64,000 bases of DNA from Hydrogenovibrio kuenenii DSM 12350 (lineage in GTDB: Bacteria; Pseudomonadota; Gammaproteobacteria; Thiomicrospirales; Thiomicrospiraceae): NCBI RefSeq assembly GCF_000526715.1, contig NZ_JAGP01000001.1, forward strand, positions 1,736,001-1,800,000. Direction: 5' to 3'. The translations under genes and the position numbers were made by a program. The notes below the pieces were generated by a model. That model ran no database searches, was not told the origin of the DNA, and saw only the letters and a program-made list of their open reading frames with translations. This document shows, one piece after another, positions 1-64,000 of this stretch. Numbering within the stretch: the stretch's first letter is position 1; each line of letters begins with the position of its first letter.

Positions 1-1593
1 TAACTGTCCTGCCGTCACGCGACCGATATGCAAAAAAGCGTTACCTTGTTTCTGACAGTCATTCACATGGAAGCTGTTCATGCCTTCCGTCAAACTACCA
101 GAATCACCTGCTTGACCACCCGACTCACCATAGAAAGGCGTTTGATCCAATATAACGATTGCCTCTTGACCTTCAACAGCGGTATCTACCGATGCCTCAT
201 CAACGAAAATAGCTTGAACCACACCATCAGCAGCATCTTGGTGATAACCCAAAAATTGAGTTTGACCATCAAAATTGATCTTGCCTTTTGATTGCGCAGA
301 GAAATTACTTGCAGAACGCGCACGCTCACGCTGGGCTTCCATTTCTTTTTCGAAGCCAACTTCATCAACAGTCAAGCCTCTTTCACGAGCAACATCCGCA
401 GTTAAATCCAATGGAAAACCGTAGGTATCGTAAAGCTTAAATGCCGTTGTGCCACTGATAACGTTAGACTTCAAAGAGGCAATATCCTCTTCCAAAATCT
501 TCATACCATTTTCTAACGTCTCTGCAAAACGCTCTTCTTCAAGCTTTAAAGCCCTTTCAACATTCGCTTGTTCTTTGACCAACTCGGGGTAGGCTTCACC
601 CATCTGTTCAACCAATACTGGCACCAATTTATGGAAGAATACCTGTGTTTGACCTAATTTGTATCCATGACGAATTGCTCGACGGATAATACGTCTCAAC
701 ACATAACCTCGACCTTCGTTCGATGGCAATACACCATCGACGATCATGAACGAGCAAGAACGAATATGATCGGCAATCACGCGTAAAGAGCTGTTTGCCA
801 AGTCTTTTTCGCCTGTCAGCTCAGACGCTTGCATCACAATCGCTTTGAACAAATCAATGTCATAGTTGTTGTGCACATTTTGCATAACTGCAGCTAAACG
901 TTCCAAGCCCATCCCAGTATCAACTGAAGGCTTCGGTAATGGCGTAAGCGTACCGTCTGAAGAGCGGTCGAACTGCATAAACACCAAGTTCCAGATTTCG
1001 ATATAACGATCACCGTCTTCATCAGGCGAACCTGGAGGACCACCAGCAACACTTTCGCCATGGTCGTAGAAAATCTCACTACAAGGACCACAAGGACCCG
1101 TGTCACCCATCGACCAGAAATTATCTTTCGCACCACAACGCGAAAAACGCGTAGCATCGACTTTCATTTCTTTTAACCAGATGTCTTCGGCTTCTTGATC
1201 TTCTTCAAATACAGTAATCCAAAGCTTTTCTTCCGGAAGCCCCAATTCCTTCGTCAAAAAATCCCAAGCGAACTGAATCGCTTCACGCTTGAAATAATCG
1301 CCGAAGCTGAAATTACCCAACATTTCAAAGAATGTATGGTGACGCGCGGTATAACCGACATTTTCCAGGTCATTGTGTTTACCACCAGCTCGAATACAAC
1401 GCTGCACACTGGTTGCACGCGTGTAATCACGCGTTTCTTGACCCAAAAAGGTTTCTTTAAACTGAACCATCCCTGCATTGGTAAAAAGAAGGGTTGGATC
1501 GTTTGCCGGCACAACTGGGCTAGAATGCACAGCCGTATGGCCTTGCTTTACAAAAAAGTCTAAATACGCTTTTCTGATTTCTGCACTGGTCAT
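1..1593 (-). CDS. alaS: Alanyl-tRNA synthetase, N-terminal 531 codons (3' end cut by window)
   Basis: This class II synthetase charges tRNA-Ala with alanine in the cytoplasm. Reading the minus strand from the ATG at 1593 gives an uninterrupted 531-codon frame running off the left edge; the full family length is about 870 residues. The start [14 protein letters not shown] is typical, and AGGAAA lies just upstream as a ribosome binding site. Visible landmarks are the catalytic-domain segments around [17 protein letters not shown]-like and [10 protein letters not shown] sequences and the motif-3-like [13 protein letters not shown]. The tRNA-recognition region and the beginning of the editing domain follow. 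The C-terminal part of the editing domain and the oligomerisation domain lie outside the window. It sits downstream of recA-recX on the same strand, the usual gammaproteobacterial order. Confidence 0.97.
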
Positions 1594-1665
1594 AGGGTTA
1601 ATTTCCTAGAGTTTTACTCGTTAAATTCAAATTCTGTATTTGGCTTCTCACTTGAAGCATCATCT

Positions 1666-2151
1666 TTAGCGCATGGCCTTCCAGATTTGTGACTGGCTAA
1701 AGCCGCGGCTTTGCAAAAAACGCATTCTGCGTGCTTGCTCTTTCATTTCTTTTGGCTTATTCGCATCGCCATACTTCTTTTCCAACGCTTCTTTGGCGAT
1801 GTCCGCCCAATCCGAATCGTCCATCGCAAGATACGCTTCAATCAAGTCAGAAGCATCCGTTCGCTGTTGCAACGTTTGACGAATCTTATAAGGGCCATGC
1901 CCCTTTTCAATACCATGCCTAACACTCACTTCAACAAAGCGTTCATCCGACAACCAACCGTTTTTCTGGCACGTCTTAATGACAAAATCGACCAGGCTGG
2001 GTCGATTTTCGGTTTCGGAGAATTTCTCCAACAGTTTTCGCTTGAGTTCTTTAGAACCGTGCTCTCGCATAGACAACAAGTAAACCGACCTCGCTTCCAG
2101 TTGTTTGACCAACTCTCTTTCTTCTGGCGTAGCGGTTTCTAGCGAAAACAA
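1666..2151 (-). CDS. recX: Regulatory protein RecX
   Basis: RecX binds RecA filaments and limits recombinase activity. The product is 161 residues, helical and rich in charged residues. It carries the RecX repeat signatures: REHGSKELKRKLLEKF near residue 30, a middle ERFVEVSVRHGIEKGHGPYKI segment and a C-terminal MRFLQSRGFSQSQIW segment. It begins 33 bases after the recA stop on the same strand, so the two are probably co-transcribed. There is no in-frame ATG before residue 28 and an in-frame TGA lies six codons upstream, so I take the TTG at 2151 as start. The ribosome binding site is weak, in keeping with low expression relative to recA. Confidence 0.92.
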   Translation of the reverse strand: MFSLETATPEERELVKQLEARSVYLLSMREHGSKELKRKLLEKFSETENRPSLVDFVIKTCQKNGWLSDERFVEVSVRHGIEKGHGPYKIRQTLQQRTDASDLIEAYLAMDDSDWADIAKEALEKKYGDANKPKEMKEQARRMRFLQSRGFSQSQIWKAMR

Positions 2152-2184
2152 GGTGACAAAATCTTCTCAGCTTAATGAATCTGC

Positions 2185-3216
2185 TTAAGCTTCGTTGCTA
2201 ACTTCGGCGTCGGCAGCGCGTTTTTTTACAGGCATCAAGTTTTCTTTAATTTGCTTCTGCAAGGTCTCGCTGATCTCAGGGTTTTCTTTTAAGAATTGAC
2301 GAACATTGTCTTTACCCTGACCAATTTTTTGCCCTTGATAGCTGTACCAAGCACCGGCTTTTTCGATCAATTTTTCTTTCACACCCAAGTCAATGATTTC
2401 CCCTTCACGTGAAATCCCTTCACCGTACAGAATATCAAACTCAACTTGTTTAAATGGCGGTGCAACCTTATTTTTAACGACCTTAACGCGGGTTTCGTTA
2501 CCAAGAATTTCTTCACCCTTCTTGATGGCACCTATACGACGAATATCTAAACGCACCGAAGAATAAAACTTCAACGCATTACCACCAGTTGTGGTTTCAG
2601 GATTACCAAACATCACACCAATTTTCATACGAATCTGGTTGATGAAAATAACCAACGTATTGGTACGCTTGATATTCGCAGTCAGCTTACGCAAAGCTTG
2701 CGACATCAAACGAGCTTGAAGACCCATATGAGAATCGCCCATATCGCCTTCAATTTCAGCTTTCGGTGTCAAAGCGGCAACAGAGTCAACCACGACAACA
2801 TCCACCGCGCCTGAGCGCACTAGTGAATCGGTAATTTCAAGTGCTTGCTCTCCAGCATCTGGCTGAGAAACTAAAAGGTTATCTAAATCTACACCTAGCT
2901 TTTCCGCATAAATAGGGTCCAACGCATGCTCGGCATCGACAAACGCAGCTGTACCACCTGTCTTTTGAACTTCGGCAATCACATGCAAAGTCAAAGTGGT
3001 TTTACCGGAAGATTCTGGGCCATAAATTTCAACAATACGACCACGCGGTAAACCGCCGATACCTAATGCAATATCCAAACCTAGAGAACCAGTAGAAACC
3101 GCTTCAATATCATGAGAGATACTCTTATCTCCCATCCTCATGATTGAGCCTTTACCAAATTGCTTCTCAATTTGACCTAAGGCCGCTTCAAGCGCTTTCT
3201 TTTTGTTTTCGTCCAT
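2185..3216 (-). CDS. recA: Recombinase RecA
   Basis: RecA is the DNA-dependent ATPase that catalyses strand exchange and activates the SOS response. I place the start at the ATG at 3216, giving 343 residues beginning [21 protein letters not shown], because GGGAAAG lies a few bases upstream and the family starts here. A longer frame back to 3297 has no support. Walker [10 protein letters not shown] is at residues 66-74. The [30 protein letters not shown] (L2 loop) and C-terminal acidic/basic tail are all present. It is followed at once by recX. I found no canonical CTG-N10-CAG LexA box in the roughly 300 bases upstream, so SOS control is not shown by this sequence. Confidence 0.98.
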
Positions 3217-3405
3217 TGAACTTTCCCTACTTTTGTTGGTTAGCATTTCGGAGATTGCATTAGGCATTTTGCCCAAACTGACATCGACAAAATGCAAGCA
3301 AATTTTAGCGAAAAATTATCCCATAATTTAAGGATTTAAGCACTTAATTTTTACTGACTGGCGCGGTTTTTTTATGCTCTTATCATAAAACCACGTATAG
3401 AGAAA

Positions 3406-3432
3406 AATACTCACCATAGAACAATGAGTATT
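3406..3432 (-). terminator. Candidate terminator of pncC
   Basis: A perfect 8-bp inverted repeat (AATACTCA at 3406-3413, TGAGTATT at 3425-3432) encloses an 11-base loop. Read on the minus strand it is followed by a short T-rich run (TTTTTCT). It lies about 80 bases beyond the pncC stop and before recA, where a terminator separating the two genes would be expected. The stem is AT-rich, so efficiency is uncertain. Confidence 0.5.
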
Positions 3433-3513
3433 AAATATAGAATAAAGTGAAATTTTAGGGTAAATGGTACTGAAATATTTCTGAGTCGATTTCTGCTAAA
3501 CCTAACTCAGAAA

Positions 3514-4011
3514 CTATTCATTAAGAAGGCTTAAAACACCTTTTAGAGCTTCAATTGTGCATTGACTACGAACAGCATCACGATCACCGTCAAAATGAAA
3601 TTCTTTTGACTCCAATTTGTCATGACCTTGCATCGCCCAAGAAATCCAAACCGTTCCAACTGGCTTATCCGGCGTACCACCGCCAGGCCCTGCAATACCA
3701 CTACAAGCAACTGCCACTTTAGCATGAGACTGTTGCAGCGCACCGAGCACCATTTCTTCAACGCACTCTTTGCTAACGGCGCCCTTTTTCATAATCGTTA
3801 TTTCTTTCACGCCCAGCATTTCTCTTTTAGCTTCATAGCTATAAGTAACATAGGCACGATCAAACCATGCCGTACTGCCGGCAATGGACGTCAAGGCTTC
3901 GGCAATCAGACCACCGGTACAAGACTCCGCAGTCACAATCATTTTTTCGTGGCTTTTTAAGGCTTCCCCTACCTCTGAAACCAAACTAAATAATTGAGAA
4001 CGATCACTCAT
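3514..4011 (-). CDS. pncC: Nicotinamide-nucleotide amidase (CinA C-terminal family)
   Basis: Members of this family deamidate NMN to nicotinate mononucleotide in pyridine-nucleotide recycling. The 165-residue product is a stand-alone CinA C-terminal domain, without the N-terminal molybdopterin-binding-like half. The family blocks VTAESCTGGLIAEAL (near residue 27) and VACSGIAGPGGGTPDKPVGTVW (near residue 100) are intact. I chose the ATG at 4011 because AGGAG lies 10 bases upstream and the family begins here; the longer frame to 4086 adds 25 unsupported residues. It is encoded just upstream of recA on the same strand, the frequent cinA-recA neighbourhood, but an inverted repeat between them suggests separate transcription. 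Confidence 0.9.
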   Translation of the reverse strand: MSDRSQLFSLVSEVGEALKSHEKMIVTAESCTGGLIAEALTSIAGSTAWFDRAYVTYSYEAKREMLGVKEITIMKKGAVSKECVEEMVLGALQQSHAKVAVACSGIAGPGGGTPDKPVGTVWISWAMQGHDKLESKEFHFDGDRDAVRSQCTIEALKGVLSLLNE

Positions 4012-4246
4012 TGAAAGAAGCTCCTTTTTATTTGATGCATTCGAATCCTTATCGCACTTTGATTCTGAAAAGACATAAGGACTCAAGTTTGACTAGGATA
4101 CCTTTTTTTGCATTTTTTTGACAGATTCATCAAAATCAAAACACCTCAAAACTGCAAAAAAACCTCTAAAACGGTAAAATCTTTCTTTTTAACCTAAAGA
4201 TTCGAATCTTACACAGTCGATTTGTAGCCGAAACCAGCCAAAACTT

Positions 4247-6895
4247 ATGAGCAAACCAGCCAAACAAACCAACGCTAGCACCGCAAAACACACCCCAATG
4301 ATGCAACAATATTTGGCTGTTAAAACAGAACACCCAAGTTATTTGCTCTTCTATCGCATGGGAGACTTCTACGAACTCTTTTTTGAAGATGCAAAAAAAG
4401 CGTCCGAGTTGCTAGGCATCACCTTAACCGCGCGTGGTAAATCTGGCGGCGAGCCAATTCCGATGGCGGGCATTCCGCACCACTCAGCAGACGGCTATCT
4501 GGCTAAACTGGTGAAACTGGGAGAGTCGGTTGCCATTTGTGAACAGATTGGTGACCCTGCGACATCCAAAGGGCCGGTTGAGCGTAAAGTGGTGCGAATC
4601 ATAACGCCTGGCACCTTGGTTGAAGACACCCTGCTGGAAGATAAAACAGAAAACTTGTTATGCGCCATTGTCGCCGACAATAATGATACCTCAGACACAC
4701 AACAATACGGTTTAGCCTATTTGGATGTTGCCAGTGGCCGCTTTGAAGGCACAGTGATTGCCGATCAAGATGCTCTGAGTGCAGAAATAGAACGCTTAAA
4801 GCCGGCTGAAATTATCCTGCCCGATGATGCATTGTTCAAACAAAACCTACCTGAATCCGTTAAAAACAGACCCAGCCTGGTAGATTATCCTTCTTGGCAT
4901 TTTGAACCGGAAAGCGCTCGTCAACGCCTTTTAAAACAATTCGGCACCAAAGATTTGGTTGCCTTCGGTTGCGACAAACTACCCGCTATGACCTCGGCCG
5001 CGGGCGGTATTATTCACTATGCCCAGGCCATGTTACAAAACAACCTAGAGCATGTGCAAAGCCTACATACCTACCAGCAAGACGACACCTTGGTTTTGGA
5101 TGCAAACAGCCGCCGTAACCTTGAGTTGGACACCAATCTCACTGGTGGATCAAACAACACGCTATTCGCCATTCTCGATAGAACTTCAACCGCAATGGGA
5201 AGTCGCTTACTTAGACGCTGGATAAACCAACCGCTCAGAGACCAAGACAAACTAAATGCTAGGTTGGATGCAATTGAATCGCTACTGGCCAGCTATCAAA
5301 TTGATGCCTTTCGTGACCAATTAAAACCGATTGGCGACTTAGAACGCATTCTGAGCCGTGTTTCTCTTTATTCCGCACGCCCTAGAGATTTATTGCATCT
5401 TGGACGCTCACTTCTTCAAGCGCCAGAGTTGCAAAACTTACTCTCTCAACAAACAGCCGAAAAGTGGCAAGCGCTTGCTCAGCAACTTGGTTACTATCCA
5501 GACTTGGCAGACACCCTCGATAAGGCACTGGTGGAATCGCCACCAATGCTTATCCGAGACGGTGGCGTCTTTGCCGAAGGCTACGATGCCGAACTCGATG
5601 AATTACGCAACCTTAAAACCCAAGCGGGTGATTACTTATTGGCGTTAGAGGAACGGGAAAAAGAGCGCACAGGCATCTCGACACTTAAGGTTGGTTACAA
5701 CCGTGTTCATGGCTATTACATTGAAGTCAGTAAATTACAATCCGACAAAGTGCCTTTGGACTACCAACGTCGCCAAACGTTGAAAGGTCAAGAACGTTAC
5801 ATCACCCCCGAACTCAAAACGTTTGAAGACAAGGTGTTGAGTGCCAATGAAAAAGCCTTGGCGCGTGAAAAATGGCTTTATCAACAATTACTAGAAGCCA
5901 TCAATGTCGAGCTTAGACCATTACAAGCCACCGCTGCTGCTTTGGCGGAAATTGACGTCTTGGTCAACCTGGCGCTGCAAGCCAATGCACTGAACCTGAA
6001 TCGTCCGCAGCTGACACAATCCCCGGAGATCAGCATTATCAAAGGTCGTCATTTAACGGTTGAAGCGCTGTCATCACAACCCTTCATTGCCAATGACACC
6101 CATTTTGACGAACAGAGACAACTACAAATTATCACTGGGCCGAATATGGGCGGTAAATCGACCTTTATGCGTCAAACCGCACTCATTGCGATTTTGGCCT
6201 ATATGGGTTCTTATGTACCCGCAGAATCTGCCAGGCTGGGTCCGATTGACCGAATCTTTACGCGTATCGGTGCATCAGATGACCTAACCTCTGGGCGCTC
6301 AACCTTTATGGTGGAAATGACGGAAACCGCCAACATTCTGCATCATGCTACTGAAAATTCATTGATATTAATGGATGAAGTTGGACGCGGAACCTCTACC
6401 TTTGATGGTTTGGCGCTGGCATGGGCAATTGCTGAGCAAATGGCTGGCAAGATCAAAGGTTATTGCTTGTTCGCTACCCACTATTTTGAATTAACGACCC
6501 TTAACGAACAGTACGATAACGTTATCAATATCCACTTAGATGCCGTGGAATACCAAGATAAAATCGTATTTTTACATCAAGTACAGGATGGCCCTGCCTC
6601 GCAAAGCTATGGTTTACAGGTAGCCGCACTCGCTGGTGTACCGAAAACTGTTATCGACAATGCCAAACAGCAACTGGCTCGCTTAGAAAATCAAACCTTA
6701 ATCAATTCACCCGCGACTCAGAATACCAATACCGCTGAACCTCAGACACAAGTGGATATGTTTGCTTATGCACAAAACCCAGCGCTGGAAAAAATAGCGA
6801 ATTCATTAAAACAACTTAAACCGGATGAAATGACGCCCAAAATGGCTTTGGATGCACTTTATGAGTTGAAAACCCTCACCAAAGACCTTACCTAA
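4247..6895 (+). CDS. mutS: DNA mismatch repair protein MutS
   Basis: MutS recognises base mismatches and small loops and, with MutL, starts mismatch repair. The product has 882 residues, normal for the family. Domain I carries the mismatch-reading motif in [12 protein letters not shown] near residue 39. The ATPase domain has Walker [10 protein letters not shown] starting at residue 631, Walker B and signature in [19 protein letters not shown], and the ATHYFELT switch. The C-terminal QVDMFAY segment resembles a beta-clamp-binding peptide. It is divergent from pncC across a 235-base gap. The ribosome binding site before the ATG at 4247 is weak. The thioredoxin-TPR gene follows after 34 bases. 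Confidence 0.98.
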
Positions 6896-6929
6896 CAAAC
6901 GTCCAAAAAAACATAATAAGGATTTTTCC

Positions 6930-7793
6930 ATGCAACCGATGATTATCGACGTTACGCAAGAAAACTTTGAACAAATGGTTCTCCAAAATTCCATGCACCT
7001 TCCCGTTCTGGTGGATTTTTGGGCACCTTGGTGCGGCCCATGCAAACAAACCATGCCCATGCTGGAAAAACTGGCGCATGACTTAGCCGGACGTTTTATT
7101 CTGGCAAAAATCAATACTGAGGAAGAAACCCAGCTTGCAGAAGCATTCCAAATTCGCAGTATTCCGACCTTTAAGATTTACCATCAAGGAGAAGTTGTTG
7201 AAACACTGCAAGGCGCACAAGCTTCCAGCGCCTTTCGTGACGCACTGGAACCCTACTTAAAACCTGATCCATCAGAAGAGTTGCGCTTGCAAGCAAACGA
7301 CGCATTTGTGCAAGGTCAGTATGACCAGGCAACGCAATTACTTGGCGAGGCTGCAAAGGCAAATCCAAATAACTTCCGAGTCCATTTAGATTTAACAAAA
7401 ATGTACTTCCAAAGCGGGCATTTAGAAGAAGCTCAGAATCTTTTGAACAAACTGCCTGATGAAGCCAAACAATCTCCTGAGGGTAAATCACTTCTGGCTC
7501 TGTTTAAATTCACTCAAATCGTTTCAGAGGTAGGCAGTATAGAAGAAATACAGGCACGCTTAGCAACTGACCAAAATGATTGTGAAGCGCTATATGGGCT
7601 TTCTGGCTATTTGATGCTGAACAACCACCCTGAAAAAGCCATGCAAACCCTACTCAAACTTTTCATGGTTGATAGAAGCTATGGCGAAAACCTAGCACAA
7701 AAGACTTTAGTTGAAATCTTTGAACTGCTACAAGAAGATCATCCGGATTTGGTCAAAAACTACCGCCGCAAACTACAAAATTTAATGTTTTAA
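6930..7793 (+). CDS. cnoX: Thioredoxin-fold protein with TPR tail (CnoX/YbbN type)
   Basis: The N-terminal ~110 residues form a thioredoxin domain with an intact WCGPC active site (near residue 33) and the cis-proline segment RSIPTFKIY. The rest is tetratricopeptide-like helical repeats (LRLQANDAFVQGQYDQATQL and following). This architecture matches CnoX/YbbN, a chaperedoxin that holds unfolded or oxidised substrates for GroEL or DnaK. The E. coli protein lacks the redox CxxC pair, whereas this one keeps it, so thiol-disulfide activity is plausible. A good ribosome binding site (AAGGA) precedes the ATG. The next gene starts 17 bases after the stop, so the two are probably an operon. Confidence 0.88.
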   Translation: MQPMIIDVTQENFEQMVLQNSMHLPVLVDFWAPWCGPCKQTMPMLEKLAHDLAGRFILAKINTEEETQLAEAFQIRSIPTFKIYHQGEVVETLQGAQASSAFRDALEPYLKPDPSEELRLQANDAFVQGQYDQATQLLGEAAKANPNNFRVHLDLTKMYFQSGHLEEAQNLLNKLPDEAKQSPEGKSLLALFKFTQIVSEVGSIEEIQARLATDQNDCEALYGLSGYLMLNNHPEKAMQTLLKLFMVDRSYGENLAQKTLVEIFELLQEDHPDLVKNYRRKLQNLMF

Positions 7794-7810
7794 CCTCAAG
7801 TGACTCAATC

Positions 7811-8668
7811 ATGCAATTAACCACAGAAGAACTCAAAAAATATCCCGTATTCGGCATTGCCGGCAACTTTGCAGAGCATTTATCTCAAGCAGGAGAAGAT
7901 GCTGACTTTGTTAACGTAAAAACAAAAGAAGCAGATGCCCCAAAAGGCATGTTTCCTATTTACCTACCAGGATTCGATAACTTTTTAAGCACCTTTCCGC
8001 TCTCTTCAGAAACCATTCAAGCAGAGTTCACCGACACTTTAAATTTACATTTAGAACCTGAAGTTTGTTTGCTATTGCATGTGGATTATGAAGAAAACCA
8101 AGTGCGCAAACTGACGCCAAAAGCTTTTACCGCTTTTAACGACTGCTCTATTCGCCGCCCAAATGCACGCAAAATCAGTGAAAAGAAAAACTGGGGGGAA
8201 GCTTCAACCGGCATTGGTCAAGACTGGATTAAAGTAGATTCACTTTCTTCTGGAGACAAACTTGATGACTACCACATCATCTCTATGATTCGCCGAAATA
8301 ATGATGTGCTTGCCTATGGCATGGACAGCCCTGTTGTTGGGTATCAATACTTTCATGAAAAACTACTGAACTGGATGATTGAGACGTTTAATGAACAACA
8401 AGATTTTGGTCCACTAGAGCCTTTGCATAACTATTTGGCGCAAATAGGTTATCCATCGGAAGTTATTGTCACACTCGGTGCAACGCGCTACACCGCATTT
8501 GGTGAAACAGGTTTTTTACAGCCTGGAGATGAGCTGGGCGTGTATGTTTATGATGCCACTCAAACGAATGCTGAAGACGTAACGGCACACTTTTCAAACA
8601 ATGCATCTCAACCGTTTAACGCTGGTTGCTTTCTGCACCAAAGAGTAAGCGCCATAAAAAACACATAA
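7811..8668 (+). CDS. DUF5718-like protein, possible fumarylacetoacetase-fold enzyme
   Basis: A soluble 285-residue protein without signal peptide or membrane segment. I recognise it as resembling the DUF5718 family found in sulfur-oxidising and related bacteria; that assignment is from memory. Its layout recalls fumarylacetoacetate-hydrolase-type enzymes: an acidic EPEVCLLLHVDY segment near residue 81, then FNDCSIRR near residue 113, GEASTGIGQDW near 134, and a C-terminal LQPGDELGVYVYD segment similar to the TLQPGDVI-like closing block of that fold. A metal-dependent C-C hydrolase or decarboxylase role is therefore a guess only. It follows cnoX after 17 bases and is separated from the convergent gene by an inverted repeat pair that probably ends both transcripts. 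Confidence 0.6.
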   Translation: MQLTTEELKKYPVFGIAGNFAEHLSQAGEDADFVNVKTKEADAPKGMFPIYLPGFDNFLSTFPLSSETIQAEFTDTLNLHLEPEVCLLLHVDYEENQVRKLTPKAFTAFNDCSIRRPNARKISEKKNWGEASTGIGQDWIKVDSLSSGDKLDDYHIISMIRRNNDVLAYGMDSPVVGYQYFHEKLLNWMIETFNEQQDFGPLEPLHNYLAQIGYPSEVIVTLGATRYTAFGETGFLQPGDELGVYVYDATQTNAEDVTAHFSNNASQPFNAGCFLHQRVSAIKNT

Positions 8669-8742
8669 AATCTACCAGGCTGGGGTAAGCTTTCAAGTCT
8701 CTATTTAGGCTTTCAGACGGCTACCCCAGCCTGGCAGATTTT
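8667..8742. repeat. Inverted pair of the dispersed CCAGGCTGG repeat
   Basis: The arm at 8667-8685 (AAAATCTACCAGGCTGGGG) faces its near-complement at 8724-8742, with the AAAATC ends pointing outward. The arms could form an 18-19 bp stem with one mismatch. They sit between two convergent genes, overlapping the stop region of the first, so a bidirectional terminator or mRNA-stabilising role is plausible. The same arm recurs at 13062, 15215, 35440 and as an oppositely arranged pair at 49535. Confidence 0.85.
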
Positions 8743-8763
8743 CAATGCAAAGTATTCACCAGC

Positions 8764-10758
8764 TTAGTCACCGCAAGCTAATAAATATTCCAAGATCGGG
8801 TTCGGTAAAACACCCATATCTTTTTGTAGATACATCGGCAAATGGGTTGGCTCAGCAGCCATACCTCTTTCAATCATTTCTTGAATAGTCTTGAGATAAT
8901 GAAAGCTGGTTTTTCCAACATACAGCGGTGTTAAATTGTGGTTTTTGTAAAAACGTAGAGCGTCTTTCAGACCGCGTAGATACAAGAAATCTTTGGTAAA
9001 GCCACCACCACGATAAACACGGGCAGTCAATCGGAAAGCTTCATCTTTATCCACCCCGTAGTCATCCATCAGCGCTTTAAAGGTGTAAGAAAAATCATAA
9101 TGCTTCACCATCATGTTGACAGCTATCACACGTAACGCCAAAGTCTGTAATCTTGGTAAATTTAAATTACCGGTCATAAACTCTGCCAGAATCGCCAAGC
9201 CTTCTTGCGTATAGGTATTACCCGGCAAACCAAGCTTGAATACTTTGAGCTGTTGTTTGTTGGCGTTATAAGTGGTGACCATATGCACACCTAACTCATG
9301 ATGAATCAACGCATTCAATTCCATATCATTCATCTGCATGGATTTGTTGATCAAAATGGTTTTTTTACCATTATCAACCATGGCTGAGGCAATGATTTTA
9401 TCCGTCACTTCAACCTTACAATGAATGTTATATTGATCTAGCGCGTGTAGAAAACGCTCTTTTGCTTGCTTGGCATCAATACGACGCTCAGCAAACTCTT
9501 CAAAAGGTTTAGCATAAAGTAAGAAGTGTGCAAACTCGATATCTTCATCACTCGGTTCACCATAATAACGCAAAGAGTTATAAAGAAACTTGTCAGTGCC
9601 TACTGTTGTCAGCAAGTCGATTTTTGTTGCATAAGCATCAATCACATCCCGATACATTTGTTGGATGGAAATATCTTTGACCGATGACTCGGGTAGCTTA
9701 TACAACTTTTCACGAAACTCGAAAGGGTTAATTTCAAGCTGACGATAAGTGAAATCCGGTTCGTAATTAAAGCCTTTTGCAAAGAAACGTCTTTTCTCGC
9801 GCACAATGTTTTTAGGGTTAATGTACGCGAGTGTCTCTATTCCTTTACATAACTTATGAAGCTTTGCATCCAACTTTAAGACCGTAGGATCAACTTCAGA
9901 AGAAAGCATCTGTGTTTTTCTTGTTGGCGTTTTAGGTCTGTGTTGCTTGGCAAAAAATAGCGCTGTATTCAAAAAGCGCTCTTTCAACTCAGCTTTAAGC
10001 GTATTCAAAACCAATGGGTATGGCTCGCCAGACTGTTCGTCCATAAAGACTTTTTTCACTTCTGTTGGCAGTGCCAGTGTGTTCGTAAAATTATTTTTGA
10101 CGAAAGTCGCCAAATAACCGCGCCCCCAGAAAACTTCATTTATCGCAGAACGTGACGCCATGTTTTGCAATTCAATTGAATTAAGCGAGGCATTCCAGTA
10201 CTGAACCACCCTATCCCATCGACCTAGATCTAGCTGCTCAGTACCGATATTAAACACAGGCGGTACGGCATCCGTCATACGCAAATAATTATAGGAGTGC
10301 ATGTCATACACTAAACAGTTGCCGTGCAGCTTCTCTATTTTTTTAATCAATGCCCCGAGAATGCGATAAAACAAAGCGTGCTTGTCTAAGCTACGTTGTT
10401 TCTTTTCAGACGATAAGGGTTCTTTCCACACCTGCTTGCCCCATGCTTCTTCATAAACACAGGTTTCTGGTGCACGGTTTAGATCATATTCATACCGAGA
10501 ATCGAGACCGATCAATGTGATTGGCATAGAAGCAATCATATCGCCGGTAAAAGGGTCTTCTTCGTATAGGCGCTCGGATTCATCCAACGCACACAGCTCT
10601 AGCAGTTCTTCTCTAAGTTGATGCCCATCATGAATAGCCGTACAAACGAAAAAGCCATAATCTTCAACTTTGATTTCAAGACTTTGCTCAACACGAGCAT
10701 GAAAAATCCGCCCTTTTTGAATGGCTTTCAAACAGTCCTTTTCAGACCAATCAAACAT
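8764..10758 (-). CDS. N-formylglutamate amidohydrolase / QEGLA (DUF1704) metallopeptidase fusion
   Basis: A 664-residue two-domain protein. The N-terminal ~250 residues resemble N-formylglutamate amidohydrolase, with a CTAIHDGHQ segment near residue 38, DSRYEYDLNR near 86 and VYDMHSY near 149. The C-terminal half belongs to the DUF1704 / tyrosine-matrix carboxypeptidase family: HELGVH (HExxxH) lies near residue 495 and the name-giving QEGLA in YTQEGLAILAEF follows about 30 residues later, which would supply a third zinc ligand. Bacterial members are labelled flavohemoglobin-expression-modulating proteins, but their reaction is not established. The start overlaps the end of the upstream ATP-grasp gene by 8 bases, so the two are translationally coupled. 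A combined ligase-hydrolase pathway on a small peptide is my inference. Confidence 0.85.
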   Translation of the reverse strand: MFDWSEKDCLKAIQKGRIFHARVEQSLEIKVEDYGFFVCTAIHDGHQLREELLELCALDESERLYEEDPFTGDMIASMPITLIGLDSRYEYDLNRAPETCVYEEAWGKQVWKEPLSSEKKQRSLDKHALFYRILGALIKKIEKLHGNCLVYDMHSYNYLRMTDAVPPVFNIGTEQLDLGRWDRVVQYWNASLNSIELQNMASRSAINEVFWGRGYLATFVKNNFTNTLALPTEVKKVFMDEQSGEPYPLVLNTLKAELKERFLNTALFFAKQHRPKTPTRKTQMLSSEVDPTVLKLDAKLHKLCKGIETLAYINPKNIVREKRRFFAKGFNYEPDFTYRQLEINPFEFREKLYKLPESSVKDISIQQMYRDVIDAYATKIDLLTTVGTDKFLYNSLRYYGEPSDEDIEFAHFLLYAKPFEEFAERRIDAKQAKERFLHALDQYNIHCKVEVTDKIIASAMVDNGKKTILINKSMQMNDMELNALIHHELGVHMVTTYNANKQQLKVFKLGLPGNTYTQEGLAILAEFMTGNLNLPRLQTLALRVIAVNMMVKHYDFSYTFKALMDDYGVDKDEAFRLTARVYRGGGFTKDFLYLRGLKDALRFYKNHNLTPLYVGKTSFHYLKTIQEMIERGMAAEPTHLPMYLQKDMGVLPNPILEYLLACGD

Positions 10759-11779
10759 CGTCCATAGCCTCTAAAAACTCCGCTTTTCGCGCTGAAATAT
10801 TACGCTTACGTTTGGCAACACTTTCAACAAAGTCGATCACTTTTGTTTGTAGTTTGACGCGGTTAAGTTTGTTGATACGCATAATCCCGCCTGGGCTCAA
10901 TACATTCACTTCAATCAGCTTGCCGTTAATGACATCAATACCCACAAAATACAAGCCATCGCGCACCAATTTTGGCCCTATCAGTCGGCATAATTCTTTT
11001 TCAGTAGGTGTTAGATGATGCTTTTGTACTGAACCACCAGCATGCACATTGGAGCGTAAATCCCCCGTCGCGGGTACACGTTTCATGGCACCAATTGGCT
11101 CACCATTCAACATCAAAATTCTTACATCCCCTTGATCTGCACCCTCAACATACTCTTGCAAGATAACGTAATTGCCCTTTTCATTGCCGTTGATATAAAA
11201 ATCCAACAGAGATGAGAAACTCGCTATCGCTTGCTTTTCGACCATAATCACACCATGGCCACCATAGCCGTCTAAAGGCTTCATAATCATCTTGCCTGAC
11301 TCAGACTCTCTTAATACAGACTCTAAATATTCCGGTGTTTTAGACACATAAGTTTTGGGGATAAAGCGATTATCAGGATCATCAAATGAACTGGTATAGA
11401 GTTTATTATTGGCCACACGCAAGCCATCGATATCATTCATGATAAAGACATCATCTCGAACTGAGTCTAAGAAGTTTAATGCGGTCACATTTAATGGCGG
11501 ATCAGAGCGCATAATAATGGCGTCAAAACCAGCTAAAGGCAGTTTTACCTTACGAAATTTAGCCTTTTTATAAAAAGTAGTGATTTTTGCAGAAACAGGG
11601 TCTTGCTTTACAAACACCTGACAAAACGCCATGGCTGTTGATTCACGCATGGTTAAGTTATGCACTGTTGCTAAGGCGACCGTATGCTTTCTAGACACAC
11701 ATTCATGTATCATTCGAATCGTAGAATCAGTTTCTGGTTCTACTCTATCCCAAGGATACATAATAAATAGAATATTCAC
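10751..11779 (-). CDS. GshB-like ATP-grasp ligase
   Basis: The 342-residue product resembles glutathione synthetase: the N-terminal MNILFIMYPWDRVEPETDST matches the GshB start region, PLDGYGGHGV is the ATP-grasp glycine-rich loop, and LQEYVEGADQGDVRILMLNGEP and GLYFVGIDVINGKLIEVNVLSPGG complete the ATP and metal site. ATP-grasp ligases join a carboxylate to an amine or thiol with ATP. Its pairing with the QEGLA/amidohydrolase gene, with an 8-base overlap, suggests a dedicated substrate rather than housekeeping glutathione synthesis; gshA is not nearby. The start is the GTG at 11779, with GGAGG nine bases upstream. Confidence 0.85.
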   Translation of the reverse strand: MNILFIMYPWDRVEPETDSTIRMIHECVSRKHTVALATVHNLTMRESTAMAFCQVFVKQDPVSAKITTFYKKAKFRKVKLPLAGFDAIIMRSDPPLNVTALNFLDSVRDDVFIMNDIDGLRVANNKLYTSSFDDPDNRFIPKTYVSKTPEYLESVLRESESGKMIMKPLDGYGGHGVIMVEKQAIASFSSLLDFYINGNEKGNYVILQEYVEGADQGDVRILMLNGEPIGAMKRVPATGDLRSNVHAGGSVQKHHLTPTEKELCRLIGPKLVRDGLYFVGIDVINGKLIEVNVLSPGGIMRINKLNRVKLQTKVIDFVESVAKRKRNISARKAEFLEAMDDV

Positions 11780-12153
11780 GTGGCACGGCCTCCAAGACTT
11801 AACCTATATTGACTGCAAGCCCCTAGATTTATAGGAGCATATTTTCGGCGATATTACCTGAAACTAGACAATAACGTAAGAGAAATTTCTTAATTTCACG
11901 TCATTTTTTCTTTCATAAAATCGTAACAAATTGTACTGAGGATAAATGACTAGAAAATACAAAATATTTTATATAGATTTAAAAACCAACATCAACTCTA
12001 CGCATCCATAAAATTGATATTTGCTAAATGTTTTATCACTGTAATTAACTTTCACTATACTACTGATAAGAGCGCGATAACAAATAAAAAATGGTCATCA
12101 ACCTTTTGCCAGCTTCCATATTTATACAAGAGAAACCACTCTAGGAATCTATC
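11780..12153. other. AT-rich divergent intergenic region
   Basis: This 374-base stretch separates the divergent ATP-grasp and EamA genes. It must hold both promoters, but I see no sequence close enough to a -35/-10 consensus to call. There is no ORF of note, RNA gene or dispersed repeat. AGGAA before the EamA start is the only clear signal. Confidence 0.6.
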
Positions 12154-13044
12154 ATGAATGCACCTTCTGTGCTAAAAATTTCTTCACAACAACGCAAAGG
12201 AGAGTTTTTTGCATTAGGTCTCACTTTAATTGAAGCCTGGTTTCCAATTTTTGCAAGTTTCACCGTTTCAACCTTGGGACCACTTCATGCCTATACCTAT
12301 AGCTTGGTAGTTGCCTCAAGTATCTTGCTCGGTTTATGGTTGTACCGAAAACGCACTGCAGAAATTCTAAAGCGTGAAGCTTACTTTTCACTCCTTATGG
12401 TTAGTCTGCTTATCTCTAGCGTATTTGCACTGGTCTTTTTAGGACTTAACTACACTTCAGCTAACAATGTCGCCATCATTCTATTTTTGCAGATTCTGTT
12501 TGCTTATCTGTTTCTGGGACGCAAGCAAGGAGAAACCTTAAACCTCCCCCACACACTTGGCGTGATCTTAATGACCCTCGGTGCGGTATTGGTGCTCTTC
12601 CCCAAAAACTTTTCATTGCACATAGGAGACGGTTTAGTGTTACTAGCCGCGATTATTGCGCCCATTGCCAATCTCTATCAAAAACGAGCTCGACAACACG
12701 TTTCTAGCGAAACCATACTCTTAGTCAGGAGCTTGTTGGCACTGCCAGTGCTGTATCTGTTAGCGCTTTATTTTGAACCTACACCAAGCTGGCACATGAT
12801 CCAAACGCAATGGATTTGGTTACTGCTAACTGGCGGTTTGGTATTTGTGGTTTCCAAAATATTTTGGGTAGAAGCACTCCATTTACTCCCCATCACCAAG
12901 GTCAACGCTCTGTTTGCACTCGCGCCTTTACTCACAATCGGGCTTTCGTACTGGATATTAAATCAAGCACCAACCCTGTCACAATTAGCAGGCGCATTGC
13001 CTATTTTGTTTGGTGGTTATTTGATTACTAGAAGAGTGAATTAA
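12154..13044 (+). CDS. EamA/DMT-family inner-membrane transporter
   Basis: A 296-residue protein with about ten hydrophobic segments arranged as two EamA repeats of roughly five helices each, typical of drug/metabolite exporters. Examples are the segments starting at residues 40 (YSLVVASSILLGLWLY), 72 (SLLMVSLLISSVFALVFLGL) and 225 (WIWLLLTGGLVFVVSKIFW). The second half contains a conserved late EamA pattern (LFALAPLLTIGLSYWILN). The substrate cannot be told from sequence. The ATG at 12154 has AGGAA upstream. A single copy of the dispersed repeat lies 17 bases after the stop. Confidence 0.85.
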   Translation: MNAPSVLKISSQQRKGEFFALGLTLIEAWFPIFASFTVSTLGPLHAYTYSLVVASSILLGLWLYRKRTAEILKREAYFSLLMVSLLISSVFALVFLGLNYTSANNVAIILFLQILFAYLFLGRKQGETLNLPHTLGVILMTLGAVLVLFPKNFSLHIGDGLVLLAAIIAPIANLYQKRARQHVSSETILLVRSLLALPVLYLLALYFEPTPSWHMIQTQWIWLLLTGGLVFVVSKIFWVEALHLLPITKVNALFALAPLLTIGLSYWILNQAPTLSQLAGALPILFGGYLITRRVN

Positions 13045-13061
13045 CAAACAAAGAAAAACGA

Positions 13062-13079
13062 CCCAGCCTGGCAGATTTT
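13062..13079 (-). repeat. Single copy of the dispersed CCAGGCTGG repeat
   Basis: CCCAGCCTGGCAGATTTT, the reverse orientation of the arm at 8667, lies just downstream of the EamA gene and before the DUF4136 lipoprotein gene. No facing partner arm is nearby. Confidence 0.85.
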
Positions 13080-13146
13080 AGTCATAGTATTCGATCAAAC
13101 CAATAAGCTACAATAGAAACAGTTATATTGATGAGAATTATTCAAA

Positions 13147-13728
13147 ATGAAAACACATGCTATTCGTACCCTTATTACTCTTGGATTCATCACAATACTT
13201 CTCAGCCTTAACGGCTGCTCAACCATTCAAGTAAGCCAAGATTACGACCAGCAAGCTAATTTCAACAACCTTCACAGCTACCAATGGCTACCAGCGGATA
13301 TGCAAACCAAGCCTAAAGCCAGTGACTTTCAGAAAAATAATCCTTTGATTGCCAAACGCATTGAAACAGCTCTTGTTCATGAGCTGAGTTTGAAAGGACA
13401 ATCAATCGTCACCCAAAATGCAGATGCTTATATCACTTATCATATTTCCTCTGCACAAAAAATACGCTCCGCACCTGTCACCACATCTATCGGTTTTGGT
13501 ACTGGCGGTAGAGGTATCTATACTGGTTTTGGTTTTCAAACCGGTGGTGATATACAGCAATACGAAGAAGGTCAATTGGTCGTTGATATTTTGAACTTGA
13601 AAGGAAAACTATTATGGCGCGGTACAAGTTCTACACCATTAGAAGAACACTCAACACCTGAAGAAACCACTAAGTTGATTAACGACGTGATTAAAAAACT
13701 AATGGCGCAATATCCGCCTAAAAAATAA
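13147..13728 (+). CDS. DUF4136-type lipoprotein
   Basis: The 193-residue product starts with a basic, hydrophobic signal sequence ending in the lipobox LNGC, with the lipidated cysteine at residue 24. The residues after it (Ser-Thr, not Asp) predict outer-membrane sorting. The mature part resembles the DUF4136 family: an early FNNLHSYQWLP segment, then AKRIETALVHELSLKG, a Gly-rich stretch (FGTGGRGIYTGFGF) and a closing segment with LVVDILNLKGKLLWRG. The molecular function of the family is not established. The gene converges on chrA with a gap of only 12 bases. Confidence 0.8.
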   Translation: MKTHAIRTLITLGFITILLSLNGCSTIQVSQDYDQQANFNNLHSYQWLPADMQTKPKASDFQKNNPLIAKRIETALVHELSLKGQSIVTQNADAYITYHISSAQKIRSAPVTTSIGFGTGGRGIYTGFGFQTGGDIQQYEEGQLVVDILNLKGKLLWRGTSSTPLEEHSTPEETTKLINDVIKKLMAQYPPKK

Positions 13729-13740
13729 CACGCCTTACTC

Positions 13741-15117
13741 TTAAATAAAAGAAGTGAGTAATCCCAAAACAGCACTTAGCAAAATCACAGGAATAAAACC
13801 CCATTGTTTTTTAAACAATAGCCACATTGCCAAACCCGTTATAAACAGTGAGGTGAGATCTATAGCTAGCCAAGCATCTAGCCCTTGGTTTAAGTTTGGG
13901 GGATGCGGCCAAAAAACATGAAAACCAAAGAACACCGCCAAATTCAACATCACACCAACAAGTGCTGCACTAATCACCGTCAAAAGCCCTTTCAGCTTGC
14001 CATTTTCTCGACCTGCTTCAACCAATGGTGCACCGGCAAGAATCAACAAAAACGATGGTAAAAAACTAAAAAACGTCACCACACTGGCTGCCAGAAATCC
14101 ATTTACAAACGGTGAAGCATCTGACACCGCCATCTGCCCCCAGCCAGCAACAAACCCAATAAAGGTCACTATCATTATCAGGGGCCCAGGTGTCGTTTCA
14201 CCTAGTGCTAAGCCATCAATCATTTGTGGCGCAGTTAGCCAATGAAAATGCTCAACCGCACCCTGATAAACATAAGGCAAAACAGCATAAGCACCACCAA
14301 AGGTTAACCAAGCTGCTTTTGTAAAAAACCAGGCCATTTGAACCAATGGAGAATCAGCGCCCCCCGTCAAGGCAACTAATGACAACATAGCGGCTAACCA
14401 AATAAACACGCCAAGCAAAACCACCTTAATCAACTTATGCCAAGCAAAGCGAGTATGCTCTAACACCGTATCATCACCAATCAAAGCTGATTCTTTACTG
14501 TCATTCACGGTTTGGACGGACGCCGAACCCGATAAAACCTGTGGCGCTACATGACTGAATATCAACCCTATAATCAATGCCGATATCATAATAAGCGGAA
14601 AAGGCCAATTAAAAACAGCTATAGCTACAAAAGCCCCTACTGCCAACCACCACAAAGCAGCATGGTGTAAAACGCGACTGGCTAAGCGATAAACCGCCAC
14701 CACCACAATAGCGAGTACCGCGGGCTTAATGCCATAAAAAACAGCGGCAACCCAAGAAACCTGACCAAACGTCAAATACAACCAACTCAAGAACATCAAC
14801 AGGAAAAAGGCTGGCAAAATAAACAAGAGCCCTGCGGCTAAACCGCCTTTTGTACCATGCATTAACCAGCCCATATAAGTCGCTAATTGCTGTGCTTCTG
14901 GACCGGGCAATAGCATCGTGTAATTCAACGCATTCAAAAAACGCTTCTCGGAAATCCAGCGACGTTTTTCTACTAACTCTTGATGCATCAGGCTAATTTG
15001 CCCTGCAGGACCACCAAAGCTAATAAACCCAAGTTTAAGCCAATAAATTAGGGCTTGTACAAAGGAAATATCAACGTTAGGTGTTGATGCTTTTTCTGTC
15101 TTTAAAGTGTCTGTCAT
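13741..15117 (-). CDS. chrA: Chromate transporter, CHR family (two-repeat form)
   Basis: The 458-residue membrane protein contains two homologous halves, as expected for long-chain ChrA. The first half opens with LGFISFGGPAGQISLMHQE and LPGPEAQQLATYMG; the second repeats the pattern as AWLTFGGAYAVLPYVYQGA and GLALGETTPGPLIMIVTFIG. About ten to twelve hydrophobic segments are visible. ChrA exports chromate, and some homologues also affect sulfate. No regulatory chrB lies beside it, so it may be constitutive. It converges on the DUF4136 gene and diverges from the dehydrogenase gene. Confidence 0.93.
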   Translation of the reverse strand: MTDTLKTEKASTPNVDISFVQALIYWLKLGFISFGGPAGQISLMHQELVEKRRWISEKRFLNALNYTMLLPGPEAQQLATYMGWLMHGTKGGLAAGLLFILPAFFLLMFLSWLYLTFGQVSWVAAVFYGIKPAVLAIVVVAVYRLASRVLHHAALWWLAVGAFVAIAVFNWPFPLIMISALIIGLIFSHVAPQVLSGSASVQTVNDSKESALIGDDTVLEHTRFAWHKLIKVVLLGVFIWLAAMLSLVALTGGADSPLVQMAWFFTKAAWLTFGGAYAVLPYVYQGAVEHFHWLTAPQMIDGLALGETTPGPLIMIVTFIGFVAGWGQMAVSDASPFVNGFLAASVVTFFSFLPSFLLILAGAPLVEAGRENGKLKGLLTVISAALVGVMLNLAVFFGFHVFWPHPPNLNQGLDAWLAIDLTSLFITGLAMWLLFKKQWGFIPVILLSAVLGLLTSFI

Positions 15118-15214
15118 GTTTTAAAGCAATGCTGTTCTTATGTAAGAAAGGGCTATTTTAAAATAAAAAGATGACGCGGCTATGACGTTAATAATGGTAG
15201 TCCTCGACAAAATA

Positions 15215-15232
15215 AAAATCTACCAGGCTGGG
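15215..15232 (+). repeat. Single copy of the dispersed CCAGGCTGG repeat
   Basis: AAAATCTACCAGGCTGGG lies in the 215-base gap between the divergent chrA and dehydrogenase genes. This is the only copy in a divergent promoter region, which argues against a purely terminator role for the family. Confidence 0.85.
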
Positions 15233-15332
15233 TCTTATCTAACCTAGGTATCGAAACAAAATCAAAGCTGGGCTTAACAATCAAAAATTGCTTTAATAGA
15301 AGTTACCAAGAATCGTTGGATTGGAGACACCT

Positions 15333-16325
15333 ATGAGATTGGCTTTTTTTAGCGCAACAAAAACCGATAAACGACTATTTGATTCCGCTAAACAAAATTA
15401 TGGCATCGAAATCGACTACTTCGAACACCATCTGTCAGCAAAAACCGTCGCCTTAGCAGAAGACTATAATGCAGTGTGCGTATTCGTGAACGATGATATT
15501 TCGGCTAGCGTCATCGAAAAACTGCATGATTTTGGTATACGACTTATTCTTTTACGCTGTGCGGGTTTTAATCAAGTCGATTTACCTGCGGCAAATCAAT
15601 ACGGCATGACAGTGCTTCGTGTACCCAACTATTCACCGATGGCCGTTGCTGAACATGCTCTTGCAATGATGATGAGCTTAAACCGTAAAACCTACAAAGC
15701 CTATAACCGTGTGCGTGATGGCAATTTCTCACTAGAAGGCTTTTTGGGGTTTGATATGTTTGGCAAAACAGCAGCCGTAGTGGGAACTGGTCATATCGGT
15801 TATGAAATGGCAAGGATTCTAAAAGGACTTGGATTACATGTCTTGGCCTATGACGTCAAACAAAATCCAGATGTTTTGGCACTGGGCATAGAATACGCTA
15901 ACTTAGATACGCTCTATGAACAATCAGACATCATTTCACTTCACGTGCCTTTATTCAATGAAACGCACCATCTGATTAATAAAACCAGCATTGCCAAAAT
16001 GAAACCCGGTGTCATGATTATCAACACCAGTCGCGGTGGTATTTTGGATGCCTCCGCGGTGATTGACGCCTTAAAGACCGGACAAATCGGTTATCTAGGT
16101 ATTGATGTTTATGAACAAGAAGCCGATTTGTTTTTTGAAGATCGCTCTGAACAAATTATTCAAGATGATATTTTTGAACGCCTATTGTCTTTCCCCAATG
16201 TTTTGGTTACAGCGCATCAAGGTTTTTATACAAAAGAAGCCTTGTGTCATATCGTTGATACAACGTTGCAAAATATGCAACACTTTGGAACAAAGCTGGC
16301 ATTAGAAGAAAATAGAGTGAAATAA
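15333..16325 (+). CDS. ldhA: D-2-hydroxyacid dehydrogenase, probable D-lactate dehydrogenase
   Basis: This enzyme interconverts 2-oxo acids and D-2-hydroxy acids with NAD; D-lactate/pyruvate is most likely. The 330-residue product has the Rossmann motif GTGHIGYEMARIL near residue 152, the arginine segment NTSRGGILD near 233, the glutamate region DVYEQEADLFFED near 256, and the catalytic His in TAHQGFYT near 293. DVYEQEADLFFED is characteristic of the LdhA subgroup. I chose the ATG at 15333 because GGAG lies six bases upstream; a TTG four codons earlier overlaps that ribosome binding site. A hairpin terminator follows the stop immediately. Confidence 0.9.
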   Translation: MRLAFFSATKTDKRLFDSAKQNYGIEIDYFEHHLSAKTVALAEDYNAVCVFVNDDISASVIEKLHDFGIRLILLRCAGFNQVDLPAANQYGMTVLRVPNYSPMAVAEHALAMMMSLNRKTYKAYNRVRDGNFSLEGFLGFDMFGKTAAVVGTGHIGYEMARILKGLGLHVLAYDVKQNPDVLALGIEYANLDTLYEQSDIISLHVPLFNETHHLINKTSIAKMKPGVMIINTSRGGILDASAVIDALKTGQIGYLGIDVYEQEADLFFEDRSEQIIQDDIFERLLSFPNVLVTAHQGFYTKEALCHIVDTTLQNMQHFGTKLALEENRVK

Positions 16326-16327
16326 AA

Positions 16328-16352
16328 AAAGGGGCTTAAAAACCCCTTTCTT
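16328..16352. terminator. Bidirectional terminator between ldhA and htpG
   Basis: AAAGGGG (16328-16334) pairs with CCCCTTT (16343-16349). On the minus strand the stem is followed by seven T residues, a good intrinsic terminator for htpG. On the plus strand the T run is shorter but would serve ldhA. Confidence 0.85.
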
Positions 16353-16370
16353 AAACAAATAGACCCACTC

Positions 16371-18263
16371 TTAGATCACTTCTGACAATAGGCTATTCAT
16401 ACGTTTAATAAAGTCAGCAGGACGCTCCAACTGATCACCTTCAGCCAGCTGTGCTTGCTCAAGTAAGAACAAAGACCATTCTTTCACTTTGCCTTCTTCA
16501 TCCAACTGCTCTAGTTTTTTCACAAGAGGATGTGTTGGGTTTAGCTCAAGCACAGGCTTTTGCTTAGGCATGGCTTGCCCCATCTGTTCCATCATTCGCG
16601 CCATGTGTGCAGACATATCGCCTTCTGCACTCACCACACACGCTGGAGAGTCAGTCAGACGGTGTGTAATACGAACATCAGAAACTAAATCCTCAATCGC
16701 TGCCTTCACTTTTTCAGTAATAGCTTCACGTGCTTTTTTGTCTTCTTCAGTCAACTCAGCTTCTTCTTCCGCTTCAAACTCTTTTAGATCAGCAGAAGCA
16801 ACGGACTTCAATTGTTTACCATCAAATTCAGTCAAGTGTGAAACCAGCCATTCATCAATACGATCCGTCAGTAATAGCACCTCGATGCCTTTTTTACGGA
16901 ACATTTCCAAATGCGGGCTACCAGATGCCGCGGCATAACTATCACCTGTTATAAAGTAAATCGACTGCTGATCTTCTGACATGCGATCAACATAGGTTTC
17001 AAGTGACACACGCTGCTCTTGTGTTGAAGATTGGTGAGTAGTCGTGAAACGCAACAACTTGGCAATTTTCTCTTTGTTTGCAAAGTCTTCAATCATCCCC
17101 TCTTTCATCACATTACCAAACTGGTCCCAGAAGGTGTTGTAATCGGTTTGATCTTCCGACTTAGACATTTTTGCCAAACTGTCCAGAATACGCTTAACAG
17201 AAGCAGAACGAACCTTATCAACCACTTTGTTACTTTGCAGGATTTCACGCGATACATTCAATGGTAGATCGTTAGAGTCAATCACCCCACGAACAAAGCG
17301 TAGATAAGCAGGCAATAAGTTTTCTGCATCATCCATGATGAATACACGTTTTACATAAAGCTTTAAGCCATAACGACGGTCACGGTCATACAGATCAAAT
17401 GGGGCACGTTTTGGCACATAAAGCAGTGAGGTATACTCTAAAGTCCCCTCAACTTTATTATGTAGCGTTACCAGAGGATTTTCGAAATCATGTGATAACG
17501 TTTGATAAAAGTTATTGTATTCTTCGTCTGTTAACTCCGATTTTGGTTGCGTCCAAAGGGCTGTTGCTTTATTGACTTGCTCAAGGACTTTCTTGCCATT
17601 TGGCTTACCTTCATCATCCAGCTCTTCTTTCCACATCATGATAGGAAAGTTAATGTGATCTGAATAGGTCGTAATGATATTTCTTAGACGGAAATCGTCA
17701 AGGAACTCATCCATATCTTCTTTCAAGTGAAGAACAATTTCTGTCCCTTTAGAGTCTTTTTCGACCGTTTCTAGCGTGTACTCACCTTCACCTGCCGATT
17801 CCCAACAAGTAGCATTAGCTTTTTCATCACCCGCTTTGCGCGTCGTCAAAGTAACTTTATCGGCAACAATAAAGGATGCATAGAAGCCCACCCCGAACTG
17901 ACCAATCAAATGACTGTCTTTAGCTTGGTCACCTGAAAGATTTTCTAAGAACTTTTTGGTACCAGAATTGGCAATCGTTCCGATATTTGCAATAACTTCA
18001 TCGCGAGTCATCCCGATACCATTGTCGATAATCGTCACAGTACGCGCTTCTTTATCAAATGCAACGCCAATTGACAGTTCTGATTCACCTTCTGTTAAGG
18101 CATCATTTGAAACTGACTCAAACCTCAGCTTATCTAGAGCATCCGAAGCATTGGATACTAACTCTCTCAAAAAGATTTCTTTATTACTGTAAAGGGCATG
18201 AATCATCAGTTTTAGTAACTGATTAACTTCTGTTTGAAAGGCATGAGTTTCTGTGTGACTCAT
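16371..18263 (-). CDS. htpG: Molecular chaperone HtpG (Hsp90)
   Basis: Bacterial Hsp90 is an ATP-dependent homodimeric chaperone that remodels client proteins with DnaK. The 630-residue length is standard. The GHKL ATPase N-domain shows [15 protein letters not shown] near residue 34, [10 protein letters not shown] near 81 and [11 protein letters not shown] near 121. The middle domain includes [20 protein letters not shown], and the C-terminal dimerisation domain ends with RMNSLLSEV. It is a single-gene unit closed by a strong terminator. I looked for a sigma-32-type promoter in the short gap upstream and could not identify one with confidence. Confidence 0.98.
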
Positions 18264-18355
18264 TCTGTTCTTCTCCTAGTTTTTCGGTTGAATCTAATAA
18301 GTATTAAACTCATAGGTTATTGGGGACAGCAAAGTATTTTTCAAGAGGCAAAAAC

Positions 18356-18385
18356 AAAAAAAGCGCAGAAACTGCGCTTTTTTAT
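18356..18385 (-). terminator. Intrinsic terminator of the exported-protein gene
   Basis: AAGCGCAG-AAA-CTGCGCTT (18361-18379) forms an 8-bp stem with a three-base loop. On the minus strand it is followed by a long T-rich run, 25 bases past the stop of the gene ending at 18404. Confidence 0.9.
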
Positions 18386-18403
18386 CACCCTAAACAAAGG
18401 TAA

Positions 18404-19294
18404 TTATTTTTCTGTAACTTTGTCCAAAGCATCAGTGATTTCATCTGGTGCATTAGCAATAGACATAAAGCTACCTGAACCCATCATTGACAATGAAGGC
18501 CAGTTAATTGCAATACGGAATTTTCCGTTTAGGGCAATCGCTTTTTTACCTACAACAAGAATCTCATAAGGTAGGTGCGCTGCATGCGAATGTCCACTAG
18601 TATCAATTTGCTTCAATATATTTTTATCAGCCCCTTCACCTTTAGAAATGGCAACACCAAATACAGTTGAATTAGCATTTGGTAGATCAATACGGTATAC
18701 CTTGGTTACACCAGCTTTTCCAGCAGCTAACGCTTTTTCGATAGTGTCTACAGCTTGTTGATGTGAATCATAATCTTCTAACTCATCTACATCACCAAAA
18801 TAAGGCATCATGAATTTATAGTGATAGTCACGCAGGTCATCAGCACTCAATGCTTCTTCTGCACCAAATTCAGATTGTTTGCCAAGCGCTTTTTCCATCG
18901 CAGACTGAACTGGGGTAATGTCACCTTTCATTTTATAGACATTCCACATGTACACTGGATTTGTGTATGAAACCTCTGTATTTGCACCACGTTTAACAAT
19001 GGAAACTCTTTCCATCGCACCAAAACCACCGTTTTCAGATTGTGCGGCAAGAGACTTAAGTGCATCATTCGTAACAATGATAACTTGCGTGTCTGTAGTA
19101 GGGCTGTATGAACCGACCACTTGGAAACCGTTAGAAGTTAGGGCAGACTTTGCTTTGTCAGCAGTTGCAGCAACAGAATCAGTTGTTGTCGAACCTAAAA
19201 TAAACGGCATATAAGATGCTGCCATAGCTGTAGTAGAACTAACAAGTAGTACTACCGAAACAGCCATTGCTGACCATAGAGATTTCAATTTCAT
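18404..19294 (-). CDS. Exported protein of unknown function (possibly DUF302-related)
   Basis: A 296-residue product starting with a clear Sec signal peptide (MKLKSLWSAMAVSVVLLVSS, cleavage likely after AMA near residue 26), so the mature protein is periplasmic or secreted. There are no further membrane segments and almost no cysteine. The segment ADKAKSALTSNGFQVVGSYS followed by TQVIIVTND resembles the opening of DUF302 domains, but the match is loose and a function is not claimed. The second half has LPYEILVVGKKAIALNGKFR and a Met/Ser/Gly-rich stretch. The ATG at 19294 is chosen over a TTG three codons upstream because it begins the signal peptide. The gene stands alone between two strong terminators, so it forms its own transcription unit. 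Confidence 0.75.
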   Translation of the reverse strand: MKLKSLWSAMAVSVVLLVSSTTAMAASYMPFILGSTTTDSVAATADKAKSALTSNGFQVVGSYSPTTDTQVIIVTNDALKSLAAQSENGGFGAMERVSIVKRGANTEVSYTNPVYMWNVYKMKGDITPVQSAMEKALGKQSEFGAEEALSADDLRDYHYKFMMPYFGDVDELEDYDSHQQAVDTIEKALAAGKAGVTKVYRIDLPNANSTVFGVAISKGEGADKNILKQIDTSGHSHAAHLPYEILVVGKKAIALNGKFRIAINWPSLSMMGSGSFMSIANAPDEITDALDKVTEK

Positions 19295-19450
19295 GTTTAC
19301 CAATCCAATATATTTATAGTTTTTTAAAAGGAAGCTTTATTTTGAGGAATCGCCCAGTAAATTTAAAATTCAATTTATTTATGTGTAAATAAGCTCCCAT
19401 TGGGCTAACACGAACTTTAAACGTTGATCCGTAAATAAACCAGTTATAAA

Positions 19451-19475
19451 AAAACCGCATTTCTGCGGTTTTTAA
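19451..19475 (-). terminator. Intrinsic terminator after the CheZ-like gene
   Basis: ACCGCA and TGCGGT with flanking A/T pairs form a short stem with a four-base loop (TTTC on the plus strand), followed on the minus strand by a T run. It lies directly after the stop at 19482 and would end the cheD-cheA operon. Confidence 0.8.
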
Positions 19476-19481
19476 AATAGA

Positions 19482-20048
19482 TTAAAAGAATTCGATCTCT
19501 TCTTCGTCTTCTTCTTCGGCATGCATCCTATCTCGCATACGCTCTTTCATTTGGTTAATTGCCTCATCTGCAGGCAACCCTTTATCGAAAATAAGTTCAA
19601 ACAACTCTTCTTCTTCTCGCATAGTGGTGCCTTTGCGCACTGTTTCTTTGAATGCCTGCCATTGCGCTTCATCTTGCGCATGCATTTCATGAGAAACAAT
19701 ATCCGCTAAACCAGACAACCCTTGAGACACATGATCTAATCGTTGGCTTAATTTGTCATAAAATTGGAACGCTATAATCGCTTGTTGCATCTTCATTGCC
19801 AATTCATTAGTTTGCAATAGCAAAGATGCATTATGTTCTTCCAAACCTTCAACATCTTCCGCCATTTCCGCAATCAACTTACTTGATGCTTCAATGCCTT
19901 CAATATGCTTACTCATAAAAGAAAAGGAATCAATCAATGTATTAACCGAATTATCCCCATCGGTAATAGACAATTCAATCTGTGCAACAGATAAGTTCAA
20001 AACCATGATGGTCTCTTGAACTTCTTTTGCCCCTAGTGCATACGACAT
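19482..20048 (-). CDS. Chemotaxis-linked helical protein, candidate CheZ-like CheY-P phosphatase
   Basis: A 188-residue, almost entirely helical protein encoded 67 bases after cheA on the same strand. The segment AFQFYDKLSQRLDHV contains D98-K-L-S-Q102. This matches the DxxxQ spacing of the catalytic Asp and Gln of CheZ, where the preceding residues are also Phe-Gln. The C-terminus is strongly acidic and ends in aromatic residues (EEDEEEIEFF), reminiscent of the CheY-binding tail of CheZ. Overall similarity to E. coli CheZ is otherwise low, so this is an inference from motif, fold and neighbourhood. A scaffold or receptor-associated role is the alternative. Confidence 0.5.
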   Translation of the reverse strand: MSYALGAKEVQETIMVLNLSVAQIELSITDGDNSVNTLIDSFSFMSKHIEGIEASSKLIAEMAEDVEGLEEHNASLLLQTNELAMKMQQAIIAFQFYDKLSQRLDHVSQGLSGLADIVSHEMHAQDEAQWQAFKETVRKGTTMREEEELFELIFDKGLPADEAINQMKERMRDRMHAEEEDEEEIEFF

Positions 20049-20115
20049 AAATATCTCTTTATTTATTTTTTATATTCATACAAACCAAGATTACACTCTC
20101 TAAAGTGCAAATTTG

Positions 20116-22194
20116 TTAAGCTGCATTATGCTGTAAACCGCTTCCTTTATGTGAACTCAGTGTTTCAGAAATATCTAAAATCAGAGAAACCGTACCGTCC
20201 CCAAGAATAGTTGCCCCTGCTATACTGTTCACCTTCATGTAGTTGTTTTCAAGCGATTTAATAACAACTTGTTGCTGACCTAACAAGTCATCAACAAATA
20301 TTCCGGCTCTTTCACCATTGTCTTCAACAACCACTAGCAGTCCCGATTCTAAATCAGTTCTGGCATCTTTAATACCCAACTTTTCGTGAAGACGAATAAC
20401 GGGAATATACTGATCTCTTAACTTATAGAGTTCTGCCTGACCCGCAATTCCTTTCACTAAACTTTTATCTACCTGGATAGATTCCACAATTGAAACCAAT
20501 GGGAACACATAAGTTTCGGAACCAACCTTAGCTAGCTGTCCATCCAAAATTGCAAGTGTTAGTGGCAAGCGTATCGTGAAGACACTACCTTTCCCTTGCT
20601 CCGTTTTTACTTCAACAGAACCACCTAACCCTCGAATATTTCGTCGAACCACATCCATGCCTACACCACGACCGGAAATGTCACTTACAACATCCGCTGT
20701 AGAAAAACCTGGATGGAAAATCAAATCTACGATTTCCTGCTCAGACATATGCTGCCCTTCTTCGACAACACCTTTCTCAACTGCTTTTTGATAAACTCTT
20801 TCAGAGTTGATTCCCGCACCATCATCGGTAATCTGGATCAAAATATTTCCACCTTGATGGAAAGCTGCCATTTTAACTCTGCCAGTTCGAGGTTTGCCTG
20901 CCGCTTCACGGACATCTGGCGCTTCAATACCATGATCAATCGAGTTTCTCACGATATGCACCAATGGATCGGTCAGAGCTTCCAACATTGTTTTATCTAA
21001 TTCGGTACCTTCGCCTTCCATAACCAAATCAATGGACTTACCTAACTTTTGACTCACATCATGCACAATTCGAGGCATACGATTAAATGCAAAGCTAACT
21101 GGTAGCATACGGATATTCATTACACTTTCTTGGAGATCTCTCGTATGACGCTCAAGATGAGTTAAGCCTTCTTTTAGCTTATCAATCCAATCCGTATTAT
21201 CACCACCTTGTTCAGCTTGTTCGCCAAACTGACTTAGCATTGATTGTGTGATGACTAGCTCACCGACCAAATTCACCATCTGATCAATTTTGCTCAAATC
21301 AACACGAATCGAACTATCTTGTTTCGGTGCAGCAGCCTTGGCAGCTACCGCTTTTTTGACTGGCGCAGGCTTCGCTGGAGGTTCAACAGCAGGGGCTTCC
21401 GTTTTTGTAACGGGCTCTGAAACAGATTCCATTGCTGGTGCTTCTGATTGCTCTACAGAAGGTGGGTGATATATTATTTGGGCACCATCACCATCAATCC
21501 ATTCAAACACTTCTCGAATATCGTCTTCCTGAATATTGTCACCGGACAATTCAAGATTCCACTTTAAATAAAGTTTCTCAGGATCTAATGCATCTAAGTC
21601 AGGCAACTCTGAATCGTCTACAATCGCATTTAAAGAGCCTAGGGTTTCCAGCTCTCTGAATATACGGATAGGTTCATTCCCAGTCTGCAAAAGTTCTGGT
21701 TCGGGTAGTAGTTCAATTTTCCACGTACCACCAACTTGTACCTGAGGTTCAACTGTAGATTCTGCTTCGACAACCTCTTCTGCTTCTGAAGAAGCTTCCT
21801 CATCTGAACTCGATCCTAAAATCCTTTCCAAATCTGCTTGCACTTCAGCCGCACGTTCTTCATCAATGGGTTCATGGTTTTGCAATCGGGTCATCATGTC
21901 TCTTAAAACATCTACCGCTTGAAGCATGACATCATTTGCTTCTTGAGTGACTAAACGACGACCATCACGCATCTCATCCAATAAGGTTTCAAGAACATGG
22001 GTAAAATCTATAATCTCCGTAAAGCCAAAGGTTCCACTCCCGCCTTTAATGGAGTGGGCGGCACGAAAGATTTCGTTGATTTTTTCGTTATCAGGCTCTC
22101 CTGGAGGTAATTCAAGCAAGCCCGCTTCCATTACATCCAACCCTTCAAAACTTTCTTCTAGATAAGTTTGACGAAATGTCTCCATCATATCCAT
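20116..22194 (-). CDS. cheA: Chemotaxis histidine kinase CheA
   Basis: CheA autophosphorylates on its HPt domain in response to chemoreceptors and passes phosphate to CheY and CheB. The 692-residue protein shows P1 (HPt) with phospho-acceptor His47 in RAAHSIKGGSGTFGF, an acidic/proline-alanine linker near 240-290, the P3 dimerisation helices from about 295 (VDLSKIDQMVNLVGELVITQ), the P4 kinase domain with HIVRNSIDHGIE, DDGAGI and GRGVGMDVVRRN, and the P5 CheW-like domain ending near 680. AAGGAAG precedes the ATG at 22194. It follows cheD after 11 bases, so they form an operon. No cheY, cheW or receptor gene is in the window. Confidence 0.95.
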   Translation of the reverse strand: MDMMETFRQTYLEESFEGLDVMEAGLLELPPGEPDNEKINEIFRAAHSIKGGSGTFGFTEIIDFTHVLETLLDEMRDGRRLVTQEANDVMLQAVDVLRDMMTRLQNHEPIDEERAAEVQADLERILGSSSDEEASSEAEEVVEAESTVEPQVQVGGTWKIELLPEPELLQTGNEPIRIFRELETLGSLNAIVDDSELPDLDALDPEKLYLKWNLELSGDNIQEDDIREVFEWIDGDGAQIIYHPPSVEQSEAPAMESVSEPVTKTEAPAVEPPAKPAPVKKAVAAKAAAPKQDSSIRVDLSKIDQMVNLVGELVITQSMLSQFGEQAEQGGDNTDWIDKLKEGLTHLERHTRDLQESVMNIRMLPVSFAFNRMPRIVHDVSQKLGKSIDLVMEGEGTELDKTMLEALTDPLVHIVRNSIDHGIEAPDVREAAGKPRTGRVKMAAFHQGGNILIQITDDGAGINSERVYQKAVEKGVVEEGQHMSEQEIVDLIFHPGFSTADVVSDISGRGVGMDVVRRNIRGLGGSVEVKTEQGKGSVFTIRLPLTLAILDGQLAKVGSETYVFPLVSIVESIQVDKSLVKGIAGQAELYKLRDQYIPVIRLHEKLGIKDARTDLESGLLVVVEDNGERAGIFVDDLLGQQQVVIKSLENNYMKVNSIAGATILGDGTVSLILDISETLSSHKGSGLQHNAA

Positions 22195-22205
22195 AGTTAT
22201 CTTCC

Positions 22206-22781
22206 TTAGAACAGTTCCACGTCACCTTCAACAGGTTTCGAACCAATATTACTAATATAACGACTTTCTTCTGCTGCCAACGTTTGATTATGCATAGCAT
22301 TCAATCTTCTGACTCTAACACGACCTGTCGTCGGGTAATACAAAATTTTTCTCGGATACACATCACCTATATCTTGAGAAACAATTTTAAATCCTTCCGT
22401 ATAAATATAGTCAAATGCAAAGCCTATGTTATACCAACCAATGTTTGTTTTAGAGCTCATAATACGGCCACCGCCAAAGAGCTTAAATTCCAATCTTTCA
22501 CGCCTTGCGCCAACGTTCAGTAACGCATTGACCAAGTTCTCCATCGCATAGTTGCCATAACGGTTTGCATCTGACAACTCCGAAGCGCCTGAAGCATTCT
22601 TATCCATTGGCAACATGAAGTGATTCATACCACCAACGCCTGTTACTGGATCCCTTACACACGCAGAAATACAAGAACCCAATACCGTCTCAATGCGTTC
22701 ATTCTCTTTGGTAACGTAAAACTCTCCAGGAAGAATTTTATAGGTTGTTATCCCTTCTGCTGGATCAACACTTTTTTGCAT
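22206..22781 (-). CDS. cheD: Chemoreceptor glutamine deamidase CheD
   Basis: CheD deamidates specific glutamines of methyl-accepting receptors and, in many species, interacts with CheC. The 191-residue product carries the catalytic Cys-His-Thr region: VLGSCISACVRDPVTGVGGMNHFMLP, with the nucleophile Cys in LGSC near residue 36 and His near 53, followed by GNYAMENLVNALL and KLFGGGRIM. It is the first gene of the cheD-cheA unit. The ribosome binding site before the ATG at 22781 is weak. Confidence 0.93.
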   Translation of the reverse strand: MQKSVDPAEGITTYKILPGEFYVTKENERIETVLGSCISACVRDPVTGVGGMNHFMLPMDKNASGASELSDANRYGNYAMENLVNALLNVGARRERLEFKLFGGGRIMSSKTNIGWYNIGFAFDYIYTEGFKIVSQDIGDVYPRKILYYPTTGRVRVRRLNAMHNQTLAAEESRYISNIGSKPVEGDVELF

Positions 22782-22877
22782 AGAATTTTGTGACTATCTT
22801 GTCGTAGAAAAAAGTTTAAAAAATTATAAGACAATACTCGCATTAATTGGCATCTCTGGCAAGTCTTTGTTACAACC

Positions 22878-23381
22878 CTAGTCTTTTTTAGCAGCTTTCT
22901 TTTTTTCTGTTTTTGCTGCCGTTCGCTTTTGCTTGAAAAAATGCTTGATGAGCTCACTAGATTCTTGCCTAAGAATACCGAATTCGACATTAATTCGATG
23001 ATTCAACTCTGGATGTTGCGCCAAATTCATTAAACTACCGACAGCTCCAGTTCTTGGATCTTCAGTCGCAATAACCAGACGAGAAATACGACTATGGACG
23101 AGTGCGCCTGCGCACATAGGGCAAGGTTCCAGAGTGACATAAAGCGTCAACCCAGGCATTCGATAATTTTCAATTACTTGCCCAGCATTGCGTAATGCAA
23201 CCACTTCTGCATGAGCTGTTGGATCATGATTTTGTATGGTTTGATTCCACCCTTCGGCAACGAGTCCGTTATCATCAACCAAAACAGCGCCCACAGGCAC
23301 TTCTCCTTGAGATTCTGCTATCTTAGCCAGCTCTAAAGCACGCTGCATCCAAAAAATGTCTTGCTCCAAATATTTTTCCAA
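22878..23381 (-). CDS. tadA: tRNA-specific adenosine deaminase TadA
   Basis: TadA converts adenosine to inosine at the wobble position of tRNA-Arg(ACG). The 167-residue product has the zinc-deaminase signature: HAE at residues 57-59 with catalytic Glu59, and PCPMCAGAL with zinc ligands Cys87 and Cys90. A lysine-rich tail follows. The first in-frame ATG falls at residue 12, inside the first helix (WMQRALELAK); E. coli TadA begins about as far upstream as the TTG at 23381, so I keep that TTG. The gene lies between the guaA terminator and cheD on the same strand. Confidence 0.9.
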   Translation of the reverse strand: MEKYLEQDIFWMQRALELAKIAESQGEVPVGAVLVDDNGLVAEGWNQTIQNHDPTAHAEVVALRNAGQVIENYRMPGLTLYVTLEPCPMCAGALVHSRISRLVIATEDPRTGAVGSLMNLAQHPELNHRINVEFGILRQESSELIKHFFKQKRTAAKTEKKKAAKKD

Positions 23382-23403
23382 CGGATTAAAGCCTTTTTAG
23401 ATG

Positions 23404-23435
23404 AAAAAAAAGGATGTCATAAACATCCTTTTTAT
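23404..23435 (-). terminator. Intrinsic terminator of guaBA
   Basis: AAAAGGATGT (23408-23417) pairs with ACATCCTTTT (23423-23432) around a five-base loop. T-rich runs lie on both sides. It sits directly after the guaA stop and before the tadA start. Confidence 0.88.
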
Positions 23436-23437
23436 TT

Positions 23438-25018
23438 TTATTCCCACTCAATCGTTGCAGGTGGCTTACTCGAAATATCGTAAGTCACCCGGGTGATACG
23501 AGGAATTTCATTGATGATACGATTCGATACAGTTTCCAAAAAATCATAAGGTAAATGCGCCCATCTCGCAGTCATGAAATCAATCGTCTCCACAGCTCTT
23601 AATGCAACAACATAGTCATACCGTCTGGCATCACCCACAACCCCAACCGATTTTACCGGTAAAAACACAGTGAAAGCTTGTGAGGTTTTATCATACAAAT
23701 CAGCTGCACGAAGTTCTTCGATAAAAATATGATCTGCTAAACGTAAAATATCGGCGTACTCTTTTTTAACTTCACCCAAAATACGAACACCTAGACCAGG
23801 ACCTGGGAAAGGATGACGATAAACCATATCGTGCGGTAAACCTAAAGCTACACCTAGCTTTCTCACTTCATCTTTAAACAACTCTCTCAGAGGCTCTAGA
23901 AGCTCTAACTTCATATCTTCAGGTAAACCACCGACATTATGATGAGACTTAATTACTTTTGCCTTACCGGTTTTCGAACCCGCTGATTCAATGACATCAG
24001 GATAAATAGTACCTTGCGCCAGCCATTTTACTGAATTCAGTTTCCCGGCTTCTTGATCAAACACTTCAATAAACGCGTGACCAATAATTTTTCGTTTTGC
24101 TTCTGGATCAGCCTCTCCCGCCAACTGCCCCATAAAATAATCTTCAGCATCAACACGAATGACGCGAATACCCATATTTTCAGCAAACATCGCCATGACC
24201 TGGTCACCTTCTTGATGGCGAAGCAGGCCATGATCAACAAATACACAAGTCAACTGATCACCAATTGCCTTATGTAACAAAGCCGCGACAACCGAAGAGT
24301 CAACTCCACCAGACAATCCTAGCAAAACCTCATCATCACCAACTTGTTCGTGAATACGCGCAATACTGTCTTCAATAATATTTGTCGTTGTCCATAACTT
24401 CTCACAACCACACAGCTCAACAACAAAACGCTCAAGCATTCGCGATCCCTGCTTAGTGTGAGTCACTTCTGGATGGAACTGGATACCGTAAAAATTCTTT
24501 TCTTCATTCGCCATCCCCGCAATAGGACAGTTGTCTGTTGATGCCATCAACACAAAACCTTCCGGCATCTGATCAACTCTATCGCCATGAGACATCCAAA
24601 CGTCTAACATGCCATACCCTTCAGGAGTCACATGATCTTCAACGTCTTTTAACAACTTTGTATGGCCACGAGCACGAACCTGAGCATAACCATACTCATG
24701 TTCATCAGCATGAATCACCTGCCCCCCCAGTTGCTCGGCCATGGTTTGCATGCCGTAACAAATACCCAATACAGGTACACCAAGGTTAAAAACAACTTCC
24801 GGTGATTTCGGTGCGTCATCACCTATGACCGTTTCTGGGCCACCAGACAAGATAATACCTTTGGCATTAAAATTGGTAACTGCTTCCTCATCAATATCCC
24901 AAGGTTCAACTTCACAATAGACGCCAATTTCGCGAATTCGACGAGCAATTAATTGCGTATATTGCGAACCGAAGTCCAAGATAAGGATGCGATCTGCGTG
25001 AATATTCTGTTCAGTCAT
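23438..25018 (-). CDS. guaA: GMP synthase (glutamine-hydrolysing)
   Basis: GuaA aminates XMP to GMP using glutamine and ATP, the last step of guanine nucleotide synthesis. The 526-residue protein has the class I amidotransferase domain with the nucleophile Cys in [16 protein letters not shown] and the His-Glu pair in [11 protein letters not shown]. The ATP-pyrophosphatase P-loop is [15 protein letters not shown] near residue 234, and the C-terminal dimerisation domain ends in the canonical KPPATIEWE. It lies 79 bases downstream of guaB on the same strand, the usual guaBA operon. Confidence 0.98.
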
Positions 25019-25097
25019 AAATGATGAATTCCATTAAAAAGGTACAACAAAAAGTGGGGTTGAGAGAGCGGCATTCGATAACAGATGCCGCTATATT

Positions 25098-26627
<1,530 letters not shown>

Positions 26628-26811
26628 TTAAAAGCACTCAAAACAAACAGAAGCACAACTTGTCATCGAACCTATTTATAAACTTAAGCCGTAAATTTGA
26701 TAGTCATTTCATGAGCGTTTAAAGAAACACTTACACTCTGATTTATCAAAAAATGCTGTAAAAACGGTGCAAAAACACTACTAAATAAAAAATAGTGTAC
26801 ATTATAATGGG

Positions 26812-26840
26812 TTGACACCCCATGGGTAAACTGAATAAGT
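26812..26840 (+). promoter_or_regulatory. Candidate sigma-70 promoter for the small lipoprotein gene
   Basis: TTGACA at 26812-26817 is a perfect -35 element. A weak -10 (AATAAG, 26834-26839) follows at 16 bases. The perfect -35 is the main support; the poor -10 suggests a weak or activated promoter. Confidence 0.35.
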
Positions 26841-26900
26841 TATTAGATTCATTTATTTCTTAAAAAATGTTTTATGGGCAATTTTCGTGTTTTTTCCTTT

Positions 26901-26922
26901 TAATCATGAAAATTTATGATTA
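26901..26922. promoter_or_regulatory. Operator-like palindrome upstream of lipoprotein gene
   Basis: TAATCAT (26901-26907) and ATGATTA (26916-26922) are perfect inverted arms around eight bases. The right arm abuts TAGAAT, a possible -10 element, 60 bases before the lipoprotein start. A dimeric repressor could bind here; which one cannot be told. Confidence 0.4.
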
Positions 26923-26983
26923 GAATAAGAGCGGCTTAAAACTTTTTAAAAATAAATAAGCTATTTATCTTGGAGGATTCGGA

Positions 26984-27319
26984 ATGAAAAAACTATTTGT
27001 TGGTGCAGCAATCATCACAACTTTAACTCTAGGCGCATGTTCGAGCATGCCGTCAAAATCAATGTCATATGACGATGTTGTGGCGCAAGCTACTGCACAG
27101 CATGCTAAAGCTAAAAAGCTTGGTGATGTTTGGCAACAAAAGAAAATGAAAAAACCTTATGTTGACACTTACCTAGACCAAGCCGCTGCCGCGAAGAAAA
27201 AAGGTGATGACGCAACTGCAATGAAATTTGCTCAAGAAGCATTGAAAACTGCAAATGCGGAAGTAAATCAGATGGAAAAATACGCTGACTTACAACCTGC
27301 ATGGATTCCTACTAAATAA
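26984..27319 (+). CDS. Small helical lipoprotein of unknown function
   Basis: The 111-residue product begins MKKLFVGAAIITTLTLGAC with the lipobox LGAC and lipidated Cys19; Ser follows, predicting the outer membrane. The remainder is lysine- and alanine-rich and helical, with LDQAAAAKKKGDDATAMKFAQEALKTANAEVN resembling a TPR-like or DUF4398-like hairpin. A very strong ribosome binding site (TTGGAGGATTCGG before the ATG), a well-formed terminator and a dedicated upstream region suggest an abundant single-gene transcript, perhaps an envelope-structural lipoprotein like Lpp in role though not in sequence. Confidence 0.8.
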   Translation: MKKLFVGAAIITTLTLGACSSMPSKSMSYDDVVAQATAQHAKAKKLGDVWQQKKMKKPYVDTYLDQAAAAKKKGDDATAMKFAQEALKTANAEVNQMEKYADLQPAWIPTK

Positions 27320-27337
27320 TTTTTTTAGGATCTAATT

Positions 27338-27367
27338 AAAAAAGCCGGCTTTTGCCGGCTTTTTTAT
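27338..27367. terminator. Bidirectional terminator
   Basis: AAGCCGGC-TTTT-GCCGGCTT (27342-27361) is a perfect 8-bp GC-rich stem flanked by an A run on the left and a T run on the right, between two convergent genes. Confidence 0.95.
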
Positions 27368-28032
27368 TTGCCCTTCAAAAACTCATCATCATCAAAACAA
27401 CTCACCCACTGCGGTTTCAAAACCACCAATGCCAAAACCACCATGCCATTAGCAAACGCCTCCGGAATAACCATTAACGGAATATACGGCAAGAAAGACT
27501 GAGTTAACTTTTCTGTTTCATGCAAACCACCCAACCACATAACACCCGCAGCAATTAACAATGATACAAATGTACTCACCGCTGCCGCAAAAAAACCATT
27601 AAAAAGCACAAACACAAAAAAGTGTCGCTCAAGGTAGCGATAAGCAAACAAAGTCATCAGCCAAACAATGAAAATAGGAATAACAGCCATCAACACAGCA
27701 TTCATTCCGAACATCAACACACCTGATTGCCCCATCGCAGTAACACCTACCAAAGCCAATATCGCTGAAAAAAGTGCAAATTGTGGCCCAAACATTAAGG
27801 TTACAGAAGCCATTAATAAAATATGAAAACTTAAACCGCCACCAATAGAAGCCGCTCCTGCCCAGATAAAAGACAAAAGGACACTGGTACCAATAAAGAC
27901 GTTAAAAGCCTCAGAGTCACCTTTGATCTTATGCCACGGCGCTGTTTTTATACTCCAAACTAGCGCAAGAACCAAAAGCAACCAGCCAAGACCAATCCAA
28001 AACAAAGAAAAATGATCATCAGGTAAATTCAA
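27364..28032 (-). CDS. CbiM-like energy-coupling-factor permease component, orphan
   Basis: A 222-residue integral membrane protein with six to seven hydrophobic helices. GGGLSFHILLMASVTLMFGPQ, near residue 64, and YIPLMVIPEAFANGMVV near 186 match the CbiM/NikM-type substrate-binding membrane component that takes up cobalt or nickel. The usual partners CbiQ and CbiO are absent beside it, and the strict N-terminal Met-His metal motif of CbiM is not present, so the substrate is uncertain. The stop lies inside the terminator shared with the lipoprotein gene. Confidence 0.75.
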   Translation of the reverse strand: MNLPDDHFSLFWIGLGWLLLVLALVWSIKTAPWHKIKGDSEAFNVFIGTSVLLSFIWAGAASIGGGLSFHILLMASVTLMFGPQFALFSAILALVGVTAMGQSGVLMFGMNAVLMAVIPIFIVWLMTLFAYRYLERHFFVFVLFNGFFAAAVSTFVSLLIAAGVMWLGGLHETEKLTQSFLPYIPLMVIPEAFANGMVVLALVVLKPQWVSCFDDDEFLKGK

Positions 28033-28155
28033 TTAGACCCCCTCAAAGCTTAATTCAATCTAAATTTAATTTATGTATTTCGCATATCTTACTGAGATTT
28101 AGCGCAAAATAGATTATTATTTGCCTTCTCAAAAAGCAAAAATAAACCTGCACAC

Positions 28156-28557
28156 ATGTTATCAATCAAAATATTATTTGCATTTTTCTACGACCTTCTA
28201 CTGCTTTGTGCTGTTTGGTTTGTAGCTGCAATTCCATTTGTAGTTTGGCAAGGCGAAAAGCTCCAGAACTCTTCTACTGCAATACTTGGATTTCAAGTTT
28301 ATTTACTTGCTATCACCTATATTTATCTTACCTATTTCTGGACACAAGCTGGACAAACCCCAGGGTTAAGAACCTGGAAACTCAGATTATCAACCCTCGA
28401 CAATCGACTTTTGACAAGAAATGAGGCCAACTTACGTTTTCTAACAGGCATTTTTCTATGGCCTATCGGCTGGATCGGACTTTTTCTGCCTACAAACTAC
28501 CAAACCTTGCAAGACAGGCTTGCCAAAACACAAATCTCTTCCATTCAAGATACTTGA
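28156..28557 (+). CDS. RDD-family membrane protein
   Basis: The 133-residue product has three hydrophobic segments and the family-defining arginine/aspartate pattern: FFYDLLLLCAVWF near residue 11 in the first helix, TPGLRTWKLRLST near 74 and LQDRLAKTQ near the end. RDD proteins are small inner-membrane proteins, some acting as Na+(Li+,K+)/H+ antiporters, most without known role. serB follows after 27 bases, so the two may be co-transcribed. Confidence 0.85.
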   Translation: MLSIKILFAFFYDLLLLCAVWFVAAIPFVVWQGEKLQNSSTAILGFQVYLLAITYIYLTYFWTQAGQTPGLRTWKLRLSTLDNRLLTRNEANLRFLTGIFLWPIGWIGLFLPTNYQTLQDRLAKTQISSIQDT

Positions 28558-28584
28558 TAAAATAATTACAAACAGGCTTTATCC

Positions 28585-29418
28585 ATGTTAATCATTCACT
28601 CCAATCAATTAACTAAACCTCAACTACAACAAATTGAAACTGCACTTAATACTACGCTTCACCCTGTCGCAAATCATTACCAAGCAAATATTTCGTGCCC
28701 AGACATGACTTTAGTTAAGAAGCTTTCTGAAGATTTCAAAATAGACATAAACCCACTGCCAAAATCATTTGCTCCAGCCAATACTAAATTAGTTATTAGT
28801 GACATGGATTCAACCCTAATTGGCATAGAGTGTGTAGATGAAATTGCCGACATGATGAACCTTAAACCTCAAGTTTCTGCCATTACCGAAGCCGCTATGC
28901 GAGGTGAATTAAACTTTGAAAGCTCTCTTAATCAACGCGTTGCTTTATTAGAAGGTCTTTCAGAATCTGCACTACAAAAGGTCTACGATGAACGCTTGTT
29001 TCTAAATCCAGGCGCTGAAGAATGGCTGGCTGGACTAAAAAGCAAGTCTATACCTTTCGCCTTAGTATCTGGCGGATTCACTTATTTTACAGACAGACTA
29101 AAGCAGCAACTAAGTATAGAGTTTTCCCGCTCAAACCAGCTTGAAATAAACAATGGCGTACTAACAGGCAAAATCGTAGGTGACATTATAGGTGCGGAAG
29201 CCAAAGCATACTTCCTACAAGAACTTTGTGACGTGCTTGGAATTGAACTAAATCAAGCCATCGCAATAGGTGATGGTGCCAATGACTTACTCATGATGAA
29301 TGAAGCAGGCCTAAGCATTGCTTATCATGCGAAACCTGCCGTTCAGGAAAAAGCAGCTACCAGCTTGAATTTTAGTGGGTTAGATAAGGTTTTAGATTTT
29401 ATCAACGCTGAAATCTAG
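28585..29418 (+). CDS. serB: Phosphoserine phosphatase
   Basis: SerB hydrolyses phosphoserine to serine, the last step of the phosphorylated serine pathway. The 277-residue HAD-family protein has the nucleophile motif ISDMDSTLIGIECVDE with Asp73 and Asp75, the motif II serine in ALVSGGFTYF, and the motif III/IV lysine-Asp region AIAIGDGANDLLMM. The N-terminal ~65 residues are a short regulatory domain, smaller than in E. coli SerB. Terminated by the shared palindrome at 29440-29457. Confidence 0.96.
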   Translation: MLIIHSNQLTKPQLQQIETALNTTLHPVANHYQANISCPDMTLVKKLSEDFKIDINPLPKSFAPANTKLVISDMDSTLIGIECVDEIADMMNLKPQVSAITEAAMRGELNFESSLNQRVALLEGLSESALQKVYDERLFLNPGAEEWLAGLKSKSIPFALVSGGFTYFTDRLKQQLSIEFSRSNQLEINNGVLTGKIVGDIIGAEAKAYFLQELCDVLGIELNQAIAIGDGANDLLMMNEAGLSIAYHAKPAVQEKAATSLNFSGLDKVLDFINAEI

Positions 29419-29439
29419 CACAACACCTACAACAAAAAA

Positions 29440-29457
29440 AGCCCGCAATTGCGGGCT
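29440..29457. terminator. Terminator between serB and pst operon
   Basis: AGCCCGCAATTGCGGGCT is a perfect 18-bp palindrome. On the minus strand it is followed by a run of six T residues, ending the pstSCAB transcript; on the plus strand it can serve serB. Confidence 0.92.
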
Positions 29458-29482
29458 CAATAGCACATTTTTTTCCAGTTGT

Positions 29483-30274
29483 TTAACCGAACTTACCTGT
29501 AATGTAATTATTGGTTTGCTGTTCTTTAGGGTTCGTAAACATAATATCGGTATCGTTAAACTCTACTAAATCGCCAAGATACATAAATGCCGTGTAATCT
29601 GAAATACGAGACGCCTGCTGCATGTTATGTGTAACAATCGCGATACTGTATTTCTCTTTTAGCCCTAAAATCATTTCTTCGATTGCCAATGTTGAAATAG
29701 GATCTAATGCTGATGTTGGTTCGTCAAACAACATTAAATCAGGTTTTAGCGCAACAACACGGGTAATACATAAACGTTGTTGTTGTCCGCCAGATAAACC
29801 GCGTGCATCTTGATGCAATCTATCCTTCACCTCATTCCAAAGCGCAGCATCCTGCAACGACTTAACAATAATCTCTTCAAGATCATTTTTGTTTTTAACG
29901 CCAGCAATACGCAGTCCATAGGCAATATTTTCATAAATACTCATTGGAAATGGCGTCGGCTTTTGGAAAATCATTCCAACACGTTGACGCAAGGCGATAA
30001 AGTCATTTTCTTTTTTAATATCTAAAGTATTGCCAATAGACCCATCTCTATTTTTCAATTGAATAGCGCCATCATAGACACACCCTGGATACAAATCATG
30101 AATTCTATTCATGGCTCTTAGCAAAGTAGACTTACCACAACCACTTGGACCAATTAAGGCCGTGATATGATTTTCTTTAATTGGTAAATTAATGTTTTTT
30201 AAAGAAGGGTTTTCAGCCTTTGGGTAGGTAAAACTGAAATCCTGTATTTCCATAATATTGGCAATATCTTTCAC
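29483..30274 (-). CDS. pstB: Phosphate ABC transporter ATP-binding protein PstB
   Basis: PstB is the ATPase of the high-affinity phosphate importer at the cytoplasmic face. The 263-residue protein shows Walker [17 protein letters not shown] near residue 42, the ABC signature [11 protein letters not shown], Walker [14 protein letters not shown] and the switch histidine in IVTHNMQQA. It ends the pst operon; pstA precedes it by 12 bases. No phoU follows, unlike many pst operons; the terminator comes directly after. Confidence 0.97.
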
Positions 30275-30286
30275 GCTAAAAACCTT

Positions 30287-31096
30287 TTAATGATGCTTTT
30301 CACGAATAATGTATCGACCAAGTAAATTTAGAATCAATACAAAGAATGTTAAAACTAAAGCTGCAGCCCAAGCCAAATCTACCATTTTGTCATCTGGCAT
30401 GGTTGCTAAATTATAAATTGATACAGTGATGGAAGGGAAAGTATCGGACAAATCGGTAGACCAATACACACTTGAACCACTTGTATACAAGAGTGGGGCT
30501 GTCTCTCCAACAACGCGCGCGAAAGCTAGAATTAAGCCTGTCACGATACCAACTTTAGCCGCTCTAAGAATAATATTTACAATCACATGATACTTGGATG
30601 CACCAATAGCCATACCGGCTTCTCTAAGCTCCGTTGGAACCAAACTAAGCATGTCATCAGTTGCACGCACTACAATTGGAAGCATCATAACAAACAAAGC
30701 AAATACACCTGCCCACCCGGTAGTATGTCCTGTTGGCATAACCACAACCGCATAAACAAAAGTACCAATAACAATTGAAGGTGCTGACATCATTACATCT
30801 GATAAGTCACGGATAAAGTCTGCATATTTACTACCGTTGCTGTATTCTTGCAGGTAAATACCCGCCATAATTCCGATAGGAATACCTATTACCGTTGCCA
30901 GGCCAGCTAAAACAAACTGCCCAAACAACAAGTTACGAATACCATTATTAATCAAATCATGAGTAAAAATATAAGGTGACAAGGCTTGAGAACCTTTGAT
31001 AATCAAGGTAATCAAAATCCAACCCAGAAAAACCAAACCAACGACAGCCGCCAAAGTAGAAAGCCCGAGTATAATTTTATTTATTAATAATCTCAT
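30287..31096 (-). CDS. pstA: Phosphate ABC transporter permease PstA
   Basis: One of two inner-membrane channel subunits of the Pst phosphate importer. The 269-residue protein has about six transmembrane helices and the binding-protein-dependent permease loop region ELREAGMAIGASKYHVIVNIILRAAKVGIVTG near residue 155, which contacts PstB. It begins two bases after the pstC stop, showing tight coupling. Confidence 0.95.
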   Translation of the reverse strand: MRLLINKIILGLSTLAAVVGLVFLGWILITLIIKGSQALSPYIFTHDLINNGIRNLLFGQFVLAGLATVIGIPIGIMAGIYLQEYSNGSKYADFIRDLSDVMMSAPSIVIGTFVYAVVVMPTGHTTGWAGVFALFVMMLPIVVRATDDMLSLVPTELREAGMAIGASKYHVIVNIILRAAKVGIVTGLILAFARVVGETAPLLYTSGSSVYWSTDLSDTFPSITVSIYNLATMPDDKMVDLAWAAALVLTFFVLILNLLGRYIIREKHH

Positions 31097-31098
31097 GG

Positions 31099-32121
31099 CT
31101 ATTTACCTCTTCTCAAGAAGTAGTGTTTCGCTGTAAAAATCACCACAAAACTCACTACAAATAGAACTAATGACAAGTAGAACAATGACGCCAAACTCAG
31201 ACCGCTAGACTCTGAGAAGTTATTCGCCAATACCACAGGAATAGAGTTTGTTGGGTCTGTAATCGACTTGGCATACTCGAACACACCACCGATAACAAAT
31301 GCGACAGCCATCGTTTCCCCTAATGCGCGCCCCAATGAAATAATAATAGAACCTATAATTCCTGCTTTTGCATAAGGAAAAACGACATCTTTAATCACTT
31401 CAAATTTAGTTGCGCCTACCGCATAAGCAGCTTCTTTCAAAACATCAGGAGTTGTATTAATCGCATCACGACTCAGTGCTGCCATAAAAGGAATAACCAT
31501 AACCCCTAAAACCAAACCTGCCACGAGCAAAGATACTGAGTGACCACCAAAAATTGAAGCTATAAATGGACCGAAATAGAACAGACCCCACATCCCGTAA
31601 ATGATACTTGGAATAGCAGCCAACAACTCTATCGCAACACCCACAGGTCTTGAAATACTTGGCGGTGCAATTTCAGATAAGAATATTGCGATCCCCATTG
31701 CCAAAGGGATAGAAAAAAGTAAGGCAATAATGGTTGAGAAAACTGTACCAACTATCGCAACAGCACCACCATAAACTACTTTATGAGGCGCATCACTAAT
31801 TTCAGAAGAAGCATCATCATCACCAACATTAATGTCGTCGTCGCCAACATTCACGCCGTCATCGTCGCCAACATTCACACCATCATCTAAATGGGCATCA
31901 GACGCAGAAGAAGAGGTAGCTTTAGGTGTTGCTTGCTTATCTGGTGAAGTAGGAACATCAACTGGTACATCCACCCCCCAGCGAGAATCTATTAAAAACT
32001 TAGCGCCAAACTCTTCAATAGCAGGCTTTGCAGAAATATACAGTGTCACTAAGGTTCCAACCAACACGACAAAGACCAGACTTGCACTCATCTGGGAGAG
32101 TTTCGCAAATAATTTTTCCAT
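31099..32121 (-). CDS. pstC: Phosphate ABC transporter permease PstC with Asp-rich insert
   Basis: The second channel subunit of the Pst importer, 340 residues, with the permease coupling segment DVLKEAAYAVGATKFEVIKDVVFP near residue 226. What is unusual is a low-complexity insert of about 60 residues between the first helix (residues 12-30) and the second (from about 115). It starts with a Pro/Ser/Ala/Thr-rich part and contains three copies of an Asp-rich unit (DDGVNVGD type) at residues 79-103. By the usual PstC topology this loop faces the periplasm. The downstream membrane domain is intact, so the protein should function. Confidence 0.95.
   Translation of the reverse strand: MEKLFAKLSQMSASLVFVVLVGTLVTLYISAKPAIEEFGAKFLIDSRWGVDVPVDVPTSPDKQATPKATSSSASDAHLDDGVNVGDDDGVNVGDDDINVGDDDASSEISDAPHKVVYGGAVAIVGTVFSTIIALLFSIPLAMGIAIFLSEIAPPSISRPVGVAIELLAAIPSIIYGMWGLFYFGPFIASIFGGHSVSLLVAGLVLGVMVIPFMAALSRDAINTTPDVLKEAAYAVGATKFEVIKDVVFPYAKAGIIGSIIISLGRALGETMAVAFVIGGVFEYAKSITDPTNSIPVVLANNFSESSGLSLASLFYLSLVLFVVSFVVIFTAKHYFLRRGK
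31812..31887. repeat. 24-bp in-frame tandem repeat inside pstC
   Basis: Two full 24-bp units and one 21-bp unit, all containing GCCAACATT or ACCAACATT and multiples of three in length, encode the repeated (D)DDGVNVG peptide of PstC. Copy-number change would keep the frame. Confidence 0.85.
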
Positions 32122-32256
32122 ACCTGCCCTAATTAATCATTCATGGCTTATTAAAAGTGTTTAAATTCTAGAGGATAAACTGGCTATGTCAACTTCCAAG
32201 AGCGGCAAAACATCCTTGATGCGCGGAAAGGTTTCCCAGGTATTCATTTAGAACCC

Positions 32257-32287
32257 TTATAAAAGGAGCTATAGAGCCTCTTTTATA
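32257..32287 (-). other. Hairpin between pstS and pstC
   Basis: TTATAAAAG arms (9 bp) face each other around the core of this 219-base gap, with a further short GC-containing pairing inside. No T run follows on the minus strand, so it is more likely an mRNA-stabilising or processing element that raises pstS over pstCAB than a true terminator. Confidence 0.45.
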
Positions 32288-32339
32288 AAAATTCTAAGTG
32301 CAGTATCTTTTCAGACACCACACTTAAAATTAACAGTGA

Positions 32340-33332
32340 TTATTTAACGCCTTTAGCAGACCAGTAACCACGGATTTTTTCTTTTACGCTTTCAGGTAAA
32401 GGAACATAACCTAGGTCAGCTGCTGCTTTATCACCATGCTTGTAAGAATAATCGAAGAAGTCAGCAACTTCTTTGTTTTTCTTAGAGTCATTAGGCAACA
32501 AGATGAAAGTTGCTGCAACCATTGGGTATGCACTTTTTGGATAAGCAATGATTGAGTAAAAATCTTTCTTAGGATCTAAGCTAGCGTGACCTGCAGCAGC
32601 AATAAAGTTTGCTTTAGTAGGTGCATAGAATTTACCACCTTGACCTTGAACTGTAGCCATTTCTAAACCGTTTTTCTTCGCATCAGCATAATCTACATAA
32701 CCGATAGAGTAAGCATTAGTCTTGATTGCAGTTGAAACACCGAAGTTACCTTTACCAGCAACGCGGTTTTCCATAGGCCAGTTGATTGCTTTTTTAGCAC
32801 CAAACTTTTTGTTCCAAGTTTTGTTCATTTTTGATAGGTAATAAGTGAAGTTGAACGTTGTACCTGACTTATCAGAACGGTGAACAAAAAGGATTTTCTT
32901 GTGTGGCAAGTTAACGCCAGCATTATCATGCTTCAATGAAGCGTCATCCCAATATGTGATTTTCCCCATTACGATTCCTGAAATAGACTTTTCAGAAAGC
33001 TTTAGGTTATTAACACCTGGAACGTTATATGAGAAAGTGATTGCCCCTACAACTGTTGGGAACATATAAAGACCGCTCTTATGAAGAACAGAAGGCTTCA
33101 AAGGCTTATCAGAACCACCAAAATCAACATGGCGAGCAGAAATTTCTTTAATACCTGTACCAGAACCTGTTGGTGAATAGTTCACCTTGTTACCAGTAGC
33201 ATTGTAATAAGAAGAAATCCATGCTTTGTAAACTGGATATGGGAAAGAAGCTCCTGTACCTTCAATAGTAGATGCAAAAGCTGATGTTGTCATACTTGCA
33301 GCTAATGCCGCAGTCGCTAATAGTTTTCTCAC
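32340..33332 (-). CDS. pstS: Periplasmic phosphate-binding protein PstS
   Basis: PstS captures phosphate in the periplasm and delivers it to PstCA. The 330-residue precursor has a Sec signal peptide (MRKLLATAALAASMTTSAFA, cleavage near residue 20). Phosphate-contact segments are visible: GTGASFPYPVYKAW, SPTGSGTGIKEI, DFGGSDKPL and RSDKSGTTFNFT. It is the promoter-proximal gene of the operon, behind a PHO-box-like sequence, and is separated from pstC by a hairpin, matching its need for excess expression. Confidence 0.97.
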   Translation of the reverse strand: MRKLLATAALAASMTTSAFASTIEGTGASFPYPVYKAWISSYYNATGNKVNYSPTGSGTGIKEISARHVDFGGSDKPLKPSVLHKSGLYMFPTVVGAITFSYNVPGVNNLKLSEKSISGIVMGKITYWDDASLKHDNAGVNLPHKKILFVHRSDKSGTTFNFTYYLSKMNKTWNKKFGAKKAINWPMENRVAGKGNFGVSTAIKTNAYSIGYVDYADAKKNGLEMATVQGQGGKFYAPTKANFIAAAGHASLDPKKDFYSIIAYPKSAYPMVAATFILLPNDSKKNKEVADFFDYSYKHGDKAAADLGYVPLPESVKEKIRGYWSAKGVK

Positions 33333-33854
33333 GATCGTCTCCTAAAAGAGTTGGTTTTAAATGCTTGCTAACCTGACACGCTAACAAACTTAACGGAGGG
33401 AATATTAGCAAACGCCCCTTTGAAAAATTACTACACTTTTATGACATTTTCTTTGCCTAAAAATGAATACCACCCTCTTCTTTGACAATAAAAGCTCCCC
33501 CGCAAGTTTTGCCTAACTTACAAGAAACTCCTTAACACTAAATACCAAACATGCACATACCATAGTACTAGCACTGAAGCACCAATCAAGAAGCATAACT
33601 ATCACTGCGATCTTAAACAGAACAGCGAACGTCGCGCAACTTTATATACCTTATTTACTTCCTAGAACTCTATCTATTTTTTATTTGTTTTTATCACTTC
33701 ATTTCAGTTAACAACAATAAAACATCTTTGATCATTTTTTAAATCAAACTTATTTATTTTTCAAGCAAGAATCATTGGTAAACAATATGAGCACAACATT
33801 AAAATATCCGTTTTGATAGAATACCAATTTTGAAATTCAACCTTATTAAGCCAT
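33333..33854. other. Divergent region between pstS and sufE
   Basis: A 522-base gap. The pstS-proximal part holds the PHO-box-like site and a TAATAT -10 candidate. The rest toward sufE is AT-rich and shows no ORF with a ribosome binding site, no RNA gene and no dispersed repeat. Confidence 0.6.
33402..33447 (-). promoter_or_regulatory. PHO box and -10 element of pstS
   Basis: On the minus strand ATGTCATAAAAGTGTAGT (33447-33430) resembles the PhoB box consensus CTGTCATAWAWCTGTCAY, with TGTCA and TGTAG half-sites 11 bases apart. TAATAT (33407-33402) lies about 22 bases further downstream as a -10 candidate. PhoB control under phosphate limitation is the expected regulation of pstS. Confidence 0.6.
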
Positions 33855-34286
33855 ATGAACTATCAACCAGCAGAAAAAACCATCGCTGACGTACAAGCGG
33901 ATTTGGTCAAGCGCTTCACTCATTTTGACAACTGGAAAGACCGCTACAAATATCTAATTGATATGGGAAAAACACTGCAAGGTTTGCCTGACGAATTTAA
34001 AACTGAGGAAAACCGCATTCACGGTTGCCAGTCGCAAGTCTGGATTTATATTGAGGAGCATGATGGATACTTGTTTATGCAAGCTACATCCGATGCTGCG
34101 ATCGTTGCTGGGTTAATTGCACTCTTACTCAAGGTTTATCAAGGCAGAACACCTAAAGAAATCTCAGAAGCACCGCTAAATTTTCTAGCGGAAATCGGTC
34201 TAATCCAACACCTATCGGCTAACCGTTCTACTGGCTTGTATCACATGATCAAACGTATACAGTCTGAAGCACAGGCTAGAATCTAG
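33855..34286 (+). CDS. sufE: Cysteine desulfuration protein SufE
   Basis: SufE accepts persulfide sulfur from the cysteine desulfurase SufS and passes it to iron-sulfur cluster assembly. The 143-residue product carries the acceptor Cys58 in IHGCQSQVW and the conserved LDNWKDRYKYLIDMG-like and ALLLKVYQGRTPKEI segments. No suf or isc genes adjoin it here. It is a single gene, ended by a hairpin terminator shared with htpX. Confidence 0.95.
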   Translation: MNYQPAEKTIADVQADLVKRFTHFDNWKDRYKYLIDMGKTLQGLPDEFKTEENRIHGCQSQVWIYIEEHDGYLFMQATSDAAIVAGLIALLLKVYQGRTPKEISEAPLNFLAEIGLIQHLSANRSTGLYHMIKRIQSEAQARI

Positions 34287-34312
34287 AACTTCAACGTTTC
34301 ATTTAAATATAA

Positions 34313-34338
34313 AAAAACCGGCTTACGCCGGGTTTTTT
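34313..34338. terminator. Bidirectional terminator between sufE and htpX
   Basis: AACCGGC and GCCGGGTT arms with one bulged base, flanked by an A run on the left and seven T residues on the right, lie between convergent genes. Confidence 0.88.
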
Positions 34339-34356
34339 TAGCAATCACTCACATTA

Positions 34357-35253
34357 TTAAGCAATCTTTAACTGCTCTTGAGTTGTACTTTCAAGTGCCG
34401 CAATTCGCTCTTCCAATGGTGGATGAGACATGAATAGCTTACCAAACTTAGATCCGCCTGCTGAGATACCAAATGCAGCCATCTGATCTGGCAACTCACC
34501 TGGATGCATCGTTTGCAATCTACGCAATGCAGCAATCATATTCTCTTTACCAGCCAAATAAGCTCCGCCATTGTCCGCATGAAACTCTCGAACACGCGAG
34601 AACCACATTGCAACAATACTTGCCAAAATACCGAATAGAATTTGCGCAACGAAATCAACGGCAATAAATGTCCAGCTCATGCCCTCTTCTTCGTTTTTAA
34701 GAATGACACGATCAACAATGTAAGCCACTACTTTTGCAAAGAAGATAACAAAGGTATTCAATACACCTTGCAACAATGCCATGGTCACCATATCACCATT
34801 TGCAACGTGAGCAACTTCATGACCTAATACAGCTTCTACTTCGTTCTTACGCATATTGCGCAACAAACCTGTCGAGACAGCAACCATTGAAGAGTTTTTT
34901 GTCATTCCTGTCGCGAATGCGTTAGGTTCTGGCGAATCATAAATCGCAACTTCTGGCATACCGATGTTTGCTTTTTGTGCAAAGCCGCGAATCGTTTCAA
35001 CCAACCATTGCTCATCAGCATTACGTGGTTGTTCAATTACTTGTGCACCAACTGACATTTTTGCTAGCCACTTTGACATTGCCAAAGAAATAAATGAACC
35101 GGCAAAACCAAACACCAAAGCAAAAATAAATAGATTCTTTAAATCCAATCCCTGGCTACTCATATAGCCTTTTACACCCAACAAATTGAGTGTAATCATT
35201 GCGACAGCAATCACAGCAATGTTCATTAATAAAAACAAGCCAATACGTTTCAT
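34357..35253 (-). CDS. htpX: Membrane zinc metalloprotease HtpX
   Basis: HtpX degrades damaged inner-membrane proteins together with FtsH. The 298-residue protein has two N-terminal helices, the zinc-binding motif in LGHEVAHVANGD near residue 139, two more helices around 155-210, and the third-ligand region REFHADNGGAYLAG near 220. I place the start at the ATG at 35253 (MKRIGLFLLMN), which has GGAGG six bases upstream, instead of the longer frame to 35283. Confidence 0.96.
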   Translation of the reverse strand: MKRIGLFLLMNIAVIAVAMITLNLLGVKGYMSSQGLDLKNLFIFALVFGFAGSFISLAMSKWLAKMSVGAQVIEQPRNADEQWLVETIRGFAQKANIGMPEVAIYDSPEPNAFATGMTKNSSMVAVSTGLLRNMRKNEVEAVLGHEVAHVANGDMVTMALLQGVLNTFVIFFAKVVAYIVDRVILKNEEEGMSWTFIAVDFVAQILFGILASIVAMWFSRVREFHADNGGAYLAGKENMIAALRRLQTMHPGELPDQMAAFGISAGGSKFGKLFMSHPPLEERIAALESTTQEQLKIA

Positions 35254-35439
35254 TGAAACCTCCGTTAGACAATGAATGTTCATCTTAATTTAATTGATGA
35301 ACTTATTATTTAAAGCATAGTTAATGGCTAATATAAGCTTTTTTTATAAGCTTTCAAGTAGAAATATGTGAAGAGTCAGACTTTTTTAAGAATTAGCGCC
35401 TAAGCTTTATCCAAAGGCGCCAAATTGCCCAACCCAAAC

Positions 35440-35458
35440 AAAATCTGCCAGGCTGGGG
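35440..35458 (+). repeat. Single copy of the dispersed CCAGGCTGG repeat
   Basis: AAAATCTGCCAGGCTGGGG lies 18 bases beyond the gatB stop, between gatB and htpX, both on the minus strand. No partner arm is nearby. Confidence 0.85.
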
Positions 35459-35475
35459 TAAACTGAGATTCCAGA

Positions 35476-36906
35476 TTAACTCGACAATTTTAGTTTTAAA
35501 ACGTCATTAACCTGTGCAGGATTTGCCTGCCCTTTTGAAGCTTTCATTACCTGACCAACGAAGAAACCAAACATCTTCTCTTGACCATTGCGATAAGCTT
35601 CAACTTGAGCAGTGTTTGCTGCTAAAACTTCATCCACCAAAGCTTCAATTGCGGAAGAATCCGTAATTTGTTTTAAGCCTTTGGCTTCAATGACTTCATC
35701 TGCAGAACCTTCTTGGTTCCACATGCCGTCAAATACTTGCTTAGCAATCTTGCCAGAAATCGTGTTATCTTGAATTCTTGCCAACAAACCAGCAAAGGCT
35801 TCAGCAGAAACAGGAGAGGACTCAATCCCAATCGACTGTTGATTAAGTGATTTAGATAATTCACCCATTACCCAGTTTGCAGTCAGTTTTGCATCTTTAG
35901 TTTTTGCAACCACAGCTTCAAAATATTCTGCCATAGCACGAGAACCTGTTAAAAAGCTTGCATCGTAATCAGACAAACTTAAATCGGACACATAACGCTT
36001 GCGTTTTGCATCAGGCATTTCTGGCATTTCCGCACGAATTGCTTCAATATCTTCATCTGTTACCACAACAGGCAATAAATCAGGACAAGGGAAATAACGG
36101 TAATCATTCGCCTCTTCCTTGGCACGCATTGAACGAGTTTCATTTTTCTCAGAATCATACAAACGTGTTTCTTGAACAACCTTACCGCCCGATTCAACAA
36201 TCTCTATCTGACGAGCAATCTCAAACTCAATCGCTTGCTCAATAAACTTAAACGAGTTAATGTTCTTCAACTCTGCACGCGTACCAAATGGTGTGCCTGG
36301 TTTATGAATGGAAACGTTCGAGTCAACACGGAACGACCCCTCCTGCATATTGCCATCACAAATTCCCAGATACTGAACCAACTCATGCATTTTTTTTGCA
36401 TAGGCAACTGCCTCTTGAGCAGAGCGCATGTCCGGCTCAGAAACGATCTCCAACAGAGGTGTTCCTGCACGGTTCAAGTCAATCCCAGTCTGCCCTGGGA
36501 AAGCATCATGCACAGACTTACCAGCATCTTCTTCCAAGTGAGCACGGGTAATACCAATTTTTTTGGTTTCGCCATCAACTTCAATTTCCAGATACCCGCC
36601 CTTATCAACAATTGGGTAACTGAATTGTGATGTTTGATACCCTTTTGGTAAATCAGGATAAAAATAATTCTTTCGGTCAAAAATAGATTTACGACCAATT
36701 TCCGCTCCCACAGCCAAACCAAGACTGATCGCTTTCGGCAAAACAGCTTTATTCAAAACGGGCAATTGTCCCGGCATTCCCAAATCCAATAGGTTTGCCT
36801 GAGTATTCGGTTCAGCACCATACTCTACCGACGAACCGGAAAATATTTTTGTCTTCGTATTGAGCTGCGCATGAATCTCAAGACCGATAACCACTTCCCA
36901 AGTCAT
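35476..36906 (-). CDS. gatB: Aspartyl/glutamyl-tRNA amidotransferase subunit B
   Basis: GatB activates the side chain of Asp-tRNA-Asn or Glu-tRNA-Gln by phosphorylation before amidation by GatCAB. The 476-residue protein starts [17 protein letters not shown] and contains the kinase-domain signatures [24 protein letters not shown]-like, and [10 protein letters not shown], followed by the helical tail domain ending in NDVLKLKLS. It is the last gene of gatCAB, 9 bases after gatA. Confidence 0.97.
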
Positions 36907-36915
36907 GTACTACTC

Positions 36916-38370
36916 CTATTGATAGACTTCCGGCATTTGTTCATGCCAGGAAGTCACTTGTTGAAATTGATGTGCAACATTAAGCAATTTTGCTTCGCTA
37001 TGATAGGTACCGATTAAGTGCAACCCTACAGGCATACCTTCTGCGAACCCTGCTGGGACAGACATAGCAGGCAAACCAGCCAAGTTAACCGGAATCGTAT
37101 ATAAATCTTCTAAATACATACTGATCGGATCATCTGATTTTTCACCAATATTGAAAGCAGTTGTCGGTGCCACAGGCCCAACGATGACATCACATTTCTC
37201 AAAAGCTTTAACAAAGTCATCACGAACCATACGACGTAATTTTTGTGCCTTTAAGTAATAAGCGTCGTAATACCCTTCCGACAAAGCGTAAGCTCCGACC
37301 ATAATACGTCGCTTCACTTCAGTACCAAATCCTTCAGAACGGGAACGCATATATAAGTCACTCAAGTCTTGCGGGTTTTCACAACGGTAACCATAACGCA
37401 CACCATCAAAACGAGACAGATTGGAAGAAGCTTCCGCTGGCGCCAAAACATAATAAGCAGGCACCGCTAAATCTTTATTTGGCAAACTTACTTCTACTAT
37501 TTCTGCGCCCTGCTGACGTAAAACCTCAACCGCTTCTTTTACAGCAGAGGAAACAGAACCTGAAAGCCCCTCTCCAAAATATTCTTTTGGCACACCAACT
37601 TTCAAACCCTGTAAAGAGTCGTCTAAATGCGCCAAATAATTCAGCTTTTCTTGCTCAAGGCTAGTTGAATCTTTTTTATCAAAGCCTGCCATTGCATCCA
37701 ACAACCATGCTGCATCTTCTGCACTGCGAGTCATAGGACCACCTTGATCAAAGCTAGAAGCATAAGCAATCATGCCATAACGGGAAACTGCACCATAGGT
37801 TGGTTTTATCCCAGTAATACCGCAAAAAGAAGCCGGTTGACGAATCGAACCACCTGTATCGGTTCCAGTCGCCAAAGGCGCCAGGCCTGCGGCGATAACC
37901 GATGCGGAGCCACCAGATGAACCACCAGGAACCGCATTCAGATTCCAAGGATTCTTAGTCGGCCCATAATAACTACTCTCAGAGGATGACCCCATTGCAA
38001 ACTCATCCATATTGGTTTTGCCTAAGATCGGCATACCAACAGCTTTAAGTTTTTCTACAACCGTAGCATCATAAGGCGCAACAAAATTATGCAACATCTT
38101 AGAACCACAAGAAGTCTTCACACCATCAACACAAAATATATCTTTGTGCGCTACAGGAACCCCCGTCAAAAAAGAGCCTTCACCCTTATCTAACATCTCA
38201 TCCGCTTTTTTAGCCATCTCAATGGCTAGTTCAGGCGTTACAGAAATATAAGCATTCAGTTCGCTATCGTATTTCTCAATACGGTCTAAGTAGTGCTGCG
38301 TTAAAGCAACACTGGTAATTTCTCTAGAATGGAGCTTTTCGCTCATTTGTCTAATGGAAAGTCTATGCAT
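36916..38370 (-). CDS. gatA: Aspartyl/glutamyl-tRNA amidotransferase subunit A
   Basis: GatA is the amidase that releases ammonia from glutamine or asparagine for GatB. The 484-residue protein carries the amidase-signature Ser-cisSer-Lys triad: the lysine in VAHKDIF near residue 77, [14 protein letters not shown] near 150 and [13 protein letters not shown] near 173. The ATG at 38370 is five bases downstream of the gatC stop, as in coupled gatCA pairs. Confidence 0.97.
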
Positions 38371-38374
38371 GATT

Positions 38375-38662
38375 TTACTCTATCACCTGTGGCACTAAAT
38401 ACATTCCCCCTTCAGCTGACGGGGCAATTTTCTGGAACTTTTCGCGCTGATTGGTTTCCGTCACCACATCTTCACGCAAACGTTGCACTTGATCCAAGGG
38501 ATGAGACATTGGTTCAACACCATCTGTATCAACCGCCTGCATTTGCGCAAAAAGATCGAGAATACTACTTAATTTATCAGCAACTTGACTGACTTCATCC
38601 TCAGACACGGAAATAGCCGCTAGACGAGAGATTTTATTAACGTCTTCATTCCCTATGGACAC
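38375..38662 (-). CDS. gatC: Aspartyl/glutamyl-tRNA amidotransferase subunit C
   Basis: GatC is the small stabilising subunit that wraps GatA and GatB. I take the GTG at 38662 as start: it yields 95 residues beginning [17 protein letters not shown], the usual family start, with AAGGAG seven bases upstream. The TTG two codons earlier lies almost on top of that ribosome binding site. The rest shows the helix [15 protein letters not shown] and the extended C-terminal VEPMSHPLD segment that contacts GatA. Confidence 0.93.
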
Positions 38663-38811
38663 TTCCAAACTCCTTAAAAAATTAAGCGTTGATCCCTAAG
38701 AACCCAAGCCTAAAAAATTCAATGACAAAAATTCCTATTAAAGTACCACATTTCGACTTTTCTAAAAAGAGAGCTTCTCTTTTTTATACAAAAAAAATCA
38801 TGGATAAAATG

Positions 38812-38840
38812 GTGACTTTTTCGACCGAGTTTGTTATAAA
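38812..38840 (+). promoter_or_regulatory. Candidate mreB promoter
   Basis: GTGACT (38812-38817) and TATAAA (38835-38840) are 17 bases apart, matching four and five positions of the sigma-70 hexamers. It lies about 115 bases before mreB in the divergent gap to gatC. Confidence 0.45.
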
Positions 38841-38936
38841 ATGGCTCAATCTTGTTTACAGGAGAACTGGGCAGGATTACCAGTTAATTAGGGCAGATAT
38901 AAAAGTACTTAATGCACTAACTCCCTCCGTTTCTAG

Positions 38937-40001
<1,065 letters not shown>

Positions 40002-40018
40002 TCGTCAATGATTAAAAA

Positions 40019-40087
40019 GGTCTGACTCTATGATTTTGTTCACTTTAAATCACTACGATTTAACTCAACAATAGAAGGAGTTAGACC
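40019..40087 (+). promoter_or_regulatory. Structured mreC leader that pairs over the ribosome binding site
   Basis: GGTCTGACTC (40019-40028) pairs with GAGTTAGACC (40078-40087) in a 10-bp stem with one G-U pair. Nested inside, TTAAATC (40045-40051) pairs perfectly with GATTTAA (40057-40063). The right outer arm overlaps the end of the AAGGAG ribosome binding site (40075-40080) and stops exactly before the proposed ATC start. Folding would hide the site and lower MreC relative to MreB. Confidence 0.55.
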
Positions 40088-40966
40088 ATCAACCTCGGCG
40101 CTACCTCTCCTCAAAAAGAAGGGTCTCAGTTTCTTTTATTTTTTGTGCTGTGCATCGCATTTATGGTGATGGACCACTATAGTCATGTTCTAATAAACTT
40201 TAGAGCCTTATTGCTTACCACGATAGATCCTATCGAACGTACCGCAACACTCCCTCTTAACACCTACCAATACTTTCAACAAGACTTTAAAACTGTTGAT
40301 GAACTTAAAAGACGTAATCAGCAGCTGGCAACTGAAAATTTGCTTTTAAAAGCAAAACAGCAACAGTTAAATAAACTGCAACACGAAATATCTCGTTTGA
40401 ACCTTTTATTAGGCACAGCAAGTCAAATGTCCACTTCGGATGTACAAATCGCTAGTGTAAAGTATTACAACCTGTCTCCTTTATCTCAATTCTTCACCCT
40501 TGATAAGGGAAGTCTTGACGGGGTGAAACTACATCAGGCCGTCATTGATGCTAAAGGCTTGATTGGGCAAATAACAACTGTTACACCAGCAACTTCTCGC
40601 GTACAACTCATTACAGATTCAGACATTCAGATTCCAGTGCGCATTCAACGCACAGGGCAACGCGGTATATTGACAGGCATGGGACAAAGCCAACTTTCCT
40701 TACAATTCATCCCCAACACAAGCTCAATTAAAGTTGGAGATATTATCGAGACGTCAGGGTTAGGCAATGTTTATCCAAATGGCTACCCCGTCGCCACTGT
40801 TAGCAGTATCAGTATTCTAAAAGACCAACCTTATTACGAAATCATGGCTTCCCCTGTTGCAGACATCAACCTCGCAGAAAAAGTTCTCATTCTTTCTCCA
40901 GCCAAAAACTCAATGATTGATGTTCACATCGACACCAAACTTAATGGAGCATCAGATGACAGATAA
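40088..40966 (+). CDS. mreC: Rod-shape protein MreC, proposed ATC start
   Basis: MreC is a single-pass periplasmic protein that activates PBP2 within the elongasome. The frame is open from 40085. A strong AAGGAG (40075-40080) lies seven bases before the ATC at 40088, which would give 292 residues: a short cytoplasmic part (NLGATSPQKEGS) and a full transmembrane helix (QFLLFFVLCIAFMVM). The first ordinary start, GTG at 40145, has no ribosome binding site and would remove the first part of that helix. After the helix come a coiled coil (about residues 67-110) and the beta domain with SQFFTLDKGSLDGVK and GLIGQITTV. The stop overlaps mreD by 11 bases. The family assignment is firm; the start is an inference. 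Confidence 0.9.
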   Translation: MNLGATSPQKEGSQFLLFFVLCIAFMVMDHYSHVLINFRALLLTTIDPIERTATLPLNTYQYFQQDFKTVDELKRRNQQLATENLLLKAKQQQLNKLQHEISRLNLLLGTASQMSTSDVQIASVKYYNLSPLSQFFTLDKGSLDGVKLHQAVIDAKGLIGQITTVTPATSRVQLITDSDIQIPVRIQRTGQRGILTGMGQSQLSLQFIPNTSSIKVGDIIETSGLGNVYPNGYPVATVSSISILKDQPYYEIMASPVADINLAEKVLILSPAKNSMIDVHIDTKLNGASDDR

Positions 40967-41459
40967 GGTTTTTTCCCTTGGTTTCTCAGATGTAAAATGG
41001 TTATTACTATTCAGCTATTTAGGTGGTCTAGTTATTGATAGTGCATTGAACTTTAGTTTTGCCTTGCACTACGCTCCACCCATTACATTGCTACTGTTAC
41101 TCTTTTGGAGTTCTCAAATACTTAACCAAACACACCTATTTACTGCTGTTGTTTTAGGGCTGCTCAATGATGCTTCTTTAAACACTCTATTAGGTGCGCA
41201 TGCAATATTATTTTTAACAGTAACGTTTTTCATGCTCCGCATTCGTTTGAGATTTAAAGGCTATCCAATGTGGCAACAGTCCATTGTCGTAGCCTTCTAT
41301 GTTTTATTTTTTCAAGTAGCTGGCTGGTTTATTTTCCACCCAGCGCTTGATAACCAAACAATCTATTATTACTGGCTTGAACCAGTTTTTGCCATTGCAT
41401 TATGGCCTTTAGTCTCCAACATTATGCAGTCGCTTACCCAGAGGGCTCTTTTCAGGTAA
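40956..41459 (+). CDS. mreD: Rod-shape protein MreD
   Basis: A 167-residue integral membrane protein with five to six hydrophobic helices, the membrane partner of MreC. The family segment is visible in VVLGLLNDASLNTLLGAHAILFL. I place the start at the ATG at 40956 (MTDKVFSLGFSD), with GGAG six bases upstream and an 11-base overlap with mreC, rather than at 40917. Confidence 0.9.
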   Translation: MTDKVFSLGFSDVKWLLLFSYLGGLVIDSALNFSFALHYAPPITLLLLLFWSSQILNQTHLFTAVVLGLLNDASLNTLLGAHAILFLTVTFFMLRIRLRFKGYPMWQQSIVVAFYVLFFQVAGWFIFHPALDNQTIYYYWLEPVFAIALWPLVSNIMQSLTQRALFR

Positions 41460-41465
41460 GCATCC

Positions 41466-43301
41466 ATGCAACAAAAACACTATAAATACCAATCCGAAAC
41501 GGAAGTCATTCAACAAAAAAAGCTTTTCAGAGGTAGGCTTTATTTTGCCCTCGCTTTTTCTATTGTCTTTTTCCTGATATTGTTCGGCAGAATGGCCTAT
41601 TTACAATGGATAAACTACGACCATTACCATGCAATGTCGGAAGGCAACCGCATTTCGGTTGAAGCTATCCCTCCGGTTAGAGGTAAAATTTATGACCGTA
41701 ACAATGTCTTATTAGCCGACAACCATCCTGTATTCGCACTTAAATTCTCTAAAGACAAAATTCAGAACATTGATGCAACTTTCAACAAACTAAAAAAGCT
41801 ATTGCCAAAAATACCTGATAGTAAATTTGAAAAGTTCTACAAACGACTCAAAGTCGCTAATAAATACCGCCCTACTTATCTTCCTTACAGCTTGAGCGAA
41901 ACTGAAGCAGCTGTTTTTGCAGCAAATAGTTATCAGTTTTCTGGCGTGACACTTTCAGGAAAATTAAAACGCGTTTACCCTTTTGGAAAAATTGCCGTAC
42001 ACGCCATTGGTTACGTTGGAAAAATCAACCAATCTGAACTTAAAAACCTCAATGCATCAGATTATCAAGGAACTGATGTTATTGGAAAAATAGGCATTGA
42101 GAGTACTTATGAATCACTTCTCCATGGAAAGCCAGGCTTGCAACAGGTTGAAACCAATGCACGTGGTAAGGTTATCCGAAAGTTGGAATCACAACCTGCT
42201 ATCCCTGGCAAAGATATTCAATTAACCATTGATATTCGACTACAAAAATTTATTGAAGAATATCTTGGCGACAAAAAAGCTGCTGTAGTGGTCATTGAAC
42301 CTAAAACAGGCGAAATTCTTGCTTATGTTAGTTCGCCTGGCTATGATCCAAACCTGTTTGTTGACGGCATTAGCAGCAAAAACTATTCAGCACTACTCCA
42401 TAATCCTTACAGACCACTCATTAACCGTGTTATTAATGGACAATATCCTCCAGGCTCAACCATAAAACCCTTTGTTGCCCTATCAGCCATTGAGAACGGA
42501 GTCATCTCTCCCTATAAGAAAATTTCCGATCCAGGGTACTTTGACTTTAAAAATCATCGCTACCGTGATTGGAAGCGTGGTGGTCATGGCTTAGTAGATA
42601 TGAACAAAGCAATCACAGAGTCGTGCGATACCTACTTTTATGAACTAGGGCTAAAAATGGGAATTCAAATGATCCATGATGATCTATACCCTTTTGGATT
42701 TGGCCATACAACTGGGATTGACCTTCATGGCGAGTCGTCAGGGATTCTCCCATCTAAAGAATGGAAACGAGAGACCAAAAATAAACCTTGGTTTAAAGGT
42801 GAAACGGTTATTGCTGCTATTGGGCAAGGCTATTTCCTTGCCACACCAATCCAATTAGCCAAAGCTGTTGCTATTATGGCAAACCGAGGCAAAATCATCA
42901 CACCACACCTAATGAAAGAAAAAGAAATTGCCCAACAGGAACAAATCCCAATTGAAAAAATATCAAACTGGGAAAAAGTGATTAAAAGCATGATGAATGT
43001 TATGCAAAGTTATCATGGTACGGCTTACCGCTATGCAAGAGGCCTACCTTTCACCATGGCAGGAAAAACAGGAACAGCTCAGGTTTTTAGCCTCGGTAAA
43101 GATGAGGACTATGACGCCAAAACCGTCAAAAAGAACCTGCGTGACCACTCGCTATTCATTGGTTTCGCACCGGTGAAAAAGCCCAAAATCGCAATCAGTG
43201 TTATTATTGAAAACTCAAGTGTTAAAGCGGCTCCAGTAGCTGTTGATATTGCCCGTTACTATCTAACGGAGCTCCACAAAGACGAATCCTATGAAAATTG
43301 A
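41466..43301 (+). CDS. mrdA: Peptidoglycan transpeptidase PBP2
   Basis: PBP2 cross-links peptidoglycan during lateral growth, paired with RodA. The 611-residue class B PBP has one N-terminal membrane anchor (about residues 25-45), the pedestal domain with PPVRGKIYDRN, and the transpeptidase domain with catalytic Ser331 in PPGSTIKPF, the second motif in ITESCDTYF (SxD in place of SxN, usual for PBP2) and the KTG motif in MAGKTGTAQV. It starts six bases after mreD and overlaps rodA by 11 bases. Confidence 0.97.
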   Translation: MQQKHYKYQSETEVIQQKKLFRGRLYFALAFSIVFFLILFGRMAYLQWINYDHYHAMSEGNRISVEAIPPVRGKIYDRNNVLLADNHPVFALKFSKDKIQNIDATFNKLKKLLPKIPDSKFEKFYKRLKVANKYRPTYLPYSLSETEAAVFAANSYQFSGVTLSGKLKRVYPFGKIAVHAIGYVGKINQSELKNLNASDYQGTDVIGKIGIESTYESLLHGKPGLQQVETNARGKVIRKLESQPAIPGKDIQLTIDIRLQKFIEEYLGDKKAAVVVIEPKTGEILAYVSSPGYDPNLFVDGISSKNYSALLHNPYRPLINRVINGQYPPGSTIKPFVALSAIENGVISPYKKISDPGYFDFKNHRYRDWKRGGHGLVDMNKAITESCDTYFYELGLKMGIQMIHDDLYPFGFGHTTGIDLHGESSGILPSKEWKRETKNKPWFKGETVIAAIGQGYFLATPIQLAKAVAIMANRGKIITPHLMKEKEIAQQEQIPIEKISNWEKVIKSMMNVMQSYHGTAYRYARGLPFTMAGKTGTAQVFSLGKDEDYDAKTVKKNLRDHSLFIGFAPVKKPKIAISVIIENSSVKAAPVAVDIARYYLTELHKDESYEN

Positions 43302-44421
43302 ACTAGACGTAAAAGAAAAAGTTTATCGTCGAAATAATGGAGGATTAGAATCTCTCCATCTGGATGGCTGGCTTTTAGCTGGAATTTTCTTACTCATGTT
43401 TATCAGTAGCATGATTGTATACAGTGCTTCAGGTGGTGACGTAGGCGTATTGCATCGACACTTAGTGCGAGATGGTTTCGCATTTTTACTCATGTTGTTA
43501 TTTGCTCAAATCCCGCCAAATTTAATACGAGTTTACACGCCATGGCTGTTCTTGGTCGGTATCATTATGCTGATAAGCGTCTTACTTTTTGGCGAAATTG
43601 GGAAAGGTGCTCGACGCTGGTTAGATATAGGTTTTTTTCGTTTTCAGCCTTCCGAACTGATAAAACTTGTACTTCCCCTAACCATTGCCTGGTTATTTGC
43701 TCAAGACACTCTGCCGCCACCCAATAGAAAAATGTTGCTTGGCATCATGATGGTTATGTTTACCGCAGGACTTATCATCGTTGAACCTGATTTGGGAACA
43801 TCAATTCTCATTGCAATGAGTGGACTCTTTGTTATTTTCTTTGCCGGCTTATCTTGGCGGTTGATTTTATCTGCTATCGGTCTGGTTGCCGCCAGCTTAC
43901 CAATCGTTTGGCACTTTTATATGTATGATTATCAAAAACAACGAGTCATGACTTTCTTAAACCCTGAATCCGATCCTCTTGGCAGCGGTTACCACATCAT
44001 TCAATCCAAAATAGCTATTGGCTCTGGTGGATTAGAAGGTAAAGGTTTTATGGGAAGCACTCAAGCCCATTTGGATTTTTTACCCGAATCTACCACAGAT
44101 TTCATCTTTTCTGTTTTTGCCGAAGAATTCGGTCTAGTTGGGGTAACTTCACTACTTATTTTATACACACTCATTATTGGCCGGGGATTGTACATCGCCT
44201 CGCAAGCACAAGATAATTTTGCTCGATTGGCTGCTTCAAGTTTAGTGATGACGCTATTTGTTTATGTGTTCGTTAATATCGGCATGGTAAGCGGCTTATT
44301 GCCTGTAGTTGGGCTACCGTTACCATTAATTAGTTATGGCGGCAGCTCGCTTGTAACCATCATGATCAGTTTCGGTATTTTGATGTCTATACATACTCAC
44401 AAAAAATTACTAACCTCGTAA
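43291..44421 (+). CDS. rodA: Peptidoglycan glycosyltransferase RodA
   Basis: RodA polymerises lipid II in the elongasome. The 376-residue SEDS protein has about ten membrane helices. Family landmarks are GKGARRWLDIGFFRFQPSELIKL near residue 105, IIVEPDLGTSILI near 157 with the catalytic Asp region, and GLPLPLISYGGSSLVTIMISFG at the end. It overlaps mrdA by 11 bases, so PBP2 and RodA are co-translated. Confidence 0.97.
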   Translation: MKIELDVKEKVYRRNNGGLESLHLDGWLLAGIFLLMFISSMIVYSASGGDVGVLHRHLVRDGFAFLLMLLFAQIPPNLIRVYTPWLFLVGIIMLISVLLFGEIGKGARRWLDIGFFRFQPSELIKLVLPLTIAWLFAQDTLPPPNRKMLLGIMMVMFTAGLIIVEPDLGTSILIAMSGLFVIFFAGLSWRLILSAIGLVAASLPIVWHFYMYDYQKQRVMTFLNPESDPLGSGYHIIQSKIAIGSGGLEGKGFMGSTQAHLDFLPESTTDFIFSVFAEEFGLVGVTSLLILYTLIIGRGLYIASQAQDNFARLAASSLVMTLFVYVFVNIGMVSGLLPVVGLPLPLISYGGSSLVTIMISFGILMSIHTHKKLLTS

Positions 44422-44434
44422 ACAGAGGCCAAAC

Positions 44435-44466
44435 TTGAAATAACTAAATACTTCAGGTTATTTCAA
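44435..44466 (+). terminator. Hairpin after rodA
   Basis: TTGAAATAAC (44435-44444) and GTTATTTCAA (44457-44466) form a perfect 10-bp AT-rich stem. A T run comes only about 25 bases later after a weak AAGC/GCTT pairing, so it may attenuate rather than end the transcript before dacA. Confidence 0.35.
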
Positions 44467-44561
44467 ACCTCCTAAGCTTTCAGGTAAGGCTTTTTTGTGT
44501 TAAATTATTGCCTCAAATTACCACTATGACTTTTTTTCATATTCAACGTAAAAGAACCCCC

Positions 44562-45764
44562 ATGACAAAGCTTTTTAGTATTTTTATTGCACTCTTCTTG
44601 GTTACAACTAACGCTTGGTCGGATACACCTGTACCTCAGCCAGGCACTTCTGTATCGCCACCAATGCCTTACGTCATTCCTTCACCGCCAAAACTAGATG
44701 CTAAAGCCTACTTAGTTGTGGACTTCAATAGTGGTGCTGTCTTAGCAGACTTCAATGCAAACCAACGCATTGAACCTGCCAGCTTGACAAAAATCATGTC
44801 TGGCTACGTCATTCTCAGTGAATTAAAAAATGGCAATATGTCGCTGAATGACATGGTCACCATTTCACCAAAGGCATGGAAAATGCCTGGCTCAAAAATG
44901 TTTATTGAAGTCGGTCAAAAGGTATCCGTCAGCAACTTAATCAAAGGCATGGTTGTTCAATCAGGAAATGACGCAACAGTTGCGCTTGCTGAACATGTTG
45001 CTGGAAGCGAAGGCACATTTGTTGAAATGATGAATAAATATGCGCAAGTACTCGGCATGACAGGAACTCACTTTGCCAATGCGACAGGTCTACCAAATCC
45101 TGACCACTACAGCACAGCTGTAGACTTAGCTAAAGTTGCCAAAGCTTTAATCCAAAAATTCCCTGACGACTACAAATGGTACGATCAGAAGAAATTTACC
45201 TTTAATGGCATTACCCAATACAACCGCAACAAACTGCTATGGCAAGACCCATCGGTTGACGGATTAAAAACAGGTCACACTGAATCTGCGGGTTACTGCC
45301 TAGTTTCTTCTGCTCATCGCAACGGTATGCGAATCGTCACCGTTGTTGTTGGTACCCCTTCTGCCGCAAAACGTGTTTCTGAAAGCCAAAAACTCATCAA
45401 CTATGCTTTCCGCTTTTTTGAAACTCATAAACTTTACACTGCGGACCAGCGTTTGCATGATGCACGTGTTTGGGAAGGCAAGCAAAACACGGTTGGTCTA
45501 AGCTTAGCAAAAGATCTATATATCACCATTCCTCGTGGTCAATATAAGAACTTGAAAATTGAAACTACGATTAAATCTGACATTCGCGCACCTATTACAA
45601 AAGGACAACAACTAGGAGACCTTCATGTATCTCTAAACGGCAAGGTTATTGCCGAGCGTCCTTTGGTTGCAACAAGCGAAGTAGAAGAAGGTTCTTTCTT
45701 CAAAAAAATCATTGATCAAATCAAGTTACTTTTCCAATCCCTGTTGAATTTTATTGGGCTGTAA
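44562..45764 (+). CDS. dacA: D-alanyl-D-alanine carboxypeptidase (PBP5/6 family)
   Basis: This enzyme trims the terminal D-Ala from peptidoglycan pentapeptides in the periplasm. I choose the ATG at 44562 since it directly begins a signal peptide (MTKLFSIFIALFLVTTNAWS); the frame extends to 44508 without a better start. The 400-residue precursor has active-site SLTK with Ser74, SGN from Ser134 and KTG at about 236, then the C-terminal beta-rich PBP5 domain and an amphipathic anchor (KKIIDQIKLLFQSLLNFI). dat begins at the next base. Confidence 0.95.
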   Translation: MTKLFSIFIALFLVTTNAWSDTPVPQPGTSVSPPMPYVIPSPPKLDAKAYLVVDFNSGAVLADFNANQRIEPASLTKIMSGYVILSELKNGNMSLNDMVTISPKAWKMPGSKMFIEVGQKVSVSNLIKGMVVQSGNDATVALAEHVAGSEGTFVEMMNKYAQVLGMTGTHFANATGLPNPDHYSTAVDLAKVAKALIQKFPDDYKWYDQKKFTFNGITQYNRNKLLWQDPSVDGLKTGHTESAGYCLVSSAHRNGMRIVTVVVGTPSAAKRVSESQKLINYAFRFFETHKLYTADQRLHDARVWEGKQNTVGLSLAKDLYITIPRGQYKNLKIETTIKSDIRAPITKGQQLGDLHVSLNGKVIAERPLVATSEVEEGSFFKKIIDQIKLLFQSLLNFIGL

Positions 45765-46634
45765 ATGTCAGAGCAAATCGCCTATTTAAATGGTGATTTT
45801 TTGCCTCTTACTGAGGCAAAGGTTTCGGCACAAGATCGTGGTTTTTTATTTGGGGATGGCATTTATGAAGTCATTCCCGTTTTCCAAAAAAAACTATTTC
45901 AGCTCAATGCTCACCTTGACAGATTGCGCAACAGCTTAAATGCAGTTTCTATTCAAGACCCTTACACTGATACCCAATGGGAAACCCTGTTAAACGACTT
46001 GATTCAGAAACACCCTTGGGATAACCAGTTTGTTTATTTGCACGTGACTCGAGGAGTTCAACTTGTTCGAGACCACTTACCAGAAAATAACCTTAAACCA
46101 ACCGTGTACGCCTATACCAACCCGCTTAAACCTGTAGCAGACCATATCCTCAAACATGGTATCAAAGCGGTAACACTAGAAGATATTCGTTGGCTTAGAT
46201 GTGATATTAAAGCCACCACACTTCTCCCCAACGTAATGATGAAACTTGCTGCGAAACAACAAGGGGCTGATGACGCCATCCTCATTGGTCGCGACCAAAC
46301 TATTTCTGAAGGCACCGCCAGCAATGTCTTTATCGTGAAAGATGGTGTTTTGCATACACCTCCCTTAAGTAACCGCATTTTGCCAGGCATTACACGCATG
46401 ATGATCGAGAAAATCGCTTTAGACCACAATATTCCATTGCTTGAACAACAACTCTTCTTAGCCGATTTAGAAACAGCAGATGAAATCTGGTTAACCAGCT
46501 CAACAAAAGATGCTTTACCTGTCTGCTCACTCAATAACAACACTATTGGAAGTGGAAAACCCGGCCCGATTTGGCGTAAAATGCAAGCCTATTTTGAACA
46601 AACCAAACAAGCATTAATGGCAGCTGAAGATTAA
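45765..46634 (+). CDS. dat: D-amino-acid aminotransferase
   Basis: A fold-type IV PLP enzyme of 289 residues. It opens AYLNGDFLPLTEAKVSAQDRGFLFGDGIYEVI, has the catalytic lysine in TLLPNVMMKLAAKQQGADDAI and the cofactor-binding EGTASNVFIVKDG and GITRMMI segments. These match D-alanine aminotransferase, which interconverts D-Ala and D-Glu through 2-oxo acids; a branched-chain or aminodeoxychorismate relative is less likely from the opening motif. The ATG follows the dacA stop without a gap, an arrangement suggesting reuse of D-Ala released by DacA. Confidence 0.88.
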   Translation: MSEQIAYLNGDFLPLTEAKVSAQDRGFLFGDGIYEVIPVFQKKLFQLNAHLDRLRNSLNAVSIQDPYTDTQWETLLNDLIQKHPWDNQFVYLHVTRGVQLVRDHLPENNLKPTVYAYTNPLKPVADHILKHGIKAVTLEDIRWLRCDIKATTLLPNVMMKLAAKQQGADDAILIGRDQTISEGTASNVFIVKDGVLHTPPLSNRILPGITRMMIEKIALDHNIPLLEQQLFLADLETADEIWLTSSTKDALPVCSLNNNTIGSGKPGPIWRKMQAYFEQTKQALMAAED

Positions 46635-46658
46635 GCCGCTGAAAATAAGGATTGCATC

Positions 46659-46943
46659 ATGACGGTAGATTTACATACACCCGACAACCAAAGTCTCATA
46701 GATTTTCCTTGCGATTACAAACTTAAAGCCATGGGGCATGCCACAGACAGCTTTATCGATACGGTATTTGAAATCACCAAAAAACATGCGCCAGACGTGA
46801 CTCGTGACAACATTCACTTAAAAGACTCTAAAGCCCAACGTTTTCTTTCTGTCAATATTACCTTTAACGCAACCAGCTTAGAGCAACTTCATGCGATTTA
46901 TGGTGAGCTTAAAAAACACCCTGAAGTGTTAATGACGCTTTAA
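46659..46943 (+). CDS. ybeD: YbeD/DUF493 small regulatory-fold protein
   Basis: A 94-residue protein of the DUF493 family, resembling the ACT-like regulatory domain of 3-phosphoglycerate dehydrogenase by fold. LIDFPCDYKLKAMGH opens the domain, and VNITFNATSLEQLHAIYGELKKHPEVLMTL closes it. The biochemical role is not known. As in E. coli it sits between dacA and lipB. AAGGA precedes the ATG. Confidence 0.92.
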   Translation: MTVDLHTPDNQSLIDFPCDYKLKAMGHATDSFIDTVFEITKKHAPDVTRDNIHLKDSKAQRFLSVNITFNATSLEQLHAIYGELKKHPEVLMTL

Positions 46944-46956
46944 TCTTTTTTATCAA

Positions 46957-47574
46957 ATGTCATTTATCGTCAAGCACCTTGGTTTGCAACCCTATGATAA
47001 AACATGGGAAGCCATGCAATCCTTCACCATCAATAGAACGCCTGAAACAGAAGATGAACTTTGGGTGGTGCAACACCCCCCTGTCTTTACTCAAGGACTT
47101 AATGGTCAAGCAGAACACCTGCTAAAAACACACCCAAACATACCACTTGTTCAAACAGACCGCGGTGGACAAGTCACCTATCATGCGCCCGGACAAGTCA
47201 TCGTCTATGTTTTGATGGACTTAAAACGAGCTAAGCTTGGTGCCAAAGAGTTTGTGCACCGCATTGAAAACGCCCTAATTGATTTACTGAAAGAAGACTA
47301 TCGACTAACAGCAGAGGCTAAAGCAGACGCACCTGGTGTTTATCTTGAAGGTAAAAAAATCGCATCTCTAGGCCTTAAGATTAAGCACTTCCGCTCTTAT
47401 CATGGTTTGGCGCTCAATGTTGATATGGACTTAGAACCCTTTCAGTGGATTAACCCTTGCGGGCTTATCGGCATGCAAATGACACAACTCAAAGATCATA
47501 TTGAGCACTTTAGTTACAACCTTGTTGAACAACAAACCATCCAAAAGCTTTTAAAACACCTAGCAACCAACTAA
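46957..47574 (+). CDS. lipB: Octanoyl-[ACP]:protein N-octanoyltransferase
   Basis: LipB moves octanoyl from acyl carrier protein to lipoyl domains, the first step of de novo lipoate formation. The 205-residue protein has the conserved QTDRGGQVTYHAPGQVIVYVL segment near residue 68, the catalytic lysine in KIASLGLKI and the catalytic cysteine in INPCGL near 168. It lies 13 bases after ybeD and upstream of lipA. Confidence 0.96.
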   Translation: MSFIVKHLGLQPYDKTWEAMQSFTINRTPETEDELWVVQHPPVFTQGLNGQAEHLLKTHPNIPLVQTDRGGQVTYHAPGQVIVYVLMDLKRAKLGAKEFVHRIENALIDLLKEDYRLTAEAKADAPGVYLEGKKIASLGLKIKHFRSYHGLALNVDMDLEPFQWINPCGLIGMQMTQLKDHIEHFSYNLVEQQTIQKLLKHLATN

Positions 47575-47631
47575 TACAGCCCGACGATCATTCATTGTAT
47601 AATAGCCAAAAATTAACACAGAGCTGAGCTT

Positions 47632-48651
47632 ATGAGCGCACCTAATTTTCAAGAAATTCCCGTCAACCAAATTACTGGTCTCAGTAAATCTTCTGCTGAT
47701 TTAAAGCAGCGCCGTGAAGACATGTCTAAAGGGGAATACAAAACCAAATCTCTAAAGCACAAGCCTGACCCTAACGCACCTAGACTTAAAAAACCGAGCT
47801 GGATTAAAGCAAAATTACCCGCAGCTAAACATATTGGGCGCGTAAAAGAACTCAAAGGCATTCTTCGTCAACAAGGCCTAAATACCGTTTGTGAAGAAGC
47901 TTCTTGTCCAAACTTAGGCGAATGTTTTGGTCACGGTACAGCAACCTTTATGATTATGGGACATATTTGTACCCGTAAGTGCCCTTTCTGTGACGTAACT
48001 CATGGTCGCCCAAATCCTTTAGATCAAAACGAACCACAACACATGGCAGAAACGATTGAAGCCATGAAGCTTAATTATGTTGTTATCACCTCCGTAGACC
48101 GTGATGATTTAAGAGATGGCGGTGCTGCGCACTTCCGTGACTGCATTACTGAAATTCGTCAACGCACTCCTGAAGTCAAAATCGAAACTCTTGTTCCAGA
48201 CTTCCGCGGAAGACTCACCACCGCACTTGAAACTCTCAGCACACAAGCGCCTGACGTACTTAACCACAACCTTGAGACCGTTCCTCGTCTTTACGAGGAA
48301 GCGCGTCCTGGTGCAGACTACCAAGCATCACTGGATCTACTCAAACGTTTTAAAGAAATGAAACCAGAGACCACCACCAAATCTGGGTTAATGGTTGGTT
48401 TAGGCGAAACCATGGAAGAGTTGTTGGCCGTTATGCAAGACCTACGCGACCACCAAGTTGAAATGCTGACCGTTGGACAATATTTACAACCCTCCAACTT
48501 CCACTTAGCTGTCAAAAAATATTGGACGCCAGAAGAGTTCAAAACAATTGAAGACGCTGGCCATGAAATGGGCTTTACTCACGTTGCTTCTGGCCCGATG
48601 GTGCGCTCTTCATACCACGCAGACCTACAAGCCCAAGGTAAGTTTAATTAA
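47632..48651 (+). CDS. lipA: Lipoyl synthase
   Basis: LipA inserts two sulfurs into protein-bound octanoate using radical SAM chemistry. The 339-residue protein carries the auxiliary-cluster cysteines in [14 protein letters not shown], the radical SAM CxxxCxxC in [10 protein letters not shown] and the C-terminal serine motif in [10 protein letters not shown]. It follows lipB after 57 bases and is followed by hslO after 15. Confidence 0.97.
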
Positions 48652-48666
48652 AAATTTTAGGATTTT

Positions 48667-49527
48667 ATGAATACGATTAAACGCTTTTTATTTAAAGACC
48701 TAGACATTCGAGGTCAGCACATACAGTTAGACGACGTATGGCAGCAAATGATTGAAGATCGTCACTACACACCTGCTTTAACCGAAGTATTAGGTGAACT
48801 TACCGCGCTAACGGTGATGATGGCAAATGGACTCAAACACCCAGGCAAAGTTGTTATTCAAATACAGGGAGAAGGTCCTGTTAACCTATTAGTGGTTGAA
48901 GCAAGTCATGATTTGCAAATTCGCGGCGTTGCTAAAACAAACAGAGCATTATCCAATGAGACGACTTTGGATGAACTGCTAGGTAATGGCCAAATTTTAA
49001 TGACGCTTGAAAACACGCTAACAGACTCTCTATTTCAATCCTATGTTGATAGAGAAGGCCTTACAGTAACAGAAGCCTTTGAAACCTTTTTGACTCAATC
49101 TGAACAACTGCCATCCAAACTTTGGTTAGCCGCAAGCGAAAAAGGAATCGGAGGAGTTCTAGTCCAACAAATGCCTGCTTCAGCTGATAAAGATGAAGCT
49201 GACATTGACGGAGATGCTTGGAACCGAGTCACCACCTTAGCTGACACATTAAAATCTGAAGAGCTAGTTTCTCTGGATTCTGAAACACTTTTACACCGCC
49301 TATTTCATGAAGAAGTTATCGAACTCTTTGAGGCTAAAGCCGTTGAGTACAACTGCCCTAAAGACCCTGCCCGTATTGAAGATATGATTCGTTCACTTGG
49401 CGAAGAAGAAGCCAGAAAGCTTCTTGAAGAACAAGGTGAAATTGTCGTACACAACGAAATGTGTAACTTTCATCTTAGACTCAATAAAGAAGATATCGAT
49501 CGCATCTTCGACAAAACACAACATTAA
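48667..49527 (+). CDS. hslO: Hsp33 chaperone with degenerate zinc motif
   Basis: Hsp33 is a redox-activated holdase. The 286-residue protein is clearly of this family: RFLFKDLDIRGQHIQLDDVW opens it, and LGEEEARKLLEEQGEIVVHNE leads into the C-terminus. The usual C-terminal zinc site has CxC and CxxC. Here VEYNCPKD keeps only Cys230 and VHNEMCNF keeps only Cys266, so one cysteine of each pair is replaced (by Lys and Asn). Tetrahedral zinc binding is unlikely; a single disulfide remains possible. AGGA lies six bases upstream of the ATG. A 40-bp palindrome follows the stop. Confidence 0.92.
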   Translation: MNTIKRFLFKDLDIRGQHIQLDDVWQQMIEDRHYTPALTEVLGELTALTVMMANGLKHPGKVVIQIQGEGPVNLLVVEASHDLQIRGVAKTNRALSNETTLDELLGNGQILMTLENTLTDSLFQSYVDREGLTVTEAFETFLTQSEQLPSKLWLAASEKGIGGVLVQQMPASADKDEADIDGDAWNRVTTLADTLKSEELVSLDSETLLHRLFHEEVIELFEAKAVEYNCPKDPARIEDMIRSLGEEEARKLLEEQGEIVVHNEMCNFHLRLNKEDIDRIFDKTQH

Positions 49528-49534
49528 TCCCTTA

Positions 49535-49574
49535 CCCCAGCCTGGCAGATTTTATAAAAATCTGCCAGGCTGGG
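49535..49574. repeat. Head-to-head pair of the dispersed CCAGGCTGG repeat
   Basis: Two arms of the repeat (49535-49553 reverse, 49557-49574 forward) lie almost back to back, making a near-perfect 40-bp palindrome with the AT-rich ends inside. This arrangement is opposite to the pair at 8667. It begins eight bases after the hslO stop and could end that transcript. Confidence 0.88.
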
Positions 49575-49634
49575 TATCTCACCGACCAACCATTACTCTT
49601 TACTTCATGTTCTCATTAGCCCTCTTGAACTATA

Positions 49635-50180
49635 ATGACTTCAATGAAACGTTATTTACATCTAAAAGTCGTACAAATCGGGCGCAAAGTCAAACGCTCC
49701 GTTTTCCTTAACAAGTATTTTCCCAACTTTAAAGATCCTGTTTACTGGGCTGGTAACCGTATGTCTTTTGCCAGGGCTGGTTTTATCGGCATGCTTAGCA
49801 TGATGCTACCTGTCCCCTTTCAGATGCTTTTAGGCTCTATTCTTGCCTATTACCTTCGTGCAAACATTCCTTTAGCAACTGCACTGGCTTGGATTACCAA
49901 CCCACTTACTATGGGGCCTATATGGTATGGCGGCTATCGATTTGGCACTTGGCTATTAAACACGCCCTCTTCTGAAGAAGTCATGACCCATGCACAAAAT
50001 ATTCCATTGGCTTCAGCACAATGGTTTAGCGAAATTTTTCCAACTATCTGGCAACCATTCTTTTTAGGCAACTTAATCCTAGGTATTATTTTTGGTTCCA
50101 TTCTCTACGTTTTAATTGGCTACTTTCCATACATTAAACGCTTTTTTGCTTGGCTATTCGTTCATCACCAGCAACCCTAG
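49635..50180 (+). CDS. DUF2062 membrane protein
   Basis: A 181-residue protein with a basic N-terminus and about three membrane helices. MLSMMLPVPFQMLLGSILAYYLRANIPLATALAWITNPLTMGPIWYGGYRFG matches the DUF2062 family (segment shown in pieces: MLPVPFQMLLG and TNPLTMGPIW). The function is unknown. TATAAT overlaps the first ATG at 49635; if that is a real -10 element, translation would begin at the ATG at 49644 on an almost leaderless mRNA. No ribosome binding site precedes either. Confidence 0.85.
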   Translation: MTSMKRYLHLKVVQIGRKVKRSVFLNKYFPNFKDPVYWAGNRMSFARAGFIGMLSMMLPVPFQMLLGSILAYYLRANIPLATALAWITNPLTMGPIWYGGYRFGTWLLNTPSSEEVMTHAQNIPLASAQWFSEIFPTIWQPFFLGNLILGIIFGSILYVLIGYFPYIKRFFAWLFVHHQQP

Positions 50181-50273
50181 GCACACGATTTCTTAAGCAA
50201 ATCGCGACACACTTCTTTCATTTTTAGACAAAACAATCTAAAATGAAGTTAACGCACACGGAGAAAGTCGATC

Positions 50274-51269
50274 ATGGCCTTAACCTTTTCAGCTCCTACA
50301 ACAAAACTTTCATTAAAGCTCCTAGAGTCTTACGGTATTGATTCGTCTGATATTCTAAAAAAACTTAATATCGACCCTAAAAGACTCAACGATCCTCATG
50401 CTCGTATACCCTATACAACGGCTGATGATATCTGGGCTGAAGCTGCTGATCGCATTGATGATCCTGCATTTGGACTTAAAGCTGTAGATTGCTGGCACCC
50501 ATCACAAATGGGGGCATTAGGTTATGCCTGGCTATCAAGTGAAAATCTAAAAAATGCACTGACTCGGTTCCAACGCTACTCTCGCGTTGTCACAGAGGGA
50601 GCTTTTTTTGAAGTTGAAGAAACGCCCAAATATTTCAGTTTGATTTTGCATTACAGAAGTGTATCTAGACAGCTTCCTTATCGTACCGACGCCTTTATGG
50701 CGATTATGCTCGCCATGTGTAAGGCAAACTTCGGCAAACACTTTATCCCTGCCGAAATACACTTCAAGCACGGTGCGCCAAAAGATTCGAAAGCTTATAC
50801 AGACCTATTCCAATGTCCTGTGTTCTTCAATGCCAAAGACAACCGTTTTATTATCCACATGCAAGACGCACTTACCACGTCCGAAGGCGCACACTCACAA
50901 CTGGCAAAGCTACACGATCAAATCATGATCGAGTATTTAGCCAAGATGGATCGCAAAAATATTGTCGAACAAGTTAAGTCTGAAATTATTAAACAATTAC
51001 CGAATGGTAATGTAACCGATACAACTGTTGGGCAAGCACTCCATATTAACGATAGAACACTACAAAGACGTCTCAAAGAACAAAACACCACTTTCAAAAC
51101 ATTAATGAACGAAGTTCGAGAAGACTTGGCTGCGACCTATATTAAAGATACCAACCTCTCCCTAAGCGAGATTTCATTTTTACTTGGTTTTGGGAATATC
51201 AGCTCATTTTCTAGAGCCTATAAACGGTGGACTGGCCAACCACCAAGTCATTTACGTACTGGCGGATAG
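50274..51269 (+). CDS. AraC-family transcriptional regulator (OruR/arabinose-binding type)
   Basis: A 331-residue DNA-binding regulator. The N-terminal ~200 residues match the Arabinose_bd-type sensor domain of OruR-like regulators (LLESYGIDSSDILKKLNID, MGALGYAWLSSENLKNAL). The C-terminal ~85 residues carry two helix-turn-helix units, with VGQALHINDRTLQRRLKEQ and the family signature LSEISFLLGFGNISSFSRAYKRWTG. The ligand and target are not evident; the nearest gene is the tRNA downstream. GGAG precedes the ATG. Confidence 0.9.
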   Translation: MALTFSAPTTKLSLKLLESYGIDSSDILKKLNIDPKRLNDPHARIPYTTADDIWAEAADRIDDPAFGLKAVDCWHPSQMGALGYAWLSSENLKNALTRFQRYSRVVTEGAFFEVEETPKYFSLILHYRSVSRQLPYRTDAFMAIMLAMCKANFGKHFIPAEIHFKHGAPKDSKAYTDLFQCPVFFNAKDNRFIIHMQDALTTSEGAHSQLAKLHDQIMIEYLAKMDRKNIVEQVKSEIIKQLPNGNVTDTTVGQALHINDRTLQRRLKEQNTTFKTLMNEVREDLAATYIKDTNLSLSEISFLLGFGNISSFSRAYKRWTGQPPSHLRTGG

Positions 51270-51292
51270 TTATCCGTGCAGAGAACAAAAGC

Positions 51293-51320
51293 TTGATAAT
51301 TTTTAGCCCGCCCCTATAAT
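51293..51320 (+). promoter_or_regulatory. Promoter of tRNA-Pro
   Basis: TTGATA (51293-51298) and TATAAT (51315-51320) are 16 bases apart and end 14 bases before the tRNA, matching five and six positions of the sigma-70 hexamers. The spacer is GC-rich near the -10. Confidence 0.8.
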
Positions 51321-51334
51321 ACAGATTCAATTTT

Positions 51335-51411
51335 CGGGGCATGGCTCAGCCTGGTAGAGCACCGTCATGGGGTGGCGGGGGTCGTAGGTTCAAATCCTAC
51401 TGTCCCGACCA
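51335..51411 (+). tRNA. tRNA-Pro (anticodon GGG)
   Basis: A 77-nucleotide cloverleaf. The acceptor arms CGGGGCA and TGTCCCG pair, the D arm is GCTC/GAGC, the anticodon stem is CCGTC/GGCGG with loop ATGGGGT giving anticodon GGG, and the T arm is GTAGG/CCTAC around TTCAAAT. The CCA end is encoded. The sequence composition changes immediately after it, marking it as the probable integration site of the downstream island. Confidence 0.96.
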
Positions 51412-51466
51412 ATAAAATCAACAAGTTACACAAAACCAACCCCTTCATATTTTATCTTCAAAATAA

Positions 51467-51488
51467 AAAAGTCGCCAAAAAGTCACCA
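51467..51488. repeat. Tandem 11-bp repeat downstream of the tRNA
   Basis: AAAAGTCGCCA (51467-51477) is followed directly by AAAAGTCACCA (51478-51488). Adjacent direct repeats of this size just inside a tRNA-bounded island resemble integrase arm-binding sites; this is an inference, since no integrase gene is in view. Confidence 0.55.
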
Positions 51489-51513
51489 TGATTTGACCTT
51501 CTCTTATTTCATA

Positions 51514-51948
51514 TCAGTGCGATATTGAAAGCATAACTACCAAAATTTCTATATTGATTAAAACCCCTAAGCCAAAGAATAAATACAATAATTTAGAATT
51601 TTTTTGAGAAGCTAACAGAATTGCATTCATTTTTGATACCAAAAGCCCACTCTGTTTCTCCAGGCTTTTTTTAGATTCAAGAAGTATTACAGTATTTAAA
51701 TGGATTTCCTTTAGTAATTCTTGCGTAGATCTATGATTTTTATTTTGTTTATTTGAAAAATAATCAGCTTGATAAATTTGTGTTAATAGATGCAAAAATA
51801 ATGGGTTATTTTTATCCAAACCAGCTAGTAACTTTTTCATATCTTTTTTAGGAACTGGAAATTTATCTCCATACATTTCAAATGCTATATCTTTGAGATG
51901 CAAAGGAACATTTAATCCTTTCATTATAATTTTTATATCTTCATTCAT
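51514..51948 (-). CDS. Small tail-anchored-like membrane protein, unknown
   Basis: I do not recognise this 144-residue protein. It starts at the ATG at 51948, with GGAG six bases upstream (the frame continues to 51969). The body is helical and lysine-rich, with LLKEIHLNTVILLESKKSLEKQ likely a coiled coil near residues 78-105. A single hydrophobic helix close to the C-terminus (LLYLFFGLGVLINIEILVVML) would anchor it. It is the first gene of the island, runs toward the tRNA and is AT-rich. Confidence 0.6.
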   Translation of the reverse strand: MNEDIKIIMKGLNVPLHLKDIAFEMYGDKFPVPKKDMKKLLAGLDKNNPLFLHLLTQIYQADYFSNKQNKNHRSTQELLKEIHLNTVILLESKKSLEKQSGLLVSKMNAILLASQKNSKLLYLFFGLGVLINIEILVVMLSISH

Positions 51949-52083
51949 ACCAAACTCCAATAAATTCACTCTTATTGCGTTCAGCTTATAAAATTTTTTT
52001 AGAAAAAACTGAATTTGCTTTTTTTCTTACAAAATAAAAAAAGGAACAAAATCTTTTCATCTTCAATTCAAATTTGAAAAAAA

Positions 52084-52153
52084 TAATTAAATTAAATAAT
52101 TATTTTTTTAATTAATTTAATTAAAAAATGAATTAAATTCGGTAAATTTAATT
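52084..52153. repeat. AT-rich inverted repeats with AATTAAATT motifs
   Basis: TAATTAAATTAA (52084-52095) and its exact complement (52112-52123) form 12-bp arms around 16 bases. A second hairpin follows: AATTAAATT (52131-52139) and AATTTAATT (52145-52153) with a five-base loop. The shared AATTAAATT motif makes four copies in 70 bases. Confidence 0.7.
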
Positions 52154-52515
52154 AATAATCTATTTTTTGAAATTCTTTTCAATTTTTTTCTCCCAATTAA
52201 TGAGACTTATTTTTTTACTGAAGTAATCTAAATTTAATGATTAAAAAATTCCATCTTATACCTATATTCCTCCCCCTGAAGTGTCTAAATTAGATTGCGC
52301 CTAAAGTAGTGGGCTTACAACTTCCGTGAACTATTTTCTGACACCATCTCGGTTAGTCTTTGAAAAAATATTTTCTTAACTAATTGCATACTTTTTACAA
52401 ACAATTTACATACAAAATGCAAACAATAATTCTCTCAAAACCCAGAACCAATGCAGGATACAGAAGATTTCAGGTACGTATTAAGAAGCCATGTTAGGGT
52501 ATGATGTTTTCCAGA

Positions 52516-52576
52516 CCTGGGGTGCCAGGCACAGTAGGAAAGTAGGAAAGTAGGAAAGTAGGAAAGTAGGAAAGTA
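52516..52576 (+). repeat. Small hairpin followed by five 8-bp tandem repeats
   Basis: CCTGG-GGTG-CCAGG (52516-52529) overlaps the palindromic GTGCCAGGCAC (52522-52532). Directly after it come five perfect copies of GTAGGAAA (52534-52573) and a partial sixth. GTGCCAGGCAC-like palindromes often flank REP-type elements, but no transposase is here. Confidence 0.75.
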
Positions 52577-52701
52577 AAGGGTAATAGTAATGACATATTT
52601 TTATTAAATGACCTTTTTAAAAATCCTATTTAAAAAAAATTAATTAATTTGTAAACTCGAAAAAAGAGAAAAATCAAATAAATTTTTTTGGGTACGAATA
52701 A

Positions 52702-52902
52702 ATGAAAAATAAAATTGAAAAAGAACTCCTAAGACCCGCTGAAGTTTGTAGTTTACTTGGCATTGCTCTAAGTCACCTAAATAAGCTTTCTGAGTGTGAT
52801 CCCAATTTTCCACGAAAAATGATTATTAGCCCTCGCTTCACAGCATATCGAAAATCATCAATTTTCAAATGGCTAGAACAAAAAGAACGGGGAGAGTATT
52901 GA
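52702..52902 (+). CDS. AlpA-family helix-turn-helix regulator
   Basis: A 66-residue protein with the MerR/excisionase-like winged helix of AlpA regulators: LLRPAEVCSLLGIALSHLNKLS, FPRKMIISPRFTAYRKSSIFKWLEQ. AlpA proteins of integrated elements control excision or element gene expression. Its stop shares one base with the next start (TGATG), so the pair is translationally coupled. It supports the view that the region is a mobile island. Confidence 0.82.
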   Translation: MKNKIEKELLRPAEVCSLLGIALSHLNKLSECDPNFPRKMIISPRFTAYRKSSIFKWLEQKERGEY

Positions 52903-53444
52903 TGAAAAAAAGAATAAATTTAACTGAGCAACAAAATATTGTACTGGTATGCATACAATCAACTATTAGTAATGATGGAAAATTTTTAATTCTAAGATTT
53001 ATGGATAATCATAAAATGTCTCCATACATTTCTTTTTTCAACTTACTAACACAGAAAAGTGGAAACTCAACTTCAGCACCCGATAGCTACATACGAAGAT
53101 TATACAGATTAACTCTAGGTGTCGATGTGGGCAAGGGTACCAAAAGCTATGCTCGTAATTTCTCTGGGGATTTAATTGGAAAAAAGTTCATAGGCAATGA
53201 CTTGATGGCTTATAAAGCTCACGAAGATACAATAAAAGTAAAAAAATTAACTCCGCTCAATCCAATTTTCGAAGGAACTAGTTGGACTGCCCTAGGGCAC
53301 TTAATTGGTGTAAAAAGAGGTCCATACCATAGAAACTCGACCTCAAGACCTTTGAGCACTTCCATTAATAATGAAAGCGTATTATCTAATGTTTCAAATG
53401 AAGAATTTTGTTATTTTGATCCTAGCCCTGAATATGTTTTTTAA
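52902..53444 (+). CDS. Unknown 180-residue island protein coupled to AlpA
   Basis: I do not recognise this protein. The ATG at 52902 overlaps the stop of the AlpA gene by one base and has GGGGAGAG upstream; a longer frame back to 52869 would lie inside the AlpA gene. The product is soluble and basic, with SYIRRLYRLTLGVDVGKGTKSYARNFSG in the middle and NPIFEGTSWTALGHLIGVKRGP later (quoted only as landmarks). No signal peptide or membrane segment is seen. AlpA-linked genes of satellite elements often encode replication or packaging-control proteins, but nothing here proves that. Confidence 0.65.
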   Translation: MKKRINLTEQQNIVLVCIQSTISNDGKFLILRFMDNHKMSPYISFFNLLTQKSGNSTSAPDSYIRRLYRLTLGVDVGKGTKSYARNFSGDLIGKKFIGNDLMAYKAHEDTIKVKKLTPLNPIFEGTSWTALGHLIGVKRGPYHRNSTSRPLSTSINNESVLSNVSNEEFCYFDPSPEYVF

Positions 53445-53536
53445 AGTTGAAGCAGATTCAATTCTCGATTTTAGTTCCATGCTGTTTTTTACCTAAACCT
53501 TGACCAGGCTAGTTTTAAACTAACCATATCGTTTGA

Positions 53537-56500
53537 TTAAATTGAGTCTGTAGTAATTTTTTCAAAAATCATATCAAGCACGATTTCACCAAACAAACTA
53601 CGAACTTTATCCTGCGAAAGAACCTGAGTTGCCATTGAACTATGGCGTTCCATAGATTCGGCAACAGCCATCATTAACGCTTGAGGAAAATCGGTTAGTC
53701 CAACTTGGTCACGAGAGTTGTTTTTGAGTTGTGTTGTCACAGTTTTATTTTCCATTACTTTGTCGGTAATGGTTCGAGCAAAGTTAACCATATCATCATC
53801 CGTTAAATCACCTGAAAACACCTCGTTGAGCTGATTTACAATATTTTCTATGGTGTCAGTCTTCTTCTCAGATGCAGTTGCTGTTCCTGATTGAGTTGGA
53901 TCGAGTTTTGAAGACTCTAAACCGATGTCATGTTTTTTCTTATTTTTAATACTGTAATGCGTCAATTCAACATCGGTTAAATCTATTTTGTTTTCAATGT
54001 TTACTGTTACCAACTGCGGAGCTAGACCACGACAATAGGCAGACAGCTTTTCTAGTTCGGTATCTTCATAAGGATTGATTTGAGAAAGGAACTCATACAT
54101 ACGAACAAACTGTGTCAGACGCTTCTTAAAGCGATCCAATGAATCTTTGTATTCCTTAGCATCTCTAAGTTCTAATTCAGCGTTATGAATGGCAGCTTCA
54201 TTATTAGCCGCTTTTGCTGTTTCTAGTCGGTCTCTAACCGACTTCACTTCAAGCAATGCCGTTTTATAGCGAGTTTTGAATCTATCAGCGCCAGGCTTCA
54301 CGGCTGCTGACATCGCTTCTTGTTTGCCTTTAGGGTCGAAATAAGCTTCCGCAAAATCATCTACTTCTTTTTGAGTGAAAATGTTTTCCGCTTCTAACTG
54401 CATCTGGATTTCAAAAACGATATTGGGGTCTGTAACATCTGACAGCATCGTAGTTTCATAAAAAGGGCTGAAAGCTTCCTTGATTTCTTCTGGCGAGTTT
54501 CTGAAATCTATAATAAACACATCTTCCTTACCAGGATAAGTTCGGTTCAACCTAGCCAGAGTTTGTACCGCATCAACGCCTGAGAGCTTCTTATCAACAT
54601 ACATGGCACAAAGCTTGGGTTGATCAAACCCTGTCTGGAACTTGTTGGCTACCAGCATGACTTGGTATTCATCGGTATCAAAGGCCTTACGCATCTCACG
54701 TCCACGTAAGTTCGGATTCATGCTATGTTCCGTGTATTCCTTTTCAACGCCTTCGCCATCGTCTGCTAGTGAGCCTGAAAAAGCGACCATTGCTTGAATG
54801 CCTGAATAGCCAGAATCTTTAATGTATTTATCAAATGCCAATTTATAACGAACAGCCTCTTTTCGAGAGCTTGTTACCACCATTGCCTTAGCTTTACCAT
54901 CAAGCAGATGCATCACGTTTTCATTGAAGTGTTCTATGATGACGTAAACTTTTTGGGCAATATTATGAGGATGTAGCCTGACCCATTTAGCGATCTGAGA
55001 TTTCGCTTTGCGAGCATCCACTTCAGAGTCATCATGCGACGACAGCTTATACAGTACATCGTAAGTTGTGTAGTGCTTTAAGACATCGAGAATATAGCCC
55101 TCTTCAATGGCTTGCTTCATGGTGTAGTTATGAAAAGGCACTGGAATGTTCGTTGAAGAAGCTGGTTCGCTAGGGTTTGGTAATGTACCGAATAACTGGA
55201 GTGTTTTGTCTTTAGGTGTTGCAGTAAAGGCAAAGAAGCTGATGTTATGCGTATCCTGTTCTTCAACTGACATAGCCAACACTTCATCAGCACTTAATTC
55301 CACACCTTCTTCAATTTGTTCGGTACTCAGCACTTGTTTGAGTTTTTTCGCGGTAGAACCGGATTGCGAGGAGTGTGCTTCATCCGCAATAATCACAAAG
55401 CTTTTGTCTTTTAATGAAGTCGTCTTTTGGATTTCTTCTAAGACGAATGGGAAGGTTTGTATCGTAACGACAATAATTGAAGCTCCATCCCTGAGTGCTT
55501 CCGCCAGTTTAGTTGATTTACTACCACCGGACTCAGCACGAGTTATTGCATGAACCACACCGCGAGTTCTTTCAAACTGAGCAATGGTATCCTGTAACTG
55601 AGAATCGAGGACATTACGATCTGTCACGACTATCACTGTATCGAATATACGTTTGTTGTCTGCGTTGTGTAGAGCGGACAACTGATGAGCAGACCAAGCT
55701 ATCGAATTCGATTTCCCTGAACCCGCTGAGTGCTGAACAAGGTAACGCTTGCCAGCACCATTATCATAAACATCGTTCAATAACTTTCGTACCACATCCA
55801 CTTGATGGTAACGAGGGAAAATCATGGTTTCTGACTTGTATTTTCGTCCTCGTGCGTCTTCTTTTTCTTGGACTTCCAGATGAATGAACTTGCCTAAGAT
55901 TTTCAGGAAGGTATCTTTAGATAAGATGTCTTTCCAAAGATAATCTGTCGCATAGCCGTCAGGATTTAGAGGATTGCCTGCACCACCGTTATTGCCTTTG
56001 TTAAAAGGGAGAAAGTAAGTGCTTTTTCCTGCCAGTTTCGTTGTCATATAGACTTCATCGGTACTGACTGCAAAGTGAACCAGTGAGCGTTTTTTAAAGG
56101 CTAGCAGAGGCTCTTCTTGTTTGGTGAGCGTATCAACGGATAATCGGTCTTCTTTGTATTGATTAATTGCATCCCAGACGTTTTGGGTAAAGTCCGTTTT
56201 TAACTCTAAGGTCGTAACAGGAATCCCGTTGACGAATAAAACAAGGTCAATTGAGTTTTGATTGTTTTCAGAGTAATAAACCTGACGAATGACTCTTAAG
56301 ATGTTTTTGTCGTATTGAGTTTGAAGCTCATCTGAATGCAAATCCGGCTCAAATTGACATAAACGCAATCGGACATTCACATCTTTGATTTCATTTCGAA
56401 GGCAGTGCAAAGAGCCGTGGTTATCAAGCTGTCCAGCAACGAATTTGACTAAAGCTTGATCGGTGTCTTTTGCATGACGTTTTTGAAACTTCTCATATTG

Positions 56501-56650
56501 CTCTGGTTGAGTGTTTTTTACAAAAGCAATGACATCATCAGGGTAAAGAGCTAAGGCTTTGTCATAGCCCTTAGAATCGCCTTCAATCCACTGAGTGGAG
56601 CAGAGGCTATCGACTATTTCGGTTTCAAAGACTTTTTCTTTATGCTTCAT
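53537..56650 (-). CDS. hsdR: Type I restriction endonuclease subunit R
   Basis: HsdR is the ATP-dependent translocase and nuclease of the type I complex; it cleaves unmethylated foreign DNA away from the recognition site. The 1037-residue protein has the PD-(D/E)xK nuclease with Asp135 (SIDLVLFVNG) and the ELK at 149-151, then helicase motifs: Walker A QHSAGSGKSNS near residue 306, ADEAH at 422-426, motif III FTATP and motif VI QTLARLNRTYPGK. A helical C-terminal assembly region follows. It is the last gene of the operon, 22 bases after the embedded membrane-protein gene. All catalytic residues are intact. Confidence 0.97.
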   Translation of the reverse strand: MKHKEKVFETEIVDSLCSTQWIEGDSKGYDKALALYPDDVIAFVKNTQPEQYEKFQKRHAKDTDQALVKFVAGQLDNHGSLHCLRNEIKDVNVRLRLCQFEPDLHSDELQTQYDKNILRVIRQVYYSENNQNSIDLVLFVNGIPVTTLELKTDFTQNVWDAINQYKEDRLSVDTLTKQEEPLLAFKKRSLVHFAVSTDEVYMTTKLAGKSTYFLPFNKGNNGGAGNPLNPDGYATDYLWKDILSKDTFLKILGKFIHLEVQEKEDARGRKYKSETMIFPRYHQVDVVRKLLNDVYDNGAGKRYLVQHSAGSGKSNSIAWSAHQLSALHNADNKRIFDTVIVVTDRNVLDSQLQDTIAQFERTRGVVHAITRAESGGSKSTKLAEALRDGASIIVVTIQTFPFVLEEIQKTTSLKDKSFVIIADEAHSSQSGSTAKKLKQVLSTEQIEEGVELSADEVLAMSVEEQDTHNISFFAFTATPKDKTLQLFGTLPNPSEPASSTNIPVPFHNYTMKQAIEEGYILDVLKHYTTYDVLYKLSSHDDSEVDARKAKSQIAKWVRLHPHNIAQKVYVIIEHFNENVMHLLDGKAKAMVVTSSRKEAVRYKLAFDKYIKDSGYSGIQAMVAFSGSLADDGEGVEKEYTEHSMNPNLRGREMRKAFDTDEYQVMLVANKFQTGFDQPKLCAMYVDKKLSGVDAVQTLARLNRTYPGKEDVFIIDFRNSPEEIKEAFSPFYETTMLSDVTDPNIVFEIQMQLEAENIFTQKEVDDFAEAYFDPKGKQEAMSAAVKPGADRFKTRYKTALLEVKSVRDRLETAKAANNEAAIHNAELELRDAKEYKDSLDRFKKRLTQFVRMYEFLSQINPYEDTELEKLSAYCRGLAPQLVTVNIENKIDLTDVELTHYSIKNKKKHDIGLESSKLDPTQSGTATASEKKTDTIENIVNQLNEVFSGDLTDDDMVNFARTITDKVMENKTVTTQLKNNSRDQVGLTDFPQALMMAVAESMERHSSMATQVLSQDKVRSLFGEIVLDMIFEKITTDSI

Positions 56651-56672
56651 TTTTGAAATCTCTAAATTTTGT

Positions 56673-58235
56673 TTATCTTCTGGTTAGTCGTTTAAATGCC
56701 ACAATGGTCATCCATGAAAAAATTGACAGAAACACGCCAAAGAATAAAGATATAAACTCATAGTTTTTCTTTAATAAAGGGCCTATTATTAAACTGCCTG
56801 CCCAATGGTTAAGGCTGTCAATGAAGTACCTAACGAATGATGTATCTCCATTAATCGACAATAAAGGGAGTTCATCAACATATTTTGAATAAGCTATAGC
56901 AGCGACAATACTAATTACAAGAATAGCAGCAACAGGCCTAAAAATACTTTGCCCAAAGTTTGAGAAAAATTTGTTGAACCAGAAAATACCTTTTTCCACA
57001 TAATGACCTTTTTTGATTGATAAGTCTCTACGATAACATTCCATTTCGAACGCAAAAAATTTATTGGCTTCAAGAAAATTACCGACATCATCAAAAGAAT
57101 GTTTAATAATTCTAAAGGTTTCTCTAGGGGACTCTTCATCTACTTCAGCTTTGAGAAAATTAGGTGGCACTTCAAAATTCGCTTTTTCGATATCTAAACC
57201 AGATAGAAATTTTGAGTCTCTGAACGAAGATAAGCTTTTGAAAGTTACATATTGGAAAATAGTCTTTGTACTACTTTTTAAGCATGTGACATTTTCATAT
57301 GCAAAGAAGTCGCCATATATACTTCTTTTTGCGACAAACAACGTCTTGAAAATTGCACCATGGAAATCACATACCTTTTCGAAATTACAGTTGCTTTGCA
57401 TAAAAATATTACACTCAACCCCTTTCATCTCAAACTTTCCTTTAAATATAGAATCTTTAAGAATAATAGCTTTAAATATTTGCTTAAATTTATCCCCTGA
57501 ATTTAACTTCAGGCTCCTCTCTAAAGAACAGTTTTCAATAATTAAAGCTGGTATAAATTCATTGTGTTTTGTAAATAATGCGATATTACAAAATACGTTC
57601 AAGTTCTGTAGTTTTAGATATGACGAAAACGCACACTCATCAAAGATTGAAGTAAGCGAAGGCTCACCATCAGATGGGGTTAAACGAACTGATGTATTTT
57701 TAACTAAAATTGATTTATGGAAAGTGCAATCATAAAAATATTCGTTATAAGTGCGAGTCTGTTCTTGGCTTTCTTCTGAGGTTAATACTTTTGCATAAAC
57801 TCCAACCTCTACTTTAGTAAGGAACTCACAAGAATGGTAAAGAATTTTTGTGTTAGAACTAAAACCTTTAAATACTTTTTTTAAGTCATTGGATGTTGTT
57901 TGATCAGTGAACTTACAATCAACAAAAGTTATCTGTTTTAAGTAGCGTATAAAGTTTCTATTTTGGTTATTTCCGAATAGCGTAAACCCTTGTATTTCAA
58001 GAGTAACTTTGGATAGTTCTTCTACTAATTTCTTATAAGTTGCATATTCTGCCGGATGCTCTTTTTGCTTTTTTCTTAAAAAAACTTTAGGTGAATTTGA
58101 TGTCAAACTAACAATTAAGTCTGCATGTAAAATATCTTGAAACCAACTTTCATGCAAAAAAGAAAAAGCCTGTTCAACGATAGACCTCAATGGTTCATCA
58201 CACTTAAAACCGTTTACTATTTCATCGAAAGTCAT
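56673..58235 (-). CDS. Pentapeptide-repeat-like membrane protein embedded in the hsd operon
   Basis: A 520-residue protein between hsdS and hsdR on the same strand. It starts at the ATG at 58235 (or the GTG at 58241), overlapping the end of hsdS. About residues 100-370 show irregular every-fifth-residue Phe/Leu patterns, for example FKGKFEMKGVECNIF and CDFHGAIFKTLFVA, consistent with a right-handed beta helix of pentapeptide-repeat type. A helical segment (RETFRIIKHSFDDVGNFLEA) then leads to two transmembrane helices near residues 433-455 and 494-514. I cannot assign a function. Its coding sequence looks more AT-rich than hsdR and hsdM, suggesting later insertion. Confidence 0.7.
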   Translation of the reverse strand: MTFDEIVNGFKCDEPLRSIVEQAFSFLHESWFQDILHADLIVSLTSNSPKVFLRKKQKEHPAEYATYKKLVEELSKVTLEIQGFTLFGNNQNRNFIRYLKQITFVDCKFTDQTTSNDLKKVFKGFSSNTKILYHSCEFLTKVEVGVYAKVLTSEESQEQTRTYNEYFYDCTFHKSILVKNTSVRLTPSDGEPSLTSIFDECAFSSYLKLQNLNVFCNIALFTKHNEFIPALIIENCSLERSLKLNSGDKFKQIFKAIILKDSIFKGKFEMKGVECNIFMQSNCNFEKVCDFHGAIFKTLFVAKRSIYGDFFAYENVTCLKSSTKTIFQYVTFKSLSSFRDSKFLSGLDIEKANFEVPPNFLKAEVDEESPRETFRIIKHSFDDVGNFLEANKFFAFEMECYRRDLSIKKGHYVEKGIFWFNKFFSNFGQSIFRPVAAILVISIVAAIAYSKYVDELPLLSINGDTSFVRYFIDSLNHWAGSLIIGPLLKKNYEFISLFFGVFLSIFSWMTIVAFKRLTRR

Positions 58236-59517
58236 AGTCACTCACATTAATCTTTCCAGTAACAGCAGCAGAGATTAAAGCGGTTTTGCGTTCTTTGAGC
58301 AGTTCTATTGCTTGCTGGGATTTATCAATTAGAGTGTCGATTTTTTGGGTTTGGTTTTTAAGATATCCTACAATTTGACTCTGCTCATCAATATTCGGTA
58401 GAGGAAATTTCATTGGTTCAATGTGTTTATTATTTATTTGAGGTACCGTTGAAACATCCGCGATATCACTTAAACCTCTAAGTTTTAACAAATAGGCAAC
58501 GTACTCTGGCAAAACTTTGTTGCTTAACTCCCACCCCATCAAGTTTGGGTCAATGAAAGATTTGTCATTAACAATATTCACTTTGTTAGTAAAAATTGCG
58601 GCCCCTCTTTTGGGAAAAACAACATAATTAGATTTTGCTCTACTTGTTACAACTAAAGAACTATCGACAAAGAACTGTTTTTCCGATATTTCAAATGAGT
58701 CAAGTGACAAGCTTGATACTTTGATAAAAGGAATATCCCCAAAATTATTTATCAATTCTTCATTAATTGACTCCGAACCGAACAATTTTCCTAAATAACC
58801 ACACTTCACAACCTCCCAATGCTCAGGCACCTCTCCCAACCATTCAATCCCCGAATCTTTCATTGGCACATCAAGATTCAAACCTTTAGTGACCGCATGA
58901 CCAATTACCGCTTTGCGTTTTTCTTTAAGCAGCTCAATCAGCTTTTGTTGCTTTTCAATCAGGGTGTCGATTTTGTGGGTTTCACGGTCGAGGAAGTTGG
59001 CGATGGATTTTTGTTCTGCCTGACTGGGAACAGGTATCAAAATATTCTTCATTTCTGAATAGTTCGTGCTCCACAAGTCAGCTACAATCCCTTTACCGAA
59101 CCTATAAAATTCTTCTTGAAATGGCTGGCTTTTTAGCAAGTGAAGAGCATACTGAGGAACAAAACTTCTAGGCTGGAGGACAATACTTATTAAAGAAACA
59201 GAGCCTTCCAGTGCTGACAAACCAGAAGAACCTTTTCTATCAGAACGGCTATTTATAACAAAATCACCAATACACACCTTTTTACGGTTATCGCCAGCAT
59301 CAGTCTTTGCCGCATTATCAAGCTGCGGAACAATTCCATTTTTTGTAACCGATAATGGAGGGAACTCAGTATCGTTTACCTTTTCTCTTCGTTCTACAAA
59401 ATACTGACCCAATCGGCTTAGCTGCCAACTTTGTGGAATTCTGCCCAGCCAATCTAGCCCTGTTTCAAAATACTCTGAATATAGCTTATGTTTACCCCGT
59501 GTGATTAATTCTGACAT
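58222..59517 (-). CDS. hsdS: Type I restriction-modification specificity subunit S
   Basis: HsdS determines the bipartite DNA target for both methylation and restriction. The 431-residue protein has two target-recognition domains, opening with GLDWLGRIPQSWQLSRLG near residue 18 and GIEWLGEVPEHWEVVKCG near 222. Each is followed by the conserved helical spacer: ETHKIDTLIEKQQKLIELLKEKR and QTQKIDTLIDKSQQAIELLKERK. The start codon shares one base with the hsdM stop (TGATG), and the 3' end overlaps the embedded gene. The recognition sequence cannot be read from the protein. Confidence 0.96.
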   Translation of the reverse strand: MSELITRGKHKLYSEYFETGLDWLGRIPQSWQLSRLGQYFVERREKVNDTEFPPLSVTKNGIVPQLDNAAKTDAGDNRKKVCIGDFVINSRSDRKGSSGLSALEGSVSLISIVLQPRSFVPQYALHLLKSQPFQEEFYRFGKGIVADLWSTNYSEMKNILIPVPSQAEQKSIANFLDRETHKIDTLIEKQQKLIELLKEKRKAVIGHAVTKGLNLDVPMKDSGIEWLGEVPEHWEVVKCGYLGKLFGSESINEELINNFGDIPFIKVSSLSLDSFEISEKQFFVDSSLVVTSRAKSNYVVFPKRGAAIFTNKVNIVNDKSFIDPNLMGWELSNKVLPEYVAYLLKLRGLSDIADVSTVPQINNKHIEPMKFPLPNIDEQSQIVGYLKNQTQKIDTLIDKSQQAIELLKERKTALISAAVTGKINVSDYDFR

Positions 59518-61475
59518 CAGGCATGCACCTCTTGCAGAAGCTTTAGAATATCCGCCGTGACCGCATCTAAATCGGCATCAATGTCTTCAAGTGGGCGTGG
59601 TGGTGTGTATTCATAGAAATGGCGGTTAAAGGGAATTTCATAACCGACAATACCAATTTCACCATCTAAAGCATCGGTTTTGCCTTCGTCTATCCAAGCA
59701 TCGGGAACATTAGGCAAAACTTCACGCTTGAAGTATTCATGAATATCTTCTTTAAGTGGGACGTTTTCGTAGTCGCGTAAGTCTGTGTTCGCTTCTGGTT
59801 TGCCTTTTTTGTCCAAACAGATTTCTGCTTCATCATCATGTTCAGAGATATGTTTTTGAATCAGCTTGAATTGAGCAGCCGTTAGTTTAACCTTAAACCC
59901 TTTCAGAAACGCCTCACGACTCAAAAATTTGTTTTGCGACAGATTACTCAAGTTTTTCAAAATATCCGCTTGTAGGCCACCTGAGAGCTTTTGAAAGGCA
60001 TTGTCCTCGTTAAGATTGGCAATACGTTCTTCATCATGCGGATAAAAAGCTAACTGAAGTGGCCTTTCAACCGTAATTCGTCTAAACCCAAAATCTTCTG
60101 TATCGAATATCTTTGAAATCTTCGATTCTTCAAACCCGCCATAGATGCGAATAATGTCGTTTTGTTGTTCTTCGGAGATTTCTTTACGTTTAGAGCCTAA
60201 GGACTTTCTCATGGGAACGAAAAGGTTGGTGGCGTTAATGAGTTGAACTTTTACTTGCCTCTCTTCCTCTTTTTTGTTCGACAAAATCCAGATGTAAGTC
60301 GCTATCCCCGTGTTGAAGAACATATCGGTTGGTAAAGCAACGATGGCTTCTAACAAGTCATTTTCAAGAATATAACGTCGGATTTCAGATTCACCCGACC
60401 CTGCACCACCAGTGAAAAGAGGAGAACCATTCAGAATAATACCTATACGGCCACCGCCATTTTGTACCGCTTCCATTTTTGATACCAAGTGCATCAAAAA
60501 TAACATAGAGCCATCAGATACTCTTGGAAGGCCAGGGCCAAAACGTCCTTCAAAGCCTTTTTCGGTATGTTCGGCTTTTATTACCTTTTCGACCTTTTTC
60601 CAGTCCACACCAAAAGGAGGGTTGCTTAAGCTGTAACTGAATTTCTTGTCATAAAGCTGGTCATCTGACAAGGTGTTGCCATGCTTGATGTTTGTAATGT
60701 CCTGCCCCTTGATAAGCATGTCTGCTTTACAAATTGCATAGGACTCGCCATTCAATTCCTGACCAAATAGAACGAGCTTGGCTTTGTCATTAATTTCGTG
60801 AACATATTCACTACCTGATGATAAGAATCCACCTGTCCCAGCAGTCGGGTCATATAGACTTCTAACCACGCCTTCTTTGGTGAGAATTTCATCATCAGAG
60901 GCAAAAAGCAGTGCCGTGGTGAGCCTTACCGTATCACGAGGGGTAAAGTGCTCTCCAGCAGTTTCATTTGAAGCTTCAGCAAATCGTCTAATCAAATCCT
61001 CAAACACCAAACCCATTTCATGGTTTGAAACTTTATTTGGCGATAAATCAAAAAAGGCAAACTTCTGCACAACCTCGAACAACAGGTTGTTGTCATTCAA
61101 GAATTGAATTTGCTCAGTGAACTTGTACTTTTCAAATACTTCTCTCGAGTTTGCGCTAAAGCCTTGGATATAGTTTTCGAGGTTCTGAAGAAGGTTGTTC
61201 GGATCGGCGAGAAGTGTTTTTAGATTGAATTTTGAGGTGTTATAAAACTGATGGCCGGATTTTTGTGTGAGGAAAACATCAAGAGGAACACCAAGGTCTT
61301 TCTTGGTTTGATATTCTGATAAAACCGCATCTTTTGTTAGTTCTAAAACAGACTCTAATCTTCTTAACAAAGTAAAAGGTAAAATAACTTTACCGTAATC
61401 AGATTGTCTATATTCGCCACGAAGTAGGTCGGCTACCGACCAAACCATTGATGACAAGCTTGAGAAGTTTTCCAC
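59517..61475 (-). CDS. hsdM: Type I restriction-modification methyltransferase subunit M
   Basis: HsdM methylates adenine in the host DNA at the HsdS-defined site. The 652-residue protein has an N-terminal HsdM helical domain ([23 protein letters not shown]), the AdoMet-binding motif I in [10 protein letters not shown] at 209-218 and the catalytic motif IV NPPFG at 285-289, the N6-adenine type. The start is the GTG at 61475, with GGAG five bases upstream. It is the first gene of the hsdM-hsdS-X-hsdR operon; its promoter should lie in the AT-rich gap to 61668. Confidence 0.97.
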
Positions 61476-61668
61476 TTAGGCTCCATACTAAAATTTCGAA
61501 TTTTAGTTATTCTAGTCAAAAAAGCCTGTATGGTGAATGTAAAACATGAAAACTTGAAATATCGTCTGGAATTACACGACTATTTCAAGATTAACCAAAA
61601 TTGAATTGGCTCATAATTTTTTGGCCTGAATTTTAACTATGAGCCTATCGTAAGAGAATAGCGCAATG

Positions 61669-62508
61669 TTACTTCATCAGGTGCTTATAAAATTCCTGAA
61701 TATAATCTTTGCCATAAAAGTAGATCTCATCAACGAATATTTTTTCATTTAATAAAATTGGAGAATTTTGTTTTACAAAGGAAACACTTGAGAGAGATAT
61801 ATACAAAACTAATGCCACCACACTAAACGAAATAAGTTCGATGGCGCTTTGCTTAATAGAAAATTTATTTAGTTCATTCAACGCTTTTTCATATTCATAT
61901 CGGGTTACAGCATTATTTTTCCTATACTCCGAGTAAGTTTCCATAATTGCGCTAAATGTTGAATGCACGCTATCATAATTCGAAGCAGGGAACTTAAACT
62001 GCAAAAAAGGTTTTTGGGGGTTGCTAAAACGAATTGTCAGAATACCGAACCGTTTTACATTTACATGAGGAATCCCTGAGGGGCCAGTATATTCGGCTGT
62101 TTTACTCTTAGTTTCACCTTGCCATTTCGTAATGTCTTTGAGATAAAAACAACCGAATTCATTCATGTGATTACGATAAACGCCTAAATCTTTTGAAAAA
62201 TCAAAAAATAGATAATAATCACCTACTTTCATAGCTTGATTATGAACAAAACCAGTAATCAATGCGAATTTTTTAAACTTAGATTTATTTTTAATAAATT
62301 CTGGAAGAAATAACAGTACCCCAACAAGAAACAACGAAACACTTATTAAAAAGAACATAACAAGTGTCCCTGAGCCTTTTAATCCATCTTCTCCATTTAA
62401 CAGAAAAGCAACAATCGTAATTAATAAAAAAAGAGCAGTTGGGATTAACGCTAAACCAGCTAATCCAAAAAATATATACCCTATAAGCTTAAGGAGCTTA
62501 AAAAACAT
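61669..62508 (-). CDS. Unknown membrane protein of the island
   Basis: A 279-residue protein I cannot assign. Two N-terminal transmembrane helices (about residues 10-37 and 48-69) are followed by a soluble, probably cytoplasmic domain of about 140 residues, with LFFDFSKDLGVYRNHMNEFG in it. A third hydrophobic helix lies near 222-243 (SAIELISFSVVALVLYISL), and a short tail ends in KDYIQEFYKHLMK. AAAGGAA precedes the ATG. It is AT-rich, stands between the phosphatase/exonuclease unit and hsdM, and may be an effector or accessory gene, but that is guesswork. Confidence 0.6.
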   Translation of the reverse strand: MFFKLLKLIGYIFFGLAGLALIPTALFLLITIVAFLLNGEDGLKGSGTLVMFFLISVSLFLVGVLLFLPEFIKNKSKFKKFALITGFVHNQAMKVGDYYLFFDFSKDLGVYRNHMNEFGCFYLKDITKWQGETKSKTAEYTGPSGIPHVNVKRFGILTIRFSNPQKPFLQFKFPASNYDSVHSTFSAIMETYSEYRKNNAVTRYEYEKALNELNKFSIKQSAIELISFSVVALVLYISLSSVSFVKQNSPILLNEKIFVDEIYFYGKDYIQEFYKHLMK

Positions 62509-62663
62509 TATTATTTCCTTTTAATGTGTCTGATAGAGCTTCAAGTCACAAGTACAGCCTATGCGATTGAGCGCGTTCAGAATTCTGTGTCATTCCTTTG
62601 CGGTAATCTTCAATTTAATTAAGCGCTGATAATTTACCATATCACGACAAAACCACAAGCATT

Positions 62664-63188
62664 TTAATACACACTTTTACGCAATAGATTCCATTGCCAG
62701 ATATGCATCAATACATCGTTATTTGCCTTATGGTGAGACAATCCGTTTGATTTGAATTTTTGTCTGGCCAATAGATAGGATTTTAGAATTTGTGAGTCAC
62801 TAAAATCTAATGCTTCATATAACTCTGAAATCAATTGAAACGCCGGCATCGGATAGTTATGCCTCGTTATTTCAGCACAATCATCCAATAGCATGAACAG
62901 CCAGTTCAAATCCATATTCGAATCGGCATAAACGGTTTGCCCTTTTAGGTCTTCACTAAATTTTTCTGCAACTGAAATGGCATCTATCCCATGTTGTTTC
63001 AAATAGTCTAGATACAAGCCATGCATACTCTCAGCGTTGTAGTCCCACAAGTAAGTGTCTTTTTGCCAGACCTCCAATGGTTTGATTTCAAATGTCTTTA
63101 CATTATCCTCGCTTGAACCATAAGCGACTTGCACAGGAAATCCCTGCATTGAAGACGCCTCGAAATCAAGGAAGATGGGACTATTCAT
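62664..63188 (-). CDS. DEDDh-type 3'-5' exonuclease-like protein
   Basis: The 174-residue product carries the metal-ligand pattern of RNase T/oligoribonuclease-type exonucleases: FLDFEAS with Asp8 and Glu10, VYADSNMDLNW with Asp89 and/or Asp93, and HHKANND with His153 four residues before Asp158. The overall length is that of a single minimal exonuclease domain. Substrate (RNA or DNA ends) cannot be told. It overlaps the upstream phosphatase gene by 8 bases, so the two are translationally coupled. All five catalytic positions are plausible, so activity is expected. Confidence 0.75.
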   Translation of the reverse strand: MNSPIFLDFEASSMQGFPVQVAYGSSEDNVKTFEIKPLEVWQKDTYLWDYNAESMHGLYLDYLKQHGIDAISVAEKFSEDLKGQTVYADSNMDLNWLFMLLDDCAEITRHNYPMPAFQLISELYEALDFSDSQILKSYLLARQKFKSNGLSHHKANNDVLMHIWQWNLLRKSVY

Positions 63189-63912
63189 TTTCAGCTATCC
63201 TTACCAGTAGTTCGTCGATACTCATAAGCGTCAATTGACCGCTTCTATCAAAGGTATCGATAAAGCCGCTGTATTTTCCAAACACTGGCTTTGGAAAACA
63301 GGAGTGACCATGAATCGTATAATCTATATCCACTAAAGGTCTTTCCTTTCCATTAGCAGTATCAGCAGCATGGCGTCGGTGTCTTAGCGCTCTTTCTCGA
63401 ATGTCTCTATCCTCTAGAGCGCCAACAAACACTTTCCAGCTATCTATGTCCGGTGGCATACCGGCATGGACAATACCCAGCTTTTTACCTTTAACATTCA
63501 ACTCGATGGCAAAAGGCAGGTGCTTGAGTTTTTCTGCAACCGCTTGCCTTTGAGCATCACTTAGGTCAAAAAACCATGAACTTTCAAACAATGTTATCTG
63601 TAGATAAGTTTCTTCTGCACCATATTCTTTATAGCCGCCGGACAACATGACTCTTTCTTCCGCATAGATATCTAAAATAAATTGTTCATGATTTCCTCTA
63701 ACTGAAAAGAACCAAGGTTCATCAATGAGGGTTAGAGTTTTTAGACTCTCATCCCCCCTATCGACCAAATCCCCTACTGCAAAAAGCCGGTCTCGATCAA
63801 AATCAAACCCAGCGTGACTTAACGCATCCATCAGAGGTTGATAGCGCCCATGGATATCACCTACCAAGAAATCTCGCCCTTTTTGGTTATCAGTGAATTT
63901 CCTGACAAACAT
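63181..63912 (-). CDS. PPP-family serine/threonine protein phosphatase
   Basis: The 243-residue protein has the metallophosphatase motifs in order: GDIHG at residues 18-22, GDLVDRG at 47-53, RGNHE at 72-76, then VHAGMPP near 148 and HGHSCFP near 210. This matches the PrpA/PrpB and lambda-phosphatase group; a dinucleoside-polyphosphate (ApaH-like) hydrolase is an alternative. The ATG shares one base with the stop of another gene upstream (TAATG), whose C-terminus is similar to this protein, and the 3' end overlaps the exonuclease gene by 8 bases. Confidence 0.88.
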   Translation of the reverse strand: MFVRKFTDNQKGRDFLVGDIHGRYQPLMDALSHAGFDFDRDRLFAVGDLVDRGDESLKTLTLIDEPWFFSVRGNHEQFILDIYAEERVMLSGGYKEYGAEETYLQITLFESSWFFDLSDAQRQAVAEKLKHLPFAIELNVKGKKLGIVHAGMPPDIDSWKVFVGALEDRDIRERALRHRRHAADTANGKERPLVDIDYTIHGHSCFPKPVFGKYSGFIDTFDRSGQLTLMSIDELLVRIAENE

Positions 63913-64000
63913 TACTGAACTCCTTCACAGACTCTTTTGGCAATCTCTTCAACACTCATAATCGTTAATTCACCAGTTATATGCCCAGTGTCTATCCATA
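63912..64000 (-). CDS. C-terminal fragment of a second PPP phosphatase (cut by window)
   Basis: The last 28 codons of a minus-strand gene enter from the right edge and stop at 63912-63914. The peptide contains IDTGHITGELTIMSVEEIA, which lines up with IDTFDRSGQLTLMSIDEL at the end of the neighbouring phosphatase. This points to a tandem paralogue, with a TAATG junction to the next gene. The catalytic part is outside the window. Confidence 0.65.
   Translation of the reverse strand, partial: WIDTGHITGELTIMSVEEIAKRVCEGVQ

Follow-up and report, generated by a model that had tools for sequence, protein, structure and literature searches.

Accessory genes inside type I restriction-modification (RM) operons are already known. 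PrrC and RloC are anticodon nucleases embedded in RM systems, and among proteins with a pentapeptide-type beta-helix, MfpA and the Qnr proteins mimic DNA. Solved pentapeptide-repeat proteins (6fls, AlbG, EfsQnr, QnrB1, MfpA) have chains of about 180-220 residues and consist of the beta-helix only. In C. jejuni M1, rloA and rloB are placed within the hsd region by an excerpt of PMC2928727. HalA (PDB 9nyi; NCBIfam NF051894), which serves as the channel effector in Hailong, an anti-phage system, is described in an excerpt of PMC13275509 as an ion channel that poly-dA blocks. The literature searched did not reveal any one family of membrane proteins coupled to the specificity-bearing gene of several unrelated RM types.

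Here we analyse a gene of Hydrogenovibrio kuenenii DSM 12350, in a stretch of 64,000 nucleotides that we call the window, which shares with prrC/rloC and the Campylobacter rlo genes its status as an optional gene inside an hsd operon, but whose product, unlike theirs, lacks nuclease and ATPase domains (PADLOC and NCBIfam, 0 families each). Identity with a PrrC/RloC anticodon nuclease was rejected, as neither a PrrC nor an AAA_13 domain is present at E<=1 (PADLOC, Pfam). An earlier note on this DNA had also set the product apart from PrrC. Our preferred, though tentative, reading is that the gene encodes a membrane-anchored, channel-like back-up effector of its RM system.

An optional slot between hsdS and hsdR

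The gene lies on the same strand as the hsd genes, within a type I RM operon and in an optional slot, as an RM-linked accessory gene:

53537..56650, minus strand: hsdR, type I restriction subunit (Pfam HSDR_N and SWI2_SNF2; PADLOC REase_I)
56673..58241, minus strand: RM-coupled gene for a pentapeptide beta-helix membrane protein (522 aa, GTG start)
58222..58241, minus strand: first 20 nt of the gene, shared with the 3' end of hsdS; translation of the two is probably coupled
58222..59517, minus strand: hsdS, type I specificity subunit (Pfam Methylase_S; PADLOC Specificity_I, E 2e-117)
59517..61475, minus strand: hsdM, type I methyltransferase subunit (Pfam HsdM_N and N6_Mtase; PADLOC MTase_I, E 4e-283)

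The end of the gene is separated from hsdR by 22 nt. The position given in the earlier note (between hsdS and hsdR, overlapping the former and 22 bases from the latter) is exact, and Pfam and PADLOC identify the flanks as type I RM genes. Its claim of co-expression with the RM genes is supported by relatives that stand directly 3' of several RM types with frames overlapping or nearly so. Promoter and terminator scans gave results no better than shuffled sequences.

That the gene is cargo embedded in the operon, as the note had also suggested, is supported by a close relative (G005) that keeps the orthologous hsd operon with the slot empty, its HsdM and HsdR being 77% and 74% identical to those of the window. 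In other relatives the slot between hsdS and hsdR holds known or candidate defence genes, namely a PtuA-type ATPase (L145), RhuM (L144) and a zeta-toxin-like gene (L147); in G008 it holds a family gene together with T5orf172 and Fic genes. The note had further proposed an AT-rich cassette insertion. The GC content of the gene (0.317) is indeed lower than that of the hsd genes (0.383-0.409), but 77 of the 86 family ORFs measured are likewise below their flanking genes; because the family is AT-rich almost everywhere, AT-richness is a weak sign of insertion, and we rejected a recent cassette inferred on that ground. Integration at the tRNA-Pro gene was also rejected, as a direct repeat of its 3' end is absent among the repeats listed for 51300-64000.

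A predicted beta-helix joined to a two-helix membrane module

AlphaFold2 models the window protein as a beta-helix of the pentapeptide type, followed by a helical linker and a pair of membrane helices, so that both elements predicted in the earlier note appear in the structure prediction, the membrane helices also by hydropathy:

58008..58241, minus strand: N-terminal helical part, residues 1-78 (AlphaFold2, low confidence)
57141..58004, minus strand: beta-helix, residues 80-367 (AlphaFold2 strands; VIA-align matches to pentapeptide-repeat proteins)
57015..57125, minus strand: conserved helical linker, residues 373-409, with core motif FRIIKHSFDDVGNFLEANKFFAFE at 376-399
56859..56942, minus strand: first membrane helix, residues 434-461 in the model (432-450 by hydropathy)
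56796..56840, minus strand: short helix between the membrane helices, residues 468-482 (AlphaFold2), which would take the place of a pore helix if the channel reading is right
56685..56759, minus strand: second membrane helix, residues 495-519 in the model (496-514 by hydropathy), followed by a basic tail

In a profile check, the window protein scores 20.8 bits with Pfam Pentapeptide_3, under the gathering cut-off of 27. Among other family members the cut-off is passed by L008 (28.5 bits), L052 (36.2), L124 (36.9), L136 (38.2), L192 (43.0), L127 (46.3), L059 (69.7) and L196 (74.6), and missed by L009 (16.7), L012 (21.3), L051 (17.5) and L039 (23.0), while L011 has no match. The window beta-helix aligns with solved 6fls, AlbG, EfsQnr, QnrB1 and MfpA at Z 11.7-13.6 (VIA-align); since other beta-helix proteins match it equally well or better (Z up to 15.3), the pentapeptide-type assignment describes a fold and is not proof of descent. 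Compared with those five proteins, the window protein is longer and irregular and carries a membrane module. Foldseek returned nothing at E<=0.001 for the full model against PDB and BFVD or for the C-terminal module against PDB, and phmmer with the relative L012 against PDB gave chance-level matches only.

The beta-helix invites a reading as a restriction regulator, in which it would mimic DNA and restrain the RM enzyme against self-damage; the fold itself and the position of the gene directly after hsdS are consistent with this. A DNA mimic is expected to be strongly acidic, however, and residues 80-367 of the window protein have a net charge of +5, while RM-linked members average about -1.5 charge per 100 residues (counted on the sequence, not on a modelled surface). 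A DNA mimic is therefore disfavoured, and we regard the regulator as highly improbable.

Aligned with a set of pentapeptide K+-channel proteins (A5), the family gives an hhalign E of 1.5e-6 and a probability of 90, each hhalign E-value being that of a single comparison. Scored with the C-terminal profile A4, the A5 protein L210 of Cognaticolwellia mytili ranks first of 230, with E 8.2e-5 where the best-scoring of the 229 controls reaches 0.007, and with the full profile A3 it gives E 6.2e-4 against 0.0062 for the best control; five of the six other A5 proteins tested singly with A4 give E 0.0085-0.31. Besides L210, the set comprises L247-L252 (Aeromonas and haloarchaeal plasmid records). The likeness runs from the last part of the beta-helix through the linker to the first helix, and excludes the pore loop and second helix. 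The A5 proteins retain a filter of the TLGYGD type (in three of the seven, one position is S or N), whereas residues 462-494 of the window protein hold no TxGYGD-type filter of the Ion_trans_2 kind.

In structure, the best VIA match of the C-terminal module is HalA (9nyi; Z 6.2, rmsd 4.4, first of 171 chains), a weak match with Z <8 that aligns 138 of the 163 module residues onto HalA 148-356, is equalled by 8hme (Z 6.1, 63 residues aligned) and in Foldseek has E 4.2 at rank 20. The HalA model NF051894, with a cut-off of 250 bits, does not match the window protein at E<=1 or any protein of its genome at E<=0.1, and its cut-off is passed in 0/40 and 0/114 genomes searched. It gives 20.6 bits on the relative L039, a match that is not specific because control genomes matched too (7/14 at E<=0.1 and 5/14 at E<=0.001). 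Over positions of about 27-147, the model weakly matches the beta-helix part of nine family ORFs other than the window gene, L039 among them (E values from 8e-7 to 0.015), which suggests that the order is that of HalA, a beta-helix followed by a membrane module. HalA membership by sequence was thus rejected, the scores being far below the cut-off and the weak matches recurring in control genomes. Scanning of seven window proteins gave no nucleotidyltransferase family above its cut-off and hence no HalB-type gene beside this one, its neighbours being hsdM, hsdS and hsdR; HsdM drew a chance kdsB match at E 0.066. The window gene differs from HalA in being RM-linked and in having no HalB partner, and since the K+ filter is absent, the HalA model failed and HalB is missing, we do not file the window protein as HalA.

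Relatives and their coupling to RM genes

Relatives of the window protein make up a patchy family for which there is no dedicated model. Our count comprises 128 ORFs, that is, matches to HMM A3 at E<=1e-6 in opened loci, some of them fragments or tandem copies. Campylobacterota gave 67 match rows (60 places opened, 6 rows inside opened loci, 1 being L057) and Bacteroidota 10, from which L152, L153 and L154 were newly opened beside L059; the remaining Bacteroidota rows and a weak match in Gammaproteobacteria (G331) lie outside the count. The single window sequence found no relative in genome contigs, and viral contigs scanned with A1 or with L210 held none. A phage or plasmid gene was rejected as an identity, the window protein having no match at E<=1e-3 among 72,556 plasmid records or 50,697 phage records; for L039 the plasmids gave a single weak match and the phages none, L052 has no plasmid match, and six family members gave 0 PHROGs.

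Part of the family is coupled to RM genes. While 103 of the 128 ORFs have no RM neighbour, 25 are RM-adjacent, and 24 lie directly 3' of an RM gene on the same strand, the upstream partner being hsdS in 6 cases, a type IIG gene in 14 (all of one clade), an MmeI-type IIL gene in 3 and a type III Res gene in 1 (L117, an ORF of 221 aa with no membrane segment). Read literally, homologues are mostly outside RM or defence loci, an outcome that the earlier note had counted against itself. Its observation is confirmed and its interpretation partly supported; on the whole the note proves largely right, and the generality of the coupling beyond one locus was invisible to it. In the control, 0/285 ORFs are so placed behind an RM gene; this control is small (20 arbitrary 20-kb regions, 400 kb, at hand-picked round coordinates in 19 Campylobacterota genomes and G026) and contains no RM gene, and the RM reference set, applied equally to the controls, was partly built from test-locus neighbours. 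All 24 RM-to-family gaps fall between -26 and +24 nt, with 18 overlaps; a gap <=0 is found for 18/24 RM upstream genes versus 14/77 other same-strand upstream genes (p 5.8e-7, Fisher, relatedness ignored).

These figures bear on the possibility that the family is a hitchhiker, a mobile beta-helix/membrane gene with an RM-independent function (stress, envelope or defence of its own) that lands 3' in tight operons, including those of RM systems. The many members without an RM neighbour would be expected from this, as would spacing <=25 nt behind other upstream genes (27/77) and the repeated non-RM slots secF-leuS and ispE-smpB (gene names by reading of the flanking proteins). Several family ORFs sit among apparent housekeeping genes. 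In favour of a defence effector, other members are directly beside DarT-DarG, AAA_13, YhcG or Fic genes, and one is near McrBC. Against a hitchhiker stand the contrast with the control, the excess of overlaps with RM genes and the family tree, on which RM coupling changed repeatedly: branches with SH-aLRT >=95 force at least six label changes for IIG, at least four for type I and at least three for IIL. It is a quick tree of 103 ORFs with 31 of 100 inner branches open, from which 25 of the 128 were dropped (<300 aa or E>1e-12), including the RM-coupled L117, L180 and first L193 gene; the genes of L131 and L135 were hand-labelled 'IIGnear' and form a separate group. We judge the hitchhiker unlikely, while giving it real weight.

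A membrane tether is another candidate, in which the beta-helix would bind HsdS or a fused RM enzyme and keep the RM complex at the inner membrane, the point of entry of phage DNA. In its favour, the frame overlaps that of the gene bearing specificity in type I, IIG and IIL systems, and a beta-helix is predicted to be joined to membrane helices, but most relatives have no RM neighbour. With only 25 of 128 ORFs RM-adjacent, the protein is not an obligate RM subunit, and the anchor of the complex that the earlier note had offered becomes less likely as a pure role. Between the window and G008 the family proteins are 30% identical, versus 73% for HsdM and 64% for HsdR, and the nearest tree relative of the window protein is the non-RM L030; co-evolution with one RM lineage is therefore not seen, though HsdS is also only 36% identical. 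The tether is accordingly improbable.

A possible membrane layer of restriction

As a back-up effector, the alternative we prefer, the window protein may act as follows. The beta-helix would face the cytoplasm, judging by the basic C-terminal tail and the two membrane helices, and the C-terminal module, possibly derived from the two-helix pore module of pentapeptide K+-channel-like proteins with loss of the K+ filter, would form a pore or a channel that depolarises the membrane. The beta-helix, together with the linker, may hold the pore shut through contact with the RM complex or DNA; if restriction fails or is inhibited by the phage, the pore would open, damage the membrane and so stop infection, as proposed for HalA in Hailong. 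The idea of a membrane effector, raised in the earlier note, is strengthened by the likeness to pentapeptide K+-channel proteins and, weakly, to HalA. The broader claim, that types I, IIG, IIL and perhaps III share one repeatedly recruited family of membrane-channel effectors, in which a cytosolic beta-helix gates a derived two-helix pore, is translated with the DNA-recognition gene and fires when restriction fails, is doubtful.

The repeated attachment of relatives to different DNA-cutting systems suggests that these have a back-up against viruses in common. If the back-up effector is real, RM would belong with those systems that carry a second, membrane-killing layer of their own and would also be linked to HalA-type channels; restriction would then be a two-layer defence, DNA cutting with a membrane-killing back-up, and not DNA cutting alone. 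The family provides two-gene units that are simple to test, each a fused IIG enzyme with its putative effector. In C. jejuni CAMSA2038, according to an excerpt of PMC8713573, a gene annotated as pentapeptide (DDV75_00185) stands 3' of the IIG gene DDV75_00180; it would be a further such unit if it proves to belong to the family. In seven of the IIG cases (L124, L126, L127, L190, L192, L193 and L196) the stop codon of the IIG gene overlaps the start codon of the family gene by a single base, in the sequence TAATG, just upstream of which lies a purine-rich stretch.

Coupling of the family to restriction-modification genes

The gene under study and its surroundings in the window are as follows:
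56673-58241, minus strand: the window gene, 522 aa, GTG start, between hsdS and hsdR
51335-51411, plus strand: tRNA-Pro(ggg), beside the hsd region
51500-52500: adjoining stretch of very high AT content (lowest GC 0.198)
52533-52576: short tandem repeat of AGTAGGAA type, period 8 bp, given as four 20-nt copies that overlap
61669-62508, minus strand: 279-aa protein upstream of hsdM, membrane-bound by appearance

The type I restriction-modification (RM) system is complete, in the order hsdM-hsdS-gene-hsdR, and the window gene overlaps hsdS by 20 nt and stands 22 nt before hsdR, confirming its placement within the operon. The 279-aa protein has no match in PADLOC or NCBIfam and none in Pfam that exceeds the cut-off, and no repeat of the tRNA end that would mark an island boundary was found beside the hsd region.

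Of the 128 family ORFs in the opened loci (matches to the full-length family profile A3, E<=1e-6), 25 adjoin an RM gene directly, on the same strand and no more than 200 nt away, and in 24 of these the RM gene lies upstream.

RM neighbours of family ORFs (L-numbers are opened loci)
HsdS upstream: window, L008, L012, L059, L152, L183
MmeI-type IIL upstream: L051, L052, L057
IIG or IIG-like piece upstream: L120, L124, L126, L127, L128, L133, L136, L137, L180, L190, L192, L193, L194, L196
Type III Res upstream: L117
C5 methyltransferase downstream: L058

PADLOC or Pfam confirmed the neighbour in L051, L052, L058, L117, L120, L127, L136 and L137, and HsdS in the window, L152 and L183; the remaining labels come from blast to the confirmed and similar reference genes. 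The ORF in L117 is only 221 aa long with no membrane segment, and L128 may be another kind of system, since its family gene has a IIG-like piece on either side and a gene for a Snf2-like helicase stands farther upstream.

That part of the family is coupled to RM genes is well supported. Family ORFs overlap the upstream RM gene in 18/24 cases, against 14/77 where the gene upstream on the same strand is not an RM gene (p 5.8e-7), and in control regions chosen by the analyst (20-kb stretches, 20 in all, taken from 20 of these genomes, in which no RM ORF was found) 0/285 ORFs lay directly 3' of an RM gene. Campylobacterota alone account for 16 RM-adjacent ORFs out of 72, and the class survey for none out of 8. 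The cases are not independent of one another: all 12 proteins on the tree that are coupled to IIG genes belong to a single clade of 36. If only branches with SH-aLRT >=95 are trusted, the tree still requires a minimum of 6 label changes for IIG, 4 for type I and 3 for IIL, each of which may be a gain or a loss. The earlier interpretation, of a membrane protein expressed with HsdR as a back-up effector sensing failed restriction or as an anchor for the complex, is partly supported and also broadened: the coupling holds (24/128 directly 3' of RM genes, with gaps of -26 to +24 nt in all 24) across several RM types, and a back-up role beside restriction is suggested only by analogy.

Searches of papers open without subscription yielded no account of pentapeptide membrane proteins that form a family tied to RM genes. 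One study describes phage-resistant Campylobacter jejuni CAMSA2038, in which an IIG gene is followed by DDV75_00185, annotated 'Pentapeptide repeat-containing protein' and about 400 nt away by the listed coordinates, whereas at that place phage-sensitive CAMSA2002 carries one gene for an AAA ATPase and one annotated as hypothetical; the resistance was partly traced to McrBC (PMC8713573). DDV75_00185 is a candidate relative. A type II RM operon interrupting a lactococcal pentapeptide gene, as described in PMC5896346, is a different thing.

The hsdS-hsdR slot and other neighbourhoods

In a close relative (genome G005), whose HsdM and HsdR share 77% and 74% identity with those of the window, only 19 nt separate hsdS from hsdR and the slot is empty. 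In G008 (HsdM 73%, HsdR 64%) it holds a family gene with 30% identity to that of the window, a membrane-looking protein with no Pfam family, T5orf172 and a Fic protein. In more distant relatives the slot carries RhuM (L144), a PtuA-like ATPase accompanied by other genes (L145; PADLOC PtuA E 3e-172) or a zeta-toxin-like gene (L147). These varied contents mark the space between hsdS and hsdR as a cargo position in this group, with the window gene as one occupant. Behind IIG genes, too, the slot is optional, as 11 of 103 IIG match rows in 91/298 genomes are followed immediately by a family gene (compared by eye); in L131 and L135 one gene separates the two.

In L145 (6641-8622) the ATPase gene, with a 221-aa gene right behind it, forms a Septu-like module within a type I operon, and L146 (7786-9767) has a similar gene in the slot that resembles it by eye. 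Three family genes stand in tandem in L132, L135 and L193, downstream of an IIG gene directly in L193 and with one gene between in L135. A slot between genes called secF and leuS by appearance holds a family gene in L155 (Poseidonibacter) and four Campylobacterota genomes (L110, L111, L114, L115), followed by a second small gene of 156-164 aa that in 4/5 matches the membrane part of the profile only. In L148 (4694-7401) 83 nt separate a family gene from the DarT-DarG pair downstream of it, and another family gene overlaps a nucleotidyltransferase-HepT pair by 29 nt in L118 (8548-10523).

Predicted structure and channel likeness

The window protein matches no PADLOC family and no NCBIfam family at E<=1; its Pfam Pentapeptide_3 score is sub-threshold (20.8 bits against a cut-off of 27 that several relatives pass and several others miss), and its mSLOG match in Pfam is at chance level (E 0.049). 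An AlphaFold2 model built with 26 sequences (mean pLDDT 80.1, pTM 0.75) predicts:
N-terminus: helical, uncertain
80-367: beta strands
373-409: helical hairpin
414-427: helix
434-461: first membrane helix
468-482: short helix
495-519: second membrane helix

The model bears out the beta-helix and two C-terminal membrane helices proposed in the earlier note. Its strand part resembles the solved pentapeptide-repeat proteins 6fls, AlbG, EfsQnr, QnrB1 and MfpA at Z 11.7-13.6, with other beta-helix proteins scoring equal or above; searched against PDB sequences, the family profile puts pentapeptide proteins on top (six of its seven hits, the best ones, at E 0.0028-0.038). Of 111 members measured, 107 have a basic C-terminal tail, which together with the two membrane helices would place both ends of the window protein in the cytoplasm, and simple hydropathy counts range from 0 to 9 membrane segments across the family.

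L210 is a pentapeptide protein that carries the potassium filter TTLGYGD. The family aligns with A5, an alignment of L210 and its relatives from Aeromonas and haloarchaea (with A3, hhalign E 1.5e-6 and probability 90; with the C-terminal profile A4, E 6.9e-5 and probability 63). Singly, L210 ranks 1/230 with A4 (E 8.2e-5 versus 0.007 among 229 unrelated proteins) and reaches E 6.2e-4 with A3, versus 0.0062 for the best unrelated protein; with A4, L247 gives E 0.0005 and five other A5 proteins 0.0085 to 0.31. The common part runs from the last portion of the beta-helix through the linker into the first membrane helix and ends ahead of the pore loop, and unlike the A5 proteins the window protein has no filter of the TTLGYGD type.

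Modelled alone (pLDDT 85.6, pTM 0.74), the C-terminal module weakly resembles HalA, the channel effector of the Hailong anti-phage system (9nyi; first VIA match, Z 6.2, rmsd 4.4, 138 of 163 residues), tied with 8hme (Z 6.1), which covers only 63 residues; Foldseek places HalA 20th (E 4.2), yet with the top query TM-score, 0.37, of the 50 rows shown. As a Z under 8 may reflect a common arrangement, this match is a lead only. PMC13275509 describes HalA as an ion channel that poly-dA adducts block. On the strength of the A5 alignment and the HalA match, the best reading is that the protein would be a channel-like effector, co-translated with RM genes and descended from channel proteins of the pentapeptide kind, whose trigger may be failed or inhibited restriction; these sequence and model comparisons support a channel nature moderately at best.

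Single-sequence search found relatives in 5/55 genomes, and profile searches in 7/369 of Gammaproteobacteria, 9/62 within the order, 55/298 of Campylobacterota and 8/296 of Bacteroidota, each count including the search's own starting genome; a scan of named contigs added 30 loci. The family hallmark is the linker ahead of the membrane part (FRIIKHSFDDVGNFLEANKFFAFE in the window protein), a loose motif of which occurs in 22/24 RM-adjacent members and 59/88 others (members >=300 aa) and in 0/112 shuffled sequences. The window protein is without the N-terminal CxxxxC...CxxHC motif of many members (L008 and L031-L044, except L033 and L041), which looks like a small metal site.
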